This document shows positions 1 through 64,000 of a stretch of 64,000 bases of DNA, one piece after another. The notes under the pieces were generated by a model. The model saw only the letters and a list, made by a program, of their open reading frames with translations. It was not told the DNA's origin and made no database searches. Location: the NCBI RefSeq assembly GCF_001908375.1, contig NZ_CP017244.1, positions 1,860,001-1,924,000 on the forward strand, written 5' to 3'. The stretch is from Rhizobium etli 8C-3 (lineage in GTDB: Bacteria; Pseudomonadota; Alphaproteobacteria; Rhizobiales; Rhizobiaceae). Each line of letters opens with the position of its first letter. Position 1 is the stretch's first letter. The translations under genes and the position numbers were made by a program.

Positions 1-186
1 TGGTATTTAAAGTCGCAAGCCTCGACCGTTGTCGAGGCGCTGCGGAGTTATGGGGAGATCATGGAGATAGCTACTTTGACAACGACCTGTCGAGGCGCAC
101 GAGCCAGGGATTAAGACGCGCCTGGTCGCACAGTTCGCATATATCGACGGCACGCCGTCCTAGATTCGAAAATCGGAAATCATTGC
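1..186. other. Left-edge stretch with a short open frame
   Basis: Frame 1 is open from the window edge to a TAA ending at 114 (37 codons). It could be the tail of a gene cut by the edge or of a decayed gene. I do not recognise the peptide. The rest, up to the start at 187, shows no clear terminator or strong promoter. Confidence 0.2.
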
Positions 187-1038
187 ATGCTTGGATTTGG
201 CAACTCCCCACAGGAGGCGCTGGTCTCGTCTCTGCTCGTCATGGCGCTCGTCGGCTTTTTAGCGTCGAGCCTGATGCGCTGGCGCGGCCCAGCCCGGCTT
301 ACCGATCTGCTGATGCCGGCAGCATTGCTTGCAGCGTATTGGCTCGCCTATAACAAGGTGCCGACCTTTCCGCCTGTCGGTGCGGTCAACAAGGTGTTTT
401 ACGTGATCGCCTTTGGAACGGCGATCGGCTTCGCCGCCGAGATTGCCGCTCCACGCGCCTTGCGCCTTCTAGCACTTCTCCAGCCGGCCGCAGCCGCATT
501 CTATGTCGGTTCGCCGCGATTGGGGATAGCGTCCTGGGAAGTGGTGCTCGCAGCAGCCGCCGGAATGGCTGTCATGGGGATGGTGCTGCGCGGAGCAACG
601 GGCGCAGAAGACGACGTAAAGCGCGGCGGCGTCGTTGCCGTACTTGCTCTCGGCTTCGCCCCGATAGCCCTTCTCGGCGCCTCGTCTTCCTCGTTTCAGC
701 TCTGCCTGCTCTTTGCGGGCGGGTGCTTTGGGATCATGGTCATTCACGCCGTAAAGCCTGCCTACCGTTTTGGCGGCGCCTCGGCGATCGGCGCGTTGGG
801 GGGCCTGATCGCCATTGCCGATACTGTTCTGCTGATCACGCGCAAGGCCGACCCCATCGCACTCGCGGTTCTCGCTCTGTGCGTCGTGCTGCCGGCACTC
901 TCAGAGCGGACCTGCCGGACGTTGGGCGTGTCTTTGCCGTTTCCGCGCCTTTTCGTCCACGTCATCTTGGCTGTAGTGCCGGCTGCAGCGGCCTTTGCCG
1001 TCGCATTTCTCGATTATGGGTCGAGCTTTCCAGTTTAA
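187..1038 (+). CDS. Polytopic inner-membrane protein of unknown function
   Basis: 283 residues, almost wholly hydrophobic, with about nine or ten predicted membrane segments from residue 13 to the C-terminus and only short polar loops (for example around 137-145). No catalytic or transport motif is recognisable. The ATG at 187 is the first in frame; its ribosome binding site is weak. A YceI-type periplasmic protein starts 20 nt after the stop behind a strong AGGAGG, so the two probably form a small operon. In other bacteria yceI is often paired with a cytochrome b561-like membrane protein, but I see no heme-ligating histidine pattern here, so that role is not claimed. Confidence 0.7.
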   Translation: MLGFGNSPQEALVSSLLVMALVGFLASSLMRWRGPARLTDLLMPAALLAAYWLAYNKVPTFPPVGAVNKVFYVIAFGTAIGFAAEIAAPRALRLLALLQPAAAAFYVGSPRLGIASWEVVLAAAAGMAVMGMVLRGATGAEDDVKRGGVVAVLALGFAPIALLGASSSSFQLCLLFAGGCFGIMVIHAVKPAYRFGGASAIGALGGLIAIADTVLLITRKADPIALAVLALCVVLPALSERTCRTLGVSLPFPRLFVHVILAVVPAAAAFAVAFLDYGSSFPV

Positions 1039-1057
1039 CATCAGGAGGAGAATGGAA

Positions 1058-1642
1058 ATGAAATACCGACTTGCAGCATTGCTACTTTCGATGACGGCGC
1101 TCGCCGGCGCGGTGTCGCCCGCCTGGGCCGCGAAATTCGACATCGATCCCGTCCATTCGGGCATCGCTTTCTACATCGATCATCTGGGCTTTACGAAGGT
1201 GATCGGTGTCGCGCAAGAGTTCTCTGGCAGCTTCGATTTCGACGCTTCCAAGCCGGACGCCAGCAGCCTCGATGTCAAGGTCACCGTCGCCTCGATCTCG
1301 ACGAACAACAAGCAGCGTGACGGTGACATCCAGGGTGCGGACTGGTTCAACGCCACTGAATTTCCCGAAATCACGTTTGTCGGCAAGGAGTTCAAGAAGA
1401 CAACCGAGAATACCGGACAGATCGTCGGAGACCTGACGATAGCGGGCGTCACCAAATCCACGACCTTGGACGTCACGTTCAACAAGGAAGGTCAAAACCC
1501 CTGGGATAAGAGCCACGTTGTCGGTTTCAGCGCGACCACCAAAGTCAAGCGCAGCGATTTCGGCATGAAGGCCGCACTCGGCATGATCGGCGACGAGGTC
1601 GATCTCGTGATCGAGGTGGAAGGTCGCGAACACCAGGGATAA
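1058..1642 (+). CDS. yceI: YceI-family periplasmic lipid-binding protein
   Basis: 194 residues from the chosen start. An N-terminal signal peptide (charged MKYR, hydrophobic core, cleavage after AWA near residue 24) is followed by the YceI beta-barrel: the opening FDIDPVHSGIAFYIDH, then FDFDASKPDASSLDVKV and the core WFNATEFPEITF. The family binds polyisoprenoid or other long-chain lipids in the periplasm. The ATG at 1058 sits 9 nt after AGGAGG (1043-1048); the ATG at 1052 is too close to it. The gene follows a membrane-protein gene by 20 nt and is closed by a strong terminator hairpin. Confidence 0.9.
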   Translation: MKYRLAALLLSMTALAGAVSPAWAAKFDIDPVHSGIAFYIDHLGFTKVIGVAQEFSGSFDFDASKPDASSLDVKVTVASISTNNKQRDGDIQGADWFNATEFPEITFVGKEFKKTTENTGQIVGDLTIAGVTKSTTLDVTFNKEGQNPWDKSHVVGFSATTKVKRSDFGMKAALGMIGDEVDLVIEVEGREHQG

Positions 1643-1671
1643 TGCAAGACCGTCAGGTCGTCTCCCTAGGA

Positions 1672-1701
1672 CGCCGTCGTTTGATCACGACGGCGCCTTT
1701 T
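1672..1701 (+). terminator. Rho-independent terminator after yceI
   Basis: Perfect 9-bp stem CGCCGTCGT (1672-1680) / ACGACGGCG (1687-1695) with a 6-nt loop, then CC and TTTT. It lies 29 nt after the yceI stop. Confidence 0.8.
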
Positions 1702-1882
1702 CTGTTGATGGACCGTCAGGCTGCACTCGCCCGGCCAAATCTGGTGAACACTCCGCTTGGCGCATCCGGCGTTGCGCCAAGGCGGAAGCGGGAAAGGACG
1801 GGCCGAAATTCGGCGGCTGCTGTACGGCAAGGCGTGCCCGCCGGTGAAGGCCACGCAACGGCAGAGATTCGCAATTCGTGTA

Positions 1883-1921
1883 TTTCGGATACTTTTTGGT
1901 ATGCAGATGCATTTCGGTATG
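1883..1921. promoter_or_regulatory. Operator-like palindrome cluster upstream of frmA
   Basis: The imperfect palindrome GGATAC-N6-GTATGC (1887-1904) is preceded by TTTC, and TTTCGGTATG follows at 1912-1921. The same core TTCGGATAC-N5-GGTAT recurs between the P450 and liv operons at 13431-13449, and CATACCGAAA (the inverse of TTTCGGTATG) at 13417-13426. The site lies about 215-250 nt before the frmA start. The long 1702-2135 leader otherwise shows no convincing gene. Confidence 0.5.
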
Positions 1922-2135
1922 TTAACGAGAAAATGCGGCTGAAGGATCTGAGGGGGTTGGCCCGCAGATCCGAGGGAGGATCAAGGGGTTTTTCAATTGG
2001 CATCTCGAACGCGGTGGATCCGGGCATCTTGCCCTGCGCGCGGCTATCCATCGCTTCGATCCTATCGCCTCTGACATGCGACTTCACTGATCACCGCCTT
2101 GCCGAAGCTCGGTTTTATTCGAAAGGAAATTCTAA

Positions 2136-3263
2136 ATGGACGTTCGCGCCGCCGTTGCCGTTCAGGCTGGAAAACCGCTGGAAGTCATGACCGTACAGCT
2201 TGAAGGCCCGCGGGCCGGCGAGGTTCTGGTCGAGGTCAAGGCGACCGGCATCTGCCACACCGACGATTTCACGCTGTCTGGCGCCGATCCGGAGGGCCTG
2301 TTTCCGGCAATCCTCGGCCATGAGGGTGCCGGCATCGTCGTCGATGTCGGACCGGGCGTCACTTCGGTCAAGAAGGGCGACCACGTCATTCCGCTCTATA
2401 CGCCGGAATGCCGTGAATGCCCGTCCTGCCTGTCGCGCAAGACCAACCTCTGCACGGCGATCCGCGCCACCCAGGGCCAGGGCCTGATGCCGGACGGCAC
2501 GAGCCGCTTTTCGATCGGCAAGGACAAGATCCATCACTACATGGGCTGCTCGACCTTTGCCAATTACACGGTGCTGCCGGAGATTGCCGTTGCCAAGGTC
2601 AATGCCGACGCCCCCTTCGACAAGATCTGCTATATCGGCTGTGGGGTCACCACCGGCATCGGTGCCGTCATCAACACCGCCAAGGTGGAGATCGGTGCCA
2701 CGGCCATCGTCTTCGGCCTCGGCGGCATCGGTTTGAACGTTCTCCAGGGCCTCAGGCTTGCCGGCGCCGACATGATCATCGGTGTCGACATCAACAATGA
2801 CCGCAAGGCCTGGGGCGAAAAGTTCGGCATGACGCATTTCGTCAATCCGAAGGAGGTCGAGGGCGACATCGTGGCCTATCTCGTCAACCTGACGAAGCGC
2901 GGCGCCGACCAGATCGGCGGTGCCGACTATACCTTCGACTGCACCGGCAACACGAAGGTGATGCGCCAGGCGCTGGAAGCCAGCCATCGCGGCTGGGGCA
3001 AGTCGATCGTCATCGGGGTGGCCGGTGCTGGCCAGGAGATCTCGACGCGTCCGTTCCAGCTGGTGACCGGCCGCAGCTGGATGGGCACGGCCTTCGGCGG
3101 CGCGCGCGGGCGAACCGACGTGCCGAAGATCGTCGACTGGTACATGGAAGGCAAGATCGAGATCGATCCGATGATCACCCATACGATGCCGCTCGAGGAC
3201 ATCAACAAGGGCTTCGGACTCATGCATGCCGGTCAAAGCATCCGCGGCGTGGTGATCTATTGA
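2136..3263 (+). CDS. frmA: S-(hydroxymethyl)glutathione dehydrogenase (class III alcohol dehydrogenase)
   Basis: 375 residues, full length. Zinc-dependent medium-chain dehydrogenase that oxidises S-hydroxymethylglutathione (formaldehyde plus GSH) to S-formylglutathione with NAD+. Visible features are catalytic-zinc residues C40 and H62-E63 (GHEGAG), the structural-zinc set C92/C95/C98/C106, the third catalytic Cys in YIGCGVTTGIGAV, and the nucleotide loop FGLGGIGLNV. The ATG at 2136 follows AAAGGAAATTCTAA, an acceptable ribosome binding site. No S-formylglutathione hydrolase gene (frmB/fghA) follows. A possible operator shared with the P450 cluster lies upstream, which would fit a role in clearing formaldehyde from O-demethylation. 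Confidence 0.95.
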   Translation: MDVRAAVAVQAGKPLEVMTVQLEGPRAGEVLVEVKATGICHTDDFTLSGADPEGLFPAILGHEGAGIVVDVGPGVTSVKKGDHVIPLYTPECRECPSCLSRKTNLCTAIRATQGQGLMPDGTSRFSIGKDKIHHYMGCSTFANYTVLPEIAVAKVNADAPFDKICYIGCGVTTGIGAVINTAKVEIGATAIVFGLGGIGLNVLQGLRLAGADMIIGVDINNDRKAWGEKFGMTHFVNPKEVEGDIVAYLVNLTKRGADQIGGADYTFDCTGNTKVMRQALEASHRGWGKSIVIGVAGAGQEISTRPFQLVTGRSWMGTAFGGARGRTDVPKIVDWYMEGKIEIDPMITHTMPLEDINKGFGLMHAGQSIRGVVIY

Positions 3264-3370
3264 GGCCAATCGTCGGATTGCGCGGGCCGGGGTTTCATAG
3301 GTTCGGCTGCGCCGGAACTGAACCCAGGCTCGCTTCAGATCGGTGACTTCAACATTCAAGGGAGGGATAC

Positions 3371-4945
3371 GTGCTGATAGGGTCGCCTCGAGAGAGGCTG
3401 GAAGGAGAAGCGCGCGTTGCAATGACGCCTGACAGCGCTATACAGCTTCAGAAACTCGGATATCAATGCGCCATCGAAACAGGCGCCGGCAAGCTTGCGG
3501 GCTTTTCCGACGATGCATACCGCGCCGCCGGCGTGACAGTTGTCGATACCGCCGAAACGCTCTTTGCAAGCGCCGACGTGATCGCGAAGGTGCGCCCGCC
3601 CAGCAGCGACGAGCTGTCGGCGCTCTCGCAGGGCAAGACGCTCATATCCTTCTTCTATCCGGCACAGAACAAGGACCTCCTGGACCAGGCGGGAGCGACC
3701 GGCGCCAACTTGATCGCCATGGACATGGTGCCGCGCATCTCGCGCGCCCAAAAGATGGACGCGCTGTCCTCCATGGCCAATATCGCCGGCTACCGCGCCG
3801 TGATCGAAGCGGGGAACAATTTCGGCCGCTTCTTCACCGGCCAGGTGACGGCCGCCGGCAAGATCCCGCCCGCCAAGGTGCTTGTCATCGGCGCGGGCGT
3901 CGCCGGTCTTGCCGCCGTCGGCACCAGTATTTCGCTCGGTGCCATCACCTATGCTTTCGACGTGCGCCCGGAAGTCGCCGAACAGATCGAATCCATGGGC
4001 GCGCAATTCGTCTTCCTCGACTTCGAGGAACAGCAGCAGGACGGGGCTGCGACCGGCGGCTATGCCGCGCCCTCCTCGCCTAAGTTCCGCGAGGCGCAAC
4101 TGAAGAAGTTCCGCGAAATCGCGCCTGACATCGACATCGTCATCACGACGGCGCTGATCCCCGGCCGCGACGCGCCCAAGCTGTGGCTTGCCGACATGGT
4201 GGCCGCGATGAAGCCGGGCTCCGTCATCGTCGACCTTGCCGCCGAGCGCGGCGGCAATTGCGACCTGACCGTTGCGGGCGAGAGAATCGTCTCCGACAAC
4301 GGCGTCGCCGTCATCGGCTATACCGACTTCCCAAGCCGAATGGCCGCACAGTCGTCGACGCTTTACGCGACCAACATCCGCCACATGATGACGGACCTCA
4401 CCCTTAAGAAGGACGGCGTCATCGTCCACAATATGGAAGACGACGTGATCCGCGGTGCGACGGTCGCTTTGAAGGGCGAAATCACCTATCCGCCGCCGCC
4501 GCCAAAGATTCGGGCGATTGCGGCGCAGAAGCCCAAGGAAAAGACCAGGGTGTTGACGCCCGAGGAAAGGCGCGCCGCAGAGGCGGCCGCCTTCAAGGCC
4601 GCGACGCAAAACCAGGTCGGCCTTCTCATTTTCGGCGGATTGCTCATGCTCCTCATCGGCGCCTTTGCGCCCCCCGTCTTCATGGGCCACTTCATCGTCT
4701 TCGCACTTGCCTGCTTCGTCGGCTTTCAGGTGATCTGGGGCGTTTCGCATTCGCTGCATACGCCGCTCATGGCCGTCACCAACGCCATCTCCGGCATCAT
4801 CGTCATCGGTGCGCTCCTGCAGATCACCGCTGCGGGTTGGCTGGTGACGGCGCTTGCGGCCATTTCCGTAACGATTGCGACGATCAACATCGTCGGCGGA
4901 TTCATGGTGACGCGCCGCATGCTGAACATGTTCCAGAAGTCCTGA
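3371..4945 (+). CDS. pntA: NAD(P) transhydrogenase subunit alpha
   Basis: 524 residues. The proton-translocating transhydrogenase alpha subunit carries the NAD(H)-binding domain I and N-terminal part of membrane domain II in one chain, as in E. coli PntA (about 510 residues). Seen: start region [14 protein letters not shown], nucleotide loop [30 protein letters not shown], then a basic/proline linker (PPPPPKIRA) and four hydrophobic helices at the C-terminus. It starts at GTG 3371 behind GGGAGG. Many alphaproteobacteria split this subunit into PntAA and PntAB; here it is fused. pntB begins 21 nt after the stop. Confidence 0.95.
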
Positions 4946-4966
4946 TCAGGCCGCGGGGAATTGACA

Positions 4967-6340
4967 ATGTCTATCGGTATCCAAACTGCCGCCTATATTG
5001 CGGCTTCGGTTCTCTTCATCCTCGCGCTTGGCGGGCTTTCGGGCCAGGAAAGCGCCAAGCGCGCCGTGTGGTACGGCATCGTCGGCATGGCGATCGCGAT
5101 CATTGCGACGATCTTCGGGCCGGGCGTCGGCCTTTCGGTAATGCTCGTCGTCGTGCTGGGGGTCGGTGCGGTCGTCGGGGCGGTGATGGCGCGGCGCGTG
5201 GAAATGACTGGCATGCCGCAGCTCGTGGCCGCCCTTCACTCCTTTGTTGGCCTGGCTGCCGTCTTTATCGGCCTCAACTCCGACATAACGGCGCATGAAT
5301 TCACGACGCATGCAGAGCAGATCATCCACGAGGTGGAGATCTTCTTCGGGGTCTTCATTGGTGCCGTCACCTTTACCGGTTCGATCATCGCCTATGGGAA
5401 GCTCTCGGGCCACATCGGCGGTAAGGCACTCATCCTACCCGGTCGCCATGCCTTCAACCTCACGATGGTCGCCGCCTCTTTCGTCCTCATGTTGCTCTAC
5501 ATGAACAGCGCGGGCTCATGGACGCTCTATCTCATGACGCTGATCGCCTTCGTCATCGGCGCGCATCTCGTCATGGCGATCGGCGGGGCCGACATGCCGG
5601 TGGTCGTTTCCATGCTCAACTCCTATTCGGGCTGGGCAGCGGCGGCAACTGGATTCCTGCTCGGAAACGACCTTCTGATCGTCACCGGCGCGCTTGTTGG
5701 TTCCTCCGGCGCAATCCTCTCCTACATCATGTGCAAGGCGATGAACCGGCAGTTCCTGTCGGTGATCCTCGGCGGTTTCGGCAATGCCTCGGGCCCAGCG
5801 ATGGCCATCGAGGGCGAACAGGTTGCAATCGACGCCGAAGGCGCCGCCGCCGCGCTTAACGATGCGGATTCAGTCATCATCGTGCCCGGCTACGGCATGG
5901 CAGTTGCACAGGCACAGAGTGCGGTCTGCGAGCTCACCCGCAAGCTACGCGCCACCGGCAAGGATGTGCGTTTCGCAATCCACCCGGTTGCAGGCCGCTT
6001 GCCCGGTCACATGAACGTACTCCTGGCTGAGGCAAAGGTGCCCTACGACATCGTCCTGGAAATGGACGAAATCAACGACGACTTTTCCAATACCGACGTC
6101 GTCATCGTCATCGGTTCCAACGACATCGTCAATCCAGCCGCACAGGAAGATCCGAATTCGCCGATCGCCGGCATGCCGGTCCTGGAGGTTTGGAAAGCAA
6201 AGCAGGTCTTTGTTTCCAAGCGCGGCCAGGGGACCGGCTATTCGGGGATCGAAAACCCCTTGTTCTACAAAGAAAACACCCGGATGTATTACGGCGACGC
6301 CAAGGAGTCGATCAACAAGCTGCTGCCGATAATCAACTGA
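4967..6340 (+). CDS. pntB: NAD(P) transhydrogenase subunit beta
   Basis: 457 residues. Membrane domain II (eight or nine helices up to about residue 260) followed by the NADP(H)-binding domain III with [33 protein letters not shown], and the C-terminal [18 protein letters not shown]. With PntA it couples proton entry to NADPH formation from NADH. The ATG at 4967 is 7 nt after GGGGAA; a TTG two codons earlier is less likely. Confidence 0.95.
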
Positions 6341-6363
6341 GCCCCATTTCGTCCCTTTCTGGT

Positions 6364-6400
6364 GGGAGGGAGGGCTCGCCTGCACGGCGACTTCCCTCCC
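6364..6400 (+). terminator. Stable hairpin after pntB
   Basis: Stem GGGAGGGA (6364-6371) / TCCCTCCC (6393-6400) encloses a second stem CGCC/GGCG (6377-6389). It lies 24 nt after the pntB stop. No T-run follows, so it may be an mRNA 3'-end stabiliser rather than an intrinsic terminator. Confidence 0.45.
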
Positions 6401-6760
6401 CACAGAAGCATAACGCGGCCGGCCGCAACCGACAGCGATCCCAACACCTCGCACAGCAGATCCTTGAGGATGCCTCACTATTCATCCTTGCCGCTGCGGC
6501 GACGGCCCAGCAGGTCGCAGAAAATTCGAAGACTACCCTTTGAGCAACGTCCTGATCAAACCTTCGTCTGGTTGCGAGCCTAAACTGAAATGGATAGCTT
6601 GCTGCCACCATCGTCGACGGCCAAACCCGGGACCAGATCATGAATTCCTGCCTTGAAAACCTTCGGCCCTACATGCGGGACCGTGATCGGCTCAAGCCAT
6701 CTTTTTTGTTGTTCCCTGCCAATCGATATGCTGGCCTCATCTCCGAGCTATCCTAACATC
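6401..6760. other. Non-coding stretch between pntB and the VOC gene
   Basis: 360 nt. I see no open frame that resembles a protein and no repeat. It must hold the promoter of the downstream VOC gene, but I cannot place it. Confidence 0.4.
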
Positions 6761-7192
6761 ATGAAACTTGCTCACATAAACTTGGTCGCCCGAGATGCGG
6801 AAGCGCTTGCGGCGTTCTATGTAGATGTCTTGAGATGCGAGCACCTCCGGGAACCCAGGGCCTTATCGGGAGAAAGAGTGTCGCGAGGCAACGGGATTGC
6901 CAACTCACAGATCTACTCGATTTGGCTCAAGTTCCCCGAACTCGACCGCCCGTTCTTGGAAATACACGAGCACAAAGTCACGTATGATAGGGATCAGCCA
7001 AGAGTGAATGAACCGGGCTTCGCTCACCTATCGTTCCAGCTGAAAGATATCAGCGGTATACTCTCACAAATCATTCAGGCGGGTGGCGCGCAGATTGGCG
7101 AAATCACGGACCTTGGGACGGAGGAAAAGCCACTTCTGATCGCCTATGCGCGCGATCCAGAGGGAAATATACTCGAGCTGGAGCAGACCTAG
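6761..7192 (+). CDS. VOC (glyoxalase/bleomycin-resistance/dioxygenase) family protein
   Basis: 143 residues from the ATG at 6761, chosen because MKLAHINLVARDAEALAAFY is the canonical first strand of the fold; an in-frame ATG at 6728 would add an unrelated extension. Single VOC module with betaalphabetabetabeta pattern and likely metal ligands in AHINL, FLEIHEH and GNILELEQ. The ending YARDPEGNILELEQT is typical. The family covers lyases, dioxygenases and resistance proteins; no substrate can be assigned. It stands alone, convergent with the P450 operon, and a strong hairpin lies between them. Confidence 0.8.
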   Translation: MKLAHINLVARDAEALAAFYVDVLRCEHLREPRALSGERVSRGNGIANSQIYSIWLKFPELDRPFLEIHEHKVTYDRDQPRVNEPGFAHLSFQLKDISGILSQIIQAGGAQIGEITDLGTEEKPLLIAYARDPEGNILELEQT

Positions 7193-7206
7193 GTTGCAGG
7201 TCGTTG

Positions 7207-7230
7207 CCCGGGCGCGTTCAGCCGCCCGGG
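7207..7230. terminator. Hairpin between convergent genes
   Basis: Perfect 8-bp arms CCCGGGCG (7207-7214) and CGCCCGGG (7223-7230) with an 8-nt loop, between the VOC stop and the ferredoxin stop. It lacks a clear T-run on either side. Confidence 0.5.
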
Positions 7231-7281
7231 ATGTTCGCGAGATTGACCTGTCACGTCCCCTGTTCGAAAGTGGACCTCGTT

Positions 7282-7602
7282 CTAGTCCTCGGGGGCAATT
7301 CCGATCACGATGCCACTGAGTGTCTCGTCGAACGGTATCTGACAGGAAAGCCGGGAGCGCTCCTGACGGTAGTCTGATCCCTCGAGCAGCTCGGTCTCAT
7401 CGATCGAGGGCACCGGTAGACTTGCGCTCGTGGGAAGCTGCTCGACATACACGTGGCAGGTGGCGCAGGACAGACAGCCGCCGCACATCGCCAAAAGTTC
7501 GTCAAACCCGGCGTTGCGGATATTCTCCATGAGCGAGGCGCCTATCCGTCCGTCGAAGCTATGGAGCCCTCCGTCTCGGGTCCGTACTGATATGGTAGCC
7601 AT
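7282..7602 (-). CDS. 2Fe-2S ferredoxin (P450 redox partner type)
   Basis: 106 residues. Adrenodoxin/putidaredoxin-type ferredoxin with cluster ligands C40, C46, C49 (CGGCLSCATCHVYV) and C87 (LSCQIPF). It passes electrons from the reductase upstream to the P450 of the same operon. Start: ATG at 7602 with GGAGG five bases ahead; a GTG at 7635 overlapping the reductase stop is possible but has no comparable site. An extra Cys (C43) sits inside the cluster loop, where putidaredoxin has Ser. Last gene of the operon. Confidence 0.92.
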   Translation of the reverse strand: MATISVRTRDGGLHSFDGRIGASLMENIRNAGFDELLAMCGGCLSCATCHVYVEQLPTSASLPVPSIDETELLEGSDYRQERSRLSCQIPFDETLSGIVIGIAPED

Positions 7603-7631
7603 TTTTCCTCCACTTTCTGCGCTCTTGACGC

Positions 7632-8873
7632 TCACGACGTGACGAAGTCGATTTCATTGAGTTGTCTCGATGTGTCCGCCAAAGCGGCGGGATCGATCCT
7701 GGCCGCGCTGTCGACAAGCTTTCGCCCTTGCACGTAATCGCGTGGCGAATTGATGCAATCGAGGGCAAGAACCGCCCCGTTCTTCAGATAGATGACACTG
7801 AACCTCCGCGAGGCAGGATCTCCTCTCGTGACGACACTGTCGAAGCCGTAATTGAGGCCGACCGTCTGCATTTTCAGGTCGTACTGATTGGACCAGAACC
7901 ACGGCGTTGCATCATATGCCTTGAACTCCCCGCAGATCGCCTTTGCAGCAGTGGTCGCCTGATCGGTCGCGTTCTGCACCGATTCGATGCGGATGCCAGG
8001 ACCGTTTTCCAGGCGGGCGCAGTCGCCGATGCAATAGATATCGGGCACTGACGTACGACAAAACTCGTCGACATCGACACCGTTTGCGCCCTTAGCTCCG
8101 GCGGCAATCAGTGGACCAACCGACGGGATGATGCCAATTCCGACGACGACTATGTCGGCTGCAATCGCCTCGCCGGCTTCAAGAACCACACGCGAAACCC
8201 GCCCGTTCACGCCCTCCAAGGAGGCGACATTGCTGTTGAGACGGAGATCGACGCCGCGCGCCCGATGCTCGTTTTCGTAAAACCGTGAAATTGGTTCCCC
8301 CGCCACACGCGCCAGCACACGGTCAAGGGCCTCGACCAGGGTCACCTCCTTGCCGATCTTTCGGAACACTGCCGCCGCTTCCAGGCCGACGTAACCGCCG
8401 CCGATGATCACGATTCTCCGGGCGTTGGGAAGCACATCGATCAGTGCGTCACAATCCGCCTTGCTGCGGATGTAGAAAATTCCTGCCAGGTCGCTGCCCG
8501 AACAGGAAAGCTTCCGCGGATCGCCCCCGGCGGCCCAAACCATCTGGCCGTAGGAGAAATACTCGCCACCATCGGTGACCACGATGCGAGCCGTGGGATC
8601 GACGGCGCTCACATGCCGCCCAAGCAACAATTCCACCTCACGCGTCCCCCAGAAATCCTGGGGCCGTAGATGCATCCTTTCGAATGTCTTCGTGCCAGCC
8701 AGATAATCCTTCGAAAGCGAGGGGCGGTCATAGGGAAGGTCCGGTTCAGCGCCGATCAGCGCGATGCTTCCCGAAAACCCCGATTGCCTGAGTGCAGCGG
8801 CTGTCTGCGAACCGCCGTGTCCGCCGCCGACGATCACACAGTCGAAAGATCGGGTGAGGTTGTCCGGCCTCAT
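7632..8873 (-). CDS. FAD-dependent ferredoxin reductase (putidaredoxin reductase type)
   Basis: 413 residues. FAD loop VIVGGGHGGSQTAAALR (about 13-29), PYDRPSLSKDYLAG, NAD(P)H loop VIIGGGYVGLEAA, and the FAD-binding YCIGDCA region, in the usual order of oxygenase-coupled reductases. It takes electrons from NAD(P)H to the 2Fe-2S ferredoxin. The ATG at 8873 overlaps the cupin stop as ATGA; a longer upstream frame inside the cupin gene is not needed. The P450, this reductase and the ferredoxin make a complete class I P450 system. Confidence 0.92.
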   Translation of the reverse strand: MRPDNLTRSFDCVIVGGGHGGSQTAAALRQSGFSGSIALIGAEPDLPYDRPSLSKDYLAGTKTFERMHLRPQDFWGTREVELLLGRHVSAVDPTARIVVTDGGEYFSYGQMVWAAGGDPRKLSCSGSDLAGIFYIRSKADCDALIDVLPNARRIVIIGGGYVGLEAAAVFRKIGKEVTLVEALDRVLARVAGEPISRFYENEHRARGVDLRLNSNVASLEGVNGRVSRVVLEAGEAIAADIVVVGIGIIPSVGPLIAAGAKGANGVDVDEFCRTSVPDIYCIGDCARLENGPGIRIESVQNATDQATTAAKAICGEFKAYDATPWFWSNQYDLKMQTVGLNYGFDSVVTRGDPASRRFSVIYLKNGAVLALDCINSPRDYVQGRKLVDSAARIDPAALADTSRQLNEIDFVTS

Positions 8874-9430
8874 CTCACGACCTTCCTTTCGGCGCCGATG
8901 AGGACGAAGCACATCGTGGCGGGCCTGTCGCCCTTGTTGCGCCAGGCGTGGCGGGTGCCGCACTGGACCACGATGTCGCCCTGCTTCAGCAAGGTTTCAG
9001 CGCCATCGTCGAGTTCGAGCCAGATCTCGCCGTCGAGGACCATATCGTAGTCGACCGTGTCGGTGGTGTGCATACCTGGCGCGTCGGGCTCGAATGCCTG
9101 GATGAGGCCAGGGATGTGGACTGCCTGCTCCTCAAAGGCGCAGGCGGGATCGACGGTCGCAAATACCGAATCCGGCGGGAAGACGACAATCATGAGTTTC
9201 GTCGCACCGGGTTCAGGCTTGATCAATATCTGCGGGGGTGCCTGCTCCGCACAATCCTGCGGAAGGAAGGGTTTTGCGGCGGTGGCGTAAAGAACCGAAG
9301 TCAAATGTCCGGGCACGGAATCGTAGGCGTGGGCGTTGGGGGGCGGGCCATCGCTGACGAAGACCGACTTGCCGTCCCTGATGCCCGTGACGACGCGGCG
9401 GGGAATGCGCACTTCGGCAGCCCTATTCAT
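8870..9430 (-). CDS. Single-domain cupin protein
   Basis: 186 residues. The C-terminal half is a cupin_2 barrel: motif 1 [22 protein letters not shown] and motif 2 [20 protein letters not shown]. Motif 1 keeps one His and has Asp at the place of the second His, so the metal site is atypical. The N-terminal 95 residues ([18 protein letters not shown]) match a common arrangement in small cupins near aromatic-degradation genes. Function unknown; a role as ring-cleaving or auxiliary enzyme cannot be excluded. Start overlaps the aldolase end by 8 nt; end overlaps the reductase by 4 nt. Confidence 0.8.
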
Positions 9431-10091
9431 AGGTCAGGCCCTTTGCTTCGAGCTGCGGACGCATGTTGTTGATGTCGAGGCTGAGCTTGCCGGACTCGTA
9501 GAGGCCGCGCTTGTCATCTTCCATCCTTTGCCGCTTGAGGGCCTTCTCAAGCACCTGAGCTGCCTCGCCGCGCTTGACGATACAGACCCCGTCATCATCG
9601 GCGACGATCACGTCGCCCGGCTCGATATAGGCTCCGGCACACACCATTGGAACCTGGACGTTCGCCAATGTCTCCTTGACGGTGCCCTGGGCCGATATGG
9701 CCTTTGCCCAGACTGGAAAGTTCATCGCGCGAAGATCAGCCACATCACGGACGCCAGCGTCGATCACCAGACCGAGGATGCCTTGCGCCTTGCAGGAGGT
9801 GGCGAGCAGGTCGCCGAAATAGCCGTCGGTGCATGGCGAGGTCGGTGCGACGACCAGGATGTCCCCAGGCAGAGCCATTTCGAGCGCCACATGGATCATC
9901 CAGTTGTCGCCGGGCGGAACCTCGCAGGTCAGCGCCGTGCCACCGATGCGAGCGCCGTCGATTACAGGACGCAGGTGCGGCGCCAGCAGCCCTTTGCGCC
10001 CCTGAGCTTCGTGAACAGTGGCGACGCCGAGCTTACCCAGTGCTTCGCATATTTCGCGGTCCGTCCGCGCGGTCTTCGTCATTACTTTCAT
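9423..10091 (-). CDS. ligK: 4-carboxy-4-hydroxy-2-oxoadipate aldolase / oxaloacetate decarboxylase (RraA fold)
   Basis: 222 residues. RraA-like class II aldolase: [36 protein letters not shown], and the catalytic/Mg-site DAGVRD with R115-D116. Family enzymes LigK/ProA/GalC split CHA into pyruvate and oxaloacetate at the end of the protocatechuate 4,5-cleavage and gallate pathways. The presence of a LigJ-like hydratase two genes upstream supports this reading over the RNase-E regulator RraA. Starts 45 nt after the binding-protein-like gene. Confidence 0.85.
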
Positions 10092-10136
10092 TGAAAAACT
10101 CCTGGCATGTCCGTGGAACGCGCCTCAACAGATCGT

Positions 10137-11051
10137 TCAGGCGGATGCAGCTTCGAGGAGAGCGCGATCGAACACGTCTCCCGCTAGAGCTCTGGCGGCT
10201 TCGTCAAGCAGGTTCGCGCGGATCATGAGGTCAATGGTCTTGTCCATCGCAGCTTGTGGAATGGTTAGGTCACCCGGCCACATACCCATGTCGCGCATGT
10301 AGCAAAGGCCACGTGAAGCAAGTTCGATGTCGTCCTTGGTCGTGATCCGCTGGAAGATTGGAAGCGTGACATCTGCCCGGCTGGGGTCATTGGTGATCGC
10401 ATAGGCATCGAGCAGCGCCCGCAGGAAGCGGACAACAACGTCACGGTTGTCGTCGAGCCAGTTCTTGCGGCCGATGACAGCGGCAAAGACGATTTCAGGG
10501 ATGACGTCGTTGATCTCGCCGATCAGGTTGAAGCCCTCCCGCTCGGCCAGGAAGTTCCAGGGTGCAGGCTGCGGCGCGCAGTCGATCTCTCCAGCCTTGA
10601 GCGCTTCCCAACGCTTCGTGTGGATGCCGGCGAGTTCGAATTCATAGTCGCCGGGATACCGCAAGCCTTCCTTGGAAAGAAGCATCTGCGTGTAGATTGC
10701 AGTGCCTTCGGTGAGCGACGACGTGCCGACCTTTTTGCCCTTGAGGTCCTGGATGGACTTGATCGAAGGCTGGGCGACGAGCGACATCGGCAGGCGGTTC
10801 GAGTTCGAAGCGATCACACGCAGCACGCCGCCCTTGACGAAGTTCGAGACCGCACCTTCAGGTGGGGTTATCGCGAGATCGGCCTCGCCTTCGAGAACCG
10901 CGGTGGTCGCCTTGTCGACGGTGCCCATCTTCTTATAGTCGATTGTCAGTCCATGCCTGGCAAAAATTCCATGCTCTTCGGCGATGAAGACCGGAAGCCA
11001 GTTGAACCCTTGCGCCCCGCCTGCGAGGCTCAGATGTCGGCTCGAAGCCAT
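10137..11051 (-). CDS. NMT1/THI5-like (SsuA-type) periplasmic-binding-fold protein without signal peptide
   Basis: 304 residues. SLAGGAQGFNWLPVFIAEEHGIFARHGLTID and DLAITPPEGAVSNFVKGG are typical of NitT/TauT-type solute-binding proteins. The chain starts directly with the first beta-strand (MASSRHLSLAGG) and has no signal peptide, and no matching permease or ATPase is near. It may therefore act in the cytoplasm. Established relatives with this fold include enzymes such as 4,5-dihydroxyphthalate decarboxylase and THI5, so an enzymatic role in the aromatic pathway is possible. Lies between ligJ and ligK, 28 and 45 nt from its neighbours. Confidence 0.75.
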   Translation of the reverse strand: MASSRHLSLAGGAQGFNWLPVFIAEEHGIFARHGLTIDYKKMGTVDKATTAVLEGEADLAITPPEGAVSNFVKGGVLRVIASNSNRLPMSLVAQPSIKSIQDLKGKKVGTSSLTEGTAIYTQMLLSKEGLRYPGDYEFELAGIHTKRWEALKAGEIDCAPQPAPWNFLAEREGFNLIGEINDVIPEIVFAAVIGRKNWLDDNRDVVVRFLRALLDAYAITNDPSRADVTLPIFQRITTKDDIELASRGLCYMRDMGMWPGDLTIPQAAMDKTIDLMIRANLLDEAARALAGDVFDRALLEAASA

Positions 11052-11079
11052 TTGATTTCTCCCTCATGATCGCGAAGCT

Positions 11080-12105
11080 TCAAAGGCCCCGCTCGCGTAG
11101 TCTCTTGTCCAAGAGCGGGTAGACGCGCCGTGCGTTTCCTTCAAAGACCGCATGTCTCTGGTCGTCGTCGAGGACAAGGTGATCGATGTATCTCTTGGTG
11201 TCGTCGAACGGATGTCCCGTCTCCGGATCGATCGCCTTGACCGCGCCGAGCAACTCCGAGCCGAAGAGGATGTTCTTGACATCGACGACGTTGAACAGCG
11301 TGTCGATGCCTGCCTGATGGTAGACGCAGGTGTCGAAGTACAGGTTGTTCATCAGGTGCGTGTCGAGGCTCGGCTTTTCGAGCATGATCGACAGGCCACG
11401 ATAGCGACCCCAATGGTAAGGGGCAGCCCCGCCACCATGCGGTATGATCAGCTTGAGTTCCGGGTGGCGCTCGAACAGATCTCCCTGGATGAGCTGCATG
11501 AATACCGCAGTGTCCGCGTTGATGTAATGCGCTCCCGTCATGTGGAGGCAGCGCTCGCAGGAGCTGGAAACATGGATCATCGCAGGAACCTGAAGCGCGA
11601 CCATGGCCTCCCACATCGGGTCCCACCACGGATCGTAGATTGGCGGCGCGCTCCAGCGTCCGCCTGAGGGATCAGGATTGAGATTGCAACCGACGAAGCC
11701 GTTCTCGACGCAGCGCTCCAACTCACCGATGACAGCAGAAAGGCCACCGTCGATTGTCTGCGGAAGCTGGCAGACGGCAGCAAAATTGTCGGGAAACATG
11801 TCGACGATGCGGCCGACATTGTCGTTCGACAGCTGCGACCATTCCTTGGCGACTGCCAGGCCCGGAACGTGATGGCCCATGCCGGAGGCACGCGGGCTCA
11901 AGAGTGTCACATGCGAACCGCGCTCGCGCTGTATCTTCAGCTGGTTTGCCTCGATGATGTCATGGAGCTGCCTGTCCGGGATACCCGGATAGATGGGCTG
12001 CTCGGAGGACTTGCCTTCCGCATAAGCGACCTGCGCCGTTCGGAAGGCATGATGCTCAGGCGGCTCCGTCGTGAAGTGGCCGTGGCAGTCGATGATGAGC
12101 GACAT
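11080..12105 (-). CDS. ligJ: Amidohydrolase family 2 protein, 4-oxalomesaconate hydratase (LigJ) type
   Basis: 341 residues, the usual LigJ length. Metal-site features: D6-C-H8-G-H10 at the N-terminus, MIHVSSSCERC, IIPHGGGAAPYHWGR and the later LFGSELLG (Glu in place of the usual Asp). LigJ hydrates 4-oxalomesaconate to CHA, the substrate of LigK encoded two genes downstream. The start ATG at 12105 overlaps the P450 TAA (TAATG), so translation is coupled; a GTG four codons upstream is less likely. Related decarboxylases (ACMSD-like) share the fold, so exact chemistry is inferred from context. Confidence 0.82.
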   Translation of the reverse strand: MSLIIDCHGHFTTEPPEHHAFRTAQVAYAEGKSSEQPIYPGIPDRQLHDIIEANQLKIQRERGSHVTLLSPRASGMGHHVPGLAVAKEWSQLSNDNVGRIVDMFPDNFAAVCQLPQTIDGGLSAVIGELERCVENGFVGCNLNPDPSGGRWSAPPIYDPWWDPMWEAMVALQVPAMIHVSSSCERCLHMTGAHYINADTAVFMQLIQGDLFERHPELKLIIPHGGGAAPYHWGRYRGLSIMLEKPSLDTHLMNNLYFDTCVYHQAGIDTLFNVVDVKNILFGSELLGAVKAIDPETGHPFDDTKRYIDHLVLDDDQRHAVFEGNARRVYPLLDKRLRERGL

Positions 12106-13295
12106 TACGCGTTCCACTTCGCGGGCAGATCGGAAATGCCGCGGAACCGCCAGCCCTTGCCCTTGACCTCACGCGAGGCGTCGAGCCGGAGATCCGGCAA
12201 TTGCCGGAACACCTCCGCGAGCGCAATCTCGCCCATGGCCCTCGACAGGAAATGGCCGGAACAGAAGTGCGGACGAAAGCCGAACGACAGGTGCTGCTTC
12301 TTCTTGCGAAACATGTCGAAGCGGTCGGCGTCTTCGAAACGCGTCTCGTCGCGATTGGCCGACCCCATGACGATGGCGACAGACGACCCCTCAGGAATGA
12401 CTGTGCCGGCAATCTCGAAGTCTTCTTTGGCGATGCGGGGCGTTATGCCGATCGGGGCAATCCAGCGAAGGCCCTCGTCGAAGGCGCGCATGGCGTTTTC
12501 CTGCGGCTGCTCGGCCATGAGCTTTGCCTGATCGGGATTTGAAAGAAGACCCGCACAGGCGTTCGCCGCTGCATGCCCTGGTTCTTGGAGGCCACCGAGG
12601 ATGATGACGCGCATGGTCGGAGAAATCTCCTCCCAGCTGCGAACCTCGCCCTTTGGCATGCCGCCATACATGACGTGGCTAAGAAGAGAGTGGTTGGGCT
12701 TTGACAGGCAGGCCTGGTAAAGATTGCCCATCTGCTTGTCGATGTCGGCAAGCGCGTCGTCCAATCGCTTCCATATGGCCGGATCATTGCTGACGTTCTG
12801 CAGGCCGAGCGCCATCGCGTGAAACCACTCGACGAGGGCCTCGTTGGGTGTCGCCGTCAGGCCGATGACGTCGCCGATGCACCGCACCGAAATTGGCTCA
12901 AAGAGTTCGGCGGTAAGGTTGGCTTCTCCATTCTTCTTGATGGAGTCGATAAAACGCTGCACGACCGGGCGCGTCAGATCTTCGACGAACGAGCGCACGC
13001 GCTCCTGCGTGAGATTCTCGTCGATACCCTGACGTAGGCACTGATGATCCTCGCCAGACATTGTCAGGACGTTCGGCATCCCCATGACGCGGGCTTCCGG
13101 ACGGTCTGCCGAGCCCGAAGGCCCGAACACCTTGTCGTTGCCGCCGACGGTGCGGCAATCGTCGAACCGTGTGATGAAATATTCCTTCGTTCCCTCGAAG
13201 AATGCCACGGGCTGCTCTGCACGCAGACGCGCATAGACGGGATACGGATCCCGGTAGAGGTTTTCCCCCGTCAGTTCGGTTTGTGATCCCGTCAT
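12105..13295 (-). CDS. Cytochrome P450 (bacterial class I)
   Basis: 396 residues. ExxR at E274-R277, heme loop FGFRPHFCSG with Cys345, I-helix ILGGLQEPGHAA around 232-243. Two departures from the norm: the conserved Gly two before the heme-loop His is Arg (R341), and the acid-alcohol pair of the I-helix (D/E-T) is E238-P239. Soluble, no membrane anchor. Start ATG 13295 has GGGAGG seven bases ahead; an upstream in-frame extension is not supported. First gene of the operon with its own reductase and ferredoxin. With LigJ/LigK downstream and frmA sharing a putative operator, O-demethylation of a methoxylated aromatic is a reasonable but unproven function. Confidence 0.92.
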   Translation of the reverse strand: MTGSQTELTGENLYRDPYPVYARLRAEQPVAFFEGTKEYFITRFDDCRTVGGNDKVFGPSGSADRPEARVMGMPNVLTMSGEDHQCLRQGIDENLTQERVRSFVEDLTRPVVQRFIDSIKKNGEANLTAELFEPISVRCIGDVIGLTATPNEALVEWFHAMALGLQNVSNDPAIWKRLDDALADIDKQMGNLYQACLSKPNHSLLSHVMYGGMPKGEVRSWEEISPTMRVIILGGLQEPGHAAANACAGLLSNPDQAKLMAEQPQENAMRAFDEGLRWIAPIGITPRIAKEDFEIAGTVIPEGSSVAIVMGSANRDETRFEDADRFDMFRKKKQHLSFGFRPHFCSGHFLSRAMGEIALAEVFRQLPDLRLDASREVKGKGWRFRGISDLPAKWNA

Positions 13296-13412
13296 CGATG
13301 TCCTCCCAGCACTCCCGCTTTGGGGAGTTGTCACAAATCTCGCTGCCACCTTCTCCTGCTGACAGCATCGACCTCTGGACGTTTCGGGGAAGCAATCGAA
13401 TGCGATTGATGC

Positions 13413-13451
13413 TTGACATACCGAAACGTCTTCGGATACGGATAGGTATCC
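13413..13451. promoter_or_regulatory. Divergent control region with palindrome GGATAC-N6-GTATCC
   Basis: Plus-strand TTGACA at 13413-13418, CATACCGAAA at 13417-13426, CCGAA-N5-TTCGG at 13421-13435, and the perfect-arm palindrome GGATAC-N6-GTATCC at 13434-13451. The region lies between the divergent P450 and liv starts (13295 and 13523). The palindrome would overlap the -10 element of a promoter using TTGACA. The same pattern occurs upstream of frmA. Confidence 0.55.
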
Positions 13452-13522
13452 AAAGCGGGGTTGGCTGTCAACAACAGAAATTGACAGACCGAGGAGAAGC
13501 CGCTTCGGAAGGGAGGAAATCA

Positions 13523-14314
13523 GTGAACGACAGCAGCATCGTCGAGGTGCGCCCGGTGCTCCAGGCGCGGGATGTCTCCGTGCAGTTTGGCGGGGTGAAG
13601 GCGCTGACAGAGGTATCGCTTTGCGTAAAGCCAGGGGAGATCTGTGGGCTCATCGGCCCGAACGGCGCCGGCAAATCGACCTTTCTCAACGCGGCAACGC
13701 GTCTGGTAAACTACGCAGCCGGATCGATCATGCTTGACGGCCAGCCGCTCGAAGGCGTCGAGACGCGCGAGATGATCGGAATGGGTGTCGCAAGGACGTT
13801 TCAGAATCTAGGCATCTACGCGTCGATGACTGTTCTCGAAAACGTCATGTTGGGCGCCCATCATCGGCTCGGCGGAAATTTCGCAAGGGCGATCTTTGCG
13901 CCGTTCCGGGTCAGAGCCTTGGAGCGCTCTACGCGTGAAAAGGCAATGGCGGTGCTCGAGGAGGTCGGCATGGCAGATCTCGCCGCCCGCGCGGCCGGAT
14001 CGCTGCCCTATCCCCTGCAGAAGCGGATGGAAATCGCCCGGGCGCTTGCCGCGGAGCCGAAGATACTCCTGCTCGACGAACCCGCCGGTGGACTGACCCA
14101 CGGCGAGGTCCATGAATTCGGCGCGCTGGTCGACGCGATAAGGCGCAGACGCAATCTCTCCATCCTGCTCATCGAGCATCACATGGGGTTGGTGATGAGC
14201 CTTTGCGACCGGATCGTCGTCTTCCACCTGGGCCGCAACCTGGCCGAGGGAACGCCTGCCGAAATCAAGTCAAATGATGCGGTGATCGCCGCTTACCTCG
14301 GGAGGGCGGCATGA
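13523..14314 (+). CDS. livG: Branched-chain-type ABC transporter ATPase (LivG)
   Basis: 263 residues from GTG 13523, 6 nt after GGGAGG (13511-13516). Walker A GPNGAGKST, Q-loop ARTFQNLGIY, the region SLPYPLQKRMEIARAL in place of a canonical LSGGQ (Ser-Gly-Gly is Pro-Tyr-Pro), Walker B ILLLDEPAGGL, H-loop LLIEHHMG. The altered signature resembles LivG proteins, whose signature is often LPYGQQR. First gene of a five-gene HAAT importer with overlapping reading frames, divergent from the P450 operon, so it likely imports that operon's substrate. Confidence 0.93.
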   Translation: MNDSSIVEVRPVLQARDVSVQFGGVKALTEVSLCVKPGEICGLIGPNGAGKSTFLNAATRLVNYAAGSIMLDGQPLEGVETREMIGMGVARTFQNLGIYASMTVLENVMLGAHHRLGGNFARAIFAPFRVRALERSTREKAMAVLEEVGMADLAARAAGSLPYPLQKRMEIARALAAEPKILLLDEPAGGLTHGEVHEFGALVDAIRRRRNLSILLIEHHMGLVMSLCDRIVVFHLGRNLAEGTPAEIKSNDAVIAAYLGRAA

Positions 14315-15024
14315 CCCTTCTGGATATAAAAGACCTGTCCGTTTTCTACGGCAAAACACAGGCACTGTTTGACTGTTCGTTCTCGATTGGTGAAGGCGAA
14401 TTCGTTGCCTTGCTCGGTTCCAACGGCGCCGGAAAGACGACGCTTCTGCGCGCGGTCTCGGGTCTGCTGCCGTTCAAGGGCTCGGTTTCCTACGCCGGAA
14501 AAGCGCTCGACAAGATTTCCGCCCAGAAGCGTCTTGCGCTCGGCGTCGCGCACATACCGCAAGGTCGCGGCACCTTCACAGAGTTTACCGTGGAAGAAAA
14601 CTTGTCGCTCGGCGCGACGATCGTGGCCAGCCGCTCGCAGGTGAGGCAAGACAAGGAGCGCTGGTACGAGACGTTCCCCAGATTGCGGGAACGGCGCAGT
14701 CAGCTCGCCGGAAACTTGAGCGGCGGCGAACAGCAGATGCTCGCCGTGGCCCGTGCGCTGATGTCGAGGCCAAAACTGCTGATGTGCGACGAGCCATCTC
14801 TCGGATTGGCTCCGTCGATCACCCAGGAAATCCTGGCGATCTTCAAGTCCTTGAACAAGGAGACCGGCATGACGCTGCTCGTGGTCGAACAAAACGTTGA
14901 CGTCACCCTTCAATACGCCGACAGGGCCTTCGTCATCGAGGCGGGCCAGATCGTCGCGAGCGGCGCGGCGAGCGAGCTCATCGGCAACGAAGACATCAAG
15001 AAATCATATCTGGGAGTCGCCTGA
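14311..15024 (+). CDS. livF: Branched-chain-type ABC transporter ATPase (LivF)
   Basis: 237 residues. Walker A GSNGAGKTT, signature LSGGEQQMLAVARAL, Walker B LLMCDEPSLGLAP, H-loop VVEQNV. Partner ATPase of the preceding gene in the HAAT family. ATG overlaps the livG stop (ATGA) and its own TGA overlaps the livH ATG by one base. Confidence 0.94.
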   Translation: MTLLDIKDLSVFYGKTQALFDCSFSIGEGEFVALLGSNGAGKTTLLRAVSGLLPFKGSVSYAGKALDKISAQKRLALGVAHIPQGRGTFTEFTVEENLSLGATIVASRSQVRQDKERWYETFPRLRERRSQLAGNLSGGEQQMLAVARALMSRPKLLMCDEPSLGLAPSITQEILAIFKSLNKETGMTLLVVEQNVDVTLQYADRAFVIEAGQIVASGAASELIGNEDIKKSYLGVA

Positions 15025-15905
15025 TGAGCTTCTTCTTTCAGCTCGTCGTCAGCGGCTTGACCACGGGTGCTATCTACGCGGCGCTGGCGCTGGCCCTTGT
15101 CCTCATTTTCAGGGCGACCAATGTCGTCAATTTTGGCCAAGGCGAGATGGCGACATTTTCGGCCTATGGCGCCTGGCAATTGATGCAGTGGGGCGTGCCG
15201 CTCTGGCTCGCAGTTGTCGCGAGCCTCGCATCTGCATTCGCCATCGGGATCGTGACATTCCGCCTGATCATCCGACCTATGATGGATGCTCCCGTGGAAG
15301 CGGTGGTCGTCATCACGCTTGGCATCCTCGTCCTGTTTCAGGCCGCCTCTATGTGGATCTGGGGTGCAGAACAGCTCTCGTTTCCAAACCTTTTCCCAGA
15401 TGGCGGCTTTAGCATCGGCGAGGTCCGCGTGCTGTCCTCTGCTGTCGGGACGCTGACGATCCTCCTGACGATTGCCTTGGCGATGGGCTTTATCTTCCGT
15501 TTCACAAAGCTCGGCCTGTCGTTGCGGGCAGCAGCCTTTGATCGTGCACGCAGCGTCCTCGTGGGCGTCGATGTCGAACGAATGCTGATGCTGGGCTGGG
15601 GCTTGGCCGCCGTCATCGGGGCACTGGCCGCGATCCTGATCGCGCCCCGCCTGTTCCTCAGCCCGACGATGATGACACCGATCCTGTTCTACGGCCTGGC
15701 AGCCGCAACGCTGGGGGGATGGGACAGTCCGCTCGGCGCGATCGTCGGCGGCCTCGCGGTCGGCGTCGCCGAGAGCCTGGGCGCCAGCTACCTCTCGTTT
15801 ATTGGAGCCGACATGCGCATCGCAGTGCCGATCGCCCTGACGTTGATCATCCTGCTCGTGAAGCCCGTCGGCCTGTTCGGCTCCTACAAGGTGACAAAAC
15901 TATGA
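15024..15905 (+). CDS. livH: Branched-chain-type ABC transporter permease (LivH)
   Basis: 293 residues with about eight membrane helices. The N-terminus SGLTTGAIYAALALALVLIFRATNVVNFGQGE is diagnostic of LivH permeases; the EAA-like loop is AAAFDRARSVLVGVDVERML. Forms the translocation pore with LivM. The stop overlaps the livM start. Confidence 0.94.
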   Translation: MSFFFQLVVSGLTTGAIYAALALALVLIFRATNVVNFGQGEMATFSAYGAWQLMQWGVPLWLAVVASLASAFAIGIVTFRLIIRPMMDAPVEAVVVITLGILVLFQAASMWIWGAEQLSFPNLFPDGGFSIGEVRVLSSAVGTLTILLTIALAMGFIFRFTKLGLSLRAAAFDRARSVLVGVDVERMLMLGWGLAAVIGALAAILIAPRLFLSPTMMTPILFYGLAAATLGGWDSPLGAIVGGLAVGVAESLGASYLSFIGADMRIAVPIALTLIILLVKPVGLFGSYKVTKL

Positions 15906-16861
15906 GAGACTTATTCCTCTCAACCGCGATCAAGTTCGGTCTCTTCGCAATCGTGGCAATTCTGATCCCAGTCTTCGCCCCGGCCTACGCACTCCAGCAA
16001 GTGGCCATCGCGATCGCCTATGCCATCGCGATCCTGGGACTGAACCTGCTGATGGGATATGCCGGGCAGATTTGCCTTGCCCAAGGAACGCTGTTCGGCG
16101 TCGGCGCCTATGTCACCGCGATCCTGAACGCCACCTACGGCGTTTCCCCGCTGGCTACGCTACCGGTCGCAGCTGCGGTCTCGGCCGCAGTCGGGCTGGT
16201 GATCGGCCTGCCGGCGCTCAGACTGCAAGGTCTGCAGCTGGCCATCGTCACTTTCGGCATAGCGGCTGCGTTCCCGCAGCTGCTCCTCAAGCTGGGAAGC
16301 CTGACCGGCGGCGTATCCGGGCTTCCCGTCGACGCTCCCGAAACGCCGGGCTTGATGACGGACATTCCGGAGCTGTGGCTTTATCTCATCTCGCTTGCGT
16401 GTGCGGGCGTCGGTGCTTTGCTCGTCTTCCAAATACTGTCCGGCGACACCGGCCGCGCGCTCAGGGCGCAGCGCGACAATCCTCAGATTGCCCAGGCGCT
16501 CGGTGTGAACCTGACGCGCGCCCGGCTTTGGGCGTTCTCGATCAGCTCGGCGCTTGCAGGACTGGGCGGGGCAGTGTTCGCCATCGTCAGTGGCTTCATC
16601 AGCCCGGAATCTTTCTTGGCGATCCTGTCCATCAACATCGTGATTGGCAGCATCGTCGGCGGCGTCACCAGCATCGTCGGCGCGTTCGTCGGCGGCCTGT
16701 TCATGGTTTTCGTCCCCAGCTGGGCATCCGACATCAACCTGAGCCTCGGCAACCTAATTTACGGCCTCGCGCTGATCTTCATCATGATGGTCGCACGCAA
16801 CGGGATCACTGGCTTCATCGAGAAATGGCTTTCGATGATTTTTCGGAGGGCGGCTGGCTGA
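15902..16861 (+). CDS. livM: Branched-chain-type ABC transporter permease (LivM)
   Basis: 319 residues from ATG 15902, which overlaps the livH stop (ATGA). An open frame extends further upstream but lies inside livH. Around ten membrane helices; LNLLMGYAGQICLAQGTLFGVGAY and the loop ALRAQRDNPQIAQALGVNLTRARL are family hallmarks. The C-terminus ends in a short basic tail. Confidence 0.93.
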   Translation: MRDLFLSTAIKFGLFAIVAILIPVFAPAYALQQVAIAIAYAIAILGLNLLMGYAGQICLAQGTLFGVGAYVTAILNATYGVSPLATLPVAAAVSAAVGLVIGLPALRLQGLQLAIVTFGIAAAFPQLLLKLGSLTGGVSGLPVDAPETPGLMTDIPELWLYLISLACAGVGALLVFQILSGDTGRALRAQRDNPQIAQALGVNLTRARLWAFSISSALAGLGGAVFAIVSGFISPESFLAILSINIVIGSIVGGVTSIVGAFVGGLFMVFVPSWASDINLSLGNLIYGLALIFIMMVARNGITGFIEKWLSMIFRRAAG

Positions 16862-16893
16862 GATGGCCCGCCATCGACATGGGAGGAACTAAA

Positions 16894-18126
16894 ATGAGAT
16901 TGGTCACTATTCTAAGGGGATGCACGATGAGCCTGGGCGCTGCCGTGTTGCTCGCAGCCTCCCACGCCAGTGCCGCGGATCCATCGCCGGGCATTAGCGA
17001 CGAAGCGATCAAGATCGGTGTCACGGGTCCGCTGACGGGTCCGGTCGCCGTCGTCGGCGGCGTGGCCGAGGGCATCCGGGCGCGTATCGAGCAGGCGAAC
17101 GCCGAAGGGGGCGTCAAGATGGGAGACGGCAAGACCCGCAAGGTCGAACTTGTCGTCGAGGACGACGGCCTTGATCCGCAGCGCACGCTGGCCAATGTCC
17201 GCAAAATGGTGGAGAAGGAAAAGGTCTTCGCGTTGGTCGGCACAGCCGCCACACCGAACAATCTCGCCATCGGACGCTACATCACCCAGAAGAAGGTTCC
17301 GAACGTCTTCATGTATTCCGGTGTCGTCTCCCTGAATGCTCCGGAGTGGGAGGTTGGCTTTGTACCGTCTTTCTCGACGGAGGCGGACGCGTTCGCTAAA
17401 TATCTCGAAAACAACAAGCCTGACGCTAAAGTAGCCTTCCTGTACCTGAACACGGAAACTGGCCAGACCTTCATGAAAGCCTTCGACCGCGCGATCGAGG
17501 GATCGAAAATCACGATACTCGAACGTCAACCTGTGACATCACAGGACCCCACGGTGGAAACCCAACTCAGCACCTTGAAGGCATCCGGCGCTGACACCCT
17601 CATCATCATCGCTGCCCCTCGGCAGGGCGGTGAGGCCATCCGCTTCCAGTCCGAAAGCGGCTGGAAGCCGCTGACCCTGGTCACCAATCTATCGTCTGCC
17701 TATCCGGTCCTCCAGTCCGTCGGCCTGGAAAACGCCAAGGGCATCGTCACCTCGGATTTCCTGAAGCCGATCATCAGCGACCAGAAGTCTGGTGACGAAG
17801 GCGTCGACCGCTATCTCGATGCCATCAAAGCCGCCAAAGTGAACTTCGTCTTCGCCAATACGATCGGCCAAACCGGCTACGCGATCGGCGACACGCTCAT
17901 CCAGTCGCTCGAAAAGCTCAAGGAGCCGACCCGAGAGGAGTTGATGAAGGTCGTCCACAACATGGATGGCTGGAAAAACCCGCTGTTCTTCGACGGCATC
18001 AACATCACGACCAAGGAAGGATCCGACATCTATCCAGTTGAAGCCCTTCAGCTTTACCAGTTCGACGGTCAGAGGTACATTCCTGTTGGCGGCGTTTTGG
18101 ATTTTGAAGGAACTACACACGAGTAG
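16894..18126 (+). CDS. Branched-chain-type ABC transporter substrate-binding protein (LivK-like)
   Basis: 410 residues. Signal peptide with cleavage after ASA near residue 27, then DEAIKIGVTGPLTGPVAVVG, the standard Peripla_BP_6 opening, followed by VVEDDGLDPQRTLANVRKMVEKEKVFALVG. ATG 16894 is 7 nt after GGGAGG (16881-16886). Ligand unknown; HAAT proteins near aromatic-degradation genes commonly bind aromatic acids, which fits the divergent P450 operon. Last gene of the importer, followed by a terminator. Confidence 0.92.
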   Translation: MRLVTILRGCTMSLGAAVLLAASHASAADPSPGISDEAIKIGVTGPLTGPVAVVGGVAEGIRARIEQANAEGGVKMGDGKTRKVELVVEDDGLDPQRTLANVRKMVEKEKVFALVGTAATPNNLAIGRYITQKKVPNVFMYSGVVSLNAPEWEVGFVPSFSTEADAFAKYLENNKPDAKVAFLYLNTETGQTFMKAFDRAIEGSKITILERQPVTSQDPTVETQLSTLKASGADTLIIIAAPRQGGEAIRFQSESGWKPLTLVTNLSSAYPVLQSVGLENAKGIVTSDFLKPIISDQKSGDEGVDRYLDAIKAAKVNFVFANTIGQTGYAIGDTLIQSLEKLKEPTREELMKVVHNMDGWKNPLFFDGINITTKEGSDIYPVEALQLYQFDGQRYIPVGGVLDFEGTTHE

Positions 18127-18143
18127 GCTGTGATCTTCGCTAT

Positions 18144-18177
18144 GGGTGCCGTTCAACCTCGGCGCCCTCTTTCCTTT
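18144..18177 (+). terminator. Terminator of the liv operon
   Basis: Stem GGGTGCCG (18144-18151) / CGGCGCCC (18160-18167) with one G-U pair and an 8-nt loop, followed by TCTTTCCTTT. It lies 17 nt after the binding-protein stop. Confidence 0.65.
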
Positions 18178-18373
18178 GAGCTGCCGACGCTTGTCCAATC
18201 GCTATCTATTCCAGTTGCGCCCGCCGGCAAATTCAGCGGCCCGTCCGCTTAATCGGAACCCGGCTGGTCCATCCGGTTTTACAGGAGCGATCATCCGAGA
18301 AGGTCAGCGCAGCAAGGAAGCCGGGGCGCTCGACCTCATGACCGGGAGGGCAGCTTGCGCCGAGCGACGTTCT

Positions 18374-18661
18374 TTAGCGGTGATTTTCGGCAGTCTTGCG
18401 AAGATGATCTCTTATCATCGCGCGAAACTCGCGCAATGTCCGAAATCCGATGTGATGCGCAAGTCGGTGAACTGTCGTTTGAGAAACCTCGCAATTGCGC
18501 GCAATCGCAGCGGCACTTTCGAATGCAATCATTTCCGGCCGCTCAATGATCTGCTTGGCGACCCGTTCAACGCTGTTGGAAAAGACGATGTGCCTTTTGG
18601 CGATCAGATATTTCAGTTCCTGCAGTGTCTCGGGAGGACGGCGGTCTCGATCCTTTAGCAT
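18374..18661 (-). CDS. RpiR-type HTH protein lacking the SIS domain (truncated regulator)
   Basis: 95 residues. ELKYLIAKRHIVFSNSVERVAKQIIERPEMIAFESAAAIARNCEVSQTTVHRLAHHIGF is the N-terminal helix-turn-helix of RpiR/MurR regulators. These normally run to about 280 residues with a sugar-phosphate-binding SIS domain; here a stop follows DHLRKTAENHR and the next 250 nt to livK show no SIS remnant that I can recognise. It is the last gene in the sugar operon direction, about 130 nt after the dehydrogenase. It may be a degraded regulator or a free-standing DNA-binding domain. Confidence 0.65.
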   Translation of the reverse strand: MLKDRDRRPPETLQELKYLIAKRHIVFSNSVERVAKQIIERPEMIAFESAAAIARNCEVSQTTVHRLAHHIGFRTLREFRAMIRDHLRKTAENHR

Positions 18662-18789
18662 TGTGCTTCACCTTTCAAAGGGTCGCCTTGCGACAATCGC
18701 AGCACGATCCGAACGCATATCGCGACGCGGCACGGCACCCGGCGACGATGCGGCAGCGCGAGAACGTCGCCGCATCGCCTCGAAGCCTG

Positions 18790-19782
18790 TCAATCGACCT
18801 GAACCGGCCTGCCGTTCTGCCAGCTCACGGTGGCCGCCTCCGCCAGCTTCTGGGCCTGGAGCCCATCACGTCCCCCAGGGCTTAGTGACCGATTGCCCGT
18901 GTCCACTGCATCGATGAAGGCGTTGATCTCGTTGGCATAGGCCTGGGCGTAGCGCTCGAGGAAGAAATATTGGACAGGATCACCGCAAACGCCGTGAGCG
19001 TTGGAAAGCTCGACGCTGGTTGCGTGGATGTTCTTCGCCGCGAGCATGCCGGCAGCTCCATGAACTTCGATGCGTTGATCGTAGCCGTAAGTCGCCCGGC
19101 GCGAATTGGTGATGACGGCGATGCGCCCAGAGGCCGTCTGCATCTGCACGGCTGCGGTATCCACATCGCCCTCGGCCCCGATCGCCTTGTCGACAAGCGA
19201 GGATCCAAGTGCGTTGACGACGACGAACTCCTCTCCCATGAGAAAGCGGGCCATGTCGAAGTCATGGATCATCATGTCGCGGAACAGCCCGCCGGAAGTT
19301 TCGACGTAATCGGCCGGCGGCGGCGCGGGATCCCGGCTGGTGATCGTCACGATCTCGATCTCGCCGATATCGCCGCGGCGCAGACGCGCTTCCACGCTGG
19401 CAAAGTTGGGATCAAACCGACGATTGAAGCCGATCATCAGGGTCGACTTGTTCTTCTCGACGACGTCCAGGCAAGCATTGATGCGCTCGACCGACAGGGA
19501 GACCGGCTTTTCGCACAGGATTGCCTTGCCGGCTCTCGCGGCCGCCTCTATGAGATCGGCGTGGCTGGGTGTCGGCGTCGCAATCAGAATTGCGTCGACA
19601 TTTGAGGATCTGATGACATCTTCCGCGTTGGCAACCTCAGCGTCCGTCTGCGCCGCCAGCGCCTCAGCCGATGCCCTGAAGGCGTCCGCCACATAGGCGA
19701 GCTTCGCCTTTGGGTTGGCCGCGATGGTCGCGGCATGCACCTTGCCTATCCGGCCGGCGCCGATGACTCCAAACCTGATCAT
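18790..19782 (-). CDS. Gfo/Idh/MocA oxidoreductase, inositol 2-dehydrogenase-like
   Basis: 330 residues. NAD(P) loop FGVIGAGRIGKVHA at the N-terminus, ILCEKPVSLS with the conserved E-K-P, FNRRFDPNFASVEARL, and GGLFRDMMIHDFDMARFL carrying the catalytic D-x3-H-type pair. Close in pattern to IolG-type myo-inositol/polyol dehydrogenases. Located in an operon with a sugar ABC importer and a TIM-barrel isomerase, so it probably oxidises the imported sugar or polyol. ATG at 19782. Confidence 0.9.
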   Translation of the reverse strand: MIRFGVIGAGRIGKVHAATIAANPKAKLAYVADAFRASAEALAAQTDAEVANAEDVIRSSNVDAILIATPTPSHADLIEAAARAGKAILCEKPVSLSVERINACLDVVEKNKSTLMIGFNRRFDPNFASVEARLRRGDIGEIEIVTITSRDPAPPPADYVETSGGLFRDMMIHDFDMARFLMGEEFVVVNALGSSLVDKAIGAEGDVDTAAVQMQTASGRIAVITNSRRATYGYDQRIEVHGAAGMLAAKNIHATSVELSNAHGVCGDPVQYFFLERYAQAYANEINAFIDAVDTGNRSLSPGGRDGLQAQKLAEAATVSWQNGRPVQVD

Positions 19783-19824
19783 TGATCTTTCTCCATGAAA
19801 TGTAAGCGTTGACGATTGAAGTCT

Positions 19825-20628
19825 TCAAACCGTGAAAGCGTCCCGGAAACGGGCAAGCGCCGTCTCGTCATCGCCGGAGGCCCAGGCTTCCATGCCGATC
19901 GTCCCGCGATAACCCATGTCCTTGAGCGCACGGGCGATTGCCTTGTAGTTGATCTCTCCGGTGCCCGGTTCCATGCGGCCGGGAACATCCGCGACCTGGA
20001 TTTCGCCGATATAGGGCAGCGCGCGCCGGCACAGCTCGATCAGGTTTCCCTCGCCGATCTGAGCGTGATAGAGGTCGAGATTGAGCTTCAGAGATGGTCG
20101 GTTTACCGACGAGATGAGGGCAAGCGTGTCTTCTGCCTTGGCAAACGGGGTCTTCGGGTGGTCGACGGCTTCATTGAGGTTTTCGAGCACGAAGGTGACG
20201 TTCTCCTTCTCGCCAAGGTCGGCGATGCGGTTAAGCGTATCGTGCGCCTTGAGCCACATCGCGCCAGTCACCTTGTCAACCTTGACCACCGGCAGACCCT
20301 GGCCGTCGAGACCGGTCCCGTGCAGGTTGAGGCGGGGACAATTGAGCTGCCTGGCGATCGGGATCGATTGCTTGGCAGTTCGCAGCAATTCGTCTGCACC
20401 TTCGTCGTCGGCGAGCGTGCCGGTCACATATCCCGTCATCGAAGAGAAAGCCGCTCCGGATCTTGCAAGGACGGCGATGTCATGTTTCGTCCAGTCCCAG
20501 ATCTCGGCGTGAAAACCGAGTTCGGTGATGCGCTTCAGCCTGTCGATGACAGGAAGCGACTTGAAGACCATCTCGGCGCAGACCGCGAGCGTGAAGGGGG
20601 ATGAGGCATTCGACGAGCCATCGTTCAT
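19825..20628 (-). CDS. TIM-barrel sugar isomerase/epimerase (hydroxypyruvate isomerase-like)
   Basis: 267 residues from ATG 20628. AP_endonuc_2 fold: LAVCAEMVFKSLPVIDRLKRI, FHAEIWDW, LNLHGTG, VTFVLENLNEA (metal Glu), LKLNLDLYHAQIGEG (metal Asp/His), IGEIQVADVPGRMEPGTGEINYKAI and GTIGMEAWA (metal Glu), in the order of hydroxypyruvate isomerases and related epimerases. An 18-residue upstream extension is open but looks unnatural. Lies between the ABC ATPase (81 nt) and the dehydrogenase (42 nt). Substrate not known. Confidence 0.85.
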   Translation of the reverse strand: MNDGSSNASSPFTLAVCAEMVFKSLPVIDRLKRITELGFHAEIWDWTKHDIAVLARSGAAFSSMTGYVTGTLADDEGADELLRTAKQSIPIARQLNCPRLNLHGTGLDGQGLPVVKVDKVTGAMWLKAHDTLNRIADLGEKENVTFVLENLNEAVDHPKTPFAKAEDTLALISSVNRPSLKLNLDLYHAQIGEGNLIELCRRALPYIGEIQVADVPGRMEPGTGEINYKAIARALKDMGYRGTIGMEAWASGDDETALARFRDAFTV

Positions 20629-20709
20629 GACCGTATTCCATGGTTGATGATTGAGTGAAAGGCGGCGACCTTTGAAAGCCAATCGGTCGCCGCCTCAAAA
20701 GTGTGCCGG

Positions 20710-21504
20710 CTATATCGTACCGCCGAGCTCTGCGGACAACTGCTGCAGTTCCTTGCCGCCGGCCATGAGGTTCTGAAGCTCGTCCATCGCGATGTCTGCC
20801 TTGGAAAAGGTGCCAAGTGTCTTGCCGCGATTGAGGATGGTGAAGCGGTCCGCCACCGCATAGGCATGGCGGACATTGTGGGTGATGAAAATGACGCCCA
20901 ATCCGTTCTGTCGGACCTGGTGAATGTATTTCAGCACCATCGAGGTTTGCGCCACGCCGAGCGCCGAGGTCGGCTCGTCGAGAATGAGGATCTTTGCACC
21001 GAAGTAGACCGCGCGCGCAATCGCAACGCATTGGCGTTCGCCGCCGGACAGAGTGCCGACCGCCTGGTTGGGATCGCGGATATCGATGCCGATCTTGCGC
21101 ATCTCCTCACGTGTGACATCGTTGCAGTGCGTGAGGTCGAGGTGACGGAAAGGAAAGAAGCCTTTGCGAGGCTCCCGCCCCATGAAGAAGTTACGGGTGA
21201 TCGACATCAGCGGGATCATTGCAAGATCCTGGTAGACGGTCGCAATCCCCGCGTCGAGCGCGTCGCGCGGACTGCGGAAACTGACCGGCTTGCCTTCCAC
21301 CCGAAACACACCACCGCTTGGACGGACGACACCGGAGAGCGTCTTGATCAAAGTGGATTTGCCCGCGCCATTGTCTCCGAGGAGACAAAGCACCTCTCCA
21401 GCCGAGACCTGCATCGACACGCCGTTGAGCGCAATCACGGAGCCGTAGTGCTTGATGATGTCGGTCACTTCAATGATCGGCATTTGAAACTTGGCATCAG
21501 CCAT
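20710..21504 (-). CDS. Sugar ABC transporter ATPase, single-domain FrcA type
   Basis: 264 residues. Walker [12 protein letters not shown]-loop VYQDLA, signature [14 protein letters not shown], Walker [14 protein letters not shown]-loop FITHNV. Carbohydrate (CUT2) ATPases usually have two fused domains of about 500 residues; this one has a single domain like FrcA of Sinorhizobium. Start ATG 21504 lies two bases after the permease stop. Confidence 0.93.
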
Positions 21505-21506
21505 GA

Positions 21507-22628
21507 TCAGCGCTCCCCGGTAACCTTGCGGCGGATGAAATTGTTGAAAAGAACGGCCAGCAGCAGCATCGACCCCAGAAAGACTTGAAACCAGTCGGAG
21601 TCGAACTTGGTGTAGGTCAGGCCGATCGAAACCAAGCCGAAGATGATCGCTCCGAAGAAGGCGCCGATCGCCGAACCGTAGCCGCCAGTCAGCAAGCACC
21701 CGCCAATGACCGCGGCTATGATCGCTTCGAATTCCTTCTGAAAGCCGCGCCTGGCGTCGGTCGAGCCGGCATCGAGCACGGTGATGATGGCAACCAGAGC
21801 CGCCGCACATGCCGTCAGCGCAAACAGGCCGGTCTTGACCCTGTGGACCGGGACGCCGGAATTTCTCGCCGCATTGGGATCACCACCGGCGGCAAAGATC
21901 CAGTTGCCGGTACGGGTGCGCAAGAGGACCCACGTCGCGGCCAGGGCAATCGCGGCGAACCACAATACGGAGACCGGGATGCCCGAGACCTTCGGCATGC
22001 CATTGGGAAACTTGTCGATCAGATCGTGATCCGCGAGCCAGACAAATACGCCCTTAAGGGCATCGCCGGAAAAGAGGCTACGCAGCGGGCTGTCCTGGAC
22101 ACGTTCGCCAATGCCACGAAGCTGTGTCGAGCCCCCTGTCGCCCATTTGAGGCCGACGAGCGTCAAGCCGCGGAGAATGAAGAGGAATGCCAGGGTCACG
22201 ATGAAGGACGGAAGGCGCGTGTGGATGACGATCTGTCCGTTGATCGCCCCCATGAACGCGGCAAAGAGCATCGTCATGACGATGGCAACCGAAAGCGGCT
22301 GACCAAAATTCGTGAGGATGACACCGAAAATCAATCCCGCAAAGGCCACCATCGAGCCGATCGAAAGATCAAACTCGCCGCCTATCATCAGAAGGGCCGC
22401 CGCAATGGCCAGGATACCCAATTGCGATGCCGGCGCCATGATGGTCATCAGGCCGGAAAGCGAGAACATGGTGCGGTCGGCGGTGATGAAGAAAAAGACG
22501 ATGACGAGAACAAGGCCAGCCACGGCACCGAGCTCTGGCCGCCGCATCATTTGCGTCAGAAAGCTCACCTGTTTGACACGCTCATCTGCCTTCGACGCGG
22601 CCGCCGTTCTCTGCTCAAGCGAAGCCAT
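21507..22628 (-). CDS. Sugar ABC transporter permease (RbsC/FrcC-like)
   Basis: 373 residues. About ten membrane helices with the CUT2 hallmarks [20 protein letters not shown] and [23 protein letters not shown] at 22628 has GGGAGGAGTT directly ahead; an earlier GTG overlaps that site. Works with the single-domain ATPase downstream and the binding protein upstream. Confidence 0.93.
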
Positions 22629-22664
22629 AACTCCTCCCACGGATCATGATTTAGGATAGCGTTG

Positions 22665-22718
22665 GCGCTGCTTTGCAGCGCGGTCAGTCAGCCAAACCCC
22701 CTCCCCCATCAAGGGGAG
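22665..22718 (-). promoter_or_regulatory. Twin hairpins between binding-protein and permease genes
   Basis: Two stems in the 124-nt gap: GCGCTGC-TTT-GCAGCGC (22665-22681) and CTCCCC-N6-GGGGAG (22701-22718). No T-run follows in the transcribed direction. Such stems after a binding-protein gene commonly protect its mRNA 3' end and so raise its level above the permease; that role is inferred. Confidence 0.45.
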
Positions 22719-22752
22719 GAGATTCTGGGAGAATGCCTTTCGGCAATTCCGT

Positions 22753-23700
22753 TCAGCGGATGCCCTTGGCGGAAAGATCCACGACCTGGGCGGCTTTGTC
22801 CTTGGTGATAAGGTTCGGGCCGGATGGAACATTACCCCCCGGCATAAGCCCGTATTTGGCATAGTTGGCCAGAAAGACGACGGGCAGATAGCCCTGCAGG
22901 AACTGCTGCTGATCGATCGCAAAGGCTGCCTTGCCGTCGGCCACGGCCTTCAGGAAATCGGCCGAAAGGTCGAATGTCGCAACCTTGATCTTGCCGGCCA
23001 TGCCGACATCTTCGACGGCCGCGAGCGACGGTTCGCCAGCCGTTCCGGCACCCAGCGCCATGACGGTGTCGACAGCCGAATTGGAACTGAGCGCCGCCTT
23101 GACCTTGGCGCGGACATCTGCCGGATCGTTGCTGACGGGCAGGACCGTGACCTTGCCGCCGAAACCATCGGCAAAGCCCTTGCAGCGCAGGTCGAGCGCT
23201 ACATTGCCGACCTCCTGGTTCACGCACAGGCCTTCCTTGCCGCCAAGCTCCTGCAACTTCGCGCCAGCGGCCTTGCCGGCGGTATATTCGTCCTGACCGA
23301 CATGCAGAAGCGCTCCCAGCTCCTTGGAAACGTCGGAACCGGAGTTGATGGAAATCACAGGGATGCCGGCGGCGACAGCCTTCTTGATGGACGGTCCGAG
23401 CGCCGAGGCATCAGGAATGGAGATGATAAGCCCATCAGGCTTCTGATTGACGGCAGCATCGATGAGCTGCCCCATCGACACCATGTCGAAGGTTTCAGGA
23501 GCGCGATAGTCGACGCTGGCACCCATGTCCTTCGCCGCTGCGCCGACGCCGTTCTTGACGACGGACCAGAACGGATCATTGGCTTGGCCGTGGGTGACGG
23601 CAACAATGCGAGTGTCTGCGGCATTGGCGATTGCCGTAGTGCACATGAGCGCCGCAGCGACGGCCGCGCCTGCCAGAAGTGATTTCAAACCGAATTTCAT
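22753..23700 (-). CDS. Sugar ABC transporter substrate-binding protein (RbsB-like)
   Basis: 315 residues. Signal peptide MKFGLKSLLAGAAVAAALM with cleavage after ANA near residue 27; then TRIVAVTHGQANDPFWSVVKNGVGAAAKDM, a Peripla_BP_4 opening, and DGLIISIPDASALGPSIKKAVAAGIPVISINSG. ATG 23700 follows GGAGGATAAG. First gene of the sugar operon, divergent from the LacI gene. Ligand probably a sugar or polyol. Confidence 0.93.
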   Translation of the reverse strand: MKFGLKSLLAGAAVAAALMCTTAIANAADTRIVAVTHGQANDPFWSVVKNGVGAAAKDMGASVDYRAPETFDMVSMGQLIDAAVNQKPDGLIISIPDASALGPSIKKAVAAGIPVISINSGSDVSKELGALLHVGQDEYTAGKAAGAKLQELGGKEGLCVNQEVGNVALDLRCKGFADGFGGKVTVLPVSNDPADVRAKVKAALSSNSAVDTVMALGAGTAGEPSLAAVEDVGMAGKIKVATFDLSADFLKAVADGKAAFAIDQQQFLQGYLPVVFLANYAKYGLMPGGNVPSGPNLITKDKAAQVVDLSAKGIR

Positions 23701-23844
23701 CTTATCCTCCCACAAAACGGTCCCGCACCCTGCGGACCTCCCGATGCCACCGGTTGCAACCACCCTTGCACCCGGTAGCAAGCCCGGCAAAGTTACTTTA
23801 TCGTAGAGAAAAATCAAGCATCCATTCCATTTTTCTTTTTTCGC

Positions 23845-23858
23845 GGAATATTCATTCC
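23845..23858. promoter_or_regulatory. Possible LacI operator GGAAT-N4-ATTCC
   Basis: Inverted repeat with 5-bp perfect arms 17 nt before the LacI gene, in the divergent region; a further ATTCC lies at 23825-23829. Placement fits repression of both genes, but the arms are AT-rich and lack the central CG common in LacI sites. Confidence 0.35.
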
Positions 23859-23875
23859 AATCAGGAGGACCAGCC

Positions 23876-24871
23876 ATGCGCAAACGGGCGACGGCGAAAG
23901 AGGTGGCGGAAGCTGCCGGCGTATCGAAATGGACCGTCATCCGCGCGTTCACGCCCGGTGCGTCCATAACGGACGCCAGCCGACAAAAGGTTCTTAAGGC
24001 GGCAGAGGCTCTAAACTATTCGCCCAACCTGCTTGCCCGCAGCCTCGCGACGAACACCACCCATCAGGTCGCCGTCTTCGTCGACGACTTTGCCAATCCA
24101 CACAAGCTCCCTGTTCTGGAAATGTTGACCGAGCGCCTCCAGGCGGAAGGCCTGCTGACCGTATTGATCAACATCAACCGTCATTTCGATCATGTTCATG
24201 CACTGATCAATGCAGACCAGCGGCAGTTCGATGCAGTGATCTTGTTCGGCACGGCTTTTCGCGAGGAAACGCTGGGTGATCGACGGCTCGGTCCAGGTTT
24301 CCCGCCGATGTTCGTTCTTGCTAGAGACAGCCAAATCCACGGCGTTCCCGCCATCGCCTGCAACGCCGAACTCGCCCTTAGTGAAATCGTCGACTATCTG
24401 TTCGACAAAGGGTATCGACGTCCCGGCTTTATGACGGGGGCAAGGACCCTGTCGACGGCGCTGGGCAGGCGTCATCACTATGCAAATTTCTGGCGCCGGA
24501 AAGGCATCGAAGGCGTCATTGAACTGGCCGCGGAAAAATACAGCGCCCGGGCCGGCGCCGAGGCAGCGCGCAGTTATCTGAGCGCCACCTCGCCCGCATC
24601 GCGCATAGACGTATTAATGTGTGAAAATGACATTCTGGCGCTTGCAGCAATGGATGTCGCACGGAGCGAATTCGGCCTTGGAGTTCCGGACGACTTGGCG
24701 GTCGTCGGCTTCGACAATATCGAGCTCAGTGGAGCTCCGGCCTACGAACTGACTAGCTATGAACAGCCCACCGACAAGATGGTCGATGCCATTGTTGCGA
24801 TGATCACCGGAGAGCGTGCATCTGAAACAATCGCCTTATCGGGGCGTTTTGTCCGGAGATTGTCGGCTTGA
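23876..24871 (+). CDS. LacI-family transcriptional regulator
   Basis: 331 residues. HTH at 5-25 (ATAKEVAEAAGVSKWTVIRAF), hinge helix NYSPNLLARSLAT, then a periplasmic-binding-like sensor domain ending in DLAVVGFDNIELSGAPAYELTSYEQP. ATG 23876 is 7 nt after AGGAGG. Diverges from the sugar ABC operon by 175 nt and very likely controls it. The sensor retains DNIELS near the C-terminus, the usual inducer-contact segment. Confidence 0.93.
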   Translation: MRKRATAKEVAEAAGVSKWTVIRAFTPGASITDASRQKVLKAAEALNYSPNLLARSLATNTTHQVAVFVDDFANPHKLPVLEMLTERLQAEGLLTVLININRHFDHVHALINADQRQFDAVILFGTAFREETLGDRRLGPGFPPMFVLARDSQIHGVPAIACNAELALSEIVDYLFDKGYRRPGFMTGARTLSTALGRRHHYANFWRRKGIEGVIELAAEKYSARAGAEAARSYLSATSPASRIDVLMCENDILALAAMDVARSEFGLGVPDDLAVVGFDNIELSGAPAYELTSYEQPTDKMVDAIVAMITGERASETIALSGRFVRRLSA

Positions 24872-24912
24872 ACTCAAAACCTTCGCTTCAGTCGTTGCGT
24901 TTATCCTCGCGA

Positions 24913-25275
24913 TCAACAGCGTTCCATCAGTTCCAGCCTGTTGCCGAACGGATCACTGACATATCGGCGATTGTAACCGTCCAGAGGCTGGTCGGTGATT
25001 GTCGGGAATCCGGCGTCTTCCAACCGTTCGCTCAACCGAGACAAGTCACGAACGAGAAGGCCAGGGTGCGCCTTTCGCGCAGGGACAAATTCTGCCTCGA
25101 CACCGAGATGGATTTTGGCCCCCTCTCCTTCAAACCAGCATCCACCTCTCGCGGCAAGATGCGCTGGCTTTGAAACCTCCCGAAGCCCGAGCAACCCCTG
25201 ATAAAAGGCCCGAGCGTCTTCTTCTTCGCCCGATGGCATGGCAAGCTGTATGTGGTCTATCCCGATGATGTGCAA
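24913..25275 (-). CDS. VOC/glyoxalase-family protein
   Basis: 120 residues. IIGIDHIQLAMPSGEEEDARAFYQGLLGL is the classic opening; metal-ligand positions are likely H8, H56 in KIHLGVE and the Glu of FGNRLELMERC. Complete single-module protein. Convergent with the LacI gene (about 40 nt between stops). Function unassigned. Confidence 0.82.
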   Translation of the reverse strand: MHIIGIDHIQLAMPSGEEEDARAFYQGLLGLREVSKPAHLAARGGCWFEGEGAKIHLGVEAEFVPARKAHPGLLVRDLSRLSERLEDAGFPTITDQPLDGYNRRYVSDPFGNRLELMERC

Positions 25276-25347
25276 ATCGGCCCTCCCATTGAAGGTTTCG
25301 TGCCAGGTTCATCTCACACGGGCTTGCGCGGGTAACCGAAACGCCTG

Positions 25348-25692
25348 TTATTCCGTCACCAGTCCAATGCGCTGTTTGCGTTTGACGAGCCGATCATCCG
25401 CGCGTTCGTCGGGGAAATTCATAACGTCGAGAAGCAACGCAGCGTGGATTGGCTTCAGCCAAACTTTGTAGATTGCGGTCGGCTCCTTGAATTTCAGGCC
25501 ATCACGCGCAAGGAGTTCTTGCCGGTGGGCCAGTGCAGCCTTGTAAGCCGCCTCTTCCGTCGCTTCGTATGCGAGTTCGTCCGCCATCCCGGCGACCAAC
25601 TCGAATCCATAGACCGGATCGATCTTCAAATTATCGTCTAGCTGCTGAGCTGAAGTTTCGGAGCTGTAGGAAAGGAAGCTGGGGTCATTCAT
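25348..25692 (-). CDS. Small conserved-looking protein of unknown function
   Basis: 114 residues, helical, with an acidic, Ala-rich middle (MADELAYEATEEAAYKAALAHRQELL) and a basic end (RADDRLVKRKQRIG). No domain recognised. Codon use looks normal, and the following gene (VOC) lies in the same direction after 72 nt. Ribosome binding site weak. Confidence 0.5.
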   Translation of the reverse strand: MNDPSFLSYSSETSAQQLDDNLKIDPVYGFELVAGMADELAYEATEEAAYKAALAHRQELLARDGLKFKEPTAIYKVWLKPIHAALLLDVMNFPDERADDRLVKRKQRIGLVTE

Positions 25693-26330
25693 GGCACACG
25701 GTTCTCAAAAAGTCGCTGGGACACACTACGACGAGCATTGAGTACGCGAGAGTAAGCGCAATCAATGCTAGGATGCAATCAATAGATGTGAAAGGTGTGA
25801 AGCGGGGCAAGGGGTCGCCGGACGGATTTTTAGTGGGACTTTGCAAATACGCTTGAACCACCCGGGAACGCATTGTCGCGCTCAGGAATAAGTTGTTGGC
25901 CGGACAGGCAGATCAGCTCGGTGGATGCCAGCGAGCTTTGCTCCGGATTGTCGATGACCGCCTGCGGATCTCCCCCAACTTCCCGCGAAAGTTCTTCACG
26001 AATTCGGCGGCGAACCGGCCGACCTTGACGTGATCGGATCGGCATTGCTGGCGCAGGCGGTCGCGCTGGTCTGGCTTGGAGACGGTCTGGCCAGGGTCGA
26101 CAATCATTCCAGTGGAGCAGAGGCCTATCTGCCGCAGCGAAGATGCCAATTACCAGGCGTTGAGGAAGGCGGCACCTACGATAGGAAGGGCCTCGCGCTA
26201 CCCAACGCAGCGGCTGAACGCAGTCGGCACACCTTCGGACGGCAAGATCGCCGAAGGTGATAAACATGCGCTTCGAGCGGCGTGTCTGATGCGGAAACAA
26301 AAATCGCTGCCGCAAGCTTGAATGATCACC
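25693..26330. other. Intergenic stretch without a recognisable gene
   Basis: About 640 nt. Open frames occur on both strands (for example 25830-26315 minus), but none gives a protein-like composition or known motif, and the frames overlap each other. The stretch may be decayed coding DNA. Confidence 0.4.
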
Positions 26331-26359
26331 TTGTTACGAACACAATGTGCCTCTATATG
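26331..26359 (+). promoter_or_regulatory. Sigma70-like promoter for a candidate small RNA
   Basis: TTGTTA (26331-26336), exactly 17 nt spacer, TATATG (26354-26359). No plus-strand gene follows before the terminator at 26471. Confidence 0.45.
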
Positions 26360-26365
26360 ACTGCA

Positions 26366-26496
26366 CATCGGCCTTGCTGGTGAACGTCTGAGGATGTCCG
26401 CGGGGCCGCAAGTCGCTCAAGACTTTTGACCACGGATGTACTGGCACTGGAATTGAAGCGATGTGAGGAAGGTCGGGTTTGCCCGGCCTTTTTTGT
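26366..26496 (+). ncRNA. Candidate small RNA (about 130 nt)
   Basis: A plausible promoter and, about 110 nt further, a strong terminator frame a stretch with no open reading frame or ribosome binding site. I do not recognise the sequence as a known rhizobial sRNA family. The 5' end is estimated from the -10 element. Confidence 0.4.
26471..26496 (+). terminator. Rho-independent terminator
   Basis: GGTCGGG-TTTG-CCCGGCC followed by TTTTTT. Only the plus strand has the T-run, so it serves a plus-strand transcript. The nearest plus-strand protein gene upstream is the LacI gene, 1.6 kb away and followed by convergent genes. Confidence 0.75.
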
Positions 26497-26668
26497 GCCT
26501 GCCGAGCAGGCACAACATCGTTTCATTGATCAGGCCGCCGTGCTTTGCGTGCGCCCCCTTTCCTCAGACGTTCCGATTCAGATCGTGCTGCCTTCGTTGT
26601 GAGGCGCTGCGAGCACATCACCCAAAGAGCGCGGCGTCCTGCCGGAGAGCTCCATCGCGTTGGCAGAG

Positions 26669-28951
26669 TCAGATGGCGGCGACCGGCAAGTCGGGGAGCA
26701 GCTTGTCGAGCGTGATCGGAAACTCCCGCACGCGGATACCGGTGGCGTTGTGGACGGCGTTGGCGATCGCCGCACCCGAGCCGCAGACGCCGAGCTCGCC
26801 AAGCCCCTTGGCACCAAGCGGATTGGCCTTGTCATCGTATTCCTCGAGGAAGACGACCTCCATTTCCGCGACATCGCCGTTTACGGGGACATGATATTCG
26901 GCGAGATCGCGGTTGACGAAATGCCCGGAGCGCGGATCGAGCACCGTTTCCTCCATCAGCGCCGCACCGATCCCCCAGGCCATGCCGCCGAGGATTTGCG
27001 AGCGCGCTGTCTTGGCGTTGAGGATGCGGCCTGCGCCGATCACCGACAGCATCCGACGCATGCGGATCTCGCCCGTGTCGGCGTCGACTGAGACTTCCGC
27101 GAAATGCGCTCCATAGGAGTGCTGGGAATAAGTTCTATAGCGCTCCGTGTCGCGACCGGCGGCGACCGAGCCGGTGGCTTCAATGCCGTCGGGGGCAACT
27201 CTGCCGATGAGATCAGCCAGGCTTGCCGAATGGTCGCCGAGCCTGACCTCTCCGCCGACGAAGCTCGGCTTGACGCCGCCCGCGCCCCGGAGCGGTGAAA
27301 GATCGCTGGACAGTACGGCCTCGGTGATTCTCTCCTTAAGCGCATTGCAGGCGTGGTGCAGTGCCGAACCCGCACTCGACGCGCCCCACGAGCCGCCGGA
27401 GCCGGCCGTGCGCGGGAAGCGGCTGTCGCCGAGCTCGATCTTGACCGCCGCCATGGGCACGCCGAGGCTCTCCGCCGCGATCTGGGTGAGGATGGTATAG
27501 GTGCCGGTTCCGATATCGGTCATGTCGAGCTCAGCCGTGACCCGGCCAGTCGCATCAATTGCCACCCTGGCCGTCGTTGCGCCGATATAATTCGGCCGAA
27601 TGGCCGCCGCCATACCGTAACCAATAAGGTTGCGGCCTTCGCGGATGCTGCCCGGGGTCGGGTTGCGGCGTGCCCAGCCGAAGCGCCGCGCACCTTCCTG
27701 CATGCAGGCGATGAGGTTGCGCGTTGAAAACGGAACGCCGCGCTCCGGGTCCTTGGCAGGCTCGTTCCGGATCCTGAGCTCGATCGGATCGAGGCCGAGC
27801 CGTTCGGCAAGCTCATCCACGGCACATTCGAAGGCGAGCATGCCTGGGGCTTCGCCCGGCGAGCGCATCCATTCGCCGCGATTGACGTCGACGGGGACGA
27901 GCCGGTGACGGGTCAAACGGTTCGGTGCGGCATAGAGCGAGCGGGCGAATACCGCAGTCTGCTCGCAGAACTCCTCGAAGCTGGATGTCGCCGACCAGAC
28001 ATCATGCCCCATCGACGTCAGCCGCCCGTCGTAGTCCGCGCCAAGGCGCACCTGCTGGACCATCTCCGCCCGGTGACCGGCGTTGGCGAACATCTGCTGC
28101 CGTGTCAGCGCGACCTTGACCGGTCGCCTGAGCACCCTTGCGGCGAGCGCCGCCAGGACGGTGTCGGCGTGAATAATGAGCTTGGAACCGAAACCACCGC
28201 CGATGAACGGGCTGACGATGCGTATATGCTCTGGCCGAATGTCGAGCGTGCTGGCGAGGCCGGCGCGGAAGTTGGCAAGCGTTTGCGCGGAGGTGTAGAT
28301 CGTCACCTCGTCGCCCGACCAGACGGCAAGCGTCGCATGCGGCTCCATTGGATTGTGGTGCTGGTAGGGCGTCCTGTAGGTCGCATCGACCTTCACCGGA
28401 GCGGCATCGAAGGCGTCATCGAAGTCTCCGATTGCGCTGTCTGTCTCGAAACCGGCATTGGTGCGCTTAGGCGTGTAGGCGTCGGCGAGACGCTCCGAAA
28501 GATCGAATGCGCCGCGCTCCTCTTCGTAACGCACGCTGACGAGCCCCGCGCCGACGCGCGCCGCCTCGAACGTTTCCGCGACGACGAGCGCAACCGGCTC
28601 ATCGTAAAAGCGAACCCGATCGCTGTTGAGCATGGGCCTCGCGCGGGTGAAGACCTCCGGCACTGTGGGCGTGACCGCCGGTCCGAATTCCGGCTGGGCC
28701 GGTGCGTTCCGATAGGTCATGACATGAAGGACGCCGGGGGCCCGCTCGGCTTTGGCAGTGTCGATCTCGACGATACGCCCCTTCGCGATGGTCGCGCCGA
28801 GGATGCAGCCGTACGCTGCGCCTTCCACGGCATGTTCATAGGCGTAGGTCGCACGGCCGGTGACTTTGAGCGGCCCGTCGACGCGTGCGATCGGCTGGCC
28901 GATAAGGCGGGTCTCGGAAGAACGGTTTTCCGGGGTCGTGGTCTCTGTCAT
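26669..28951 (-). CDS. paoC: Molybdopterin-binding subunit of xanthine-oxidase-family aldehyde dehydrogenase (PaoC-like)
   Basis: 760 residues. Aldehyde oxidase/xanthine dehydrogenase large subunit: N-terminal IGQPIARVDGPLKVTGRATYAYE, then SPFIGGGFGSKL, RSPGEAPGMLAFECAVDELAE, GSGGSWGASSAGSALH, and the C-terminal GAKGLGELGVCGSGAAIANAV carrying the catalytic Glu of the molybdenum site. E. coli PaoC is about 730 residues. With PaoB and PaoA it forms a periplasmic aldehyde oxidoreductase that detoxifies aromatic aldehydes. Third gene of the operon, 9 nt after paoB. Confidence 0.92.
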   Translation of the reverse strand: MTETTTPENRSSETRLIGQPIARVDGPLKVTGRATYAYEHAVEGAAYGCILGATIAKGRIVEIDTAKAERAPGVLHVMTYRNAPAQPEFGPAVTPTVPEVFTRARPMLNSDRVRFYDEPVALVVAETFEAARVGAGLVSVRYEEERGAFDLSERLADAYTPKRTNAGFETDSAIGDFDDAFDAAPVKVDATYRTPYQHHNPMEPHATLAVWSGDEVTIYTSAQTLANFRAGLASTLDIRPEHIRIVSPFIGGGFGSKLIIHADTVLAALAARVLRRPVKVALTRQQMFANAGHRAEMVQQVRLGADYDGRLTSMGHDVWSATSSFEEFCEQTAVFARSLYAAPNRLTRHRLVPVDVNRGEWMRSPGEAPGMLAFECAVDELAERLGLDPIELRIRNEPAKDPERGVPFSTRNLIACMQEGARRFGWARRNPTPGSIREGRNLIGYGMAAAIRPNYIGATTARVAIDATGRVTAELDMTDIGTGTYTILTQIAAESLGVPMAAVKIELGDSRFPRTAGSGGSWGASSAGSALHHACNALKERITEAVLSSDLSPLRGAGGVKPSFVGGEVRLGDHSASLADLIGRVAPDGIEATGSVAAGRDTERYRTYSQHSYGAHFAEVSVDADTGEIRMRRMLSVIGAGRILNAKTARSQILGGMAWGIGAALMEETVLDPRSGHFVNRDLAEYHVPVNGDVAEMEVVFLEEYDDKANPLGAKGLGELGVCGSGAAIANAVHNATGIRVREFPITLDKLLPDLPVAAI

Positions 28952-28960
28952 CGTCTTACC

Positions 28961-29947
28961 TCATGCGCCTTCGACGGCCGCCGCGAGCGTCTGCCGTATG
29001 GTGCGTTTTGCCAGCGGGATCTTGAAATCATTGCCGCCGCGCCCCACCGCACCGGCGAGCGCGCTTTCGGCGGCCTCGGAAAAGGCGGGATCGGCGGCTG
29101 CCGCTCCGGCGAGCACGTATTCCGCTTCCGTCGTGCGCCACGGCTTCGGCGCAACGCCGCCGATCGCAACGCGCGCGCTCCGTATGCGATCGCCGCTCTT
29201 TTCGACAACAGCCGCGATCGAGACAAGCGCAAAGGCATAGGAAGCGCGGTCGCGCACCTTGCGGTAGAGCTGCCGGCCGGGTGGCGGGGGAGGCAAGGTG
29301 ACAGCCGCGATCATCTCGCCGTGACCGAGTGCCGTCTCGACATGCGGGGTCGAGCCCGGCAACCGGTGGAGGTCGCCGATGGGGATCGTCCGGGTCGTGC
29401 CGTCGGGGAGGACGGTTTCGACTAGAGCTTCGAGGGCGGACATGGCCACGGCCATGTCCGAAGGGTGCACGGCGATGCAGGCCTCACCGGCGCCAAGCAC
29501 CGCATGCATCCGGTTGAAGCCGTCAAGGGCCGCGCAGCCTGAACCTGGCTCGCGCTTGTTGCAGGGCATATTACGGTTGTAGAAATAGGGACAGCGCGTG
29601 CGCTGCAGGAGATTGCCGGCGGTCGAGGCCTTGTTGCGGATCTGGCCGGACGCTCCCGCCAGAAGCGCTTGCGAAAGCATCGGATATCGGGATCGCACCC
29701 GCGGATCGGCGGCGAGATCGCTGTTGCGGACTTGTGCCCCGATCCGAAGGCCGCCCTCCGGCGTCTCCCGGATTTGGTCGAGTGGCAGCCGACTGACATC
29801 GACGAGGTTTGTCGGCCGCTCGATCTCCAGCTTCATCAAATCGAGAAGATTGGTGCCGCCGCTGATGAACGTGGCTTCAGGCTTGGCCGCCACTGCAACG
29901 GCTGCCTCCTTCACGCTGCTTGCGCGCTCGTAGGTAAAGGGCTGCAT
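28961..29947 (-). CDS. paoB: FAD-binding subunit of aldehyde oxidoreductase (PaoB-like)
   Basis: 328 residues. FAD-binding fold with [45 protein letters not shown], and [22 protein letters not shown]. The Cys-containing segments ([24 protein letters not shown]) match the extra 4Fe-4S cluster insert of PaoB-type subunits. Start ATG 29947, 5 nt after paoA. Transfers electrons from the PaoA clusters to FAD. Confidence 0.9.
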
Positions 29948-29952
29948 GGGGC

Positions 29953-30609
29953 TCAAACCTCTTCGGCTGCGTCGCGGACGGCGGCGACGATGTTGGGATA
30001 GGCGGCGCAACGGCATAGATTGCCACTCATGCGCTCGCGGATCTCTGCTTCGGTAAGCGCCGCCGGCCCGGAGGTCACATCCATACTTGCATGGCTCGGC
30101 CAGCCAGCCCTGACTTCATCGAGCATTCCCACGGCCGAACAGATCTGACCCGGTGTGCAATAGCCGCACTGGAAGCCGTCATGGGCGACGAAGGCGGCCT
30201 GGACAGGATGCAATTTCTCGCCGTCGGCGAGTCCCTCGATTGTCGTGATCTCATCGTCTTCATGCTGGGCTGCAAGCGACAGGCAGGAATTGATCCGTCG
30301 GCCATTCACGAGAACCGTGCAGGCGCCACACTGGCCGTGGTCGCAACCCTTTTTCGAGCCGGTCAGGCCGAGATTGTTTCGCAGGGCATCCAGCAGGGTC
30401 GTGCGCGGGTCGAGCTCCAGGGCATGCTCCGTCGCGTTGATCCTGAAACGCATCGGTATTCTCGATATCGGCGTCGTGACGCGCTCGGCGGCCATGGTGG
30501 CGACAGCGTCCTGAGCGCCGACGGGCAATCCGGATGCCACGAGGAGGCAGGTCGCTGCTCCGCCTTCCAACACCGCCCGGCGCGTAATCCAGTAGTCCGT
30601 TTCAGCCAT
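29953..30609 (-). CDS. paoA: 2Fe-2S subunit of aldehyde oxidoreductase with Tat signal (PaoA-like)
   Basis: 218 residues. N-terminal [20 protein letters not shown] is a twin-arginine export signal, so the complex is probably periplasmic. First cluster [21 protein letters not shown]; second cluster [11 protein letters not shown] and [15 protein letters not shown] 30609 has GGGAG seven bases ahead. First gene of paoABC, 133 nt after the AraC stop. The maturation gene paoD (XdhC-like) is not in the window next to it. Confidence 0.93.
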
Positions 30610-30716
30610 GAATGATCTCCCAGTCACAGCAGCTCGAACCGGCAAGGGTATCCATCCCGGCGAACTGGTGTGCTTGTTTGCTTCGACATGCGGGACTTGG
30701 GAGTGTGGAAGACCGC

Positions 30717-30730
30717 TTTCTTGCAAGAAA
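30717..30730. promoter_or_regulatory. Perfect 14-bp palindrome between araC-type gene and paoA
   Basis: TTTCTTGCAAGAAA, fully self-complementary, 108 nt before the paoA start and 12 nt after the regulator stop. Could be an operator or part of a hairpin. Confidence 0.4.
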
Positions 30731-30742
30731 CCGGACACGCTG

Positions 30743-31624
30743 TCAGGATCCGGGAGAAAAGTGCAGTCGGTATGTCCGCGGGGTGATGCCCTTGAGGCGG
30801 CGGAAGGTTGTGGTGAGGTGGCTCTGGCTGGAGAAGCCGAGGCGGAATGCGATCGCGCCTATCGCCACACTGGGATCGCGCAGCAGCAGTTCCGCCCTTC
30901 TTACGCGTTCTTCGAGGATATAGGCATAGGGCGGCCGGCCGGTCGTCTCCTTGAAACGACGCGCGAAGGTATCCACCGGCATCCCGGCAATGGCTGCCAC
31001 TTCCCTCAGCGAGATATCGGAGGCGATGTGGGCCTCGATGTAGTCGCGGACACGCTCGAACGTCCGGCGTCCAAGGCCGCGGTTCTGGGTCGGAACCCGA
31101 TTCCCGCTCAAGCCAGCCATACGCAAACCGACGAAGGATACCAGATGCTCGACATAGACGGTGTCCGGCCGGTGGCCGAATGACATCTCGGTGCAAAGCG
31201 ATCGCAAAAGCGTGCCGATGACCGCGTCGCTCCCGTTTACCAGCATCGGAATGTCGCGCAGGCGTTCCAAAGCCGGCAGCGCAAGTTCGGGATCAATCCA
31301 CAAGGCGGAGTAACAGAGGTCTACGTCGCGGTAGAACCCGATGCGTTCGGCACCCGCGGGAACAAAAGTGAGAACCCCGGGCCGGTCCTGCCCGTCGTAA
31401 AGAGCCTTGCCCTCGGTGCGGATCGATGTCCGGGAGGTGCTTCCCCCGTCCGTCAGCACGATCAGATGGTGGGGCGCCGTCCAGCGAAGTTCTGCTTCCT
31501 GGCAAACCCAGCGCCGACTGTCGAATACGACGGAGGAACCGATCCAGGACGCACTTTGCAGCGGTACTGTTTGTTCTTCCCGGGCCCGGATACGTCCGTC
31601 GCCAACCAATGGTCTGAATGACAT
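30743..31624 (-). CDS. AraC-family transcriptional regulator
   Basis: 293 residues from ATG 31624 (GGAG seven bases ahead; further in-frame starts at 31684 and 31702). N-terminal cupin-like sensor (LIVLTDGGSTSRTSIRTEGKALYDG, GVLTFVPAGAERIGFYRD), C-terminal double HTH: ISLREVAAIAGMPVDTFARRFKETTGRPPYAYI and VAIGAIAFRLGFSSQSHLTTTFRRLKGITPRTYR. Same direction as and just upstream of paoABC, which it probably controls. Confidence 0.9.
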   Translation of the reverse strand: MSFRPLVGDGRIRAREEQTVPLQSASWIGSSVVFDSRRWVCQEAELRWTAPHHLIVLTDGGSTSRTSIRTEGKALYDGQDRPGVLTFVPAGAERIGFYRDVDLCYSALWIDPELALPALERLRDIPMLVNGSDAVIGTLLRSLCTEMSFGHRPDTVYVEHLVSFVGLRMAGLSGNRVPTQNRGLGRRTFERVRDYIEAHIASDISLREVAAIAGMPVDTFARRFKETTGRPPYAYILEERVRRAELLLRDPSVAIGAIAFRLGFSSQSHLTTTFRRLKGITPRTYRLHFSPGS

Positions 31625-32065
31625 CGCTAAACTCCGTTGGCTTGCTTCTGGCACTTTGGCGACTGCCCCAGCAGCACGTTGCATCGGAGCGTCGTCGACC
31701 ACACGCGACAGTCATAGGAACAACGGTTTGGCCATAACAGCCACCAGCCGCTCAAGAATGTTCAACGATCTGTGACCATCGATGAGCTGCAGCCGTCACC
31801 GCCGAGCCCGGCCGGCATCGAAAAATCTTCACCGAAGACGACCTTGGCCCGCCCGGGTCATGAATGGCAGCCCTACGCCAGCAACTGCCCTTTCCGACCC
31901 CCGCGCCGGAATCCCGACAAGGTCGAACCGTCCGAAAGAACCGCCCTCTCCCCCTCAACGAATTAATTGACACTCCAACCAAAACAGCGCTCCGTGGTTC
32001 GACGGGGACGGATTTTGGCACTCTTGGTTGATGCCGGCCTTCGCCGTCACGATAGGGAGGATGCA
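31625..32065. other. Divergent intergenic region
   Basis: 441 nt between the AraC-type gene and the small protein at 32066. No convincing gene; short frames have non-protein-like composition. It must carry the promoters of both flanking genes, which I cannot place with confidence. Confidence 0.4.
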
Positions 32066-32332
32066 ATGCCGACAGTCATTGGCCACCATAACATTACAAA
32101 GGGCGCGAAGCACTGGCTCGACTCACCGAAGCGCAAAGAGCTTTTTGGTCCGCTCGGCGTGACCAACATACGAACATTTGTAGATCCACAAAATCCGACT
32201 CGGGTGGCCGTTCTTATGGACGTTCCGGACATGGACGCCATGATGAAAGCTATGCAGAGCAAGGAAGCCGCGGATGCGATGGCCTTCGACGGAGTGGTGC
32301 CAGAGTCCTTGGTCATCCTGGTCGAAACGTAA
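32066..32332 (+). CDS. Small protein of unknown function
   Basis: 88 residues. ATG 32066 has AGGGAGG (32054-32060) five bases ahead. The sequence (KRKELFGPLGVTNIRTFVDPQNPTRVAVLMDVPDMDAMMKAM) has a beta-alpha-beta look and resembles small ferredoxin-fold proteins related to ABM/muconolactone-isomerase-like families, but no catalytic residue can be named. Stands alone. Confidence 0.7.
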   Translation: MPTVIGHHNITKGAKHWLDSPKRKELFGPLGVTNIRTFVDPQNPTRVAVLMDVPDMDAMMKAMQSKEAADAMAFDGVVPESLVILVET

Positions 32333-32894
32333 AGGTGATCGCTTCTCTGGCCAAGGTTAGAAGGGTTGGTCAGCGATTGCTGTGCGTTTCTGCGCGTGAG
32401 CGACGACGTTGGTCTCGGTCGCGCCAAGATCAGCCGCCCAAGCTTGCGCGACCTGATGCCGGCTCATGTCCGCAAACCAACTATTCCGCGCGTTCACGCT
32501 GGACTTCCGCTTGCCACCCGATTGGGACACAGAACGCTCCATTGCGGTATAATCCGAGCCTATGCGCCGACCGGCTCGTTCGCGCCAACTGTTGAGGCTG
32601 AGCGCGGAGACAATCAACGTCCTGTTATGGGGCCGTGTAGCGGCCAGTCCGCCTTCGTGAAGAGTTCCAGGCGACATAGAGTCTCGACTGAAATCCGAGC
32701 TCTCAACGTGGTCATCGGATTCAAAGTGGGGCTGCGGCGTGCTGAACTAGAGTTGTTTGAAAGGCGATTGGTAACCGCCCGCGCCGACTATGGCCGGGAG
32801 CATGACCTGTCCGCCTGGTGATGGCGAGGATTGGCCGCTACGTTGCCATCGGCGAATGTTTTCGCCGACGGCCGGTGTGATGGATTGATTTCGC
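32333..32894. other. Intergenic stretch without a recognisable gene
   Basis: 562 nt. A plus-strand frame (32366-32821) and a minus-strand frame (32357-32677) are open, but neither has a ribosome binding site or protein-like sequence. I see no repeat or transposase remnant. Confidence 0.4.
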
Positions 32895-33974
32895 CTAGGC
32901 CAGATGCTGGCCGAAGAACTCGCCGATCCGGTCGAACGGAATCTTGTCCATCTGGTCGTAGAGATCAGTGTGGTTGGCGTCCGGAATGATCATGAGTTCC
33001 TTCGGCTCCGCCGCGGTGGCGAAAGCGGTTTCGCTGAAGTAGCGTGAATGAGCCTTTTCGCCATGGATGAGGAGCACCGGGCGTGGGGAGATTTCAGCGA
33101 TGTAGGTCAAGATCGGCATGTTCATGAACGACAGCGGCGTCGTTAGGCTCCACGATGCGTTCGAGTTGACCGCCCGAGGATGGAAGCCGCGCGGTGTCTT
33201 GTAATAGTCGGCGTATTCTACGACGAACTGAGGCTCGCCACCCTTCAGCTCGAGTGAGACGGGGCCATAGGCGGGGTTACCCTTCTCGGCGTCCCGCCAG
33301 CGCTGCTGGCTGAGTTGCACCAGCGTCTGCCCACGCTGTTCCAGCGTCACGCTGTCGTTGTAGCCCTTCGACATGACCCGGGTCATGTCGTACATGGTGC
33401 TGGCCACGACGGCCTTGACGCGCTTGTCTGCGGCGACGGCGTTCAGCGCCATGCCGCCCCAGCCGCAGATGCCGATGACACCGATCCGCTCGCGGTCGAC
33501 GACGGACTGTAGGCCCAGATAATCCACGGCGGCACTGAAGTCCTCCGTGTTGATGTCCGGCGAGGCGATGTTGCGGGGCTCGCCACCGCTTTCGCCGGTG
33601 TAGGACGGATCAAACGCCAGCGTCACGAATCCGCGCTCCGCCATCGTCTGAGCGTACAATCCTGAAGACTGCTCCTTCACAGCACCGAACGGACCGCCGA
33701 CGGCAAGAGCTGCCAAGGGCTCGTTTCCACGCTTCTTCGGCAGGTACAGGTCTCCAGCCAATGTGATGCCGTACCGATTTTTGAACGATACCTTCTGGTG
33801 ATCGACATTGTCGCTCTTCGGGAACACCTTGTCCCAGGAGGAGGTCTGGGCGAGTGCCTGAGTCGCTGTTGCAGCCGGGATCATGCTCATCGCCGCAACG
33901 GCGACGCCCGTCGCTTTCATCAGGCTCCGCCTGCTCGTATTGCAGGTGTCGGCAGTCGCGATTTGCTTGCTCAT
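32895..33974 (-). CDS. Exported alpha/beta-hydrolase-fold protein (YcjY-like) with Tat signal
   Basis: 359 residues from the ATG at 33974 (AGGAG eight bases ahead; ATG 33980 also possible). N-terminal SRRSLMKATGVAVAAMSM is a twin-arginine signal with cleavage near ALA-QT. Core: LAGDLYLPKK, FGAVKEQSSGLYAQTMAERGF, FDPSYTGESGGEPRN, and the nucleophile elbow VIGICGWGGMAL, where the usual Ser position is Trp and a Cys lies two residues before. The later VLLIHGEKAHSRYFSE and IPDANHTDLYD supply the His. Family hydrolases act on small esters or peptides; activity here is uncertain. Confidence 0.85.
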   Translation of the reverse strand: MSKQIATADTCNTSRRSLMKATGVAVAAMSMIPAATATQALAQTSSWDKVFPKSDNVDHQKVSFKNRYGITLAGDLYLPKKRGNEPLAALAVGGPFGAVKEQSSGLYAQTMAERGFVTLAFDPSYTGESGGEPRNIASPDINTEDFSAAVDYLGLQSVVDRERIGVIGICGWGGMALNAVAADKRVKAVVASTMYDMTRVMSKGYNDSVTLEQRGQTLVQLSQQRWRDAEKGNPAYGPVSLELKGGEPQFVVEYADYYKTPRGFHPRAVNSNASWSLTTPLSFMNMPILTYIAEISPRPVLLIHGEKAHSRYFSETAFATAAEPKELMIIPDANHTDLYDQMDKIPFDRIGEFFGQHLA

Positions 33975-34000
33975 AGTCATTTCTCCTGTGCCAATGATGT

Positions 34001-34468
34001 CTATTGGATGCGCTCGATGCGCAGCGGGAATTCCCCCGGAACGTGCAGCGCCTGAAAACCTTCGTCGAACCGTCCCAGGCGGATCAAACCCGGGTACTTG
34101 TAGTCGGCGTAGAACATCGCGAGGTTACCCCAGGGCATGTAGTAGCAGAGGTCGTAAGGCTGCTCGTTGCTGAACGGCCCATGACCTTCCACCGTCAATT
34201 TTCGAGGGAGGTAGGCGATCTTCTCGTTGGACCCGAAATCCTCGATCTTGAGATTGAGCGGAAGCATGGAGGCAAAGTCGCGCGCCGACGGATTGTCGTA
34301 CAGCGTCGCGGTCATGGTATGGTCTGCGAAAGTGAACTTGATTCTCACGTCAGTCCGCTCCTGGTTGTTGGGATCGCTCCGGCCGAAGCTACGGCCGGGG
34401 AAAGCGCGGATCACCATCGCCACCACCAGCTGTTCACGGCGGGTCGACAGGCGCAGTCGCATGCTCAT
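34001..34468 (-). CDS. Cyclophilin-like-fold protein
   Basis: 155 residues. RIKFTFADHTMTATLYDNPSARDFASMLPLNLKIEDFG and PWGNLAMFYADYKYPGLIRLGRF match the small bacterial cyclophilin-like family (Cyclophil_like); these lack the residues of true prolyl isomerases. ATG 34468 overlaps the MFS stop (ATGA), with AAGGAG ahead, so the two are translationally coupled. The hydrolase gene follows after 26 nt, giving a three-gene operon MFS-cyclophilin-like-hydrolase. Confidence 0.75.
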   Translation of the reverse strand: MSMRLRLSTRREQLVVAMVIRAFPGRSFGRSDPNNQERTDVRIKFTFADHTMTATLYDNPSARDFASMLPLNLKIEDFGSNEKIAYLPRKLTVEGHGPFSNEQPYDLCYYMPWGNLAMFYADYKYPGLIRLGRFDEGFQALHVPGEFPLRIERIQ

Positions 34469-35652
34469 GATCTTCTCCTTGTCACTCGCCACGCGACGAA
34501 GGATGCAAGGGAGGAGCCGAACAGCAAGATCGCGCTCAGCGTGAATGTGGACCGCCAGCCCATGGCGTCGAAAAGGAGTCCGCCAGCCGACGCCCCGGCT
34601 TTAATAGCGAGTTGAATCACAGCGACCTGTAGTCCCCCGCCCGCCTCGGCGTCGTCAGGAAGAACGCGGCTCAACCAAGTTCCCCAGCCAACTGGCGCGG
34701 CAGTGCCGAGAAAACCCCAGCCGACAAGGGCCGCGAAGACGGGAACTTCCATGTCGCCCGTGGCGATCATCGACAGAGCGATACAGGCCATCATCGACGG
34801 GATGATCATGAGAATGCCGAACAGGCGATGTTCCAGCAGCCGGCCGATAACCCAGGTCCCTACTATACCTGCCAATCCTACGACAAGGAGCGCGAGTGAG
34901 AGAGTCTCTATTCCAAAATGCGTCACCTGCTCCAGGAACGGCCGAAGATAGGTAAAAAGTGCGAACTGTCCCATGAACAGCAGCAGGATTGCGACCATGC
35001 CCAGAGCGACCGGCAGACGCCGCAGTAGCCGAAAAACATCAAGCGAGCCCCGGTCGCGTCGCGGATGAAGCGCAGGCAAGCTGATCCATTGCCAGACAAG
35101 AGCAAATAGCGCGACAGGAACGACGAGGAAAAATGCTCCCCGCCATCCGACATGCGAACCAAGCAGGCTCCCGAGCGGAGCCGAGACAGTGGCTGCGATC
35201 GCGTTGCCACCGTTTAGCAATGCCAGCGCCTTCGGCACCTGATCGCTGGAGACCAGACGCATCAGGATCGCGGTGGACATCGACCAGAATCCGCCGATCG
35301 CGATGCCGAGCAACGCGCGGCCCAGCATTAGGATGAGGTATGACGGCGCGAATGTAACCAAGACGCCCGACAGCATCAAAATTATCGTCAGGCCGAGCAC
35401 CACCACACGCCGATCTAGGCGCTGGGTAAGAGTGGCGATGAACAAGCTGGTCAAGACCGCGAAGATACCGGAAACTGAAATTGCCTGTCCGGCATTGCCC
35501 TCCGTCACACCGAGATCGGCCGCGATCGGCGTCAGCAGGCTTACGGGCATGAACTCCGAAGCGATCAGCACGAACACGCACAGAGCCATCGAGAAGACGG
35601 CGCTCCACGCCGGGCGGCGGCTGTCGATGTTCTCATTGCAAGTCAGCGTCAT
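34465..35652 (-). CDS. MFS transporter, DHA1 family (AraJ-like efflux)
   Basis: 395 residues, twelve predicted helices. Hallmarks: SEFMPVSLLTPIAADLGVTEGNAGQ near helix 1, TQRLDRRVVVLG (motif A-like loop 2-3) and GRALLGIAIGGFWSMS in helix 4. Resembles proton-driven drug, sugar or nucleoside exporters. Divergent from a LysR gene that likely controls it, and coupled to the cyclophilin-like gene. Confidence 0.9.
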   Translation of the reverse strand: MTLTCNENIDSRRPAWSAVFSMALCVFVLIASEFMPVSLLTPIAADLGVTEGNAGQAISVSGIFAVLTSLFIATLTQRLDRRVVVLGLTIILMLSGVLVTFAPSYLILMLGRALLGIAIGGFWSMSTAILMRLVSSDQVPKALALLNGGNAIAATVSAPLGSLLGSHVGWRGAFFLVVPVALFALVWQWISLPALHPRRDRGSLDVFRLLRRLPVALGMVAILLLFMGQFALFTYLRPFLEQVTHFGIETLSLALLVVGLAGIVGTWVIGRLLEHRLFGILMIIPSMMACIALSMIATGDMEVPVFAALVGWGFLGTAAPVGWGTWLSRVLPDDAEAGGGLQVAVIQLAIKAGASAGGLLFDAMGWRSTFTLSAILLFGSSLASFVAWRVTRRRS

Positions 35653-35729
35653 GTGCCTCGATCCCGGTCGAAACTTCTATTGCTTCTTCCTGCGAGGAAG
35701 ATATTGACGAAGGACTTTGCGGACAATCC

Positions 35730-35743
35730 ATGCTAATTCGCAT
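35730..35743. promoter_or_regulatory. Inverted repeat in the MFS/LysR divergent region
   Basis: ATGC-N6-GCAT, 39 nt before the LysR start. The symmetry, with T and A flanking, resembles a LysR-type box. Confidence 0.35.
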
Positions 35744-35781
35744 GAACTTATCCAAATCCGATATCAATCGAGGTGCGGCCG

Positions 35782-36675
35782 ATGCAGCGCGAGGACATGA
35801 AGGACCTGCTCTGGTTTCTGGAGGTCGCGAGGGAGCAGAGCTTCACCAAGGCCGCGGCAACGCTTGGCACCTCGCAATCGAACTTGAGCTACACGATCAA
35901 GCAGTTGGAGGCCCGGCTCGGCGTGCGGCTCCTCACGAGAACCACGCGTAGCGTAGCCACGACGGAGGCTGGGGAGCGTCTCTTCCAGTCTCTCGCACCT
36001 CGGTTTCAAGAGATCGAGGCCGATCTCGCAGGTCTGGTCGCATTCCGGGACAAGCCGTCCGGCACCGTGCGCCTGACATTATCCGACCACGCGCTGCAGA
36101 TGACGGTATGGCCGAAGCTGAGCCGCGTGTTGTCCAACTATCCCGACATCAAGGTCGAGCTCTACAGCGACAACGGCATGCGCAACATTGTCGAGGAGCG
36201 GTTCGACGCGGGCGTGCGGCTCGGCGAGAGCGTCGACAAGGACATGATTGCGGTCCGGATCGGTCCAGACTGGCGCCTGCGCGCCGTCGCTTCGCCCGAC
36301 TATTTTTCCCAGCGCGGCATCCCAAATACGCCACAGGATCTTGTTGAGCATGACTGCATCAACACGCGCCAAGCAACATGGGGCGGCTTCTATACTTGGG
36401 AGTTCGAGAAAGACGGGCGGGAGTTGCGGGTGAGGGTTGACGGCCAGCTCAGCTTCAACTCCTCAATCTCTCAGATTGACGCGGCAGTGAAGGGTTACGG
36501 GATCGCCTACATTCCGGAGGACCTTGTCAGCGAACACATCGCGGCAGGTCGACTGCAGGCGGTTCTCGACGACTGGTGCGAGCCCTTCACCGGTTATCAC
36601 CTGTATTACGCAAGCAGGCGTCAGATCTCGCCGGCGATGGCGGTGATTGTCGAGGCTCTGCGGCATCGTGGTTGA
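35782..36675 (+). CDS. LysR-family transcriptional regulator
   Basis: 297 residues from ATG 35782 (GAGG eight bases ahead; GTG at 35773 also open). HTH: FLEVAREQSFTKAAATLGTSQSNLSYTIKQLEARLGVRLL. C-terminal substrate-binding domain FDAGVRLGESVDKDMIAVRIGPD is typical of the AphB/CrgA-like subgroup. Divergent from the MFS operon by 129 nt, so probably its regulator. Confidence 0.92.
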   Translation: MQREDMKDLLWFLEVAREQSFTKAAATLGTSQSNLSYTIKQLEARLGVRLLTRTTRSVATTEAGERLFQSLAPRFQEIEADLAGLVAFRDKPSGTVRLTLSDHALQMTVWPKLSRVLSNYPDIKVELYSDNGMRNIVEERFDAGVRLGESVDKDMIAVRIGPDWRLRAVASPDYFSQRGIPNTPQDLVEHDCINTRQATWGGFYTWEFEKDGRELRVRVDGQLSFNSSISQIDAAVKGYGIAYIPEDLVSEHIAAGRLQAVLDDWCEPFTGYHLYYASRRQISPAMAVIVEALRHRG

Positions 36676-36929
36676 TCCCCGCCGAGCCCGCCTCCTGCGG
36701 CTGACCGCTATGGGCGGCCGACAGGCGGACAACCACTCTTCAGGAATGCGCCAATGCCGACATGGAGCCATTCCCATTTGCCAACGACCGTTGCCATCTC
36801 TCTTCGAAAGGGAGGGGCTATCGGGAACCGTTAGCTGCAGAGAGCGCAGCAACCCGCGTCGTAGCCATCGCGCTGCAGCTGCGAGGCGGTGTGCGTGCCC
36901 GTGAAGGAGCACGCACCATCAACTGATCA

Positions 36930-37676
36930 TTAGCGAAAACCGCCGCTGGCGACCAATCGCTCGCCGGTCAGCCAGCGGGCATCGTCGGAAGCGAGGAAGA
37001 CAGCGACCCCAGCGATGTCGTCCGGCTGACCGATGCGGCCGAGCGGGGTCTGGGACACTGCGCTGTGCGCGAAATCCGAGCCGATAAACCCCGCGGTATG
37101 AGTACCCTCGGTCTCGACGATGCCCGGGAGAATTGCGTTGACCCGGATTTTTCGCGGGCCTAGCTCATTGGCAAGCACGCTCGTTATGCCGTCCAATGCG
37201 CCCTTGGTCCCCGTGTAGACGCTGGAGGCTGGCGGAGCGAGACTGGTCGCCGCCGACGAGATGTTGATGACGCTGCCGCCCTCACCGAGATGCTTGAGCG
37301 CTGCTTGGGTGCTCAGCAGAACGCCCAGAACGTTCACGTCGAACATGCGACGATATTGTTCCTCGGTCACCTGCTCGATCGGCGCGAATTCGTAGACCCC
37401 GGAGTTGTTGACCAGCACGTCGAGCTGGCCGAATTCCTTGACTGCAGCGTCCACCAGTCCCTGCGCCTGTTCGGCCTTCGAAACGTCACCCTGGACCGCG
37501 ATCGCTTTGCCACCAGCCGCCGTGATCGTCTGGACCACCGCGTCCGCTCCCGACTTGCTCGAAGCGTAGTTCACCACCACCTGTGCACCCTCCGCTGCGA
37601 GTGCCTTGGCAATCGCAGCACCGATCCCTTTGGAGCCCCCCGTCACGACGGCGACTTTTCCAGCAAGCTTACTCAT
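36930..37676 (-). CDS. Short-chain dehydrogenase/reductase
   Basis: 248 residues. Classical SDR: NAD(P) loop VTGGSKGIGAAIA, VLVNNSGVYEF, catalytic Ser in INISSAA, and YTGTKGAL with the YxxxK pair, C-terminal LTGERLVASGG. FabG-like in pattern; such stand-alone SDRs often reduce carbonyl or quinone compounds. Divergent from an ArsR-type gene across a palindromic region. ATG 37676; the preceding bases are A-rich rather than a clear SD. Confidence 0.9.
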   Translation of the reverse strand: MSKLAGKVAVVTGGSKGIGAAIAKALAAEGAQVVVNYASSKSGADAVVQTITAAGGKAIAVQGDVSKAEQAQGLVDAAVKEFGQLDVLVNNSGVYEFAPIEQVTEEQYRRMFDVNVLGVLLSTQAALKHLGEGGSVINISSAATSLAPPASSVYTGTKGALDGITSVLANELGPRKIRVNAILPGIVETEGTHTAGFIGSDFAHSAVSQTPLGRIGQPDDIAGVAVFLASDDARWLTGERLVASGGFR

Positions 37677-37721
37677 GGCGCGTTCCTTTAAACTCGGAGT
37701 GCCGTCGGAATTGGCGGCATT

Positions 37722-37746
37722 GTTCCGTAGTTCGGAAATTCGGAAC
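37722..37746. promoter_or_regulatory. Operator-like repeats between SDR and ArsR genes
   Basis: GTTCCG (37722-37727), CGGAA (37733-37737) and CGGAAC (37741-37746): TTCCG-N5-CGGAA is a perfect inverted repeat and CGGAA is repeated directly. Position between divergent starts (37676 and 37785) fits an ArsR-type repressor site. Confidence 0.45.
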
Positions 37747-37784
37747 TGTTGATCTCGGTTTCAAGCCCCCATATACAAAAAATC

Positions 37785-38129
37785 ATGAGACCGCTCTTTC
37801 ACCCAGCAATAGAGGACGTACGGCCTGAAGCGATCCTGCATGCCCTCTCCGATCCGGAGCGCGCAGCGATATTCGCGCAAATTGCGGGCGCCGGCTCCGG
37901 CGGGACATGCGCTGCGTTTGCCAACATGCGCGAGCGCGTAATCCCCAAGTCATCGCTATCGAACCACATCAAAGTGCTGCGCGAGGCCGGCCTTATCCGC
38001 TGCGAGCGTCATGGCGTGGAAATGCATAACCATTCGCGCTGCTCGGAACTGGATGAACGCTTCCCAGGTCTCGCTATGGCTATTCTGAGTGCTTACGGAT
38101 GGCTTCCCGGACAGGCGAAGACGGATTGA
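37785..38129 (+). CDS. ArsR-type winged-helix regulator
   Basis: 114 residues from ATG 37785 (a TTG at 37749 is also in frame). RPEAILHALSDPERAAIFAQIA and KSSLSNHIKVLREAGLIRCERHGVEMHN form the wHTH. No paired Cys of metal sensors is seen (C-GGTCAAF and RC only), so it probably senses something else. Divergent from the SDR gene, its likely target. Confidence 0.85.
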   Translation: MRPLFHPAIEDVRPEAILHALSDPERAAIFAQIAGAGSGGTCAAFANMRERVIPKSSLSNHIKVLREAGLIRCERHGVEMHNHSRCSELDERFPGLAMAILSAYGWLPGQAKTD

Positions 38130-38273
38130 CAGCTATATAACGGGTTGGGCGAGCTATCTCTCTTGAGCTTATCTTTCGAGCGTCATAGCGACCGCTTAGG
38201 GCCCGCAGGCGGCCGGCCGGCGACGCTCGAATTATTCGCAATCCTCGTGGCTACGGAGGCGAGCGAGACATGA

Positions 38274-38852
38274 ATGGATTTCGCTCCGATTTTGTCATCG
38301 ATTCATAGGAACGGACCGGGCGCTCTTCCCTGTCTCTGCCGTCTCGAACCTCGTGGGACGCCCAGCAACCCGCTTCGCTTCCTCGGCCATGCCGGATTCA
38401 TCGGTGACAGCCAGGCGGATGCGGCTGTATCCGCTCTCGCCCGGATATCGGAGAAGGCCAATGCCGCGTTGATGCGCGGCGATGTCGCCACCTACCGGGC
38501 GCTTGTACCGCGTACGCAGGACTTCACGCTGATGTCGCCGTTCGGCGGCACGCCATCGCGGGAGGCTGACATCACCGAAAAAACCTGGGACGACATGAGC
38601 CGGTTCTTCCGGAATGGGACGCTGAAACAGGAGATCGTTCAAACCTATGTCGGCACCGACATGATCGTGCTGGCCGTCATCGAGCGCGCTCATGTCGAAG
38701 TCGGCGGTCTGCCCGCACAGGATTGGGCGCTGCGCGTGACCCTCGTCTATCGGCGGGCAGGCAGGCAGTGGTTGCTTGCCCATCGCCATGCCGATCCGCT
38801 TGGCCATGCCGTTACCTTGCAGCAATCGGCGGCGCTTGCGCGCGGCGTGTAG
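38274..38852 (+). CDS. SnoaL/NTF2-like (DUF4440) protein, start uncertain
   Basis: The region from about residue 45 on (SALARISEKANAALMRGDVATYRALV, DFTLMSPFGGTPS, VTLVYRRAGRQWLLAHRHADPL) is an NTF2-like fold used by small ketosteroid-isomerase-like enzymes. The first 45 residues (Cys/Pro/Arg-rich) look non-native. The best-spaced start for GGAGG (38255-38259) is an ATG at 38270 in another frame, which stops after 12 codons, so a frameshift at the 5' end is possible. Confidence 0.6.
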   Translation: MDFAPILSSIHRNGPGALPCLCRLEPRGTPSNPLRFLGHAGFIGDSQADAAVSALARISEKANAALMRGDVATYRALVPRTQDFTLMSPFGGTPSREADITEKTWDDMSRFFRNGTLKQEIVQTYVGTDMIVLAVIERAHVEVGGLPAQDWALRVTLVYRRAGRQWLLAHRHADPLGHAVTLQQSAALARGV

Positions 38853-39461
38853 GGATGCGGCTCCGGAGTGGCCTGGCCGCAACGCATCCCGATGGCCGCT
38901 CTGCGCCTCTCATCCTCCAAGGAAAACCTACGCCGAGTTCTGACGGCGGTCATTGGGTATCGCACGGATTTTTCCTGTTCGCTATCCGTCAGGATCGGAT
39001 CACCACATTGGAGGCAGCTTCGGACCGATTGCGGTCTAGCTGCCAAAGCTCTTGAGGGGTTGCGAACCTCAGACCATGTTGTCAATCGCTCTTCGAAGAG
39101 TATTGCCGGCACCTATATGGTGGAAAAGCTGAAACTTATGACCAGCTCGATGCATCCCCGCATCGTGCACGACCCAAAGGGCACGTTTCCAATCTCGTGA
39201 AGCAATCGGAAACGCCGCCTTTCTTGGTCGGAGAGAGCGATATTGCCCTTTCGTTTAGCAAGGGCTTGGCGGCGGCCCATGAGACATATCGGCAGGCGAA
39301 ACCTCGTGAGCTGATCCGCGGCGAACGCTCTTGGTCGCGCAATCAAGCACTTACGCGGTCCCGTTCGGACTTACCTATGTGGATGAGATGAACCTCCCAC
39401 AGATACTGCTGAAATTCTCCGCAGTAGTGCATTCGGCTTTATCTCATCGATGTTCAATGCG
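38853..39461. other. Intergenic stretch without a recognisable gene
   Basis: 609 nt between the SnoaL-like gene and the LysR gene. Short open frames on both strands are not protein-like. A GATGAGAT/ATCTCATC pair (about 39382-39448) could form a long-range stem. Confidence 0.35.
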
Positions 39462-40385
39462 CTAGAGCGTCCAGTCCTCCCAACTTTGGACTTCGCCAGT
39501 TTTATCCTCGCGGCAAATCGCTTCGAGCGCCAAAGAGGCACGACTAGAGTGCCGTTGTTTATGCCGCAGAATTGCAAATTGGCGGGACGGCAGAGGAAAG
39601 CGCGCCTTTACCAGCAAACCTTGAGCAAGGAGGGGCGCGGCTACTGCTCCCGACACGACTGTCGCGCAGATACCCTCTCTTGCTGCAGATATTATCGCCT
39701 CGTTCGACGGCAGCTCAAGCGCAACAGCCAGATCTCCAGGACTTATTCCCGCATTGGAAATCGCGGTCTCGAAAGCCGCTCGGGTTCCGGAGCCCTTTTC
39801 TCGCATGACCCATTTTGTGCCCGAAACCAGATCCGCGGGTAGAACCGGTTTGCCAGTTGCCCAAGGATGGCGCGGACCGACGACAACAAGGAGTTCGTCT
39901 TCAGCGAGAGACTGGAAAGACAGCGCCGGCTCCTCGACGCCGCCTTCGACGAAACCGACTTCGGCCAATCCATCGACAACCGCCCTTGCCACCGTGGTCG
40001 TGTTGCCGATCATCAGTTTAAGGTCGATGCCCGGGTAGCGGATCTTGAAACGCATCAGCATCGCGGGTATCCAATAGCTCGCAATGGTCTGGCTCGCGAA
40101 AACGACGAGTTCACCTTTTTGCAACCCACCAAGATCGGACAAGACGAGCGCTGCAGTCCTTGCACGGGCAAGCGTCGCCTTTGCCTCTCCGAGAAACACC
40201 CGCCCTTCATATGTAAGCTCTATGCGGCGTCCGACGCGATGGAAAAGTTCGACGCCATAAGAAGCCTCGAGATTGCGGATTGCCGAGCTGACGGCGGATG
40301 GCGTGAGGCCGATCACCAAGGCGGCCTTGGTCAGATGCTCGCGTTCTGCAACAGCGACAAAAATGGAAAGCTGCTCGAAAGTCAT
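39462..40385 (-). CDS. LysR-family regulator (YeiE/CysB-like)
   Basis: 307 residues. HTH TFEQLSIFVAVAEREHLTKAALVIGLTPSAVSSAIRNLEASYGVELF; effector domain VVFASQTIASYWIPAMLMRFKIRYPGIDLKLMIGNT and KWVMREKGSGTRAAFE, the CysB/Cbl/YeiE pattern. Divergent from the yeiH-like gene by about 100 nt, the same arrangement as E. coli yeiE-yeiH, so it most likely controls that exporter. Confidence 0.92.
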   Translation of the reverse strand: MTFEQLSIFVAVAEREHLTKAALVIGLTPSAVSSAIRNLEASYGVELFHRVGRRIELTYEGRVFLGEAKATLARARTAALVLSDLGGLQKGELVVFASQTIASYWIPAMLMRFKIRYPGIDLKLMIGNTTTVARAVVDGLAEVGFVEGGVEEPALSFQSLAEDELLVVVGPRHPWATGKPVLPADLVSGTKWVMREKGSGTRAAFETAISNAGISPGDLAVALELPSNEAIISAAREGICATVVSGAVAAPLLAQGLLVKARFPLPSRQFAILRHKQRHSSRASLALEAICREDKTGEVQSWEDWTL

Positions 40386-40486
40386 GGCCCAATCGTTCGA
40401 TTCTCCCGAATGAACTATCCGGATCTATTCAATAGAAGTCGATAATCGAGTGTGTGACAATATAGCCATTCCGCAAGGTCCTACCG

Positions 40487-41503
40487 ATGCTCGTGTCAGC
40501 CTTACCGTTTCCTTCAGCCCTGCCGGGATTTGTCCTTTGTGCCGCGATCGCGCTCGCTGCGCATCTCGCCGAGCAATTGCAGATGATGATTTTGGGCGTG
40601 CATTGGATTGAGGGGCTCGTGTTTGCCATTCTGGTCGGCATCGCCGTTCGCTCCTCGGTTTGCCTGCCGCAGAGTTTCATTCCCGGCATCCAATTCGCCG
40701 CCAAGACGCTTCTGGAGATTGCGGTGGTGTTGCTGGGGGCCTCGCTCAGCGTGCCTGCAGTCCGGCAGGCTGGACTGCCGCTTGTCGGCGGAATTGCCAT
40801 TCTGGTTGCTCTGTCTTTGGCAACCGGCTTTCTTATAGGGCGCCTCTTGGGGCTCTCGAACTGCCAGGCGACGTTGGTTGCTTGCGGTAACTCGATCTGT
40901 GGCAACTCTGCAATTGCCGCCGCAGCGCCCGTAATCGGCGCAAAACCGGACGACATCGCGGCATCGATAGCCTTTACCGCGCTGCTTGGCGTCGCTGCAG
41001 TTCTGACGCTGCCGCTTCTTCCCATGCTCTTTGGTCTCAATGCCGTACAATATGGCGTTTTCGCAGGACTGACGGCTTATGCGGTCCCGCAGGTATTGGC
41101 GGCCACGGCCTCTGCCGGAGCCGTCAGTACCCAGGTGGGCACGCTCGTCAAACTGATCCGCGTGATGATGCTCGGACCCGTCATCCTCGTGCTTGGCGCC
41201 ATTCATGGCCGCCGTCTTGGCGGCCCCGCAGTCAGTCTTCGCCATATTCTTCCGTGGTTCATCATCGGTTTTGCAGCCATGGCGGCGCTTCGCTCCCTGA
41301 ATGCCATCCCGGCCTCCCTGCTCTCCGGCATGTCAACTGTTTCCACCGGCTTCACCGTCACCGCCATGGCCGCTCTGGGCCTCTCCGTCGATATTCGGTC
41401 GAGCGTCAAGACCGGCAGCCGGGTACTCGCGGTGGCGGCGCTGTCGCTGTTCGCGCTGGCGGCTCTTGGTTTTTGTCTGATTAGGGTGCTGAAAATTACC
41501 TAA
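40487..41503 (+). CDS. yeiH: YeiH-family membrane protein (putative sulfate exporter family)
   Basis: 338 residues, about ten helices. LEIAVVLLGASLS, VACGNSICGNSAIAAAAPVIGAKPDDIAASIAFTALLG and LVKLIRVMMLGPVI are hallmarks of the UPF0324/YeiH (PSE) family. Relatives lie in sulfonate-degradation clusters and are proposed to export sulfite or sulfate. Divergent LysR regulator upstream; the CoA-transferase operon starts 103 nt downstream with its own operator-like palindrome. Confidence 0.9.
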   Translation: MLVSALPFPSALPGFVLCAAIALAAHLAEQLQMMILGVHWIEGLVFAILVGIAVRSSVCLPQSFIPGIQFAAKTLLEIAVVLLGASLSVPAVRQAGLPLVGGIAILVALSLATGFLIGRLLGLSNCQATLVACGNSICGNSAIAAAAPVIGAKPDDIAASIAFTALLGVAAVLTLPLLPMLFGLNAVQYGVFAGLTAYAVPQVLAATASAGAVSTQVGTLVKLIRVMMLGPVILVLGAIHGRRLGGPAVSLRHILPWFIIGFAAMAALRSLNAIPASLLSGMSTVSTGFTVTAMAALGLSVDIRSSVKTGSRVLAVAALSLFALAALGFCLIRVLKIT

Positions 41504-41525
41504 CTGAGGCAATATGCCTAAAATA

Positions 41526-41582
41526 CTTGCAAAGATTCCGGTTGCCCTAGAATCGATCAGCAGCTAACCTGTATATACAGGT
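41526..41582 (+). promoter_or_regulatory. Promoter with HutC-type palindromic operator
   Basis: CTTGCA (41526-41531), 16-nt spacer, TAGAAT (41548-41553); then the perfect 16-bp palindrome ACCTGTATATACAGGT at 41567-41582, 23 nt before the CoA-transferase ATG. The TGTATATACA core resembles sites of HutC-type GntR/UTRA repressors, and one is encoded as the fourth gene of this operon. A site just downstream of the predicted transcription start would block elongation. Confidence 0.65.
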
Positions 41583-41605
41583 GGGGCGGAAAACAAAGAT
41601 CGTTC

Positions 41606-43156
41606 ATGCGGATCATCTCTTCACAGCAAGCTGCGGATCTTCTCCAAGATGGGATGACTGTCGCTGCTTCGGGTTTTGGAGGATGCTGCCATCCTGAAGC
41701 CATCACGGCCGCGGTCGAGGAGCGCTTCCTCGCCTCGGGAAAGCCCCGCAATCTGACGCTTCTGTTTGCTGCCAGTACGGGCGATCGCCAGACCCGCGGC
41801 ATGGGCCACTTCGGCTATGAAGGCTTGGTCGCCTGCGTGATTGCTGGAGGATGGCGGGGAACGCCGCGCCTTGGAAGGCTTGCGGTCGAAGGAAAGATCG
41901 ACGCGCATTGCTGGCCCCAAGGAGTCATCGCGCAGCTCTATCGGGCGATCGCCGCCGGTCAGCCCGGCGTGGTTACCCATATCGGACTCGGCTCTTTCAT
42001 GGATCCGCTTCATCACGGCGGTCGCATGAATTCGACGACATCGCGTCCGCTCGTAGAGCGTGTGTCGTTGCGCGGCAAGGAATGGCTGCTTTATCCGGCG
42101 ATGCCGCTCGACTGCGTGCTCTTGCGCGGTACGACGGCCGACGAAGACGGCAATATCGCCCTTGAGGACGAGGCCTTCCCACTCGACGTGCTCGCCATGG
42201 CACAGGCCGGCAGAAATTCCGGTGGTATCGTCGTCGTGCAAGTCAAGCGGATTGCCGAGCGCGGCTCGCTGCAGCCGAACGATGTACGTATCCCGGCAAT
42301 GCTGGTCGATTATGTCGTCGTCTGCGAAGATCCGGCCCAGCACGGCATCAGCTTTTCCGAGACCGACAATATCGCCTATACAGGGCGCGTCCGGATGGCG
42401 GTGAACCGCCTCCAGCCGGCGCCACTATCGGTCGATAAAGTTATCCAGCGACGTGCCTTCCTGGAGCTGGCGCCGCTGAACTTTCCGACGGTCAACCTCG
42501 GCATCGGCATTGCCGCTGGGATCGGCCGTATCGCGAGCGAAGAGGCATTCGAGGATTATACGGTGACGATCGAATCCGGCGTAATCGGCGGCGTGCCGGC
42601 CGAGGAACTGTCCTTTGGCGCCGCCATCAATCCGACAGCCATCGTCACGCAGGCATCGCAATTTGACTTTTACGATGGCGGTGGTCTCGATATCGCTTTT
42701 CTCGGTATGGCCGAAGTAGATAGGCATGGCGCGGTCAACGTCAGCCGCTTCAATAATTCTATCGTCGGGGTTGGCGGATTCACCAATATCTCGCAGACAG
42801 CCAAGCGCATTGTCTATCTTGGCACATTTTCGGCTGGTGGCGCGCAAATTGCAGTCACCGACGGCAGGCTCGACATCGTGCAGGACGGAAGCCTTTGCAA
42901 GATCGTCGATGATGTCGACCAGATCAGTTCGAGCCCAGCCTTTGCGCCGGAGGACCAGTTGCAGCTCGTCGTCACCGAGCGGGCTGTCTTTCATGTGATC
43001 GAGGGATGCCTGACGTTGACGGAGTTTGCCCCCGGTATCGATCTTTCCGCCCATGTTCTCGACCGTCTGCCGAAAGGCGTCGCGGTGTCGGACCAACTGA
43101 GGCAAATGGATGCGCGCCTGTTTTCGACCAATGCGATGAAGGATTTTTTCCAATGA
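41606..43156 (+). CDS. Family I CoA-transferase (YdiF / propionate CoA-transferase type)
   Basis: 516 residues. Fused alpha-beta family I CoA-transferase: N-terminal DLLQDGMTVAASGFGGCCHPEAI, GLGSFMDP, DCVLLRGTTADEDGNIALEDEA, then the beta half with the catalytic Glu323 in TIESGVIGGVP and QFDFYDGGGLDIAFLGMAEVD. It moves CoA from acetyl- or propionyl-CoA to a carboxylic acid. Within this operon it would activate the unsaturated acid made by the lyase. First gene of the operon, downstream of the palindromic operator; its stop overlaps the SDR start. Confidence 0.92.
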   Translation: MRIISSQQAADLLQDGMTVAASGFGGCCHPEAITAAVEERFLASGKPRNLTLLFAASTGDRQTRGMGHFGYEGLVACVIAGGWRGTPRLGRLAVEGKIDAHCWPQGVIAQLYRAIAAGQPGVVTHIGLGSFMDPLHHGGRMNSTTSRPLVERVSLRGKEWLLYPAMPLDCVLLRGTTADEDGNIALEDEAFPLDVLAMAQAGRNSGGIVVVQVKRIAERGSLQPNDVRIPAMLVDYVVVCEDPAQHGISFSETDNIAYTGRVRMAVNRLQPAPLSVDKVIQRRAFLELAPLNFPTVNLGIGIAAGIGRIASEEAFEDYTVTIESGVIGGVPAEELSFGAAINPTAIVTQASQFDFYDGGGLDIAFLGMAEVDRHGAVNVSRFNNSIVGVGGFTNISQTAKRIVYLGTFSAGGAQIAVTDGRLDIVQDGSLCKIVDDVDQISSSPAFAPEDQLQLVVTERAVFHVIEGCLTLTEFAPGIDLSAHVLDRLPKGVAVSDQLRQMDARLFSTNAMKDFFQ

Positions 43157-43959
43157 AAATCGATGGAGCAGCCATCATCGTCACGGGCTCGGCAACCGGC
43201 GTCGGGGCTGCATGCGTGAAGCAATTCGCCAAGGGCGGTGCCCGGGTGGTCGTCAATTACAGTCGCAGCAAAAAAGAGGCTGACGAGACGGGCGATATCT
43301 GCCGCAGTCTGGGCGCGCAGGTCGAGGTCGTTCAGGCTGATGTTGCCGATGACGCGGCTTGCCGTCGGATGGTCGCGACAGCCGTCAATCGATGGGGACG
43401 GCTCGACGCATTGGTGAACAATGCCGCAATGACCCTCAAGTCCGATCCTTTCGATCTGGAGACACTGTCAGCCGCAGATTTTCAGAACGTTTTCGGGGTC
43501 AATGTCATCGGCGCATATCAGATGTGTCGGGCGGCGGTGCCTGCGATGCGTAACAGCGGCGGCGGTGCGATCGTCAATGTCTCATCCAACGTTGCCTTTA
43601 CCGGGGGCGGCAGCTCACTTGCCTACACGGCCTCCAAAGGCGCGCTCAATGCACTGACTTTGGCCTTGGCGCGCACCTGCGGTCCCGATATCCGTGTGAA
43701 CGCGGTTTGTCCCGGAATCATCGACACTCGCTGGATGCGCGACACACTCGGGCCAGATGCCTATGGAGCCGTTGCCAAGCGATTTTCGGAAACCGCGCCG
43801 CTCGGCCGTGTTGCAACACCGGAAGATGTTGCAGGCGCCATTGTCTGGCTTGTTCACGGTGCAGACTTTGTCACTGGCGAACTGCTTTCGATTGACGGCG
43901 GAATTCGTCTGTCAGGTGGCGTTCGCAAACCCGCTACATCTGCGGGAGCCGCAAATTGA
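43153..43959 (+). CDS. SDR dehydrogenase in the CoA-ester cassette
   Basis: 268 residues from ATG 43153, overlapping the CoA-transferase stop (ATGA). TGSATGVGAACVKQF (NAD(P) loop), DALVNNAA, Ser in VNVSSNV, YTASKGAL, and CPGIIDTRWMRD. In a CoA-transferase/hydratase context the expected reaction is oxidation of a 3-hydroxyacyl-CoA. The loop TGSATGVG differs slightly from TGxxxGIG. Confidence 0.9.
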   Translation: MKIDGAAIIVTGSATGVGAACVKQFAKGGARVVVNYSRSKKEADETGDICRSLGAQVEVVQADVADDAACRRMVATAVNRWGRLDALVNNAAMTLKSDPFDLETLSAADFQNVFGVNVIGAYQMCRAAVPAMRNSGGGAIVNVSSNVAFTGGGSSLAYTASKGALNALTLALARTCGPDIRVNAVCPGIIDTRWMRDTLGPDAYGAVAKRFSETAPLGRVATPEDVAGAIVWLVHGADFVTGELLSIDGGIRLSGGVRKPATSAGAAN

Positions 43960-44807
43960 TGGTTTCGGCTCAATCCATCCTCGACTTTCCAGTGCCGGAA
44001 GCGACGCAAGTGGTTAGCGCAAGGGATGCCATCCTTTACGCCCTCTCGGTTGGTTACGGCACGGTCGCGATTGGCGATGAGGTACTGAAATACGTCTATG
44101 AACGCGATCTCGTGACCGCGCCGACCCTTGCCAATATCGTGGCGCACCCTGGCCCATGGATGCAGCAGACGGGCGTCGACTGGACACGTTCGGTGCACTC
44201 CGAACATCGCCTGGCGATCCACCGCCCGGTTCCCGTCGATGTGCCCCTAATCTCTCGTTCACGCGTTTTATCGGTGGTCGACCGGGGCATTGAAAAAGGG
44301 ATGTTCGTCAGCTTCGAGCGCCTGATCGCAACCGCTGACGGCAATCAGCCAGTTGCAACGATCGTCCAGACAAATGCGTGCCGGAGCGACGGTGGATGCG
44401 GATCGGCGGGATCTAGCCCTGAACCGTTGTCCAAGGTGCCGGACAGAAAGCCGGACTTCGAATTCAATATCGACATCCCGGAAAACGCCGCCCTGCTTTA
44501 CCGTCTGAACGGAGATCTCAATCTGCTGCATGTCGATCCGCAGGCAGCCCGCAAGAGCGGCTTTGCCCGACCGATCCTGCACGGGCTGTGCAGCTTCGGC
44601 TATGTAGGTTACGCCATCGTCGCTGCCATCGATCCAAGCATGGCTACGGGGCTAAGCTCGATCGCAGCGCGTTTCACCGCGCCGATCTTTCCCGGCGAAA
44701 CGATCACCTTGCAGATATGGCGTAACGACGTCGAGTTGCGCTTCAGGGGCCTCGTTACTCTGCGGGGTGCTACCATCCTCGACAATGGTATCGCGAGGTT
44801 GTCATGA
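43959..44807 (+). CDS. MaoC-type enoyl-CoA hydratase (hydratase 2)
   Basis: 282 residues from ATG 43959 (TGATG overlap with the SDR stop). Two hot-dog domains: an N-terminal decayed one (DEVLKYVYERDLVTAPTLANIVAHPGPW) and a catalytic C-terminal one with NGDLNLLHVDP, the hydratase-2 Asp/His pair, then SGFARPILHGLCSFGYVG. As in peroxisomal MFE-2 hydratases it adds water to trans-2-enoyl-CoA to give (R)-3-hydroxyacyl-CoA. It fits between the CoA-transferase and the SDR chemically. Confidence 0.9.
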   Translation: MVSAQSILDFPVPEATQVVSARDAILYALSVGYGTVAIGDEVLKYVYERDLVTAPTLANIVAHPGPWMQQTGVDWTRSVHSEHRLAIHRPVPVDVPLISRSRVLSVVDRGIEKGMFVSFERLIATADGNQPVATIVQTNACRSDGGCGSAGSSPEPLSKVPDRKPDFEFNIDIPENAALLYRLNGDLNLLHVDPQAARKSGFARPILHGLCSFGYVGYAIVAAIDPSMATGLSSIAARFTAPIFPGETITLQIWRNDVELRFRGLVTLRGATILDNGIARLS

Positions 44808-45571
44808 CGAAAGCGGTCAAACCGGCCACCGGCGAAGCGCGCCAGTATATACGGATCAAGGAGCAGATCCTGGCTGACATCGCCGAGGGCAGGCTTCAGC
44901 CGGGTGACCGGGTATCGTCTGAAAGCGAGCTCGTGGCGGCATTCGGGGTCAGCCGCATGACGGCGAACCGGGCGCTGCGGGAGTTGATGTTCGAGGGTGT
45001 TCTCAAGCGGTCGGCCGGGATCGGAACGTTCGTGTCACCGAAGCACCTCGACGTGGATCTGCTGCAAATTCGCAACATAGCCGACGAAATACTTGAACGG
45101 GGGCACAAGCACAAGGCGGCGATCGTCGCGGCCGGCTTGATGAAGGCGGATGCCAACGTTGCCGATGCGCTTGAACTGGCCCTCGGCGCCGAAGTGATGC
45201 ATTCGCTGATCGTGCATATGGAAAACGACCAACCCATTCAGGTCGAGGAGCGCTATGTCAATCCCTTGATCGCGCCTGACTACTTGTCGACCGACTTCCA
45301 CAGCATGACGCCGCACGAATATCTGACGAAGGTGGCTCCGATAACAGCATTCGAACATATCGTTCAGGCCGTCAAACCGGATACGGCAGTACGCAAATAT
45401 CTTGGCCTGAAGAACGATTACCCCTGCCTGCGGGTCTTTAGAAGAACCTGGTCAGGTGAGGCCGTCGTGACCTGTGCGCTGTTGTACTATCCCGGCGCGC
45501 AATACCGGCTGGAAGCACGGTCTACCAAGGGTCCTCCTAAACCCGTCGCCATTCTCGGAGAGAAACAGTGA
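44804..45571 (+). CDS. GntR-family regulator with UTRA domain, HutC subgroup
   Basis: 255 residues. GntR wHTH at about 15-80: YIRIKEQILADIAEGRLQPGDRVSSESELVAAFGVSRMTANRALRELMFEGVL; UTRA ligand domain with SLIVHMENDQPIQVEERYVNP and TWSGEAVVTCALLYYPGAQYRLEARS. HutC senses urocanate; the ligand here is probably the acrylate-type product of the neighbouring lyase. Encoded inside the operon it would control through the palindrome at 41567-41582. ATGA overlap upstream, GTGA overlap downstream. Confidence 0.92.
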   Translation: MTKAVKPATGEARQYIRIKEQILADIAEGRLQPGDRVSSESELVAAFGVSRMTANRALRELMFEGVLKRSAGIGTFVSPKHLDVDLLQIRNIADEILERGHKHKAAIVAAGLMKADANVADALELALGAEVMHSLIVHMENDQPIQVEERYVNPLIAPDYLSTDFHSMTPHEYLTKVAPITAFEHIVQAVKPDTAVRKYLGLKNDYPCLRVFRRTWSGEAVVTCALLYYPGAQYRLEARSTKGPPKPVAILGEKQ

Positions 45572-47073
45572 GCGCCATCAACTCTCCATCGATCACGTTC
45601 AGCGCGGCACCGCCGACGATCGAGGATATCGCAGCGGTTGCCCGTCGTCACGCAAAGATCGAGATATCCGCCTCGGTCGAAGCCCGGATTGCGGCCGCCC
45701 GAGCCGTCGTCGATCGCTATACGGAAAGCGATCTGCCGGTCTACGGCCTGACAACAGGACTTGGCGCGGGTGTCGATACACGACTTGCGATGGAAGATCT
45801 GGTGGCGTTCCAGATGCGTGTGCCGCAAGCCCGCTCGGTCGGTGTCGGAAAACCGCTTGCAAAGGAATCCGTGCGGGCGATGATGGCCGTGAGGGCAGCC
45901 GGAATGGCGGCGGGCGGTTCCGGTGTCTCACCGAGTGTCTTCCACGGTCTGATCGCCGCCATCAATGCAGGTGTTCACCCTGTCGTACCCTCACTGGGTT
46001 CCATCGGTGCAGCGGATTTGGCTCCGCTTGCTCATATGAGCCGGGGGCTTCTGGGCTTTGGCGATATCGAGCTCGGCGGCGAAGTGCTGCCAGCCGGTAT
46101 CGCTCTTGAAAGAGCGGGCCTGAAGCCGCTCGAACTAGCACCCAAAGACGGGCATGCGCTCGTCGTGGCCAACAGCCTCTCCGTCGGCCTTGGCTGCTTG
46201 GCGCTCGAAGACATCGAGCGGCTCTTCGGTTGGTCCCTTAAGGCGATTGCCATCAACTTTGAAGCGTTCCGGGCCAATGTCAGCGCCTTCGACGACCGCG
46301 CTTTGGCTGCGAGGCCGGCCTTTGGACAGCGCCAAATCGCCGCTGAACTCATGGAGATCCTTTCGGGCAGCTCCTTGCTTGCTGGAGAAGCAGCACGACG
46401 CCTCCAGGACCCCCTGAGCTACCGCTGCGTACCACAGGTCTGGGGTGCATTGAGGCATGCGATTGATGAAGCAAGACAAGCGACGGAAATCGAACTCGTC
46501 AGTTCCAGCGACAATCCTGTTGTCATCGCATCTGAGGGTGTCATCCTTTCCCACGGCAATTTTGACATGACGGCTTTTGTGCTCGCCTGGGAAAGGCTGG
46601 GGCAGGCCATGGCGCATTGCGCGGCAGGTACCGCCTATCGGATCATCAAGATCATGTCGCCGGCCATGTCCGACCTCCCCCGCTTCCTGACGCCAATGGG
46701 CCAGAGCCGCACGGGGTTTGCGACCGTGCAAAAGACTGTCTCGGCTATGGAAGCCGAAGTTCGCCATCTGGCCATGCCGATTTCGTTTTCGCCCATTCCT
46801 GTTGCCGATGGCGTCGAAGATCAGGCATCAATGGCTCCGAGCGTCTTGGCAAAGACGCAGGCAATCATCGAGCGCCTTCGCTATCTGGTCGCCATCGAAC
46901 TGATCGCATCGGTACAGGCCGTCGACCTGCGAGGCGTCTCAGGCGAATTGGGTAAGGGATCGGCAAAAGCCTATGCGTTTGTGCGCGACCACGTCGCCGC
47001 TCTTGAAGAGGATCGCGCACAAGGGCCGGATTTTGCAACGATTGCCGCATTGATCGGGCTCGGCCCGCAATAA
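45568..47073 (+). CDS. Histidine-ammonia-lyase-fold protein lacking the MIO triad
   Basis: 501 residues, the size of HutH, aligned over most of its length. The MIO cofactor is made from Ala-Ser-Gly in GxxGASGDLAPL; here the segment is GSIGAADLAPLAH (A148-A149-D150), one residue short with no Ser, so MIO cannot form. The catalytic His of HutH (in LSHAAG) is Arg89 (QARSVG), and EDHVSM is EDQASM (E417 kept). Tyr59 (VYGLTTGLG) and RC in SYRCVPQVWG are kept. Ergothionase is a known relative that expels trimethylamine without needing MIO, so a betaine amine-lyase is my best guess. GTG start overlaps the regulator stop. Confidence 0.88.
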   Translation: MSAINSPSITFSAAPPTIEDIAAVARRHAKIEISASVEARIAAARAVVDRYTESDLPVYGLTTGLGAGVDTRLAMEDLVAFQMRVPQARSVGVGKPLAKESVRAMMAVRAAGMAAGGSGVSPSVFHGLIAAINAGVHPVVPSLGSIGAADLAPLAHMSRGLLGFGDIELGGEVLPAGIALERAGLKPLELAPKDGHALVVANSLSVGLGCLALEDIERLFGWSLKAIAINFEAFRANVSAFDDRALAARPAFGQRQIAAELMEILSGSSLLAGEAARRLQDPLSYRCVPQVWGALRHAIDEARQATEIELVSSSDNPVVIASEGVILSHGNFDMTAFVLAWERLGQAMAHCAAGTAYRIIKIMSPAMSDLPRFLTPMGQSRTGFATVQKTVSAMEAEVRHLAMPISFSPIPVADGVEDQASMAPSVLAKTQAIIERLRYLVAIELIASVQAVDLRGVSGELGKGSAKAYAFVRDHVAALEEDRAQGPDFATIAALIGLGPQ

Positions 47074-47124
47074 GCCCGGTTAGCCACTGCCACGACAAGA
47101 AGGGCAGGGCGCCGAGTGGTCATG

Positions 47125-47153
47125 CTGACGGTCAAACTGGAAGGTACCGTCAG
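47125..47153. promoter_or_regulatory. 8-bp inverted repeat upstream of the binding-protein gene
   Basis: CTGACGGT (47125-47132) and ACCGTCAG (47146-47153), perfect arms with a 13-nt loop, 36 nt before the binding-protein ATG at 47189 and 52 nt after the lyase stop. Could be an mRNA hairpin or an operator for a second promoter. Confidence 0.45.
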
Positions 47154-47188
47154 TCCGTTCGCTGAAAAGTCAACCAGAGGGAATGATC

Positions 47189-48076
47189 ATGAAAAATTGG
47201 ACAAAAGGTATCCTTGCAGCCGTCATCGTGACAGCCGCCATGTTCCAGGCTGCATCCGCACAGACCATCAAGGTCGGCAGCAAGAATTTCACCGAGCAAT
47301 TTATTCTCGCCGAAATGTATGCCGCCGTTTTGGAAAATGCCGGTTTCACCGTCGAGCGAAAGATTAACCTGGGCGGCACGCTGATTGCACATCAGGCACT
47401 GGTGGCAGGCGAGATCGATCTTTATCCGGAGTATACCGGCACGGCTTTGGCTTCTGTCGTCAAGGGTGAGATGTCGACCGATGCCGACAAGGTCTATACG
47501 CAGGTCAGTGACTTCTACGCCAAGCAGTTCAACCTCACTTGGCTGAAGCCGAGCGGCATCAACAATGGTTATGTCATTGTGGTCCGGCAGGAAACGGCGC
47601 AGGCCAACAATCTTAAGAGCCTGTCTGATCTCGCCAAGGTTTCCAAGACCCTGGTCTTCGGGGGCGGTGCTGAGTTTCCAGATCGCGCCGATGGCCTGCC
47701 CGGCCTGAAGCGCGTCTACGACGCGGAATTCAAGGAGTTCAAGCAGTTCGCCAAGCTTGGTCTTCGTTATGACGCGCTGGAACAAAAGGACATCGACGTC
47801 GCCAACGGCGCGGCGACCGACTGGCAGATCGGCTCGAAGAAGCTCGTGCCGATGGCAGACGACAAGGGTCTGTTTCCCCCTTATTACGTGGCCCCTGTTG
47901 TCCGCCAGGACGTAGTGAAGACCAATCCGAAGGTTGCCGAACTCCTGGAAGCGGTCGGATCCCATTTGGATAATGAGAAAATGAGGATCCTCAATGCCAA
48001 GGTCGAGACCGATCACGAGGAATCCGAGGACGTGGCGGTAGCCTTCCTCAAGGAAAACGGCCTGCTGCCGAAATAA
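47189..48076 (+). CDS. Quaternary-amine-type ABC transporter substrate-binding protein (OpuC/OsmX-like)
   Basis: 295 residues from ATG 47189, 7 nt after AGAGGG. Signal peptide with cleavage after ASA (near residue 24), then TIKVGSKNFTEQFILAEMYAAVLENAGF, the defining opening of glycine betaine/choline/carnitine binding proteins, and EIDLYPEYTGTAL. Same family as ergothioneine-binding EgtU domains. First gene of the importer half of the cassette; a strong hairpin follows its stop. Confidence 0.92.
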   Translation: MKNWTKGILAAVIVTAAMFQAASAQTIKVGSKNFTEQFILAEMYAAVLENAGFTVERKINLGGTLIAHQALVAGEIDLYPEYTGTALASVVKGEMSTDADKVYTQVSDFYAKQFNLTWLKPSGINNGYVIVVRQETAQANNLKSLSDLAKVSKTLVFGGGAEFPDRADGLPGLKRVYDAEFKEFKQFAKLGLRYDALEQKDIDVANGAATDWQIGSKKLVPMADDKGLFPPYYVAPVVRQDVVKTNPKVAELLEAVGSHLDNEKMRILNAKVETDHEESEDVAVAFLKENGLLPK

Positions 48077-48106
48077 TTGTGACACCCTACGTCCGGGTAT
48101 CACTCC

Positions 48107-48132
48107 GGCCGCCGCCTGGCGCGGCGGCCCTT
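48107..48132 (+). terminator. Strong hairpin after the binding-protein gene
   Basis: GGCCGCCGC (48107-48115) / GCGGCGGCC (48121-48129), perfect 9-bp stem, 5-nt loop, followed by CTTTC. It would lower expression of the downstream genes relative to the binding protein or stabilise its mRNA. Confidence 0.55.
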
Positions 48133-48193
48133 TCATAGTATTTATTCGAAATTCCTTTGTCAGCAGCCGGACAGGAATGTGGAGAAGCGGAAA

Positions 48194-49198
48194 ATGCAGG
48201 AAATCTGGATCGACTATCTCAACGCCCTCGATGCCAAGGCGCTGGCGCTGACCAATGACGAGATTCTCGATGCGGTGTCGAAGGCGCTGGAGGCACAGGG
48301 CAGAGGCGAAACCGTCCTCGAGCCGCGGGTTCATCTTGTGCCGGAGAGCTCCGACAAAGGCCATTTCAACGTGCTTCGCGGATATGTCAAAGCGCTGAAC
48401 TATGCCGGCGTAAAAGTCGTCGGCGATTTCGTCGACAACTACAAGGTCGATCTGCCTTCAGAGCTTGCGGTCCTCAACCTGTTCGATCCGAACACGGGCG
48501 TGCCGAAGGCTGTCATCGATGCAACTGCAATAACCGACATGCGCACCGGCGCCGTGACCGCGCTTGGTGCAAAATATCTGGCGCGCAAGGACAGCAAAAT
48601 ACTCGGGCATATTGGTGCCCGCGGAACCTCCTACTGGAATGTCCGGCTGCTCGATCATCTCTTCGACTTTGATGAGATCCGCGTACACTCGCGCCGCCCG
48701 GAAAGCCGTCATGCCTTTGCAGAACGGCTTGAAACCGATCTCGGCAAGAAGATCATCGTCACCGACAACTGGGAGGATTGCCTCAAGGATGCCGATGTGA
48801 TGGTCGAGGCAAGCCGCCTGCCGGAACCGGCGCCGCTATTCAAGACGGGATGGGTGAAGAAGGGAGCTTTCGTGGTGCCTTATGGCACGATGAGTGCCCT
48901 TGAATTCGATCTGACCGATATCATGGACAAGGTCGTCGTCGACGATTGGGGACAATGCGGCCCCGGTAAACCTTTCGGAGCGCTTCGCCGTCACGTCGAT
49001 GAGGGCAAGTTGACGGCCGAGAATCTGCATGCCGAAATCGGCCAGATCGTCTGCGGCATGAAAGCCGGCCGCGAAAATGACGAGGAGACGATCCTGTTCT
49101 GGCACCGCGGCCTTAGCACGACGGACGTGGCGCTCGGCGCCGCCATGGTCAACAAAGCAAGAGACATGAACATCGGCCAGCGCCTGCGGTTCGCGTAG
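48194..49198 (+). CDS. Ornithine cyclodeaminase / mu-crystallin family protein
   Basis: 334 residues from ATG 48194 (GGAG nine bases ahead; GTG 48179 also open). HFNVLRGYVKALNYAGVKVVGDFVDN, DATAITDMRTGAVTALGAKYLAR (family T-x-R-T segment), the nucleotide-fold segment ILGHIGARGTSYWNVRLLD with GxGxxG altered to HIGARGTS, and MSALEFDLTDIMDKVVVDD. Family members reduce imines or cyclise ornithine with NAD(P). The altered nucleotide loop makes the cofactor uncertain. Sits inside the importer gene set. Confidence 0.85.
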   Translation: MQEIWIDYLNALDAKALALTNDEILDAVSKALEAQGRGETVLEPRVHLVPESSDKGHFNVLRGYVKALNYAGVKVVGDFVDNYKVDLPSELAVLNLFDPNTGVPKAVIDATAITDMRTGAVTALGAKYLARKDSKILGHIGARGTSYWNVRLLDHLFDFDEIRVHSRRPESRHAFAERLETDLGKKIIVTDNWEDCLKDADVMVEASRLPEPAPLFKTGWVKKGAFVVPYGTMSALEFDLTDIMDKVVVDDWGQCGPGKPFGALRRHVDEGKLTAENLHAEIGQIVCGMKAGRENDEETILFWHRGLSTTDVALGAAMVNKARDMNIGQRLRFA

Positions 49199-49203
49199 TT
49201 GCC

Positions 49204-50022
49204 ATGATCATGTCCAAGCCAATCGCCTCTTCGAGAATGTATAATCTCAGTCCGCGCATTCGCGGGCTGTGGGATGCACTGTTTAAGCTCGTCAGCATGA
49301 ATTCCAAAATCGAGTTCGAGATCATTGCTCATGCGGCGCCAGCACCCTTGTCGGAATTATGGACAAGGTCGGATATTGGTCTGGTCTTCATCTGCGGCTA
49401 CCCGTTTTCGCGCATGCCGGAGGGCGCAAGACCGACTGCCCTTGCCGCACCTGTCTCGAGCGAGGCATGGTCTTCGGACCAGCCGCTCTATGCCAGCCAC
49501 ATCGTCGTCGCCTCCACCGGACCGGTCAACACGGTGGCGGATCTCGCTGCGGCACGCTGGGGCTGGACCGTGCGCGATTCCCAATCGGGCTATCACGCGT
49601 CGCGATCCTACCTCGCCGGCCAGTTCACGGGCAAGATGAAGCAGAGCGCGGCGGTTGGACCGCTGCTCAACCCTTCAGGCATCGTTGCAGCCCTCAAGGA
49701 TGGTAGGATCGAGGCAGGCGCCATCGACGCTTACGCCTTCCAATTGTTGTCGATGCATGAACCCGACGCGATCGATGGTCTTCGCATTCTTGTGACGACC
49801 GAGCCTACTCCAGCTCCCCTATTGGTCGCCGCACAGACATTGCCCGGGGACATGGTAGCGGCATTGCGGCGGAGCCTCGTGACGTTGCATGAAACGCCTT
49901 GCGGAACGGCGGTTCTGGGTGCACTCGGCCTCAGGCGATTTTCGGCAGTCGCTGCGTCGGACTACGATGTTCTGCCGCCGAGGGCCGAAGCCGCCGATCG
50001 CAGATTGGGGATCAAATGGTAG
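49204..50022 (+). CDS. PhnD-like binding-fold protein without signal peptide
   Basis: 272 residues. DIGLVFICGYPFSRM, PLYASHIVVASTGPVNTVADLAAARWGW, DSQSGYHASRSYLAGQF and DGRIEAGAIDAYAFQLL match phosphonate-binding (PhnD, PF12974-type) proteins. No signal peptide (MIMSKPIASSRMYNL), so a cytoplasmic or regulatory role is likely. It lies between the OCD-family gene and the permease genes, and the importer already has its own exported binding protein. The start has a poor SD. Confidence 0.75.
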   Translation: MIMSKPIASSRMYNLSPRIRGLWDALFKLVSMNSKIEFEIIAHAAPAPLSELWTRSDIGLVFICGYPFSRMPEGARPTALAAPVSSEAWSSDQPLYASHIVVASTGPVNTVADLAAARWGWTVRDSQSGYHASRSYLAGQFTGKMKQSAAVGPLLNPSGIVAALKDGRIEAGAIDAYAFQLLSMHEPDAIDGLRILVTTEPTPAPLLVAAQTLPGDMVAALRRSLVTLHETPCGTAVLGALGLRRFSAVAASDYDVLPPRAEAADRRLGIKW

Positions 50023-50061
50023 ACGGTGGCGAACCAGCGCCCGGGCACGGAGGTCTCGATC

Positions 50062-50694
50062 ATGAAATGGGTTCCTAAACACCTCGACCGGCTGCTCGAA
50101 GCGCTGCTGGAGCACCTGTATCTCGTTTTTTCATCAGTCGGGATTGCCCTCGTGATCTCGCTGATCGTCGGGATATGGGCTGCAAGGCGGCCTCGGAGTT
50201 TTGCAGCTATCGTCGTCTTGACCGGTATCCTGTTCGCCGTGCCGAGCCTGGCGCTGTTTGCGCTTCTCATTCCCGTCATGGGTATCGGGGCGGCACCCGC
50301 CATTACCGGACTTGCCGCCTATTCGCTGATGATCCTTATCCGCAATATCGGCATGGGGTTCCAGGCTGTTCCGCGTGACGTACTAGAAGCCGCCGATGGC
50401 ATGGGCTACGGCACAGCGCGCAGGATATGGGAAGTCGAGCTGCCACTGGCCATGCCTTATATTATCGGCGGCATCCGCATTGCCATGGTGACGGTGATCG
50501 GCATTGGCACCGTTGCCGCCTATATCAATGCCGGCGGCCTCGGCGTCATCATATTCGAAGGCATCGATCAGCGATTTCCCGAGAAGATCATCGCAGGCGG
50601 GCTGCTGACGTCATTTCTGGCGCTCTTTGCCGACTATTTTTTTGCATCGTTCGAAAAGCTGTTGCGTCGTCGCAGTGGAGGTAAAGCAGCATGA
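50062..50694 (+). CDS. Quaternary-amine-type ABC transporter permease (OpuCB-like), first
   Basis: 210 residues from ATG 50062 behind GGAGG (50049-50053); a GTG at 50026 is unnecessary. Five or six helices; LLIPVMGIGAAPAITGLAAYSLMILIRNIGMGFQAVPRDVLEAADGMGYG carries the EAA loop. Pairs with the next permease. Confidence 0.93.
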   Translation: MKWVPKHLDRLLEALLEHLYLVFSSVGIALVISLIVGIWAARRPRSFAAIVVLTGILFAVPSLALFALLIPVMGIGAAPAITGLAAYSLMILIRNIGMGFQAVPRDVLEAADGMGYGTARRIWEVELPLAMPYIIGGIRIAMVTVIGIGTVAAYINAGGLGVIIFEGIDQRFPEKIIAGGLLTSFLALFADYFFASFEKLLRRRSGGKAA

Positions 50695-51326
50695 TCGTCA
50701 TCGATGCAATGAGCTGGATCTTCAACAACTCCGGCGTCTTCTTCAACGCTTTCAATCGCCATCTTCTGATGTGCGTCCTGTCGCTCGGCATAGGCTTTGT
50801 CATTGCCGTGCCGCTCGGATTTTCCGTCGCACGGGCACCTCGCGCCGCCTTTGCGGTGATCAATATTGCCGGTGCTCTGCGCTCCATACCGAGCCTTGCT
50901 ATCCTGTCGGCAACGATGCCGTTTCTCGGCATCGGATTGTTGCCGTCGATCATTGCCCTCGTCGTCCTTGCCGTGCCGCCGCTGCTGTTGAACACGATCA
51001 TCGGCATCCGCGAGATCGACACTTCCGTAATCGATGCTGCAAATGGAATGGGCATGAGCGCCGGGCAGATGCTGCGGGAAATTGAACTTCCTCTGGCCGT
51101 TCCGTCGATTCTGTCAGGCGTCAGGACGAGTGCGATCCAAGTCATCGGCGGTGCGGCGTTGGCCTCCTTTATTGGCGGCGGCGGACTTGGCGATTTCATC
51201 AATGCCGGCATTGCAATCATGAACATGCCGCGCCTTCTTGTCGGAGCGGTTCCGATAGCCCTGCTCGCAATCTTTGCGGAATTGGCGTTCAGCGCTCTGG
51301 AGCGCGTCTTCACTCAACGGCGCTAA
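50691..51326 (+). CDS. Quaternary-amine-type ABC transporter permease, second
   Basis: 211 residues. ATG overlaps the previous stop (ATGA). LRSIPSLAILSATMPFLGIGLLPSIIALVVLAVPPLLLNTIIGIREIDTSVIDAANGMGMSAGQML contains the EAA-type loop; IQVIGGAALASFIGGGGLGDFINAGI is typical. Two different permeases, as in OpuB/OpuC/OsmYW systems. Confidence 0.93.
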   Translation: MIVIDAMSWIFNNSGVFFNAFNRHLLMCVLSLGIGFVIAVPLGFSVARAPRAAFAVINIAGALRSIPSLAILSATMPFLGIGLLPSIIALVVLAVPPLLLNTIIGIREIDTSVIDAANGMGMSAGQMLREIELPLAVPSILSGVRTSAIQVIGGAALASFIGGGGLGDFINAGIAIMNMPRLLVGAVPIALLAIFAELAFSALERVFTQRR

Positions 51327-51345
51327 GCGGCCAAAAACGGATGTC

Positions 51346-52290
51346 ATGATGATCTATCTCGATCATGTTACCAAGAATTACGACGGAAGCGGCCAGCATG
51401 CGGTCGATAATCTCGATCTCTTGATCGACACCGGTACGACGGTTGCCATGATCGGTCCTTCGGGCTGCGGCAAGACCACGACCATGCGCATGATCAATCG
51501 GTTGGAGACGCCCACGACGGGACGCGTGCTGGTCGATGGCAGAGATATCGCCGGCGTCGATCAGAAAGACCTACGGCGCAGCATCGGGTATGTCATTCAG
51601 CAAGTTGGTCTATTTCCGCATATGTCGATCGCACGCAATGTCGCAACCGTGCCGCGCCTTCTTGGCTGGGATAAGAAGCGCAGTGATCGCCGGGTTGACG
51701 AGCTCCTCGATCTCGTAGGCCTTGATCCGGCCATCATGCGGCAGCGCCTGCCACACGAATTGTCAGGCGGCCAGCGTCAGCGCGTCGGGTTCGCGCGCGC
51801 TCTCGCCGCCGATCCCGCAATCATGCTGATGGACGAGCCGTTCGGTGCGATCGATCCGATCACCCGCATTCGACTTCAGGACGAGTTCCGCGATATTCTC
51901 AGGAAGGTGAAGAAGACAGTGGTCATCGTCACGCATGACCTCGACGAGGCAATCAAGATGGGTGATCGCATTGCGATCATGCGCGATGGCCGTCTTCTCC
52001 AATATGATACACCGCAAGAGATTCTTGCACGTCCCATCAATGAATTTGTCGAGAATTTCCTCGGCCCCGACCGAGCCATAAAAAGGTTGAGCTTGATCCC
52101 CGTATCGATGATCATGACCACGCCGGAACCATTCAAGGGGGAAGCCGAGATCGCCGCTGATGCCACTGTTCACGACGCCTTGGCGCTCATCCTGTCCGGC
52201 GAGATGCCAGGTCTCCACGTCAGAGCCGCCAACGGAACACTTGCTGGATTTCTGTCTCGTGACACCCTATTACGCGCCAATCGGCTCTAG
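51346..52290 (+). CDS. Quaternary-amine-type ABC transporter ATPase (OpuCA/OsmV-like)
   Basis: 314 residues. Walker A GPSGCGKTT, Q-loop GYVIQQVGLFPH, signature LSGGQRQRVGFARAL, Walker B IMLMDEPFGAIDP, H-loop VTHDLDE. The C-terminal 60 residues (AADATVHDALALILSGEMPGLHVRAANGTLAGFLSRDTLLR) look like one CBS-type module; OpuCA proteins often have two. Start ATG 51346 (or 51349). Last gene of the cassette. Confidence 0.92.
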   Translation: MMIYLDHVTKNYDGSGQHAVDNLDLLIDTGTTVAMIGPSGCGKTTTMRMINRLETPTTGRVLVDGRDIAGVDQKDLRRSIGYVIQQVGLFPHMSIARNVATVPRLLGWDKKRSDRRVDELLDLVGLDPAIMRQRLPHELSGGQRQRVGFARALAADPAIMLMDEPFGAIDPITRIRLQDEFRDILRKVKKTVVIVTHDLDEAIKMGDRIAIMRDGRLLQYDTPQEILARPINEFVENFLGPDRAIKRLSLIPVSMIMTTPEPFKGEAEIAADATVHDALALILSGEMPGLHVRAANGTLAGFLSRDTLLRANRL

Positions 52291-52683
52291 TCTGCCTACC
52301 TCCACGAAGGTATCTGCCGTCTTGCCAGCGGATTGGGAGCAAGCACCGTGGGTTCATGCACAAATCATCGCTGTAGATTTCTTGACCGATGCCCCCTGTC
52401 GCAGCTGCATTCCGGTTTTCGATCCGCAACACTACTGCGTCCGCTGCGGCTACGGCTTGCGTCGCGCATCGATTATCGCCATGCATACAGGGGCAAAACT
52501 GGCTCGGCCAGTGCGTCGACGATATCTTGCAGTTGGATAGGATGCGAGGTTCCGACGCGATCAGCGTCCCATCGCGATCGAGCACGATGGCGGAAAGAGA
52601 TCAGATCGGCATCTGGCAGGGTAATTTGCAGTAGAATTTGTACCTTCACGGCAAGTCAATATCGACCATTCAACACATCCGCT
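52291..52683. other. Intergenic stretch at the junction of convergent operons
   Basis: 393 nt. No convincing gene on either strand and no clear intrinsic terminator. Short frames look like non-coding composition. Confidence 0.35.
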
Positions 52684-53832
52684 TCAGAACGCCACCTCAT
52701 CGAAGTAGCGGAGTGGCATTTCCCATATAACATACTTCAGCTGCTTCTGCTCGTGGAGCTTCTCGTTGAGGAAGGTTTCCATCGGGACGAAGGGCCCTTT
52801 ACCCTCCTCAGCGAGATTGATAACGTCGACTCTCGCCTCCGCCTTTAACTGGGCTTCGAAGCTCCATTTAATGTTGGCGCTGTAGCTGGAGCCCACCATC
52901 GCCACCTCCGGCCGCTCATTCTCGTCAGATAGCAGCTCGTCGAGGCTGGCATTCGCGCTCATGGCGGCAAGCGACGTGAGGGCATCGCCGGGCATGGGAA
53001 CGAAAGGCTCAAAGATCGAGAACTTGGCAAACTTGTAGAGGTCACCCATATGCACGATCTCTTCTTCTGGCTTCAAAGTAAATTCCTTGTGCTTCAGCTC
53101 CGGATGATTTGCTAGCACCTGAGCGACGGAATTGGCGGCCACACCAGCGCCCTGCACAGTCCAGTGAGTGTCGGACTTCAGGAAGACTGGCTTTTGTTCA
53201 CGAGCCTGTAGGAACGCCTCCCGCAGATCAGGAACAGGTACTCCCATGGTGAGCAGACGGAGCCGTACGTTTTCGTAATAGTGCTCACGTGACGACGGCA
53301 GGGCAACACCGCCGAGCTTATCGCGATAAATGTCAGCCTTTTCCGGGATCAAAAGTAGAATAGGCTTGATACCGGCCTCCCTCAGCGTGGAAAGCGTGTC
53401 CTCTACGAAACTCAGATGCTTCTCAAGCATGCTCGAGGATTTGCGATTCCAGCTGAATTCCTCATCGCTGAAGAACCAGCCGTCGCTCCCCTTGATCAGC
53501 CCTTTGCGCGCTTCGCCAAATATCTTGAAGCTTATGAGGTTCAACAGGCCAGTGGAGAAGTCCCGAATCGGGAACACGTCTTTGTATATCCTCTCGACCG
53601 CCAATGCCTCACGGCCCTGGATGACGTCTGCAAGGGAACGCTTCGAGTGCCGATGATCCGCCATCTCCTTGCTGTTCCAGAAGTAGCCGAGGACGGCAAC
53701 GCCGCAGGCAAACAGGACGAAAATCGACAGAGCCGGTAGGTAAGCCAGTTTCGCTTTCAGCCTGAACCGGTCTTTTCTTGACGTCAGAGCATCTATTTCG
53801 CCGGAAGCGACGACTTGAGTGATCTCGTCCAT
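52684..53832 (-). CDS. algJ: AlgJ/AlgX-like O-acetyltransferase (SGNH hydrolase-like)
   Basis: 382 residues. One membrane anchor at about 31-50, then the ALGX/DHHW-like domain: KGSDGWFFSDEE, SDTHWTVQGAGVAANSVAQVL with the D221-x-H223 pair and VAMVGSSYSAN with the catalytic Ser at about 315-316. AlgJ/AlgX acetylate alginate in the periplasm with acetyl delivered by AlgI. Start ATG 53832 (GTG 53841 overlaps the AAGGAG). Lies 14 nt after algI and is the last gene of the operon. Confidence 0.88.
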   Translation of the reverse strand: MDEITQVVASGEIDALTSRKDRFRLKAKLAYLPALSIFVLFACGVAVLGYFWNSKEMADHRHSKRSLADVIQGREALAVERIYKDVFPIRDFSTGLLNLISFKIFGEARKGLIKGSDGWFFSDEEFSWNRKSSSMLEKHLSFVEDTLSTLREAGIKPILLLIPEKADIYRDKLGGVALPSSREHYYENVRLRLLTMGVPVPDLREAFLQAREQKPVFLKSDTHWTVQGAGVAANSVAQVLANHPELKHKEFTLKPEEEIVHMGDLYKFAKFSIFEPFVPMPGDALTSLAAMSANASLDELLSDENERPEVAMVGSSYSANIKWSFEAQLKAEARVDVINLAEEGKGPFVPMETFLNEKLHEQKQLKYVIWEMPLRYFDEVAF

Positions 53833-53846
53833 ACCTGGCACTCTCC

Positions 53847-55283
53847 TTAGAACTGAAAATAGAGGAAAGGTGTATCGCTATCGGCCACTAGCTTGACGAT
53901 GGCCGCCAATCCGAGAACCGTCGCGGTAACCCCCAGAACCGGGTTGACATGCGGATAATCGATCCCTCCGACGTACCCCAGTTCCTTGGTCGTTTTCAGT
54001 CCGAAGAACCGGCGCAATTGCGGCTCACCAAGCGCCGTGAGAACGCCGACGACCAGCAGCAGAAATCCAAAATTGGAAAACTCCCAGGCAAAGTCGCTGC
54101 GCAAACCAAATCCATTCAGCCCGACCATGCCGCCGAGCATGCTCATCGCATCGGTCATATTGGCCGCCCGGAAGAAAACCCAGCCGATCACCACGAGCAG
54201 CATAGTGAAGAGCCAGGAGGAAATACGAAAGGGCGCATTGGCCGAAACCTTGAAATAGCGCTCCACCGCGAGCCATAAGCCGTGCCAAGCCCCCCAAACG
54301 AGAAAGGTCGTGTTTGCTCCGTGCCACAGTCCTCCAAGAACCATGGTGGCCGCCAAGTTGAAATAGGTACGCCCAACGCCTTTCCTATTGCCGCCGAGCG
54401 ATATGTAGAGATAGTCGCGTAGCCAGCTCGAGAGAGAAATATGCCAGCGGCGCCAGAAATCCGTGATGTTGACCGATCTGTAGGGCGCGTCGAAGTTCTC
54501 GATAAAATGGAAGCCTACCATCATGCCGAGTCCGATCGCCATGGACGAGTAGCCGGAGAAATCGAAATAGAGCTGGAGCGTGTATGCTATCGCGCCGAGC
54601 CAACTTTCCGCCATGGTCGGATTAGGGATAGAAAAGGCCGCGTCGGCGACAGGAGCGATCGAGTCTGCGATCAACACCTTTTTCGCAAGTCCCGTCAGGA
54701 AGCGCATCGCGCCGTAGTTGAACTTCGTCCAGTTGTGCTCACGGCCATAGAATTGCTCGGCAAGATCGGAAAAGCGCAGCACCGGACCGGCGATCTGATG
54801 CGGAAAAAAGGCGATGAACGCCGCATAATCAACGAAGGTCCGCGATGGTTCGAGATCACGTCGGTAGACGTCGACGACGTAGCTGATGTTGTGGAAGATG
54901 TAAAAGGAGATGCCGATTGGCAGGATGACGTGCGGTAAGGACCAGCTGTAGGGTTCTCCCTGATTGAACAAATAAGCACTGCTATCGGCGAAGAAGTTGA
55001 AATATTTGAAATAGAAGAGCAGCGCGAGATCACCCACGACGGTCGCGACGAGGAACAGTTTTCGCCTTTGCGGCGTTCGTGCCCCGTGCACCGCCAGCGC
55101 CGCGCAATAGTTGAAAGCTGTTGTGGCTAGCATCAGCAGAGAAAGATCCACCCGCCACCAGGCATAGAAGCAATAGGAGCCGATCAGAATGAAATAGGAC
55201 CTGTATCGGGCCGGGCAGGCGTAATAGAGCGCGAGGAACAGCGGCAGATAGACGAAAATGAAGATGACCGACGAAAAGACCAT
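53847..55283 (-). CDS. algI: MBOAT-family membrane O-acyltransferase (AlgI)
   Basis: 478 residues from ATG 55283, with AGGAG eight bases ahead; an upstream extension is not hydrophobic and not native-like. About ten helices; MBOAT hallmarks FFPHQIAGPVLRF, FWRRWHISLSSWLRDYLYISLGG and the catalytic-His segment LGGLWHGANTTFLVWG. AlgI moves acetyl groups across the inner membrane for alginate O-acetylation. Followed by the AlgJ-like gene. Confidence 0.93.
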   Translation of the reverse strand: MVFSSVIFIFVYLPLFLALYYACPARYRSYFILIGSYCFYAWWRVDLSLLMLATTAFNYCAALAVHGARTPQRRKLFLVATVVGDLALLFYFKYFNFFADSSAYLFNQGEPYSWSLPHVILPIGISFYIFHNISYVVDVYRRDLEPSRTFVDYAAFIAFFPHQIAGPVLRFSDLAEQFYGREHNWTKFNYGAMRFLTGLAKKVLIADSIAPVADAAFSIPNPTMAESWLGAIAYTLQLYFDFSGYSSMAIGLGMMVGFHFIENFDAPYRSVNITDFWRRWHISLSSWLRDYLYISLGGNRKGVGRTYFNLAATMVLGGLWHGANTTFLVWGAWHGLWLAVERYFKVSANAPFRISSWLFTMLLVVIGWVFFRAANMTDAMSMLGGMVGLNGFGLRSDFAWEFSNFGFLLLVVGVLTALGEPQLRRFFGLKTTKELGYVGGIDYPHVNPVLGVTATVLGLAAIVKLVADSDTPFLYFQF

Positions 55284-55519
55284 GTCAGAAACTCCTAGTC
55301 CTGGCGCGAACTTAGGCGCCAGCCCGCGCGGCTCGATATGTCCGGCGCGCCGTTCGGCGACGACGAGTAAACCGCCCATCCGGGCAAAGCTGCGTCCTCA
55401 TGGTCGGAGGCAAGATCAGTGGCCAAGTTGATGTCCTCATTCGTGATTGCAGACAGCTGGAATCATGCCGGCTCGAGGCGTCGGGTCGAAACAGACGGGC
55501 GAAGAAGAAAGGGCGGAAT

Positions 55520-56710
55520 TCACTGCAACAGTTTCAGGGTGTCGTCGACTTCGTAGATCGAGCAAAGGATGTGGTAGAAACTGCTGGCAGGCGCAGGCTC
55601 GTTAACGAACTGGCCGCACAAGGGGAGCTTATCGTACCAGAGTCCGGGAATGTCTGTGGCGAGGAACCTGCGTAATGCCGACCCGGCCTTCACTGCCTGG
55701 CGCAGATAATAGGTCCGTTGCTCGCCACGACTGATCTGGGCCAGAAGGGCGGAGGCCTTCAGCCATTCGGTCTGCGGCCATAGCCTTGCGACAGGATCAG
55801 AAATCGAAAAATCGTCATATAGTCCCATGAAGGCCACCTGCCGCTCGTCGCAGACACCGTGTTCGACGCCGATTTCGAAGAGCCGCTCGGCGACAACAAT
55901 TGCCTTCGGGAGGTTGCGCGCAATCCCCCAGCGTGCCAGGAGCCATGCCCATTCGAATTGATGACCAGGCTCGATGATCCGCCCCATTTCACCGGGAAAC
56001 GGTGTCCAGTCGCGGTCGAAGAACTCCCTGAGCGCACCAGTCTCCTGATCGATGAACCGCGTCATCGCAAGACTGGCGATCTCATCGGCCAACGCAGTCC
56101 AAGGTATAGGATCAGCAGCCATCGTCTCCCAGGCGAGGCAGGCCTCGAAGAGATGCATGTGCGGATTGGAGCACAGCGGCAGCTTGACCGGGCGGCCTTC
56201 CTCGAACCCCGCCTCCGGATGCGCATATTCCGCCTTCAGCGTGGCGAGCAGGGCGCGCGCCTTTTGCTCCATCGCGTCCTTCTGTTCGGGGACGGACAGG
56301 GCCAACTGGGCAAAAGCGAATACAGCGAAGGCCTGATTATAGAGGTCGAAGCTCTCGTCGATCATCTCCCCCGAAGGCGACGCGACACTACCGAAGAACG
56401 CATCGTCCCTGCGATATACGCGCTCAAACCACGAAAATCCGTGCTGGATCAGTTCGCGCCAATCGACAAGTACGTTGCGCGCGCCGGCCGCGGCAAAGCA
56501 ATAGATCTGCCGCGGATGCACCCGAGCTCGTCGATTGTCCTCCAAGCAAGGCGTGCCATCCAGCCCGACCCTTTCGAAGAAACCTCCGGCCTGGCGGTCG
56601 TAGCCGACCTCGAACCATAGCGGCAGCGCGTTGACGTAGAGCCAGTCGCGCAAGAGAGCGACCTCGTCCGAAAAGGCGGCCAAGGCGCGTGAATACTCAG
56701 CGTCCAACAT
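55520..56710 (-). CDS. AGE-family epimerase/isomerase
   Basis: 396 residues. (Alpha/alpha)6-barrel N-acylglucosamine 2-epimerase/mannose isomerase family: RVHPRQIYCFAAAGA, SFDLYNQAFAVFAFAQLA, NPHMHLFEACLAWE, EPGHQFEWAWLLARW and LWPQTEWLKASALLA carry the conserved active-site His and Glu residues. In an alginate-type operon it may convert fructose or a sugar phosphate to mannose for the GDP-mannose route, in place of or beside AlgA. 236 nt separates it from algI, and only 15 nt from the lipoprotein gene upstream. Confidence 0.88.
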   Translation of the reverse strand: MLDAEYSRALAAFSDEVALLRDWLYVNALPLWFEVGYDRQAGGFFERVGLDGTPCLEDNRRARVHPRQIYCFAAAGARNVLVDWRELIQHGFSWFERVYRRDDAFFGSVASPSGEMIDESFDLYNQAFAVFAFAQLALSVPEQKDAMEQKARALLATLKAEYAHPEAGFEEGRPVKLPLCSNPHMHLFEACLAWETMAADPIPWTALADEIASLAMTRFIDQETGALREFFDRDWTPFPGEMGRIIEPGHQFEWAWLLARWGIARNLPKAIVVAERLFEIGVEHGVCDERQVAFMGLYDDFSISDPVARLWPQTEWLKASALLAQISRGEQRTYYLRQAVKAGSALRRFLATDIPGLWYDKLPLCGQFVNEPAPASSFYHILCSIYEVDDTLKLLQ

Positions 56711-56725
56711 TCGCCAATACTCCCG

Positions 56726-58114
56726 TCACGTCTTGGATTTGAGATAGGTCAGGGCGAAGAGGTCACCTTGTCCAGCTGCCATGTTGAGATATTGCAGCGC
56801 CATCTGCTTGGATTGCGGGTTGCCACCGTTCTCGTAGAGATCGACACCGAGTTCGTATTGCGACTTGGCGTCGCCCGCGTCGGCTGCCCGCTGCAGCCAC
56901 GTGCGGCTCTCTTCGCGATTGGCAGCCTTGAACCCACCGATGCGGTAAAGCGAGCTTAGCGATCGGGCGGCCTCGACACTGCCTTTTTGCGCAGCCTTGA
57001 CGACACCGTCGAACAGGATGTCCGCGGCCTTATTCCCGGCTTCCGCACGCATCAGCTGCGAGATCATCAGGTCCAACGCCTCAGGCTTGCCTTTGGAATG
57101 GGCCTTGACGAGGAGGCTGTTGATCTCGCTCGGCTCACCGCGCGTGCTGATGTAGATGGCGGCCAGTTCATAGGACGCATTGGGATCGCTATTACGCGCC
57201 GCTGCCTTCAGCGGTTCGAGGATCTTCGCCCGCTCCGCATTGGTCTTGGCACTGCGATAGGCTTCCAGCAATTGTTCTCGCGACAGGATGTTGACGCCTG
57301 CGGTCGTAGCAACGCTGATCAGGTAAGAGCCATCACGCCCGCCCAAGGTGGTGCGATAGATGCGCGCAGCCAGCTGGCCAGCGCCCTGCTTGTCGAGCTT
57401 ACGCGCCAGTTCGAGCCAGGCGTGACCAAGCTTCGGGTTGGGGGCGCCCTCGAGGCCGAGATAGTAAACCCGCGCCTGACGCAAGGCACGATCAGCCTTC
57501 GACGTCTTTTCCGCCCGATAATAGTAATCTGAGGCAAGCGCGACATTGCCGGACTTCTCAGCCCGTTCGGCCAGCTCGCGGAATGCCTTGCTAGCACCCG
57601 CGGCCGCAGCTTCTTCGAGCCAAGCGTCCGCGGTGCGAAATTCCTGGCCCCCGATCTCGCCGCTGTCAAGCAAATGCGCCAGGAGCAGCCGGGTGTTTGC
57701 GTCGGACTTTTCTGCTGTCAGCGGCAGATAGACCGAATGGGCGATCATAGGGACGTTTGCCGGACGATAGACCCCGTCGAGATGTCCCTTGACGAGGCGG
57801 CGACCGGAGCTGGCGTCGCCGGCAAGTGCAGCGCGCTCGAAAGCGGCATAGGCCTCCTGGCTCTTGCCGCGACCGCGCACCAGATTGGCATAGGCGCGGT
57901 TGTACCGGACTACGTCTTCCTGTGCCTTCGCATGCTGCGCGGCAAAGGCCAGCAACTGTTCCGGATCACGGCGCGACTTGAAGCCCGCCTTCTCGTAACC
58001 GATCTGGGCCTTGGCGTCGTCATAAGCAAACCTCGGCGAAGTCGTGCACGCGGCCGCTGAGATCGCCATGGTTCCCACCATCAGCGCCTTACTCAAACTC
58101 ATCATCTTCTTCAT
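56726..58114 (-). CDS. Sel1-repeat outer-membrane lipoprotein (AlgK-like)
   Basis: 462 residues. Signal peptide MKKMMSLSKALMVGTMAISAAAC with lipobox Cys23, then Sel1/TPR-like repeats: AAFERAALAGDASSGRRLVKG, WLEEAAAAGASKAFRELAERA, and WLQRAADAGDAKSQYELGVDLYENGGN / YLNMAAGQGDLFALTYL at the end. AlgK of Pseudomonas is a lipoprotein of similar size made of such repeats, helping locate the export porin AlgE. The other Sel1 protein of this operon is twice as long, so this one is the better size match for AlgK. Confidence 0.85.
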   Translation of the reverse strand: MKKMMSLSKALMVGTMAISAAACTTSPRFAYDDAKAQIGYEKAGFKSRRDPEQLLAFAAQHAKAQEDVVRYNRAYANLVRGRGKSQEAYAAFERAALAGDASSGRRLVKGHLDGVYRPANVPMIAHSVYLPLTAEKSDANTRLLLAHLLDSGEIGGQEFRTADAWLEEAAAAGASKAFRELAERAEKSGNVALASDYYYRAEKTSKADRALRQARVYYLGLEGAPNPKLGHAWLELARKLDKQGAGQLAARIYRTTLGGRDGSYLISVATTAGVNILSREQLLEAYRSAKTNAERAKILEPLKAAARNSDPNASYELAAIYISTRGEPSEINSLLVKAHSKGKPEALDLMISQLMRAEAGNKAADILFDGVVKAAQKGSVEAARSLSSLYRIGGFKAANREESRTWLQRAADAGDAKSQYELGVDLYENGGNPQSKQMALQYLNMAAGQGDLFALTYLKSKT

Positions 58115-58191
58115 TGTCAGTCCACCCTTACCCCTCAAATGCATTCAACGGCGGCTCTAACCGATCACGTCGGAAGATCCAGACCACCACC

Positions 58192-58212
58192 AAGGCCGCG
58201 TCAGGCGGCCTT
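58192..58212 (-). terminator. Hairpin between phosphomannomutase and Sel1 genes
   Basis: Stem AAGGCCGC (58192-58199) / GCGGCCTT (58205-58212), 8 bp, 5-nt loop, in the 118-nt gap. On the minus strand it is followed by GGTGG, so it is more an mRNA stabiliser than a full terminator. Confidence 0.45.
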
Positions 58213-58232
58213 ATCCCCTTGTTCAGCACCAA

Positions 58233-59654
58233 TCAGGCTGCGTCGAAGCCCCGCAATAATCCCAACCCTGTATCAAGCACCTGCGCTGTCTCCTCGGGGC
58301 TGCCGGCTTCGACATAGCAGCGCATCTCCGGAGCATTCCCGGACGGCCTGAAATGAACGATCCTGCCGTTGCTCAAAGTCAACCGCAGTCCGTCGAGCTC
58401 GCTGATCCTAGAAACCTGCCCAAGCGGCGCCGTGAAGCGTTCAAGATTAGCGTCATCGGCGCGCAGCCAGGCCATCAATGCGGCACTCCGCTCTGTGGCA
58501 AAGTTCTCCAACCGATCGGCAGCTGTGAACGGCAGACCGAGATCCAGTTTCAGCTTTGACAGCTCCCGGCCGGTAGCCGCCGCCGTGGCGAGTACAGCCA
58601 GAATGGGTAGGAAGGAATCACGCGTTGGTAATGGTTCCAGCACGCCGGTGGCCACCGGGAAGGAGGAAGCGGTCAAGGTCCCGCCATTGGCCTCGAAACC
58701 GACCACACCGCGACTCGTCGCCAGCGCCGCCTGCATACCAGCGATGACAAATGGGGAACCCACCTTGGTACGGATGACCCTCACTCCCAGCGTCTCAATG
58801 CCCGAATTGGAAGTGATTGGCGTGACGATTGCATCGGCTCCGAGGAAGCGAGCCGCGATCAGACCGCAAATGTCGCCATTGATCGGCATGCCGGTCTCGT
58901 CGGCAATCAGCGGCCGATCGCCGTCCCCGTCCGCCGAGACAATGGAATCGAGGCTGAATTTAGCCGCCCATTCCTGGAGCACCGCGACCGTCTGCGGGGA
59001 GACGGCTTCCGTATCGACCGGAATGAAGACCTCCGACCGGCCGAGATCGATTACCTCGGCGCCGTAGTACCGCAGTATCACGCTCATCATGTCACGGGCG
59101 ACGGTCGAGTGCTGGTAGACGCCGACGCGCATTCCAGACAAAGCCTTTTCAGGCAGTAATGTCCTGTTGCGCTGCATGAACAGCGCCAAGGCCTCTGCTG
59201 CCTTGTCGGTTCCTACTACTGGGGCAGCGCAGACAGGAATTTCCAGATCGGCCAACTCCTGCGCGATCGCCGAAATTCCCTGCTCGTGGGTTTTGTCGAT
59301 TTCCCCATCCGGCAGATAGAACTTGATCCCGTTGCGATCGGCTGGAATGTGCGAGCCGGTGATCATCATCGACGGAGCGCCCGCACCGATCCCGTAAAAG
59401 GCAAGCGCGGGAGTAGGCAGATTGCCGCAATCGATCGGCTGCAGGCCCTGTGCAGCAAGGGCCAATTTAACGTTGGCGGCGATCGCTGGACTGGAGTCGC
59501 GGAAATCATAGCCGACCAAAACGCGATCGCCCGGTTTCGCGATCCGGTTCCGCAACAGAAAGGTTGCAAATGCTGCCGAATAGAGGAATGAGGGCTTCCC
59601 CTTCAAGTCCACAGATAGCCCGCGCAATCCACTCGTACCAAATTTCAGGCTCAA
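58233..59654 (-). CDS. Phosphomannomutase/phosphoglucomutase
   Basis: 473 residues. Alpha-D-phosphohexomutase: FGTSGLRG at the N-terminus, catalytic Ser in MITGSHIPADRNGIKFY, metal loop SADGDGDRPL, sugar loop GFEANGGTLT, and the phosphate loop RPSGNAPEMR. It makes mannose-1-phosphate for GDP-mannose, the alginate precursor, as AlgC does in Pseudomonas. The active-site TGSHIP varies from TASHNP, a known variant in the family. Lies 33 nt after the lyase gene. Confidence 0.92.
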   Translation of the reverse strand: MSLKFGTSGLRGLSVDLKGKPSFLYSAAFATFLLRNRIAKPGDRVLVGYDFRDSSPAIAANVKLALAAQGLQPIDCGNLPTPALAFYGIGAGAPSMMITGSHIPADRNGIKFYLPDGEIDKTHEQGISAIAQELADLEIPVCAAPVVGTDKAAEALALFMQRNRTLLPEKALSGMRVGVYQHSTVARDMMSVILRYYGAEVIDLGRSEVFIPVDTEAVSPQTVAVLQEWAAKFSLDSIVSADGDGDRPLIADETGMPINGDICGLIAARFLGADAIVTPITSNSGIETLGVRVIRTKVGSPFVIAGMQAALATSRGVVGFEANGGTLTASSFPVATGVLEPLPTRDSFLPILAVLATAAATGRELSKLKLDLGLPFTAADRLENFATERSAALMAWLRADDANLERFTAPLGQVSRISELDGLRLTLSNGRIVHFRPSGNAPEMRCYVEAGSPEETAQVLDTGLGLLRGFDAA

Positions 59655-59687
59655 GCCAGCCTCCTTGAAGCAAAACGCAATTAAGTG

Positions 59688-60797
59688 TCAGTCTCGTTCC
59701 GATAAGTTGTAGAGAACGCTGACGCGTCCTCCGAGATTTGAGGAGAACAACGGCCCTTCGAAGAGCTTCCCGTAAACCTTTCTGTCCTCTGGATAATAAT
59801 GAAGGTAGGCGTCCAGCCAGGCGATGCGATCAGGACGGATCAGGCCGTTCTTGTCGCGCGGCAGATTGACCTGCGGTTCTCCCGCCAGCATCTCCATCTT
59901 TGACGGGTCGTCGATTGAACCCAAGGCGAAGTGCGCCAGCCTCTCCAGTCCGTTGTCACATTGCGACAGCGCATCGTATCCGTTGGCCTGCAGAAGCGAT
60001 GCCATCATCACAAGAGGCCCCGCGGCATGAAGGTGGTAGTCGCGCGCCTTCTTCTTGCGCATGAGTTCGAGTGGCAACGCGCCGTCGGCCGTCACCTGAC
60101 AAACGCCCAGTTTGTAGCTCTCGAAGCCGAATTCCAGGAACTCCTTGCGCCCGATTGCAACTCCGACCGCGGTCACGGCAAACCCGCCCCAGTATCGATG
60201 ATTCTGCTTGTTAGAGTTGCGGTCGCCCGATGCCGTATAAACAGGGATCGTCCGGTCGGCGAGACTGCCAAGCCACTTCTCGATGGGACCGGTATCGAAC
60301 TTGAGCAGCGCCGCAGCAGGGCGAACTTGAACATAGGCCAGGGCGGCGCCGGCCACAATTCGCGTCGTACTCAGATAACTCTGGCGCGTCTTCAAATCCG
60401 AAAGCGCATCGGCCCGCGCCCAACTGTCCAGCGCCTTCAGGGCACAGCTTGCCGCATCCAGCCGGTTACCATCGGTCTCGGTATAGTTGCTCGCGTACTT
60501 TGTGACGAATGCAGCGAATTGGCGCGTATGGGATATCGCCTTGTCATAGCGTTCCTTCTGTTGCGGATCGATCGTCGAGTGGCTCTCGTCGTCATCCTCA
60601 TAGATGCTGGAAAGACTGAGTGAAATCACCGGTGCCGGTGGGGCGACCGTGCAGGTCTTCTTACCATTGTTCTTCGCGATGTGCCTTGCCAATTCAAAGG
60701 GCACCGTCAATGTGGCGCCTTGAACGGGCTGCGTTGTGCCCACAACCACAAGGGCACTCACCACGACGCTAAATCTCGAAAGCTCGACCATTGCCAT
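59688..60797 (-). CDS. algL: Alginate lyase, PL5 type (AlgL-like)
   Basis: 369 residues. Signal peptide with cleavage after VQG-A near residue 28. Active-site His in QNHRYWGG (N199-H200-R201-Y202-W203) and Tyr/His in RDYHLHAAGPLVMMA (Y254), matching the NNHxYW and YH motifs of Pseudomonas AlgL. AlgL cleaves mannuronan in the periplasm to clear stray polymer. Two ATGs (60797, 60791) are possible; SD weak. Follows the long Sel1 gene by 67 nt. Confidence 0.88.
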   Translation of the reverse strand: MAMVELSRFSVVVSALVVVGTTQPVQGATLTVPFELARHIAKNNGKKTCTVAPPAPVISLSLSSIYEDDDESHSTIDPQQKERYDKAISHTRQFAAFVTKYASNYTETDGNRLDAASCALKALDSWARADALSDLKTRQSYLSTTRIVAGAALAYVQVRPAAALLKFDTGPIEKWLGSLADRTIPVYTASGDRNSNKQNHRYWGGFAVTAVGVAIGRKEFLEFGFESYKLGVCQVTADGALPLELMRKKKARDYHLHAAGPLVMMASLLQANGYDALSQCDNGLERLAHFALGSIDDPSKMEMLAGEPQVNLPRDKNGLIRPDRIAWLDAYLHYYPEDRKVYGKLFEGPLFSSNLGGRVSVLYNLSERD

Positions 60798-60864
60798 TCA
60801 CTCGGTTATTTCGTTGCGTCGTCTCGCTCCCAGCCCCGATCTCCACGACCGAGGCTAAGGCTCT

Positions 60865-63744
60865 TCACTGCCCCGTGGACAGCGTCTTGTATCTGCTGTC
60901 CCAATACGCAGCTTTGCCAGCATCGGGGTCCAATCCGACAACGCCGACCTTGTAAGCGACGGCCAGCTCTCGGGCAGCCTTAGAGTTGCCGGCTTCCGCC
61001 GATCTGGTCAGCCAGTCGAATGCCTTGGTGGTATCCTTTGCCGCGCCGTTGCCGAAGAAATAGGCTTGGTAAAGGCGATACATGGCATTTGGCTCTCCGG
61101 CCCCAGCCGAAACTGTCAACCAACGGATGGCCATGGCATCGTCCCGGCTCCCCAGCTTACCGTCGATATTGAGGCGCGAGATCTTCAGCAGATACTTGCC
61201 CGGAGCGCTGATGTCCGGCCCGAGGAACATCAGTAGCTCGTTCACTTCGGCCGGCGTCGACGCGATGCGTTCGTCGGCGATCTCGCTGATCAGCTTGTTA
61301 GCTGCATCCTTGTCGCCGGAGCCATAGAGCGTAAGCAGCTCTTCCTTGGCCTTTTCGATGGAGGAAACGGTCCACATGCCCTGAAGATGGCCTTCGGCCA
61401 AGTCCCGTAGGACGGAGATGCGTCCGAGCGCATAGGAACGTAGGAAGAAGCCTTCTGCCTTGGCACGGTTGTCCACGCCGTCTACGCCGTCGCGGAATGC
61501 TGCGCCCACCACGTACAAATCGTCGGCATCCTGATCAGACATACTCTCGGCCAACGACAGCCAATAACGTGCCAAGGTCTTGGCTTGGGGATCGGGCAAT
61601 GTCGAATAAACACGAGCCACGTTAACGATGGCATCGACGGAGCACGCCTCGCCCGCGGCGGTCATCTTTGCCAGATCTTGCAGCGCGTTCGGGTCGCCGG
61701 GCTCGACGAGTGAGATCTTCGCCTTGAAGTCACCGGCATCGGCCGCCTTCTGCAGCCATGCGCGCCCGGCTGCTGAGTCCTGCGACAAGTCCGCCAGAAG
61801 GATCTTGCCATATTCACGCATGCCTCGCGGATCGCCCATTTCGGCAAGTCTCTTGTAGATGTCGTTGAGCGTCATCGGCGTCGCCTGCCCGGCTCGCTGC
61901 AAGAGTTGGGCCTTCAGCATCAGTGCATCCGAGTCACCTGTCTCGATCACCGGATCGAGGGAGGCAATCTGGACGAGCTTCTCGCTGAGCTTGGTCGCGA
62001 CGTCGAAGCGGTTGCTGATGATCGACAACTGCGCCAGGCGCTGCTGCTCCTTGTCCTGCAGCGAAGAGACGAAAAGGAGCAGGCGCTGCGCAGCTCCCGG
62101 ATTCTGCTCAAAGCTGTTGGTACCGGCCTCCCAGCGGGCGACGACATAACCGATTGCATCTGGGCTGCCCTTGAAGGCCGCCTGCTGGAGATAGACGCGC
62201 CCCTTGGCGCGGTCAGCCTCGTCCGCCTTGGTCAGCATGTTCAGGCCTGTAACATATGTCGAATAGACCGATCCGAAGATCGCCGCCTTATGGCGCCAGT
62301 CGTTTGCCAATTCCACTGAGATCGGCGCGCCCTGTCCGCAGGCAAACATTCCGGCGAGTTTCGCCGCACCGTCAGAATTCCCGGCCGCGGCAGCTTCGCT
62401 GAAGAACTGCATGGCTTTATTCAGGTAGTTGGGATCCTTCCTGCCCATCTCCAGGTAGATATTGCCGATCTCGTCACTGGCATCGGAGGAGCCAGCTGCA
62501 GCAGCAGCCTGCAGTATCTTCAGCGCCTTCTCGAGATCGTCCTTTGAGGCACCGCTGCTCGCGAGAAACTCGCCATATTGCACAGGCACATCTTCCGAAT
62601 GGTCCGGGGCCTGCATGGCGCGCTCGAAGTAGGTTTTCGCCTTCGCGTCGTGGCGGTCACCGCCGAATTCCCCCGAGTAGACTCGCGCTAACCACTCGTC
62701 TGCCGGGCGAAGCCCGGCCTCGGCGGCCGCGCCTAGGTACTTCACGGCCAGTGCGAGGTCCTGTGGCACGGAGATGCCGGTCGCATAAGCCTTGCCGAGG
62801 CTGAACTGCGCCGAAGACATGCCGCCGTCCGCCGCCTGCTTGAGGTAGGTCATGGACTTCTGGATGTCGATCTGGTCGATCTGGTTCGAGCGGTAAAGTT
62901 CGGCTAGGTTCTGCGCCGTTTTCGGATCACCGGTCTTAGCGAAGACTTCCAGCCACTTGAGCGCGGTTTCGATCTCCTTGCTGACGAGGTTGCCGCGCAG
63001 ATAGAGAAAGCCGATCTGGTTCAGTGCCGAGCAATCGCCCTGCTTGACCTGAGCCACGAGTCCGAAAAGGGCGTTGGTCACCGCACTCTTCTTCTCCTCG
63101 TCCGCAGCCTGCGGGTCGAGAGTGATGATGCGCGCATATTCGATCATCCCCTGCGGGTCAGATGCCAGTGCCGACTTTTCTAGGTAGAAGCGCGACTTGG
63201 TCAGATCACGTATCTCGCTCGGGCCATCGTCGCCATAGAGCTGGCCCAGCACGAAAGCCGCACGAGTGCTGCCCGAACCATAGGCGTCTAGTAGATAGGA
63301 CTCCGCTTCCCGAAGTTCGTCGATAGTTGAGCCGTTCTCCATCAGCACGCGTGCGAGCGGAATGACGAAGATGTCGCGGCGAGCCGGATATTTCTTCAAG
63401 CCGGCGCGCAAGAGTTCTTCGGACACGGCAAGCGACTTCTGCACCCGTTCACTGCCCCGACTGTATTCGAGGGCAAGCGCAACGATATCCTGCGATGACA
63501 GGTTAATGTCGCTGATCGAGCCTTTCGCCCAATCCCGATTGAGTTTCACGCGCACCGCTTGATTGGTTAGAGGCTTGCACACAGCCTTGTAATCAAGATT
63601 CGGAGGGTCGAGCGCGATTGCTGGATTGTCGGCCCGCACTGCGGTCGCAAACCCGGCCGAAGCGGCCACGACCGCGACAGCAGCGACTAAAGATAGATTA
63701 AAATGAAATTTGCGCACTCTACTAGTCCCCACTCTCGTGCCCAT
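60865..63744 (-). CDS. Very long exported Sel1-repeat protein
   Basis: 959 residues. Signal peptide at about 11-38 (cleavage after VRA), no lipobox. More than fifteen Sel1-like repeats, e.g. SMTYLKQAADGGMSSAQFSLGKAYATG, AMQFFSEAAAAGNSDGAAKLAGMFACG, AIRWLTVSAGAGEPNAMYRLYQAYFFG and AFDWLTRSAEAGNSKAARELAVAYKVG. Such repeats scaffold protein complexes; in this operon it likely bridges the periplasmic polymer machinery. About twice the length of Pseudomonas AlgK, with a second Sel1 lipoprotein encoded three genes downstream. 11 nt after the AlgF-like gene. Confidence 0.85.
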   Translation of the reverse strand: MGTRVGTSRVRKFHFNLSLVAAVAVVAASAGFATAVRADNPAIALDPPNLDYKAVCKPLTNQAVRVKLNRDWAKGSISDINLSSQDIVALALEYSRGSERVQKSLAVSEELLRAGLKKYPARRDIFVIPLARVLMENGSTIDELREAESYLLDAYGSGSTRAAFVLGQLYGDDGPSEIRDLTKSRFYLEKSALASDPQGMIEYARIITLDPQAADEEKKSAVTNALFGLVAQVKQGDCSALNQIGFLYLRGNLVSKEIETALKWLEVFAKTGDPKTAQNLAELYRSNQIDQIDIQKSMTYLKQAADGGMSSAQFSLGKAYATGISVPQDLALAVKYLGAAAEAGLRPADEWLARVYSGEFGGDRHDAKAKTYFERAMQAPDHSEDVPVQYGEFLASSGASKDDLEKALKILQAAAAAGSSDASDEIGNIYLEMGRKDPNYLNKAMQFFSEAAAAGNSDGAAKLAGMFACGQGAPISVELANDWRHKAAIFGSVYSTYVTGLNMLTKADEADRAKGRVYLQQAAFKGSPDAIGYVVARWEAGTNSFEQNPGAAQRLLLFVSSLQDKEQQRLAQLSIISNRFDVATKLSEKLVQIASLDPVIETGDSDALMLKAQLLQRAGQATPMTLNDIYKRLAEMGDPRGMREYGKILLADLSQDSAAGRAWLQKAADAGDFKAKISLVEPGDPNALQDLAKMTAAGEACSVDAIVNVARVYSTLPDPQAKTLARYWLSLAESMSDQDADDLYVVGAAFRDGVDGVDNRAKAEGFFLRSYALGRISVLRDLAEGHLQGMWTVSSIEKAKEELLTLYGSGDKDAANKLISEIADERIASTPAEVNELLMFLGPDISAPGKYLLKISRLNIDGKLGSRDDAMAIRWLTVSAGAGEPNAMYRLYQAYFFGNGAAKDTTKAFDWLTRSAEAGNSKAARELAVAYKVGVVGLDPDAGKAAYWDSRYKTLSTGQ

Positions 63745-63755
63745 CCGTTCTGAAG

Positions 63756-64000
63756 TTATCGGTCGATGCCCGTCGCTGCCAGGAAACCGGTCGGACCGTT
63801 CGGGGTCTCAACGACGACGATGTTCTGTCTGTCCTTAGCGGTCAGAGAAACCTTCTCTAGCTCGGTGACCTTCCTGTCCCCCTCAGAGACTGCCAAGCCG
63901 ATGTCGATGACCGGCAGCTCCTTGGATGCCATGGCGGCCGGCGCAAGATCCTTGAACAGCACCTTGCTGTCGCCGTTGAGGAGCAGCGACAGGTTCGCCG
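63756..64000 (-). CDS. algF: AlgF-like periplasmic protein (C-terminal part; cut by the window edge)
   Basis: At least 80 residues, frame open to the right edge. ANLSLLLNGDSKVLFKD and IDIGLAVSEGDRKVTELEKVSLTAKDRQNIVVVETPNG fit the beta-sandwich C-terminal half of AlgF, a small carrier in alginate O-acetylation. The annotation rests on pattern and on the AlgI/AlgJ/AlgL neighbours; a start lies outside the window. First visible gene of the alginate-type operon. Confidence 0.6.
   Translation of the reverse strand, partial: ANLSLLLNGDSKVLFKDLAPAAMASKELPVIDIGLAVSEGDRKVTELEKVSLTAKDRQNIVVVETPNGPTGFLAATGIDR

Follow-up and report, generated by a model that had tools for sequence, protein, structure and literature searches.

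The closest described system to the protein analysed here is ergothionase, the ergothioneine trimethylamine-lyase of Treponema denticola (PDB 6s7j/6s7q), whose structure was reportedly the work of Maurer (2019); Yan (2022) is said to have dealt with ergothioneine sulfonate. In the side-chain pocket of the wider enzyme fold the residue pair is F-L in PAL, H-L in TAL and S-H in HAL. Ergothionase produces trimethylamine and works without MIO, as stated in PMC13405746. Among the matches listed from the open-licence literature, no MIO-free lyase of the HAL fold other than ergothionase was found described, and no paper on the clade reported below (designated the Arg89 lyase clade) was recognised.

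The window, which here means the whole 64,000-nucleotide stretch of DNA analysed, is from Rhizobium etli 8C-3 (genome of 7.3 Mb in four contigs) and contains a gene whose product is predicted to be a lyase of this fold without MIO. The coordinates of this gene and its neighbours are given in Table 1.

Active site and predicted fold of the lyase

The lyase matched PF00221 over residues 17-473 (457.1 bits, profile search), and its relatives are annotated hutH. A sequence-only reading had claimed that the Ala-Ser-Gly triad is replaced by a one-residue-shorter GSIGAADL, and alignment with Pseudomonas putida HutH (PDB 1gkj/1b8f) confirmed this: GSVGASGDL of HutH is matched by GSIGAA-DL (residues 144-151), such that A148, A149 and D150 correspond to HutH A142, S143 and D145, while HutH G144 is without a counterpart. 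The further substitutions were also as that reading had stated, with Arg for the catalytic His (R89 for H83, following A88) and EDQ for EDH (E417-D418-Q419, where E417 is HutH E414 and Q419 is H416), while Tyr59 (HutH Y53) and the Arg-Cys segment (R286 for R283, with the next Cys retained) are kept. In addition, L283 stands at HutH Y280, V200 at N195, and K361 and K389 at L358 and V386, respectively. The protein is like HutH in fold and in having equivalents of Tyr53, Gln277, Arg283, Phe329 and Glu414, but unlike it in lacking Ala-Ser-Gly/MIO, His83 and Asn195, and its pocket pair is A-R where HutH has S-H.

Overlay of the predicted structure (pLDDT 86.6), a check proposed with the sequence-only reading, gave a TM score of 0.90 to HutH and placed ergothionase first by Foldseek E-value; with VIA-align, ergothionase was not set apart from HutH or an aminomutase. 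Ergothionase was also the best solved relative by sequence (270 bits, compared to 238 for HutH). It resembles the window lyase in its fold, the absence of MIO, the same one-residue deletion, a Lys at the QKT position (K383, Lys389 in the window lyase), a Leu in place of HutH Tyr280 and membership of a common supported clade, and the kinship suggested earlier is upheld on these grounds, the shared deletion and Lys making it closer than could be told from the sequence-only reading. The two differ in that identity is 31%, ergothionase keeps His83 where the window lyase has Arg89, GEGDI of ergothionase is GAADL in the window lyase (Glu142 being Ala148), and no thiourocanate genes are found in the window operon.

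Conservation, phylogeny and other lyases of the genome

Conservation was assessed in the query together with the best 120 of 2375 homologues (E<=1e-20, among 7995 scored candidates). No residue was inserted between positions 149 and 150 in any of these 121 sequences, and Arg89, Lys361 and Lys389 were present in every one, as were Tyr59, Asp150, Gln280, Arg286, Phe332 and Glu417. At position 149, 117 sequences had Ala and the other 4 Gly; at position 419, 117 had Gln and 4 had His, and Val was found at position 200 in 119. Because the deletion is common to the query and its best 120 homologues, the missing triad is not a sequencing error; with dN/dS ratios of 0.097-0.163 for the gene against five relatives and an open reading frame, decay is likewise ruled out and the gene was rightly read as intact. 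Loss of the MIO triad and of HutH N195 could also mean that the protein has no lyase activity and has been retained as a pseudoenzyme or binding protein, with a part in regulation or in forming a complex. This is very improbable given the invariant Tyr59, Gln280, Arg286, Phe332 and Glu417 and the low dN/dS, and ergothionase is an example of an enzyme that functions with an active site of this kind.

The nearest named relatives are from Rhizobium, with R. mongolense at 94% identity. Plasmid records with a DNA match numbered 68, of which 64 were from Rhizobium and 59 held at least 80% of the 10.7-kb operon; in R. johnstonii 3841 the operon is located on pRL12, where RL_RS36655 is the lyase orthologue, RL_RS36665 the cyclodeaminase-like partner and RL_RS36650 the repressor gene. 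Judged from these sequences, the Arg89 lyase clade is conserved on rhizobial megaplasmids. Public annotation of its members is often histidine ammonia-lyase or hutH.

A phylogeny of MIO-lacking homologues, which had also been proposed, was constructed from a 32-row set, and the one-residue-deletion class, ergothionase included, fell on one side of a branch supported at 99/96; the exact place of the T. denticola, Ert-cluster and L110 rows is unsure because their branches are long. Lyases of a GYL class (L101:12096-13646 and L121:1507, for example) are likewise MIO-free but differ from the window lyase in having a three-residue deletion, in forming a separate tree group (100/94) and, in the rows examined, in keeping the S-H pair. 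Arg89 is not universal in the one-residue-deletion class, as the position was Arg in 23 of 31 tree rows and His in the other 8. The cyclodeaminase-like partner described below was found near two His-bearing members (L153 and L110), while a clade at 55% identity (L141, L142, L148 and L238) retains His and had no such partner nearby.

Four PF00221 proteins, the window lyase included, are encoded in the genome. One is a true HutH, in which ASG is present and whose gene directly adjoins HutU. The suggestion that the window lyase is not a histidase therefore held, as the triad is missing, the score against the hutH equivalog TIGR01225 (383 bits) is below the cut-off of 539.15, and this separate ASG-bearing HutH exists; for the same reasons ordinary histidine or tyrosine ammonia-lyase activity is extremely improbable, despite the frequent public annotation as histidine ammonia-lyase. 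Another is of the GYL class and adjoins ABC genes which read as a polar amino-acid transporter, as well as a gene scoring above the cut-off for N-methyl-L-tryptophan oxidase. In R. rhizogenes (L101), a second MIO-free lyase, of the GYL class, adjoins an OpuAC-type transporter followed by CaiB-family, 3-hydroxyacyl-CoA-dehydrogenase and enoyl-CoA-hydratase genes (family-level matches), with TmpA/TmpB (trimethylaminoethylphosphonate), above cut-off, next door.

The fourth protein (L099:14317-15900) is MIO-free with the motif GSIGCADIGL. Like the window lyase it has the one-residue deletion and a Lys in the aligned region; it differs in keeping His, in being only 28% identical and in adjoining genes for thiourocanate hydratase (1058.7, NCBIfam cut-off 930), thiohydantoin desulfurase (603.8, cut-off 440), the hydantoin-5-propionate amidohydrolase ErtD (774.2, cut-off 600) and ErtE (625.7, cut-off 520). 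This Ert cluster reads, by its gene content, as the ergothioneine pathway of the genome. The matches of the window lyase and of the Ert-cluster lyase included no NCBIfam model specific to ergothionase. Ergothioneine had been put forward as a substrate to be assayed, but since the ergothioneine-pathway genes have their own MIO-free lyase elsewhere in the genome, it is unlikely to be the natural substrate; the role of genomic ergothionase was rejected as likely for the window lyase, which is probably not the ergothioneine enzyme.

The operon, its transporter, partner and repressor

The operon extends from 41606 to 52290, with the lyase gene located after a HutC-type repressor gene and before that of an OpuAC-type binding protein (Table 1). 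The YeiH-type gene upstream is a possible accessory of the operon.

Table 1. Features of the lyase locus (window positions) and the basis of each assignment
Feature	Position	Strand	Basis or remark
LysR regulator, divergent from YeiH	39462..40385	-	YeiE-like, below cut-off
YeiH-type putative sulfate/sulfite exporter	40487..41503	+	TIGR00698 137.5 bits, below cut-off 232.6
Perfect palindrome CTGTATATACAG, probable HutC-type operator	41569..41580	.	upstream of CoA transferase
CoA transferase (YdiF/FadX-like)	41606..43156	+	PF01144
Short-chain dehydrogenase (SDR)	43153..43959	+	profile searches
MaoC / hydratase-2 type dehydratase	43956..44807	+	profile search
HutC-type GntR/UTRA repressor	44804..45571	+	TIGR02018 278.8 bits, cut-off 220
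MIO-free aromatic-amino-acid-lyase-fold protein	45568..47073	+	GTG start, 501 aa, open reading frame
OpuAC-type periplasmic binding protein, quaternary-ammonium-type ABC transporter	47183..48076	+	profile search
Ornithine-cyclodeaminase/mu-crystallin family partner	48194..49198	+	profile search
PhnD-like protein	49204..50022	+	PF12974; no signal peptide recognisable by inspection
ABC permease 1	50026..50694	+	profile searches
ABC permease 2	50691..51326	+	translation, conserved place; orthologue named permease
ABC ATPase, ProV-like	51274..52290	+	profile searches; real start probably near 51346

Gene content was compared across 34 loci of the window clade (L005-L038). Throughout this analysis, the names of many neighbouring genes, such as sugar-type and polar amino-acid transporters and hutI/hutG-like and moc-like genes, were assigned by eye. 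The PhnD-like gene was present in all 34 loci and the cyclodeaminase-like partner in 33, the exception (L031) having HAL without the partner. The full CoA-transferase/SDR/MaoC set was found in 19 loci (15 were without the CoA transferase), the OpuAC transporter in 20 (14 had none nearby) and HutC at 55% identity or above in 20, and a system read as a sugar-type ABC transporter was observed beside the gene trio in L013 and L021. A Martelella plasmid carries HutC, the lyase, OpuAC, the cyclodeaminase-like gene, PhnD, two permeases and the ATPase, with the CoA genes absent. The CoA genes are also absent in several deep relatives, which have two flavin monooxygenases (NtaA/DmoA-type); the clearest case is R. 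acidisoli, whose lyase belongs to the deletion class and has G-R as its pocket pair, and there the order is transporter, monooxygenase, monooxygenase, cyclodeaminase-like gene, lyase and PhnD-like gene.

A YeiH-like gene was located near 14 of the 34 loci (L005-L012, L025, L030, L032, L033, L036 and L037) and also near L235. Monooxygenases were located near L155, L232, L235, L236, L241 and L242, the SfnG score of that at L155 being below cut-off. A link of the operon to sulfur through the YeiH-like genes and monooxygenases is suggestive only.

Among solved structures, the OpuAC binding protein falls in the quaternary-ammonium group, with nicotine/acetylcholine-sensor and ProX relatives ahead of EgtUC, and an EgtU-type ergothioneine transporter is accordingly considered less likely. 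The aromatic cage of quaternary-ammonium binding proteins is described in PMC9732360, and by comparison with it three of the four cage aromatics are kept, all as Tyr. At the fourth position the window protein and its near relatives have Ala, whereas L112, L177, L239, L241, L236 and L196 have Phe or Tyr, so a trimethylammonium cage would be incomplete in the window protein. HutH, ergothionase, the Ert-cluster lyase and those GYL rows that were examined all retain the pocket His. Together, the binding-protein group and Arg89 with its A-R pair speak for a betaine whose side chain is not an imidazole and is perhaps anionic.

The partner protein has PYGTMSALE in place of AIGADGPGKQE of archaeal alanine dehydrogenase. 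Among 82 distinct, complete relatives retrieved at 60.7-100% identity, 70 had the form YGTMSAxE (for GADGPGKQE) and not one had the GPGK form; the Asp of the GADGPGKQE-type motif is catalytic in cyclodeaminases. In a family sample of 151 genomes, the partner occurred in 10 (E<=1e-100), each of which also had HAL of the window type (E<=1e-80), the two being adjacent or in one operon in 9 (the exception was G875), while G849 had HAL alone. Outside the window's own genome, HAL identity in this sample went down to 37% and that of the partner was 66-73%. A class sample of 385 genomes gave the partner in 27 (E<=1e-100) and HAL in 7 (E<=1e-95), the window's own genome being in both sets. All 7 HAL genomes had the partner; the genes were close together in 3 (the own genome, G723 and G719, the last with the two genes facing each other), while the other 4 had them on separate contigs. 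At 27 other partner loci from the class sample, HAL of the window type was within 1.5 kb in 3 (L176, L177 and L185), and L187 had a fragment of a GYL-like HAL. An exclusive pairing of the two genes is ruled out by the 27 partner and 7 HAL genomes of 385.

That HAL and the partner stay together at such low HAL identity in the family sample, with the partner the better conserved, would suit a leaving group other than trimethylamine (a secondary amine or opine-like amino acid, for example), or a sulfur-bearing or anionic side chain held by Arg89, with the cyclodeaminase-like protein handling the released amine or imine; the recurrence of NtaA/DmoA-type monooxygenase pairs and YeiH/LysR genes near relatives points the same way. 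Such a reaction is nevertheless considered quite unlikely, since the transporter family is one for quaternary ammonium compounds, the YeiH and LysR scores do not reach the cut-offs of their models, and without MIO a poor leaving group is chemically difficult to expel.

The repressor scored 235.1 against a second HutC model, PRK14999, below its cut-off of 424. CTGTATATACAG was the only site in the window at one mismatch or fewer (0.01 expected), and YTGTATATACAR was found at one other place in the genome, within a coding region that reads as unrelated. Co-occurrence of operator and repressor was examined in 41 loci, each 10 kb or longer and encoding HAL with an identity of 57% or above; these loci are related, and L056, L101, L104 and L107 among them repeat stretches already counted. 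The ten-base core TGTATATACA was present in all 22 loci with HutC at 55% identity or above (20/20 distinct) and in 2 of the 19 without (2/17 distinct), namely L140 and L239; in L239 an annotated HutC ends 73 bases before the site. The same core occurs at the true hut locus of the genome (L160:16770), which argues that the site is of HutC type, but equally that the signal resembles urocanate.

A histidine-derived substrate would agree with HutC, its site and the hut genes near L140 and L234, which point towards urocanate. The lyase could act on hercynine (histidine betaine) or an ergothioneine derivative, retaining an imidazole side chain and feeding (substituted) urocanate to hut-type enzymes. 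A repressor above the TIGR02018 cut-off with a HutC-like operator whose core recurs at the hut locus would fit this, as would the L140 cluster beside hut-like genes, both with TGTATATACA sites, a HutU some 6 kb away from the L234 lyase, partner genes adjoining HutF in L224 and HutU in L215, and ergothionase as the closest solved relative. It is judged unlikely, as all 121 sequences of the conservation set have Arg at the position of HutH His83, a residue that ergothionase, the Ert-cluster lyase and the GYL class retain, and no urocanase family gene was found within the 64-kb window. Of the two in the genome, one accompanies the true HutH and the other belongs to the Ert cluster, where a separate MIO-free lyase is encoded. 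CoA genes are not known to have a role in urocanate breakdown.

Proposed reaction and its significance

Since the cofactor is missing, the lyase groups with ergothionase and its operon is a conserved one for uptake and breakdown, it probably removes an amine from a compound other than histidine or ergothioneine. On balance, and from its sequence context, the window protein is read with some confidence as an MIO-independent lyase acting at the alpha carbon of a non-imidazole amino-acid betaine that is imported and degraded through CoA esters, the group expelled being a tertiary amine and most likely trimethylamine. The grounds are the kinship with ergothionase, including the shared deletion and Lys389, the quaternary-ammonium group of the binding protein, the CoA-transferase/SDR/MaoC set and transporter in 19 and 20 of the 34 loci, the gene surroundings of the L101 lyase and the A-R pair. 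Sequence features, kinship, gene order with its conservation, and the co-occurrence of repressor and operator are thereby shown, and the reaction, leaving group, substrate class and order of steps are those that we infer. The betaine would enter through the OpuAC-type transporter; the lyase, which retains the HAL fold together with the majority of the residues conserved in its active site, would expel an already good leaving group, with Tyr59 presumably removing the beta proton and the quaternary amine leaving without covalent activation. The CoA transferase would turn the enoate into a CoA ester, to be hydrated by MaoC and then oxidised by the SDR, and the HutC-type repressor, which presumably senses the enoate, would control the operon from the palindrome at 41569. 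Because the CoA genes are absent in 15 of the 34 loci and deep relatives have monooxygenases, either the downstream chemistry differs among these loci or the CoA reading is wrong. The presence of the cyclodeaminase-like partner is unexplained and counts against the betaine-lyase reading, as do the loci without the CoA transferase (15 of 34) or without this transporter nearby (14 of 34), the Ala in the cage, the hut-related features and the VIA-align comparison, and any role of this protein and of the PhnD-like protein in the pathway is a presumed one.

A broader proposal is advanced only tentatively: the Arg89 lyase and the Asp-less cyclodeaminase-like partner may form a two-enzyme module for the degradation of amino-acid betaines, possibly anionic or sulfur-bearing, by a pathway that was not found described, with Arg89, standing where a His would bind a (thio)imidazole, holding or activating the side chain to let an active site of the HAL fold expel the amine without MIO, and the rhizobial megaplasmids enabling growth on root or nodule betaines. 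The betaine-lyase reading is directly testable, because R. johnstonii 3841 has the operon on pRL12. If the clade does consist of lyases, MIO-free catalysis would be a second type of chemistry general to the HAL fold and serving several substrates, many rhizobial 'histidine ammonia-lyase' annotations would be wrong, and there would be an unmapped route in the legume rhizosphere from betaines to carbon, nitrogen and trimethylamine.

PhnD-family protein of the window-type cluster

A PhnD-family gene was found close to the lyase gene in all 34 loci of the window clade, and the protein in the window is possibly a periplasmic-binding-protein fold with a cytosolic role.

Coordinates of the features described
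Feature	Position	Remark
PhnD-family protein	window 49204-50022	signal peptide not visible
Second R. rhizogenes cassette	L101:8564-18444	divergent from window-type cluster

Other neighbours of cyclodeaminase-like genes

Lyase-fold proteins that are very divergent (25-27%) were observed close to a cyclodeaminase-like gene in two loci (L214:13474 and 15048; L228:7270), and the place of the MIO triad in these proteins holds other letters (GMDGE, GAGE). At three further loci (L143-L145) an apparent rhizopine-type (moc) catabolic cluster, named by eye, is convergent with the cyclodeaminase-lyase pair.

MIO-free lyases of the GYL class

The second R. rhizogenes cassette joins an OpuAC-type transporter and an MIO-free lyase of the GYL class to genes of the CaiB, 3-hydroxyacyl-CoA dehydrogenase and enoyl-CoA hydratase families, which are followed by TmpB/TmpA; one TGTATATACA site precedes each of the two cassettes at this locus (L101).

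In genomes of family code f44, a GYL-class lyase directly adjoins an MIO-bearing HutH (L121:1507 and 3053), with the same adjacency in L122, L133, L134 and L139, and hutI/hutG-like genes (assigned by eye) adjoin the GYL gene in L147, also f44. A candidate role as hercynine lyase would fit the GYL-class enzyme beside HutH in these genomes.
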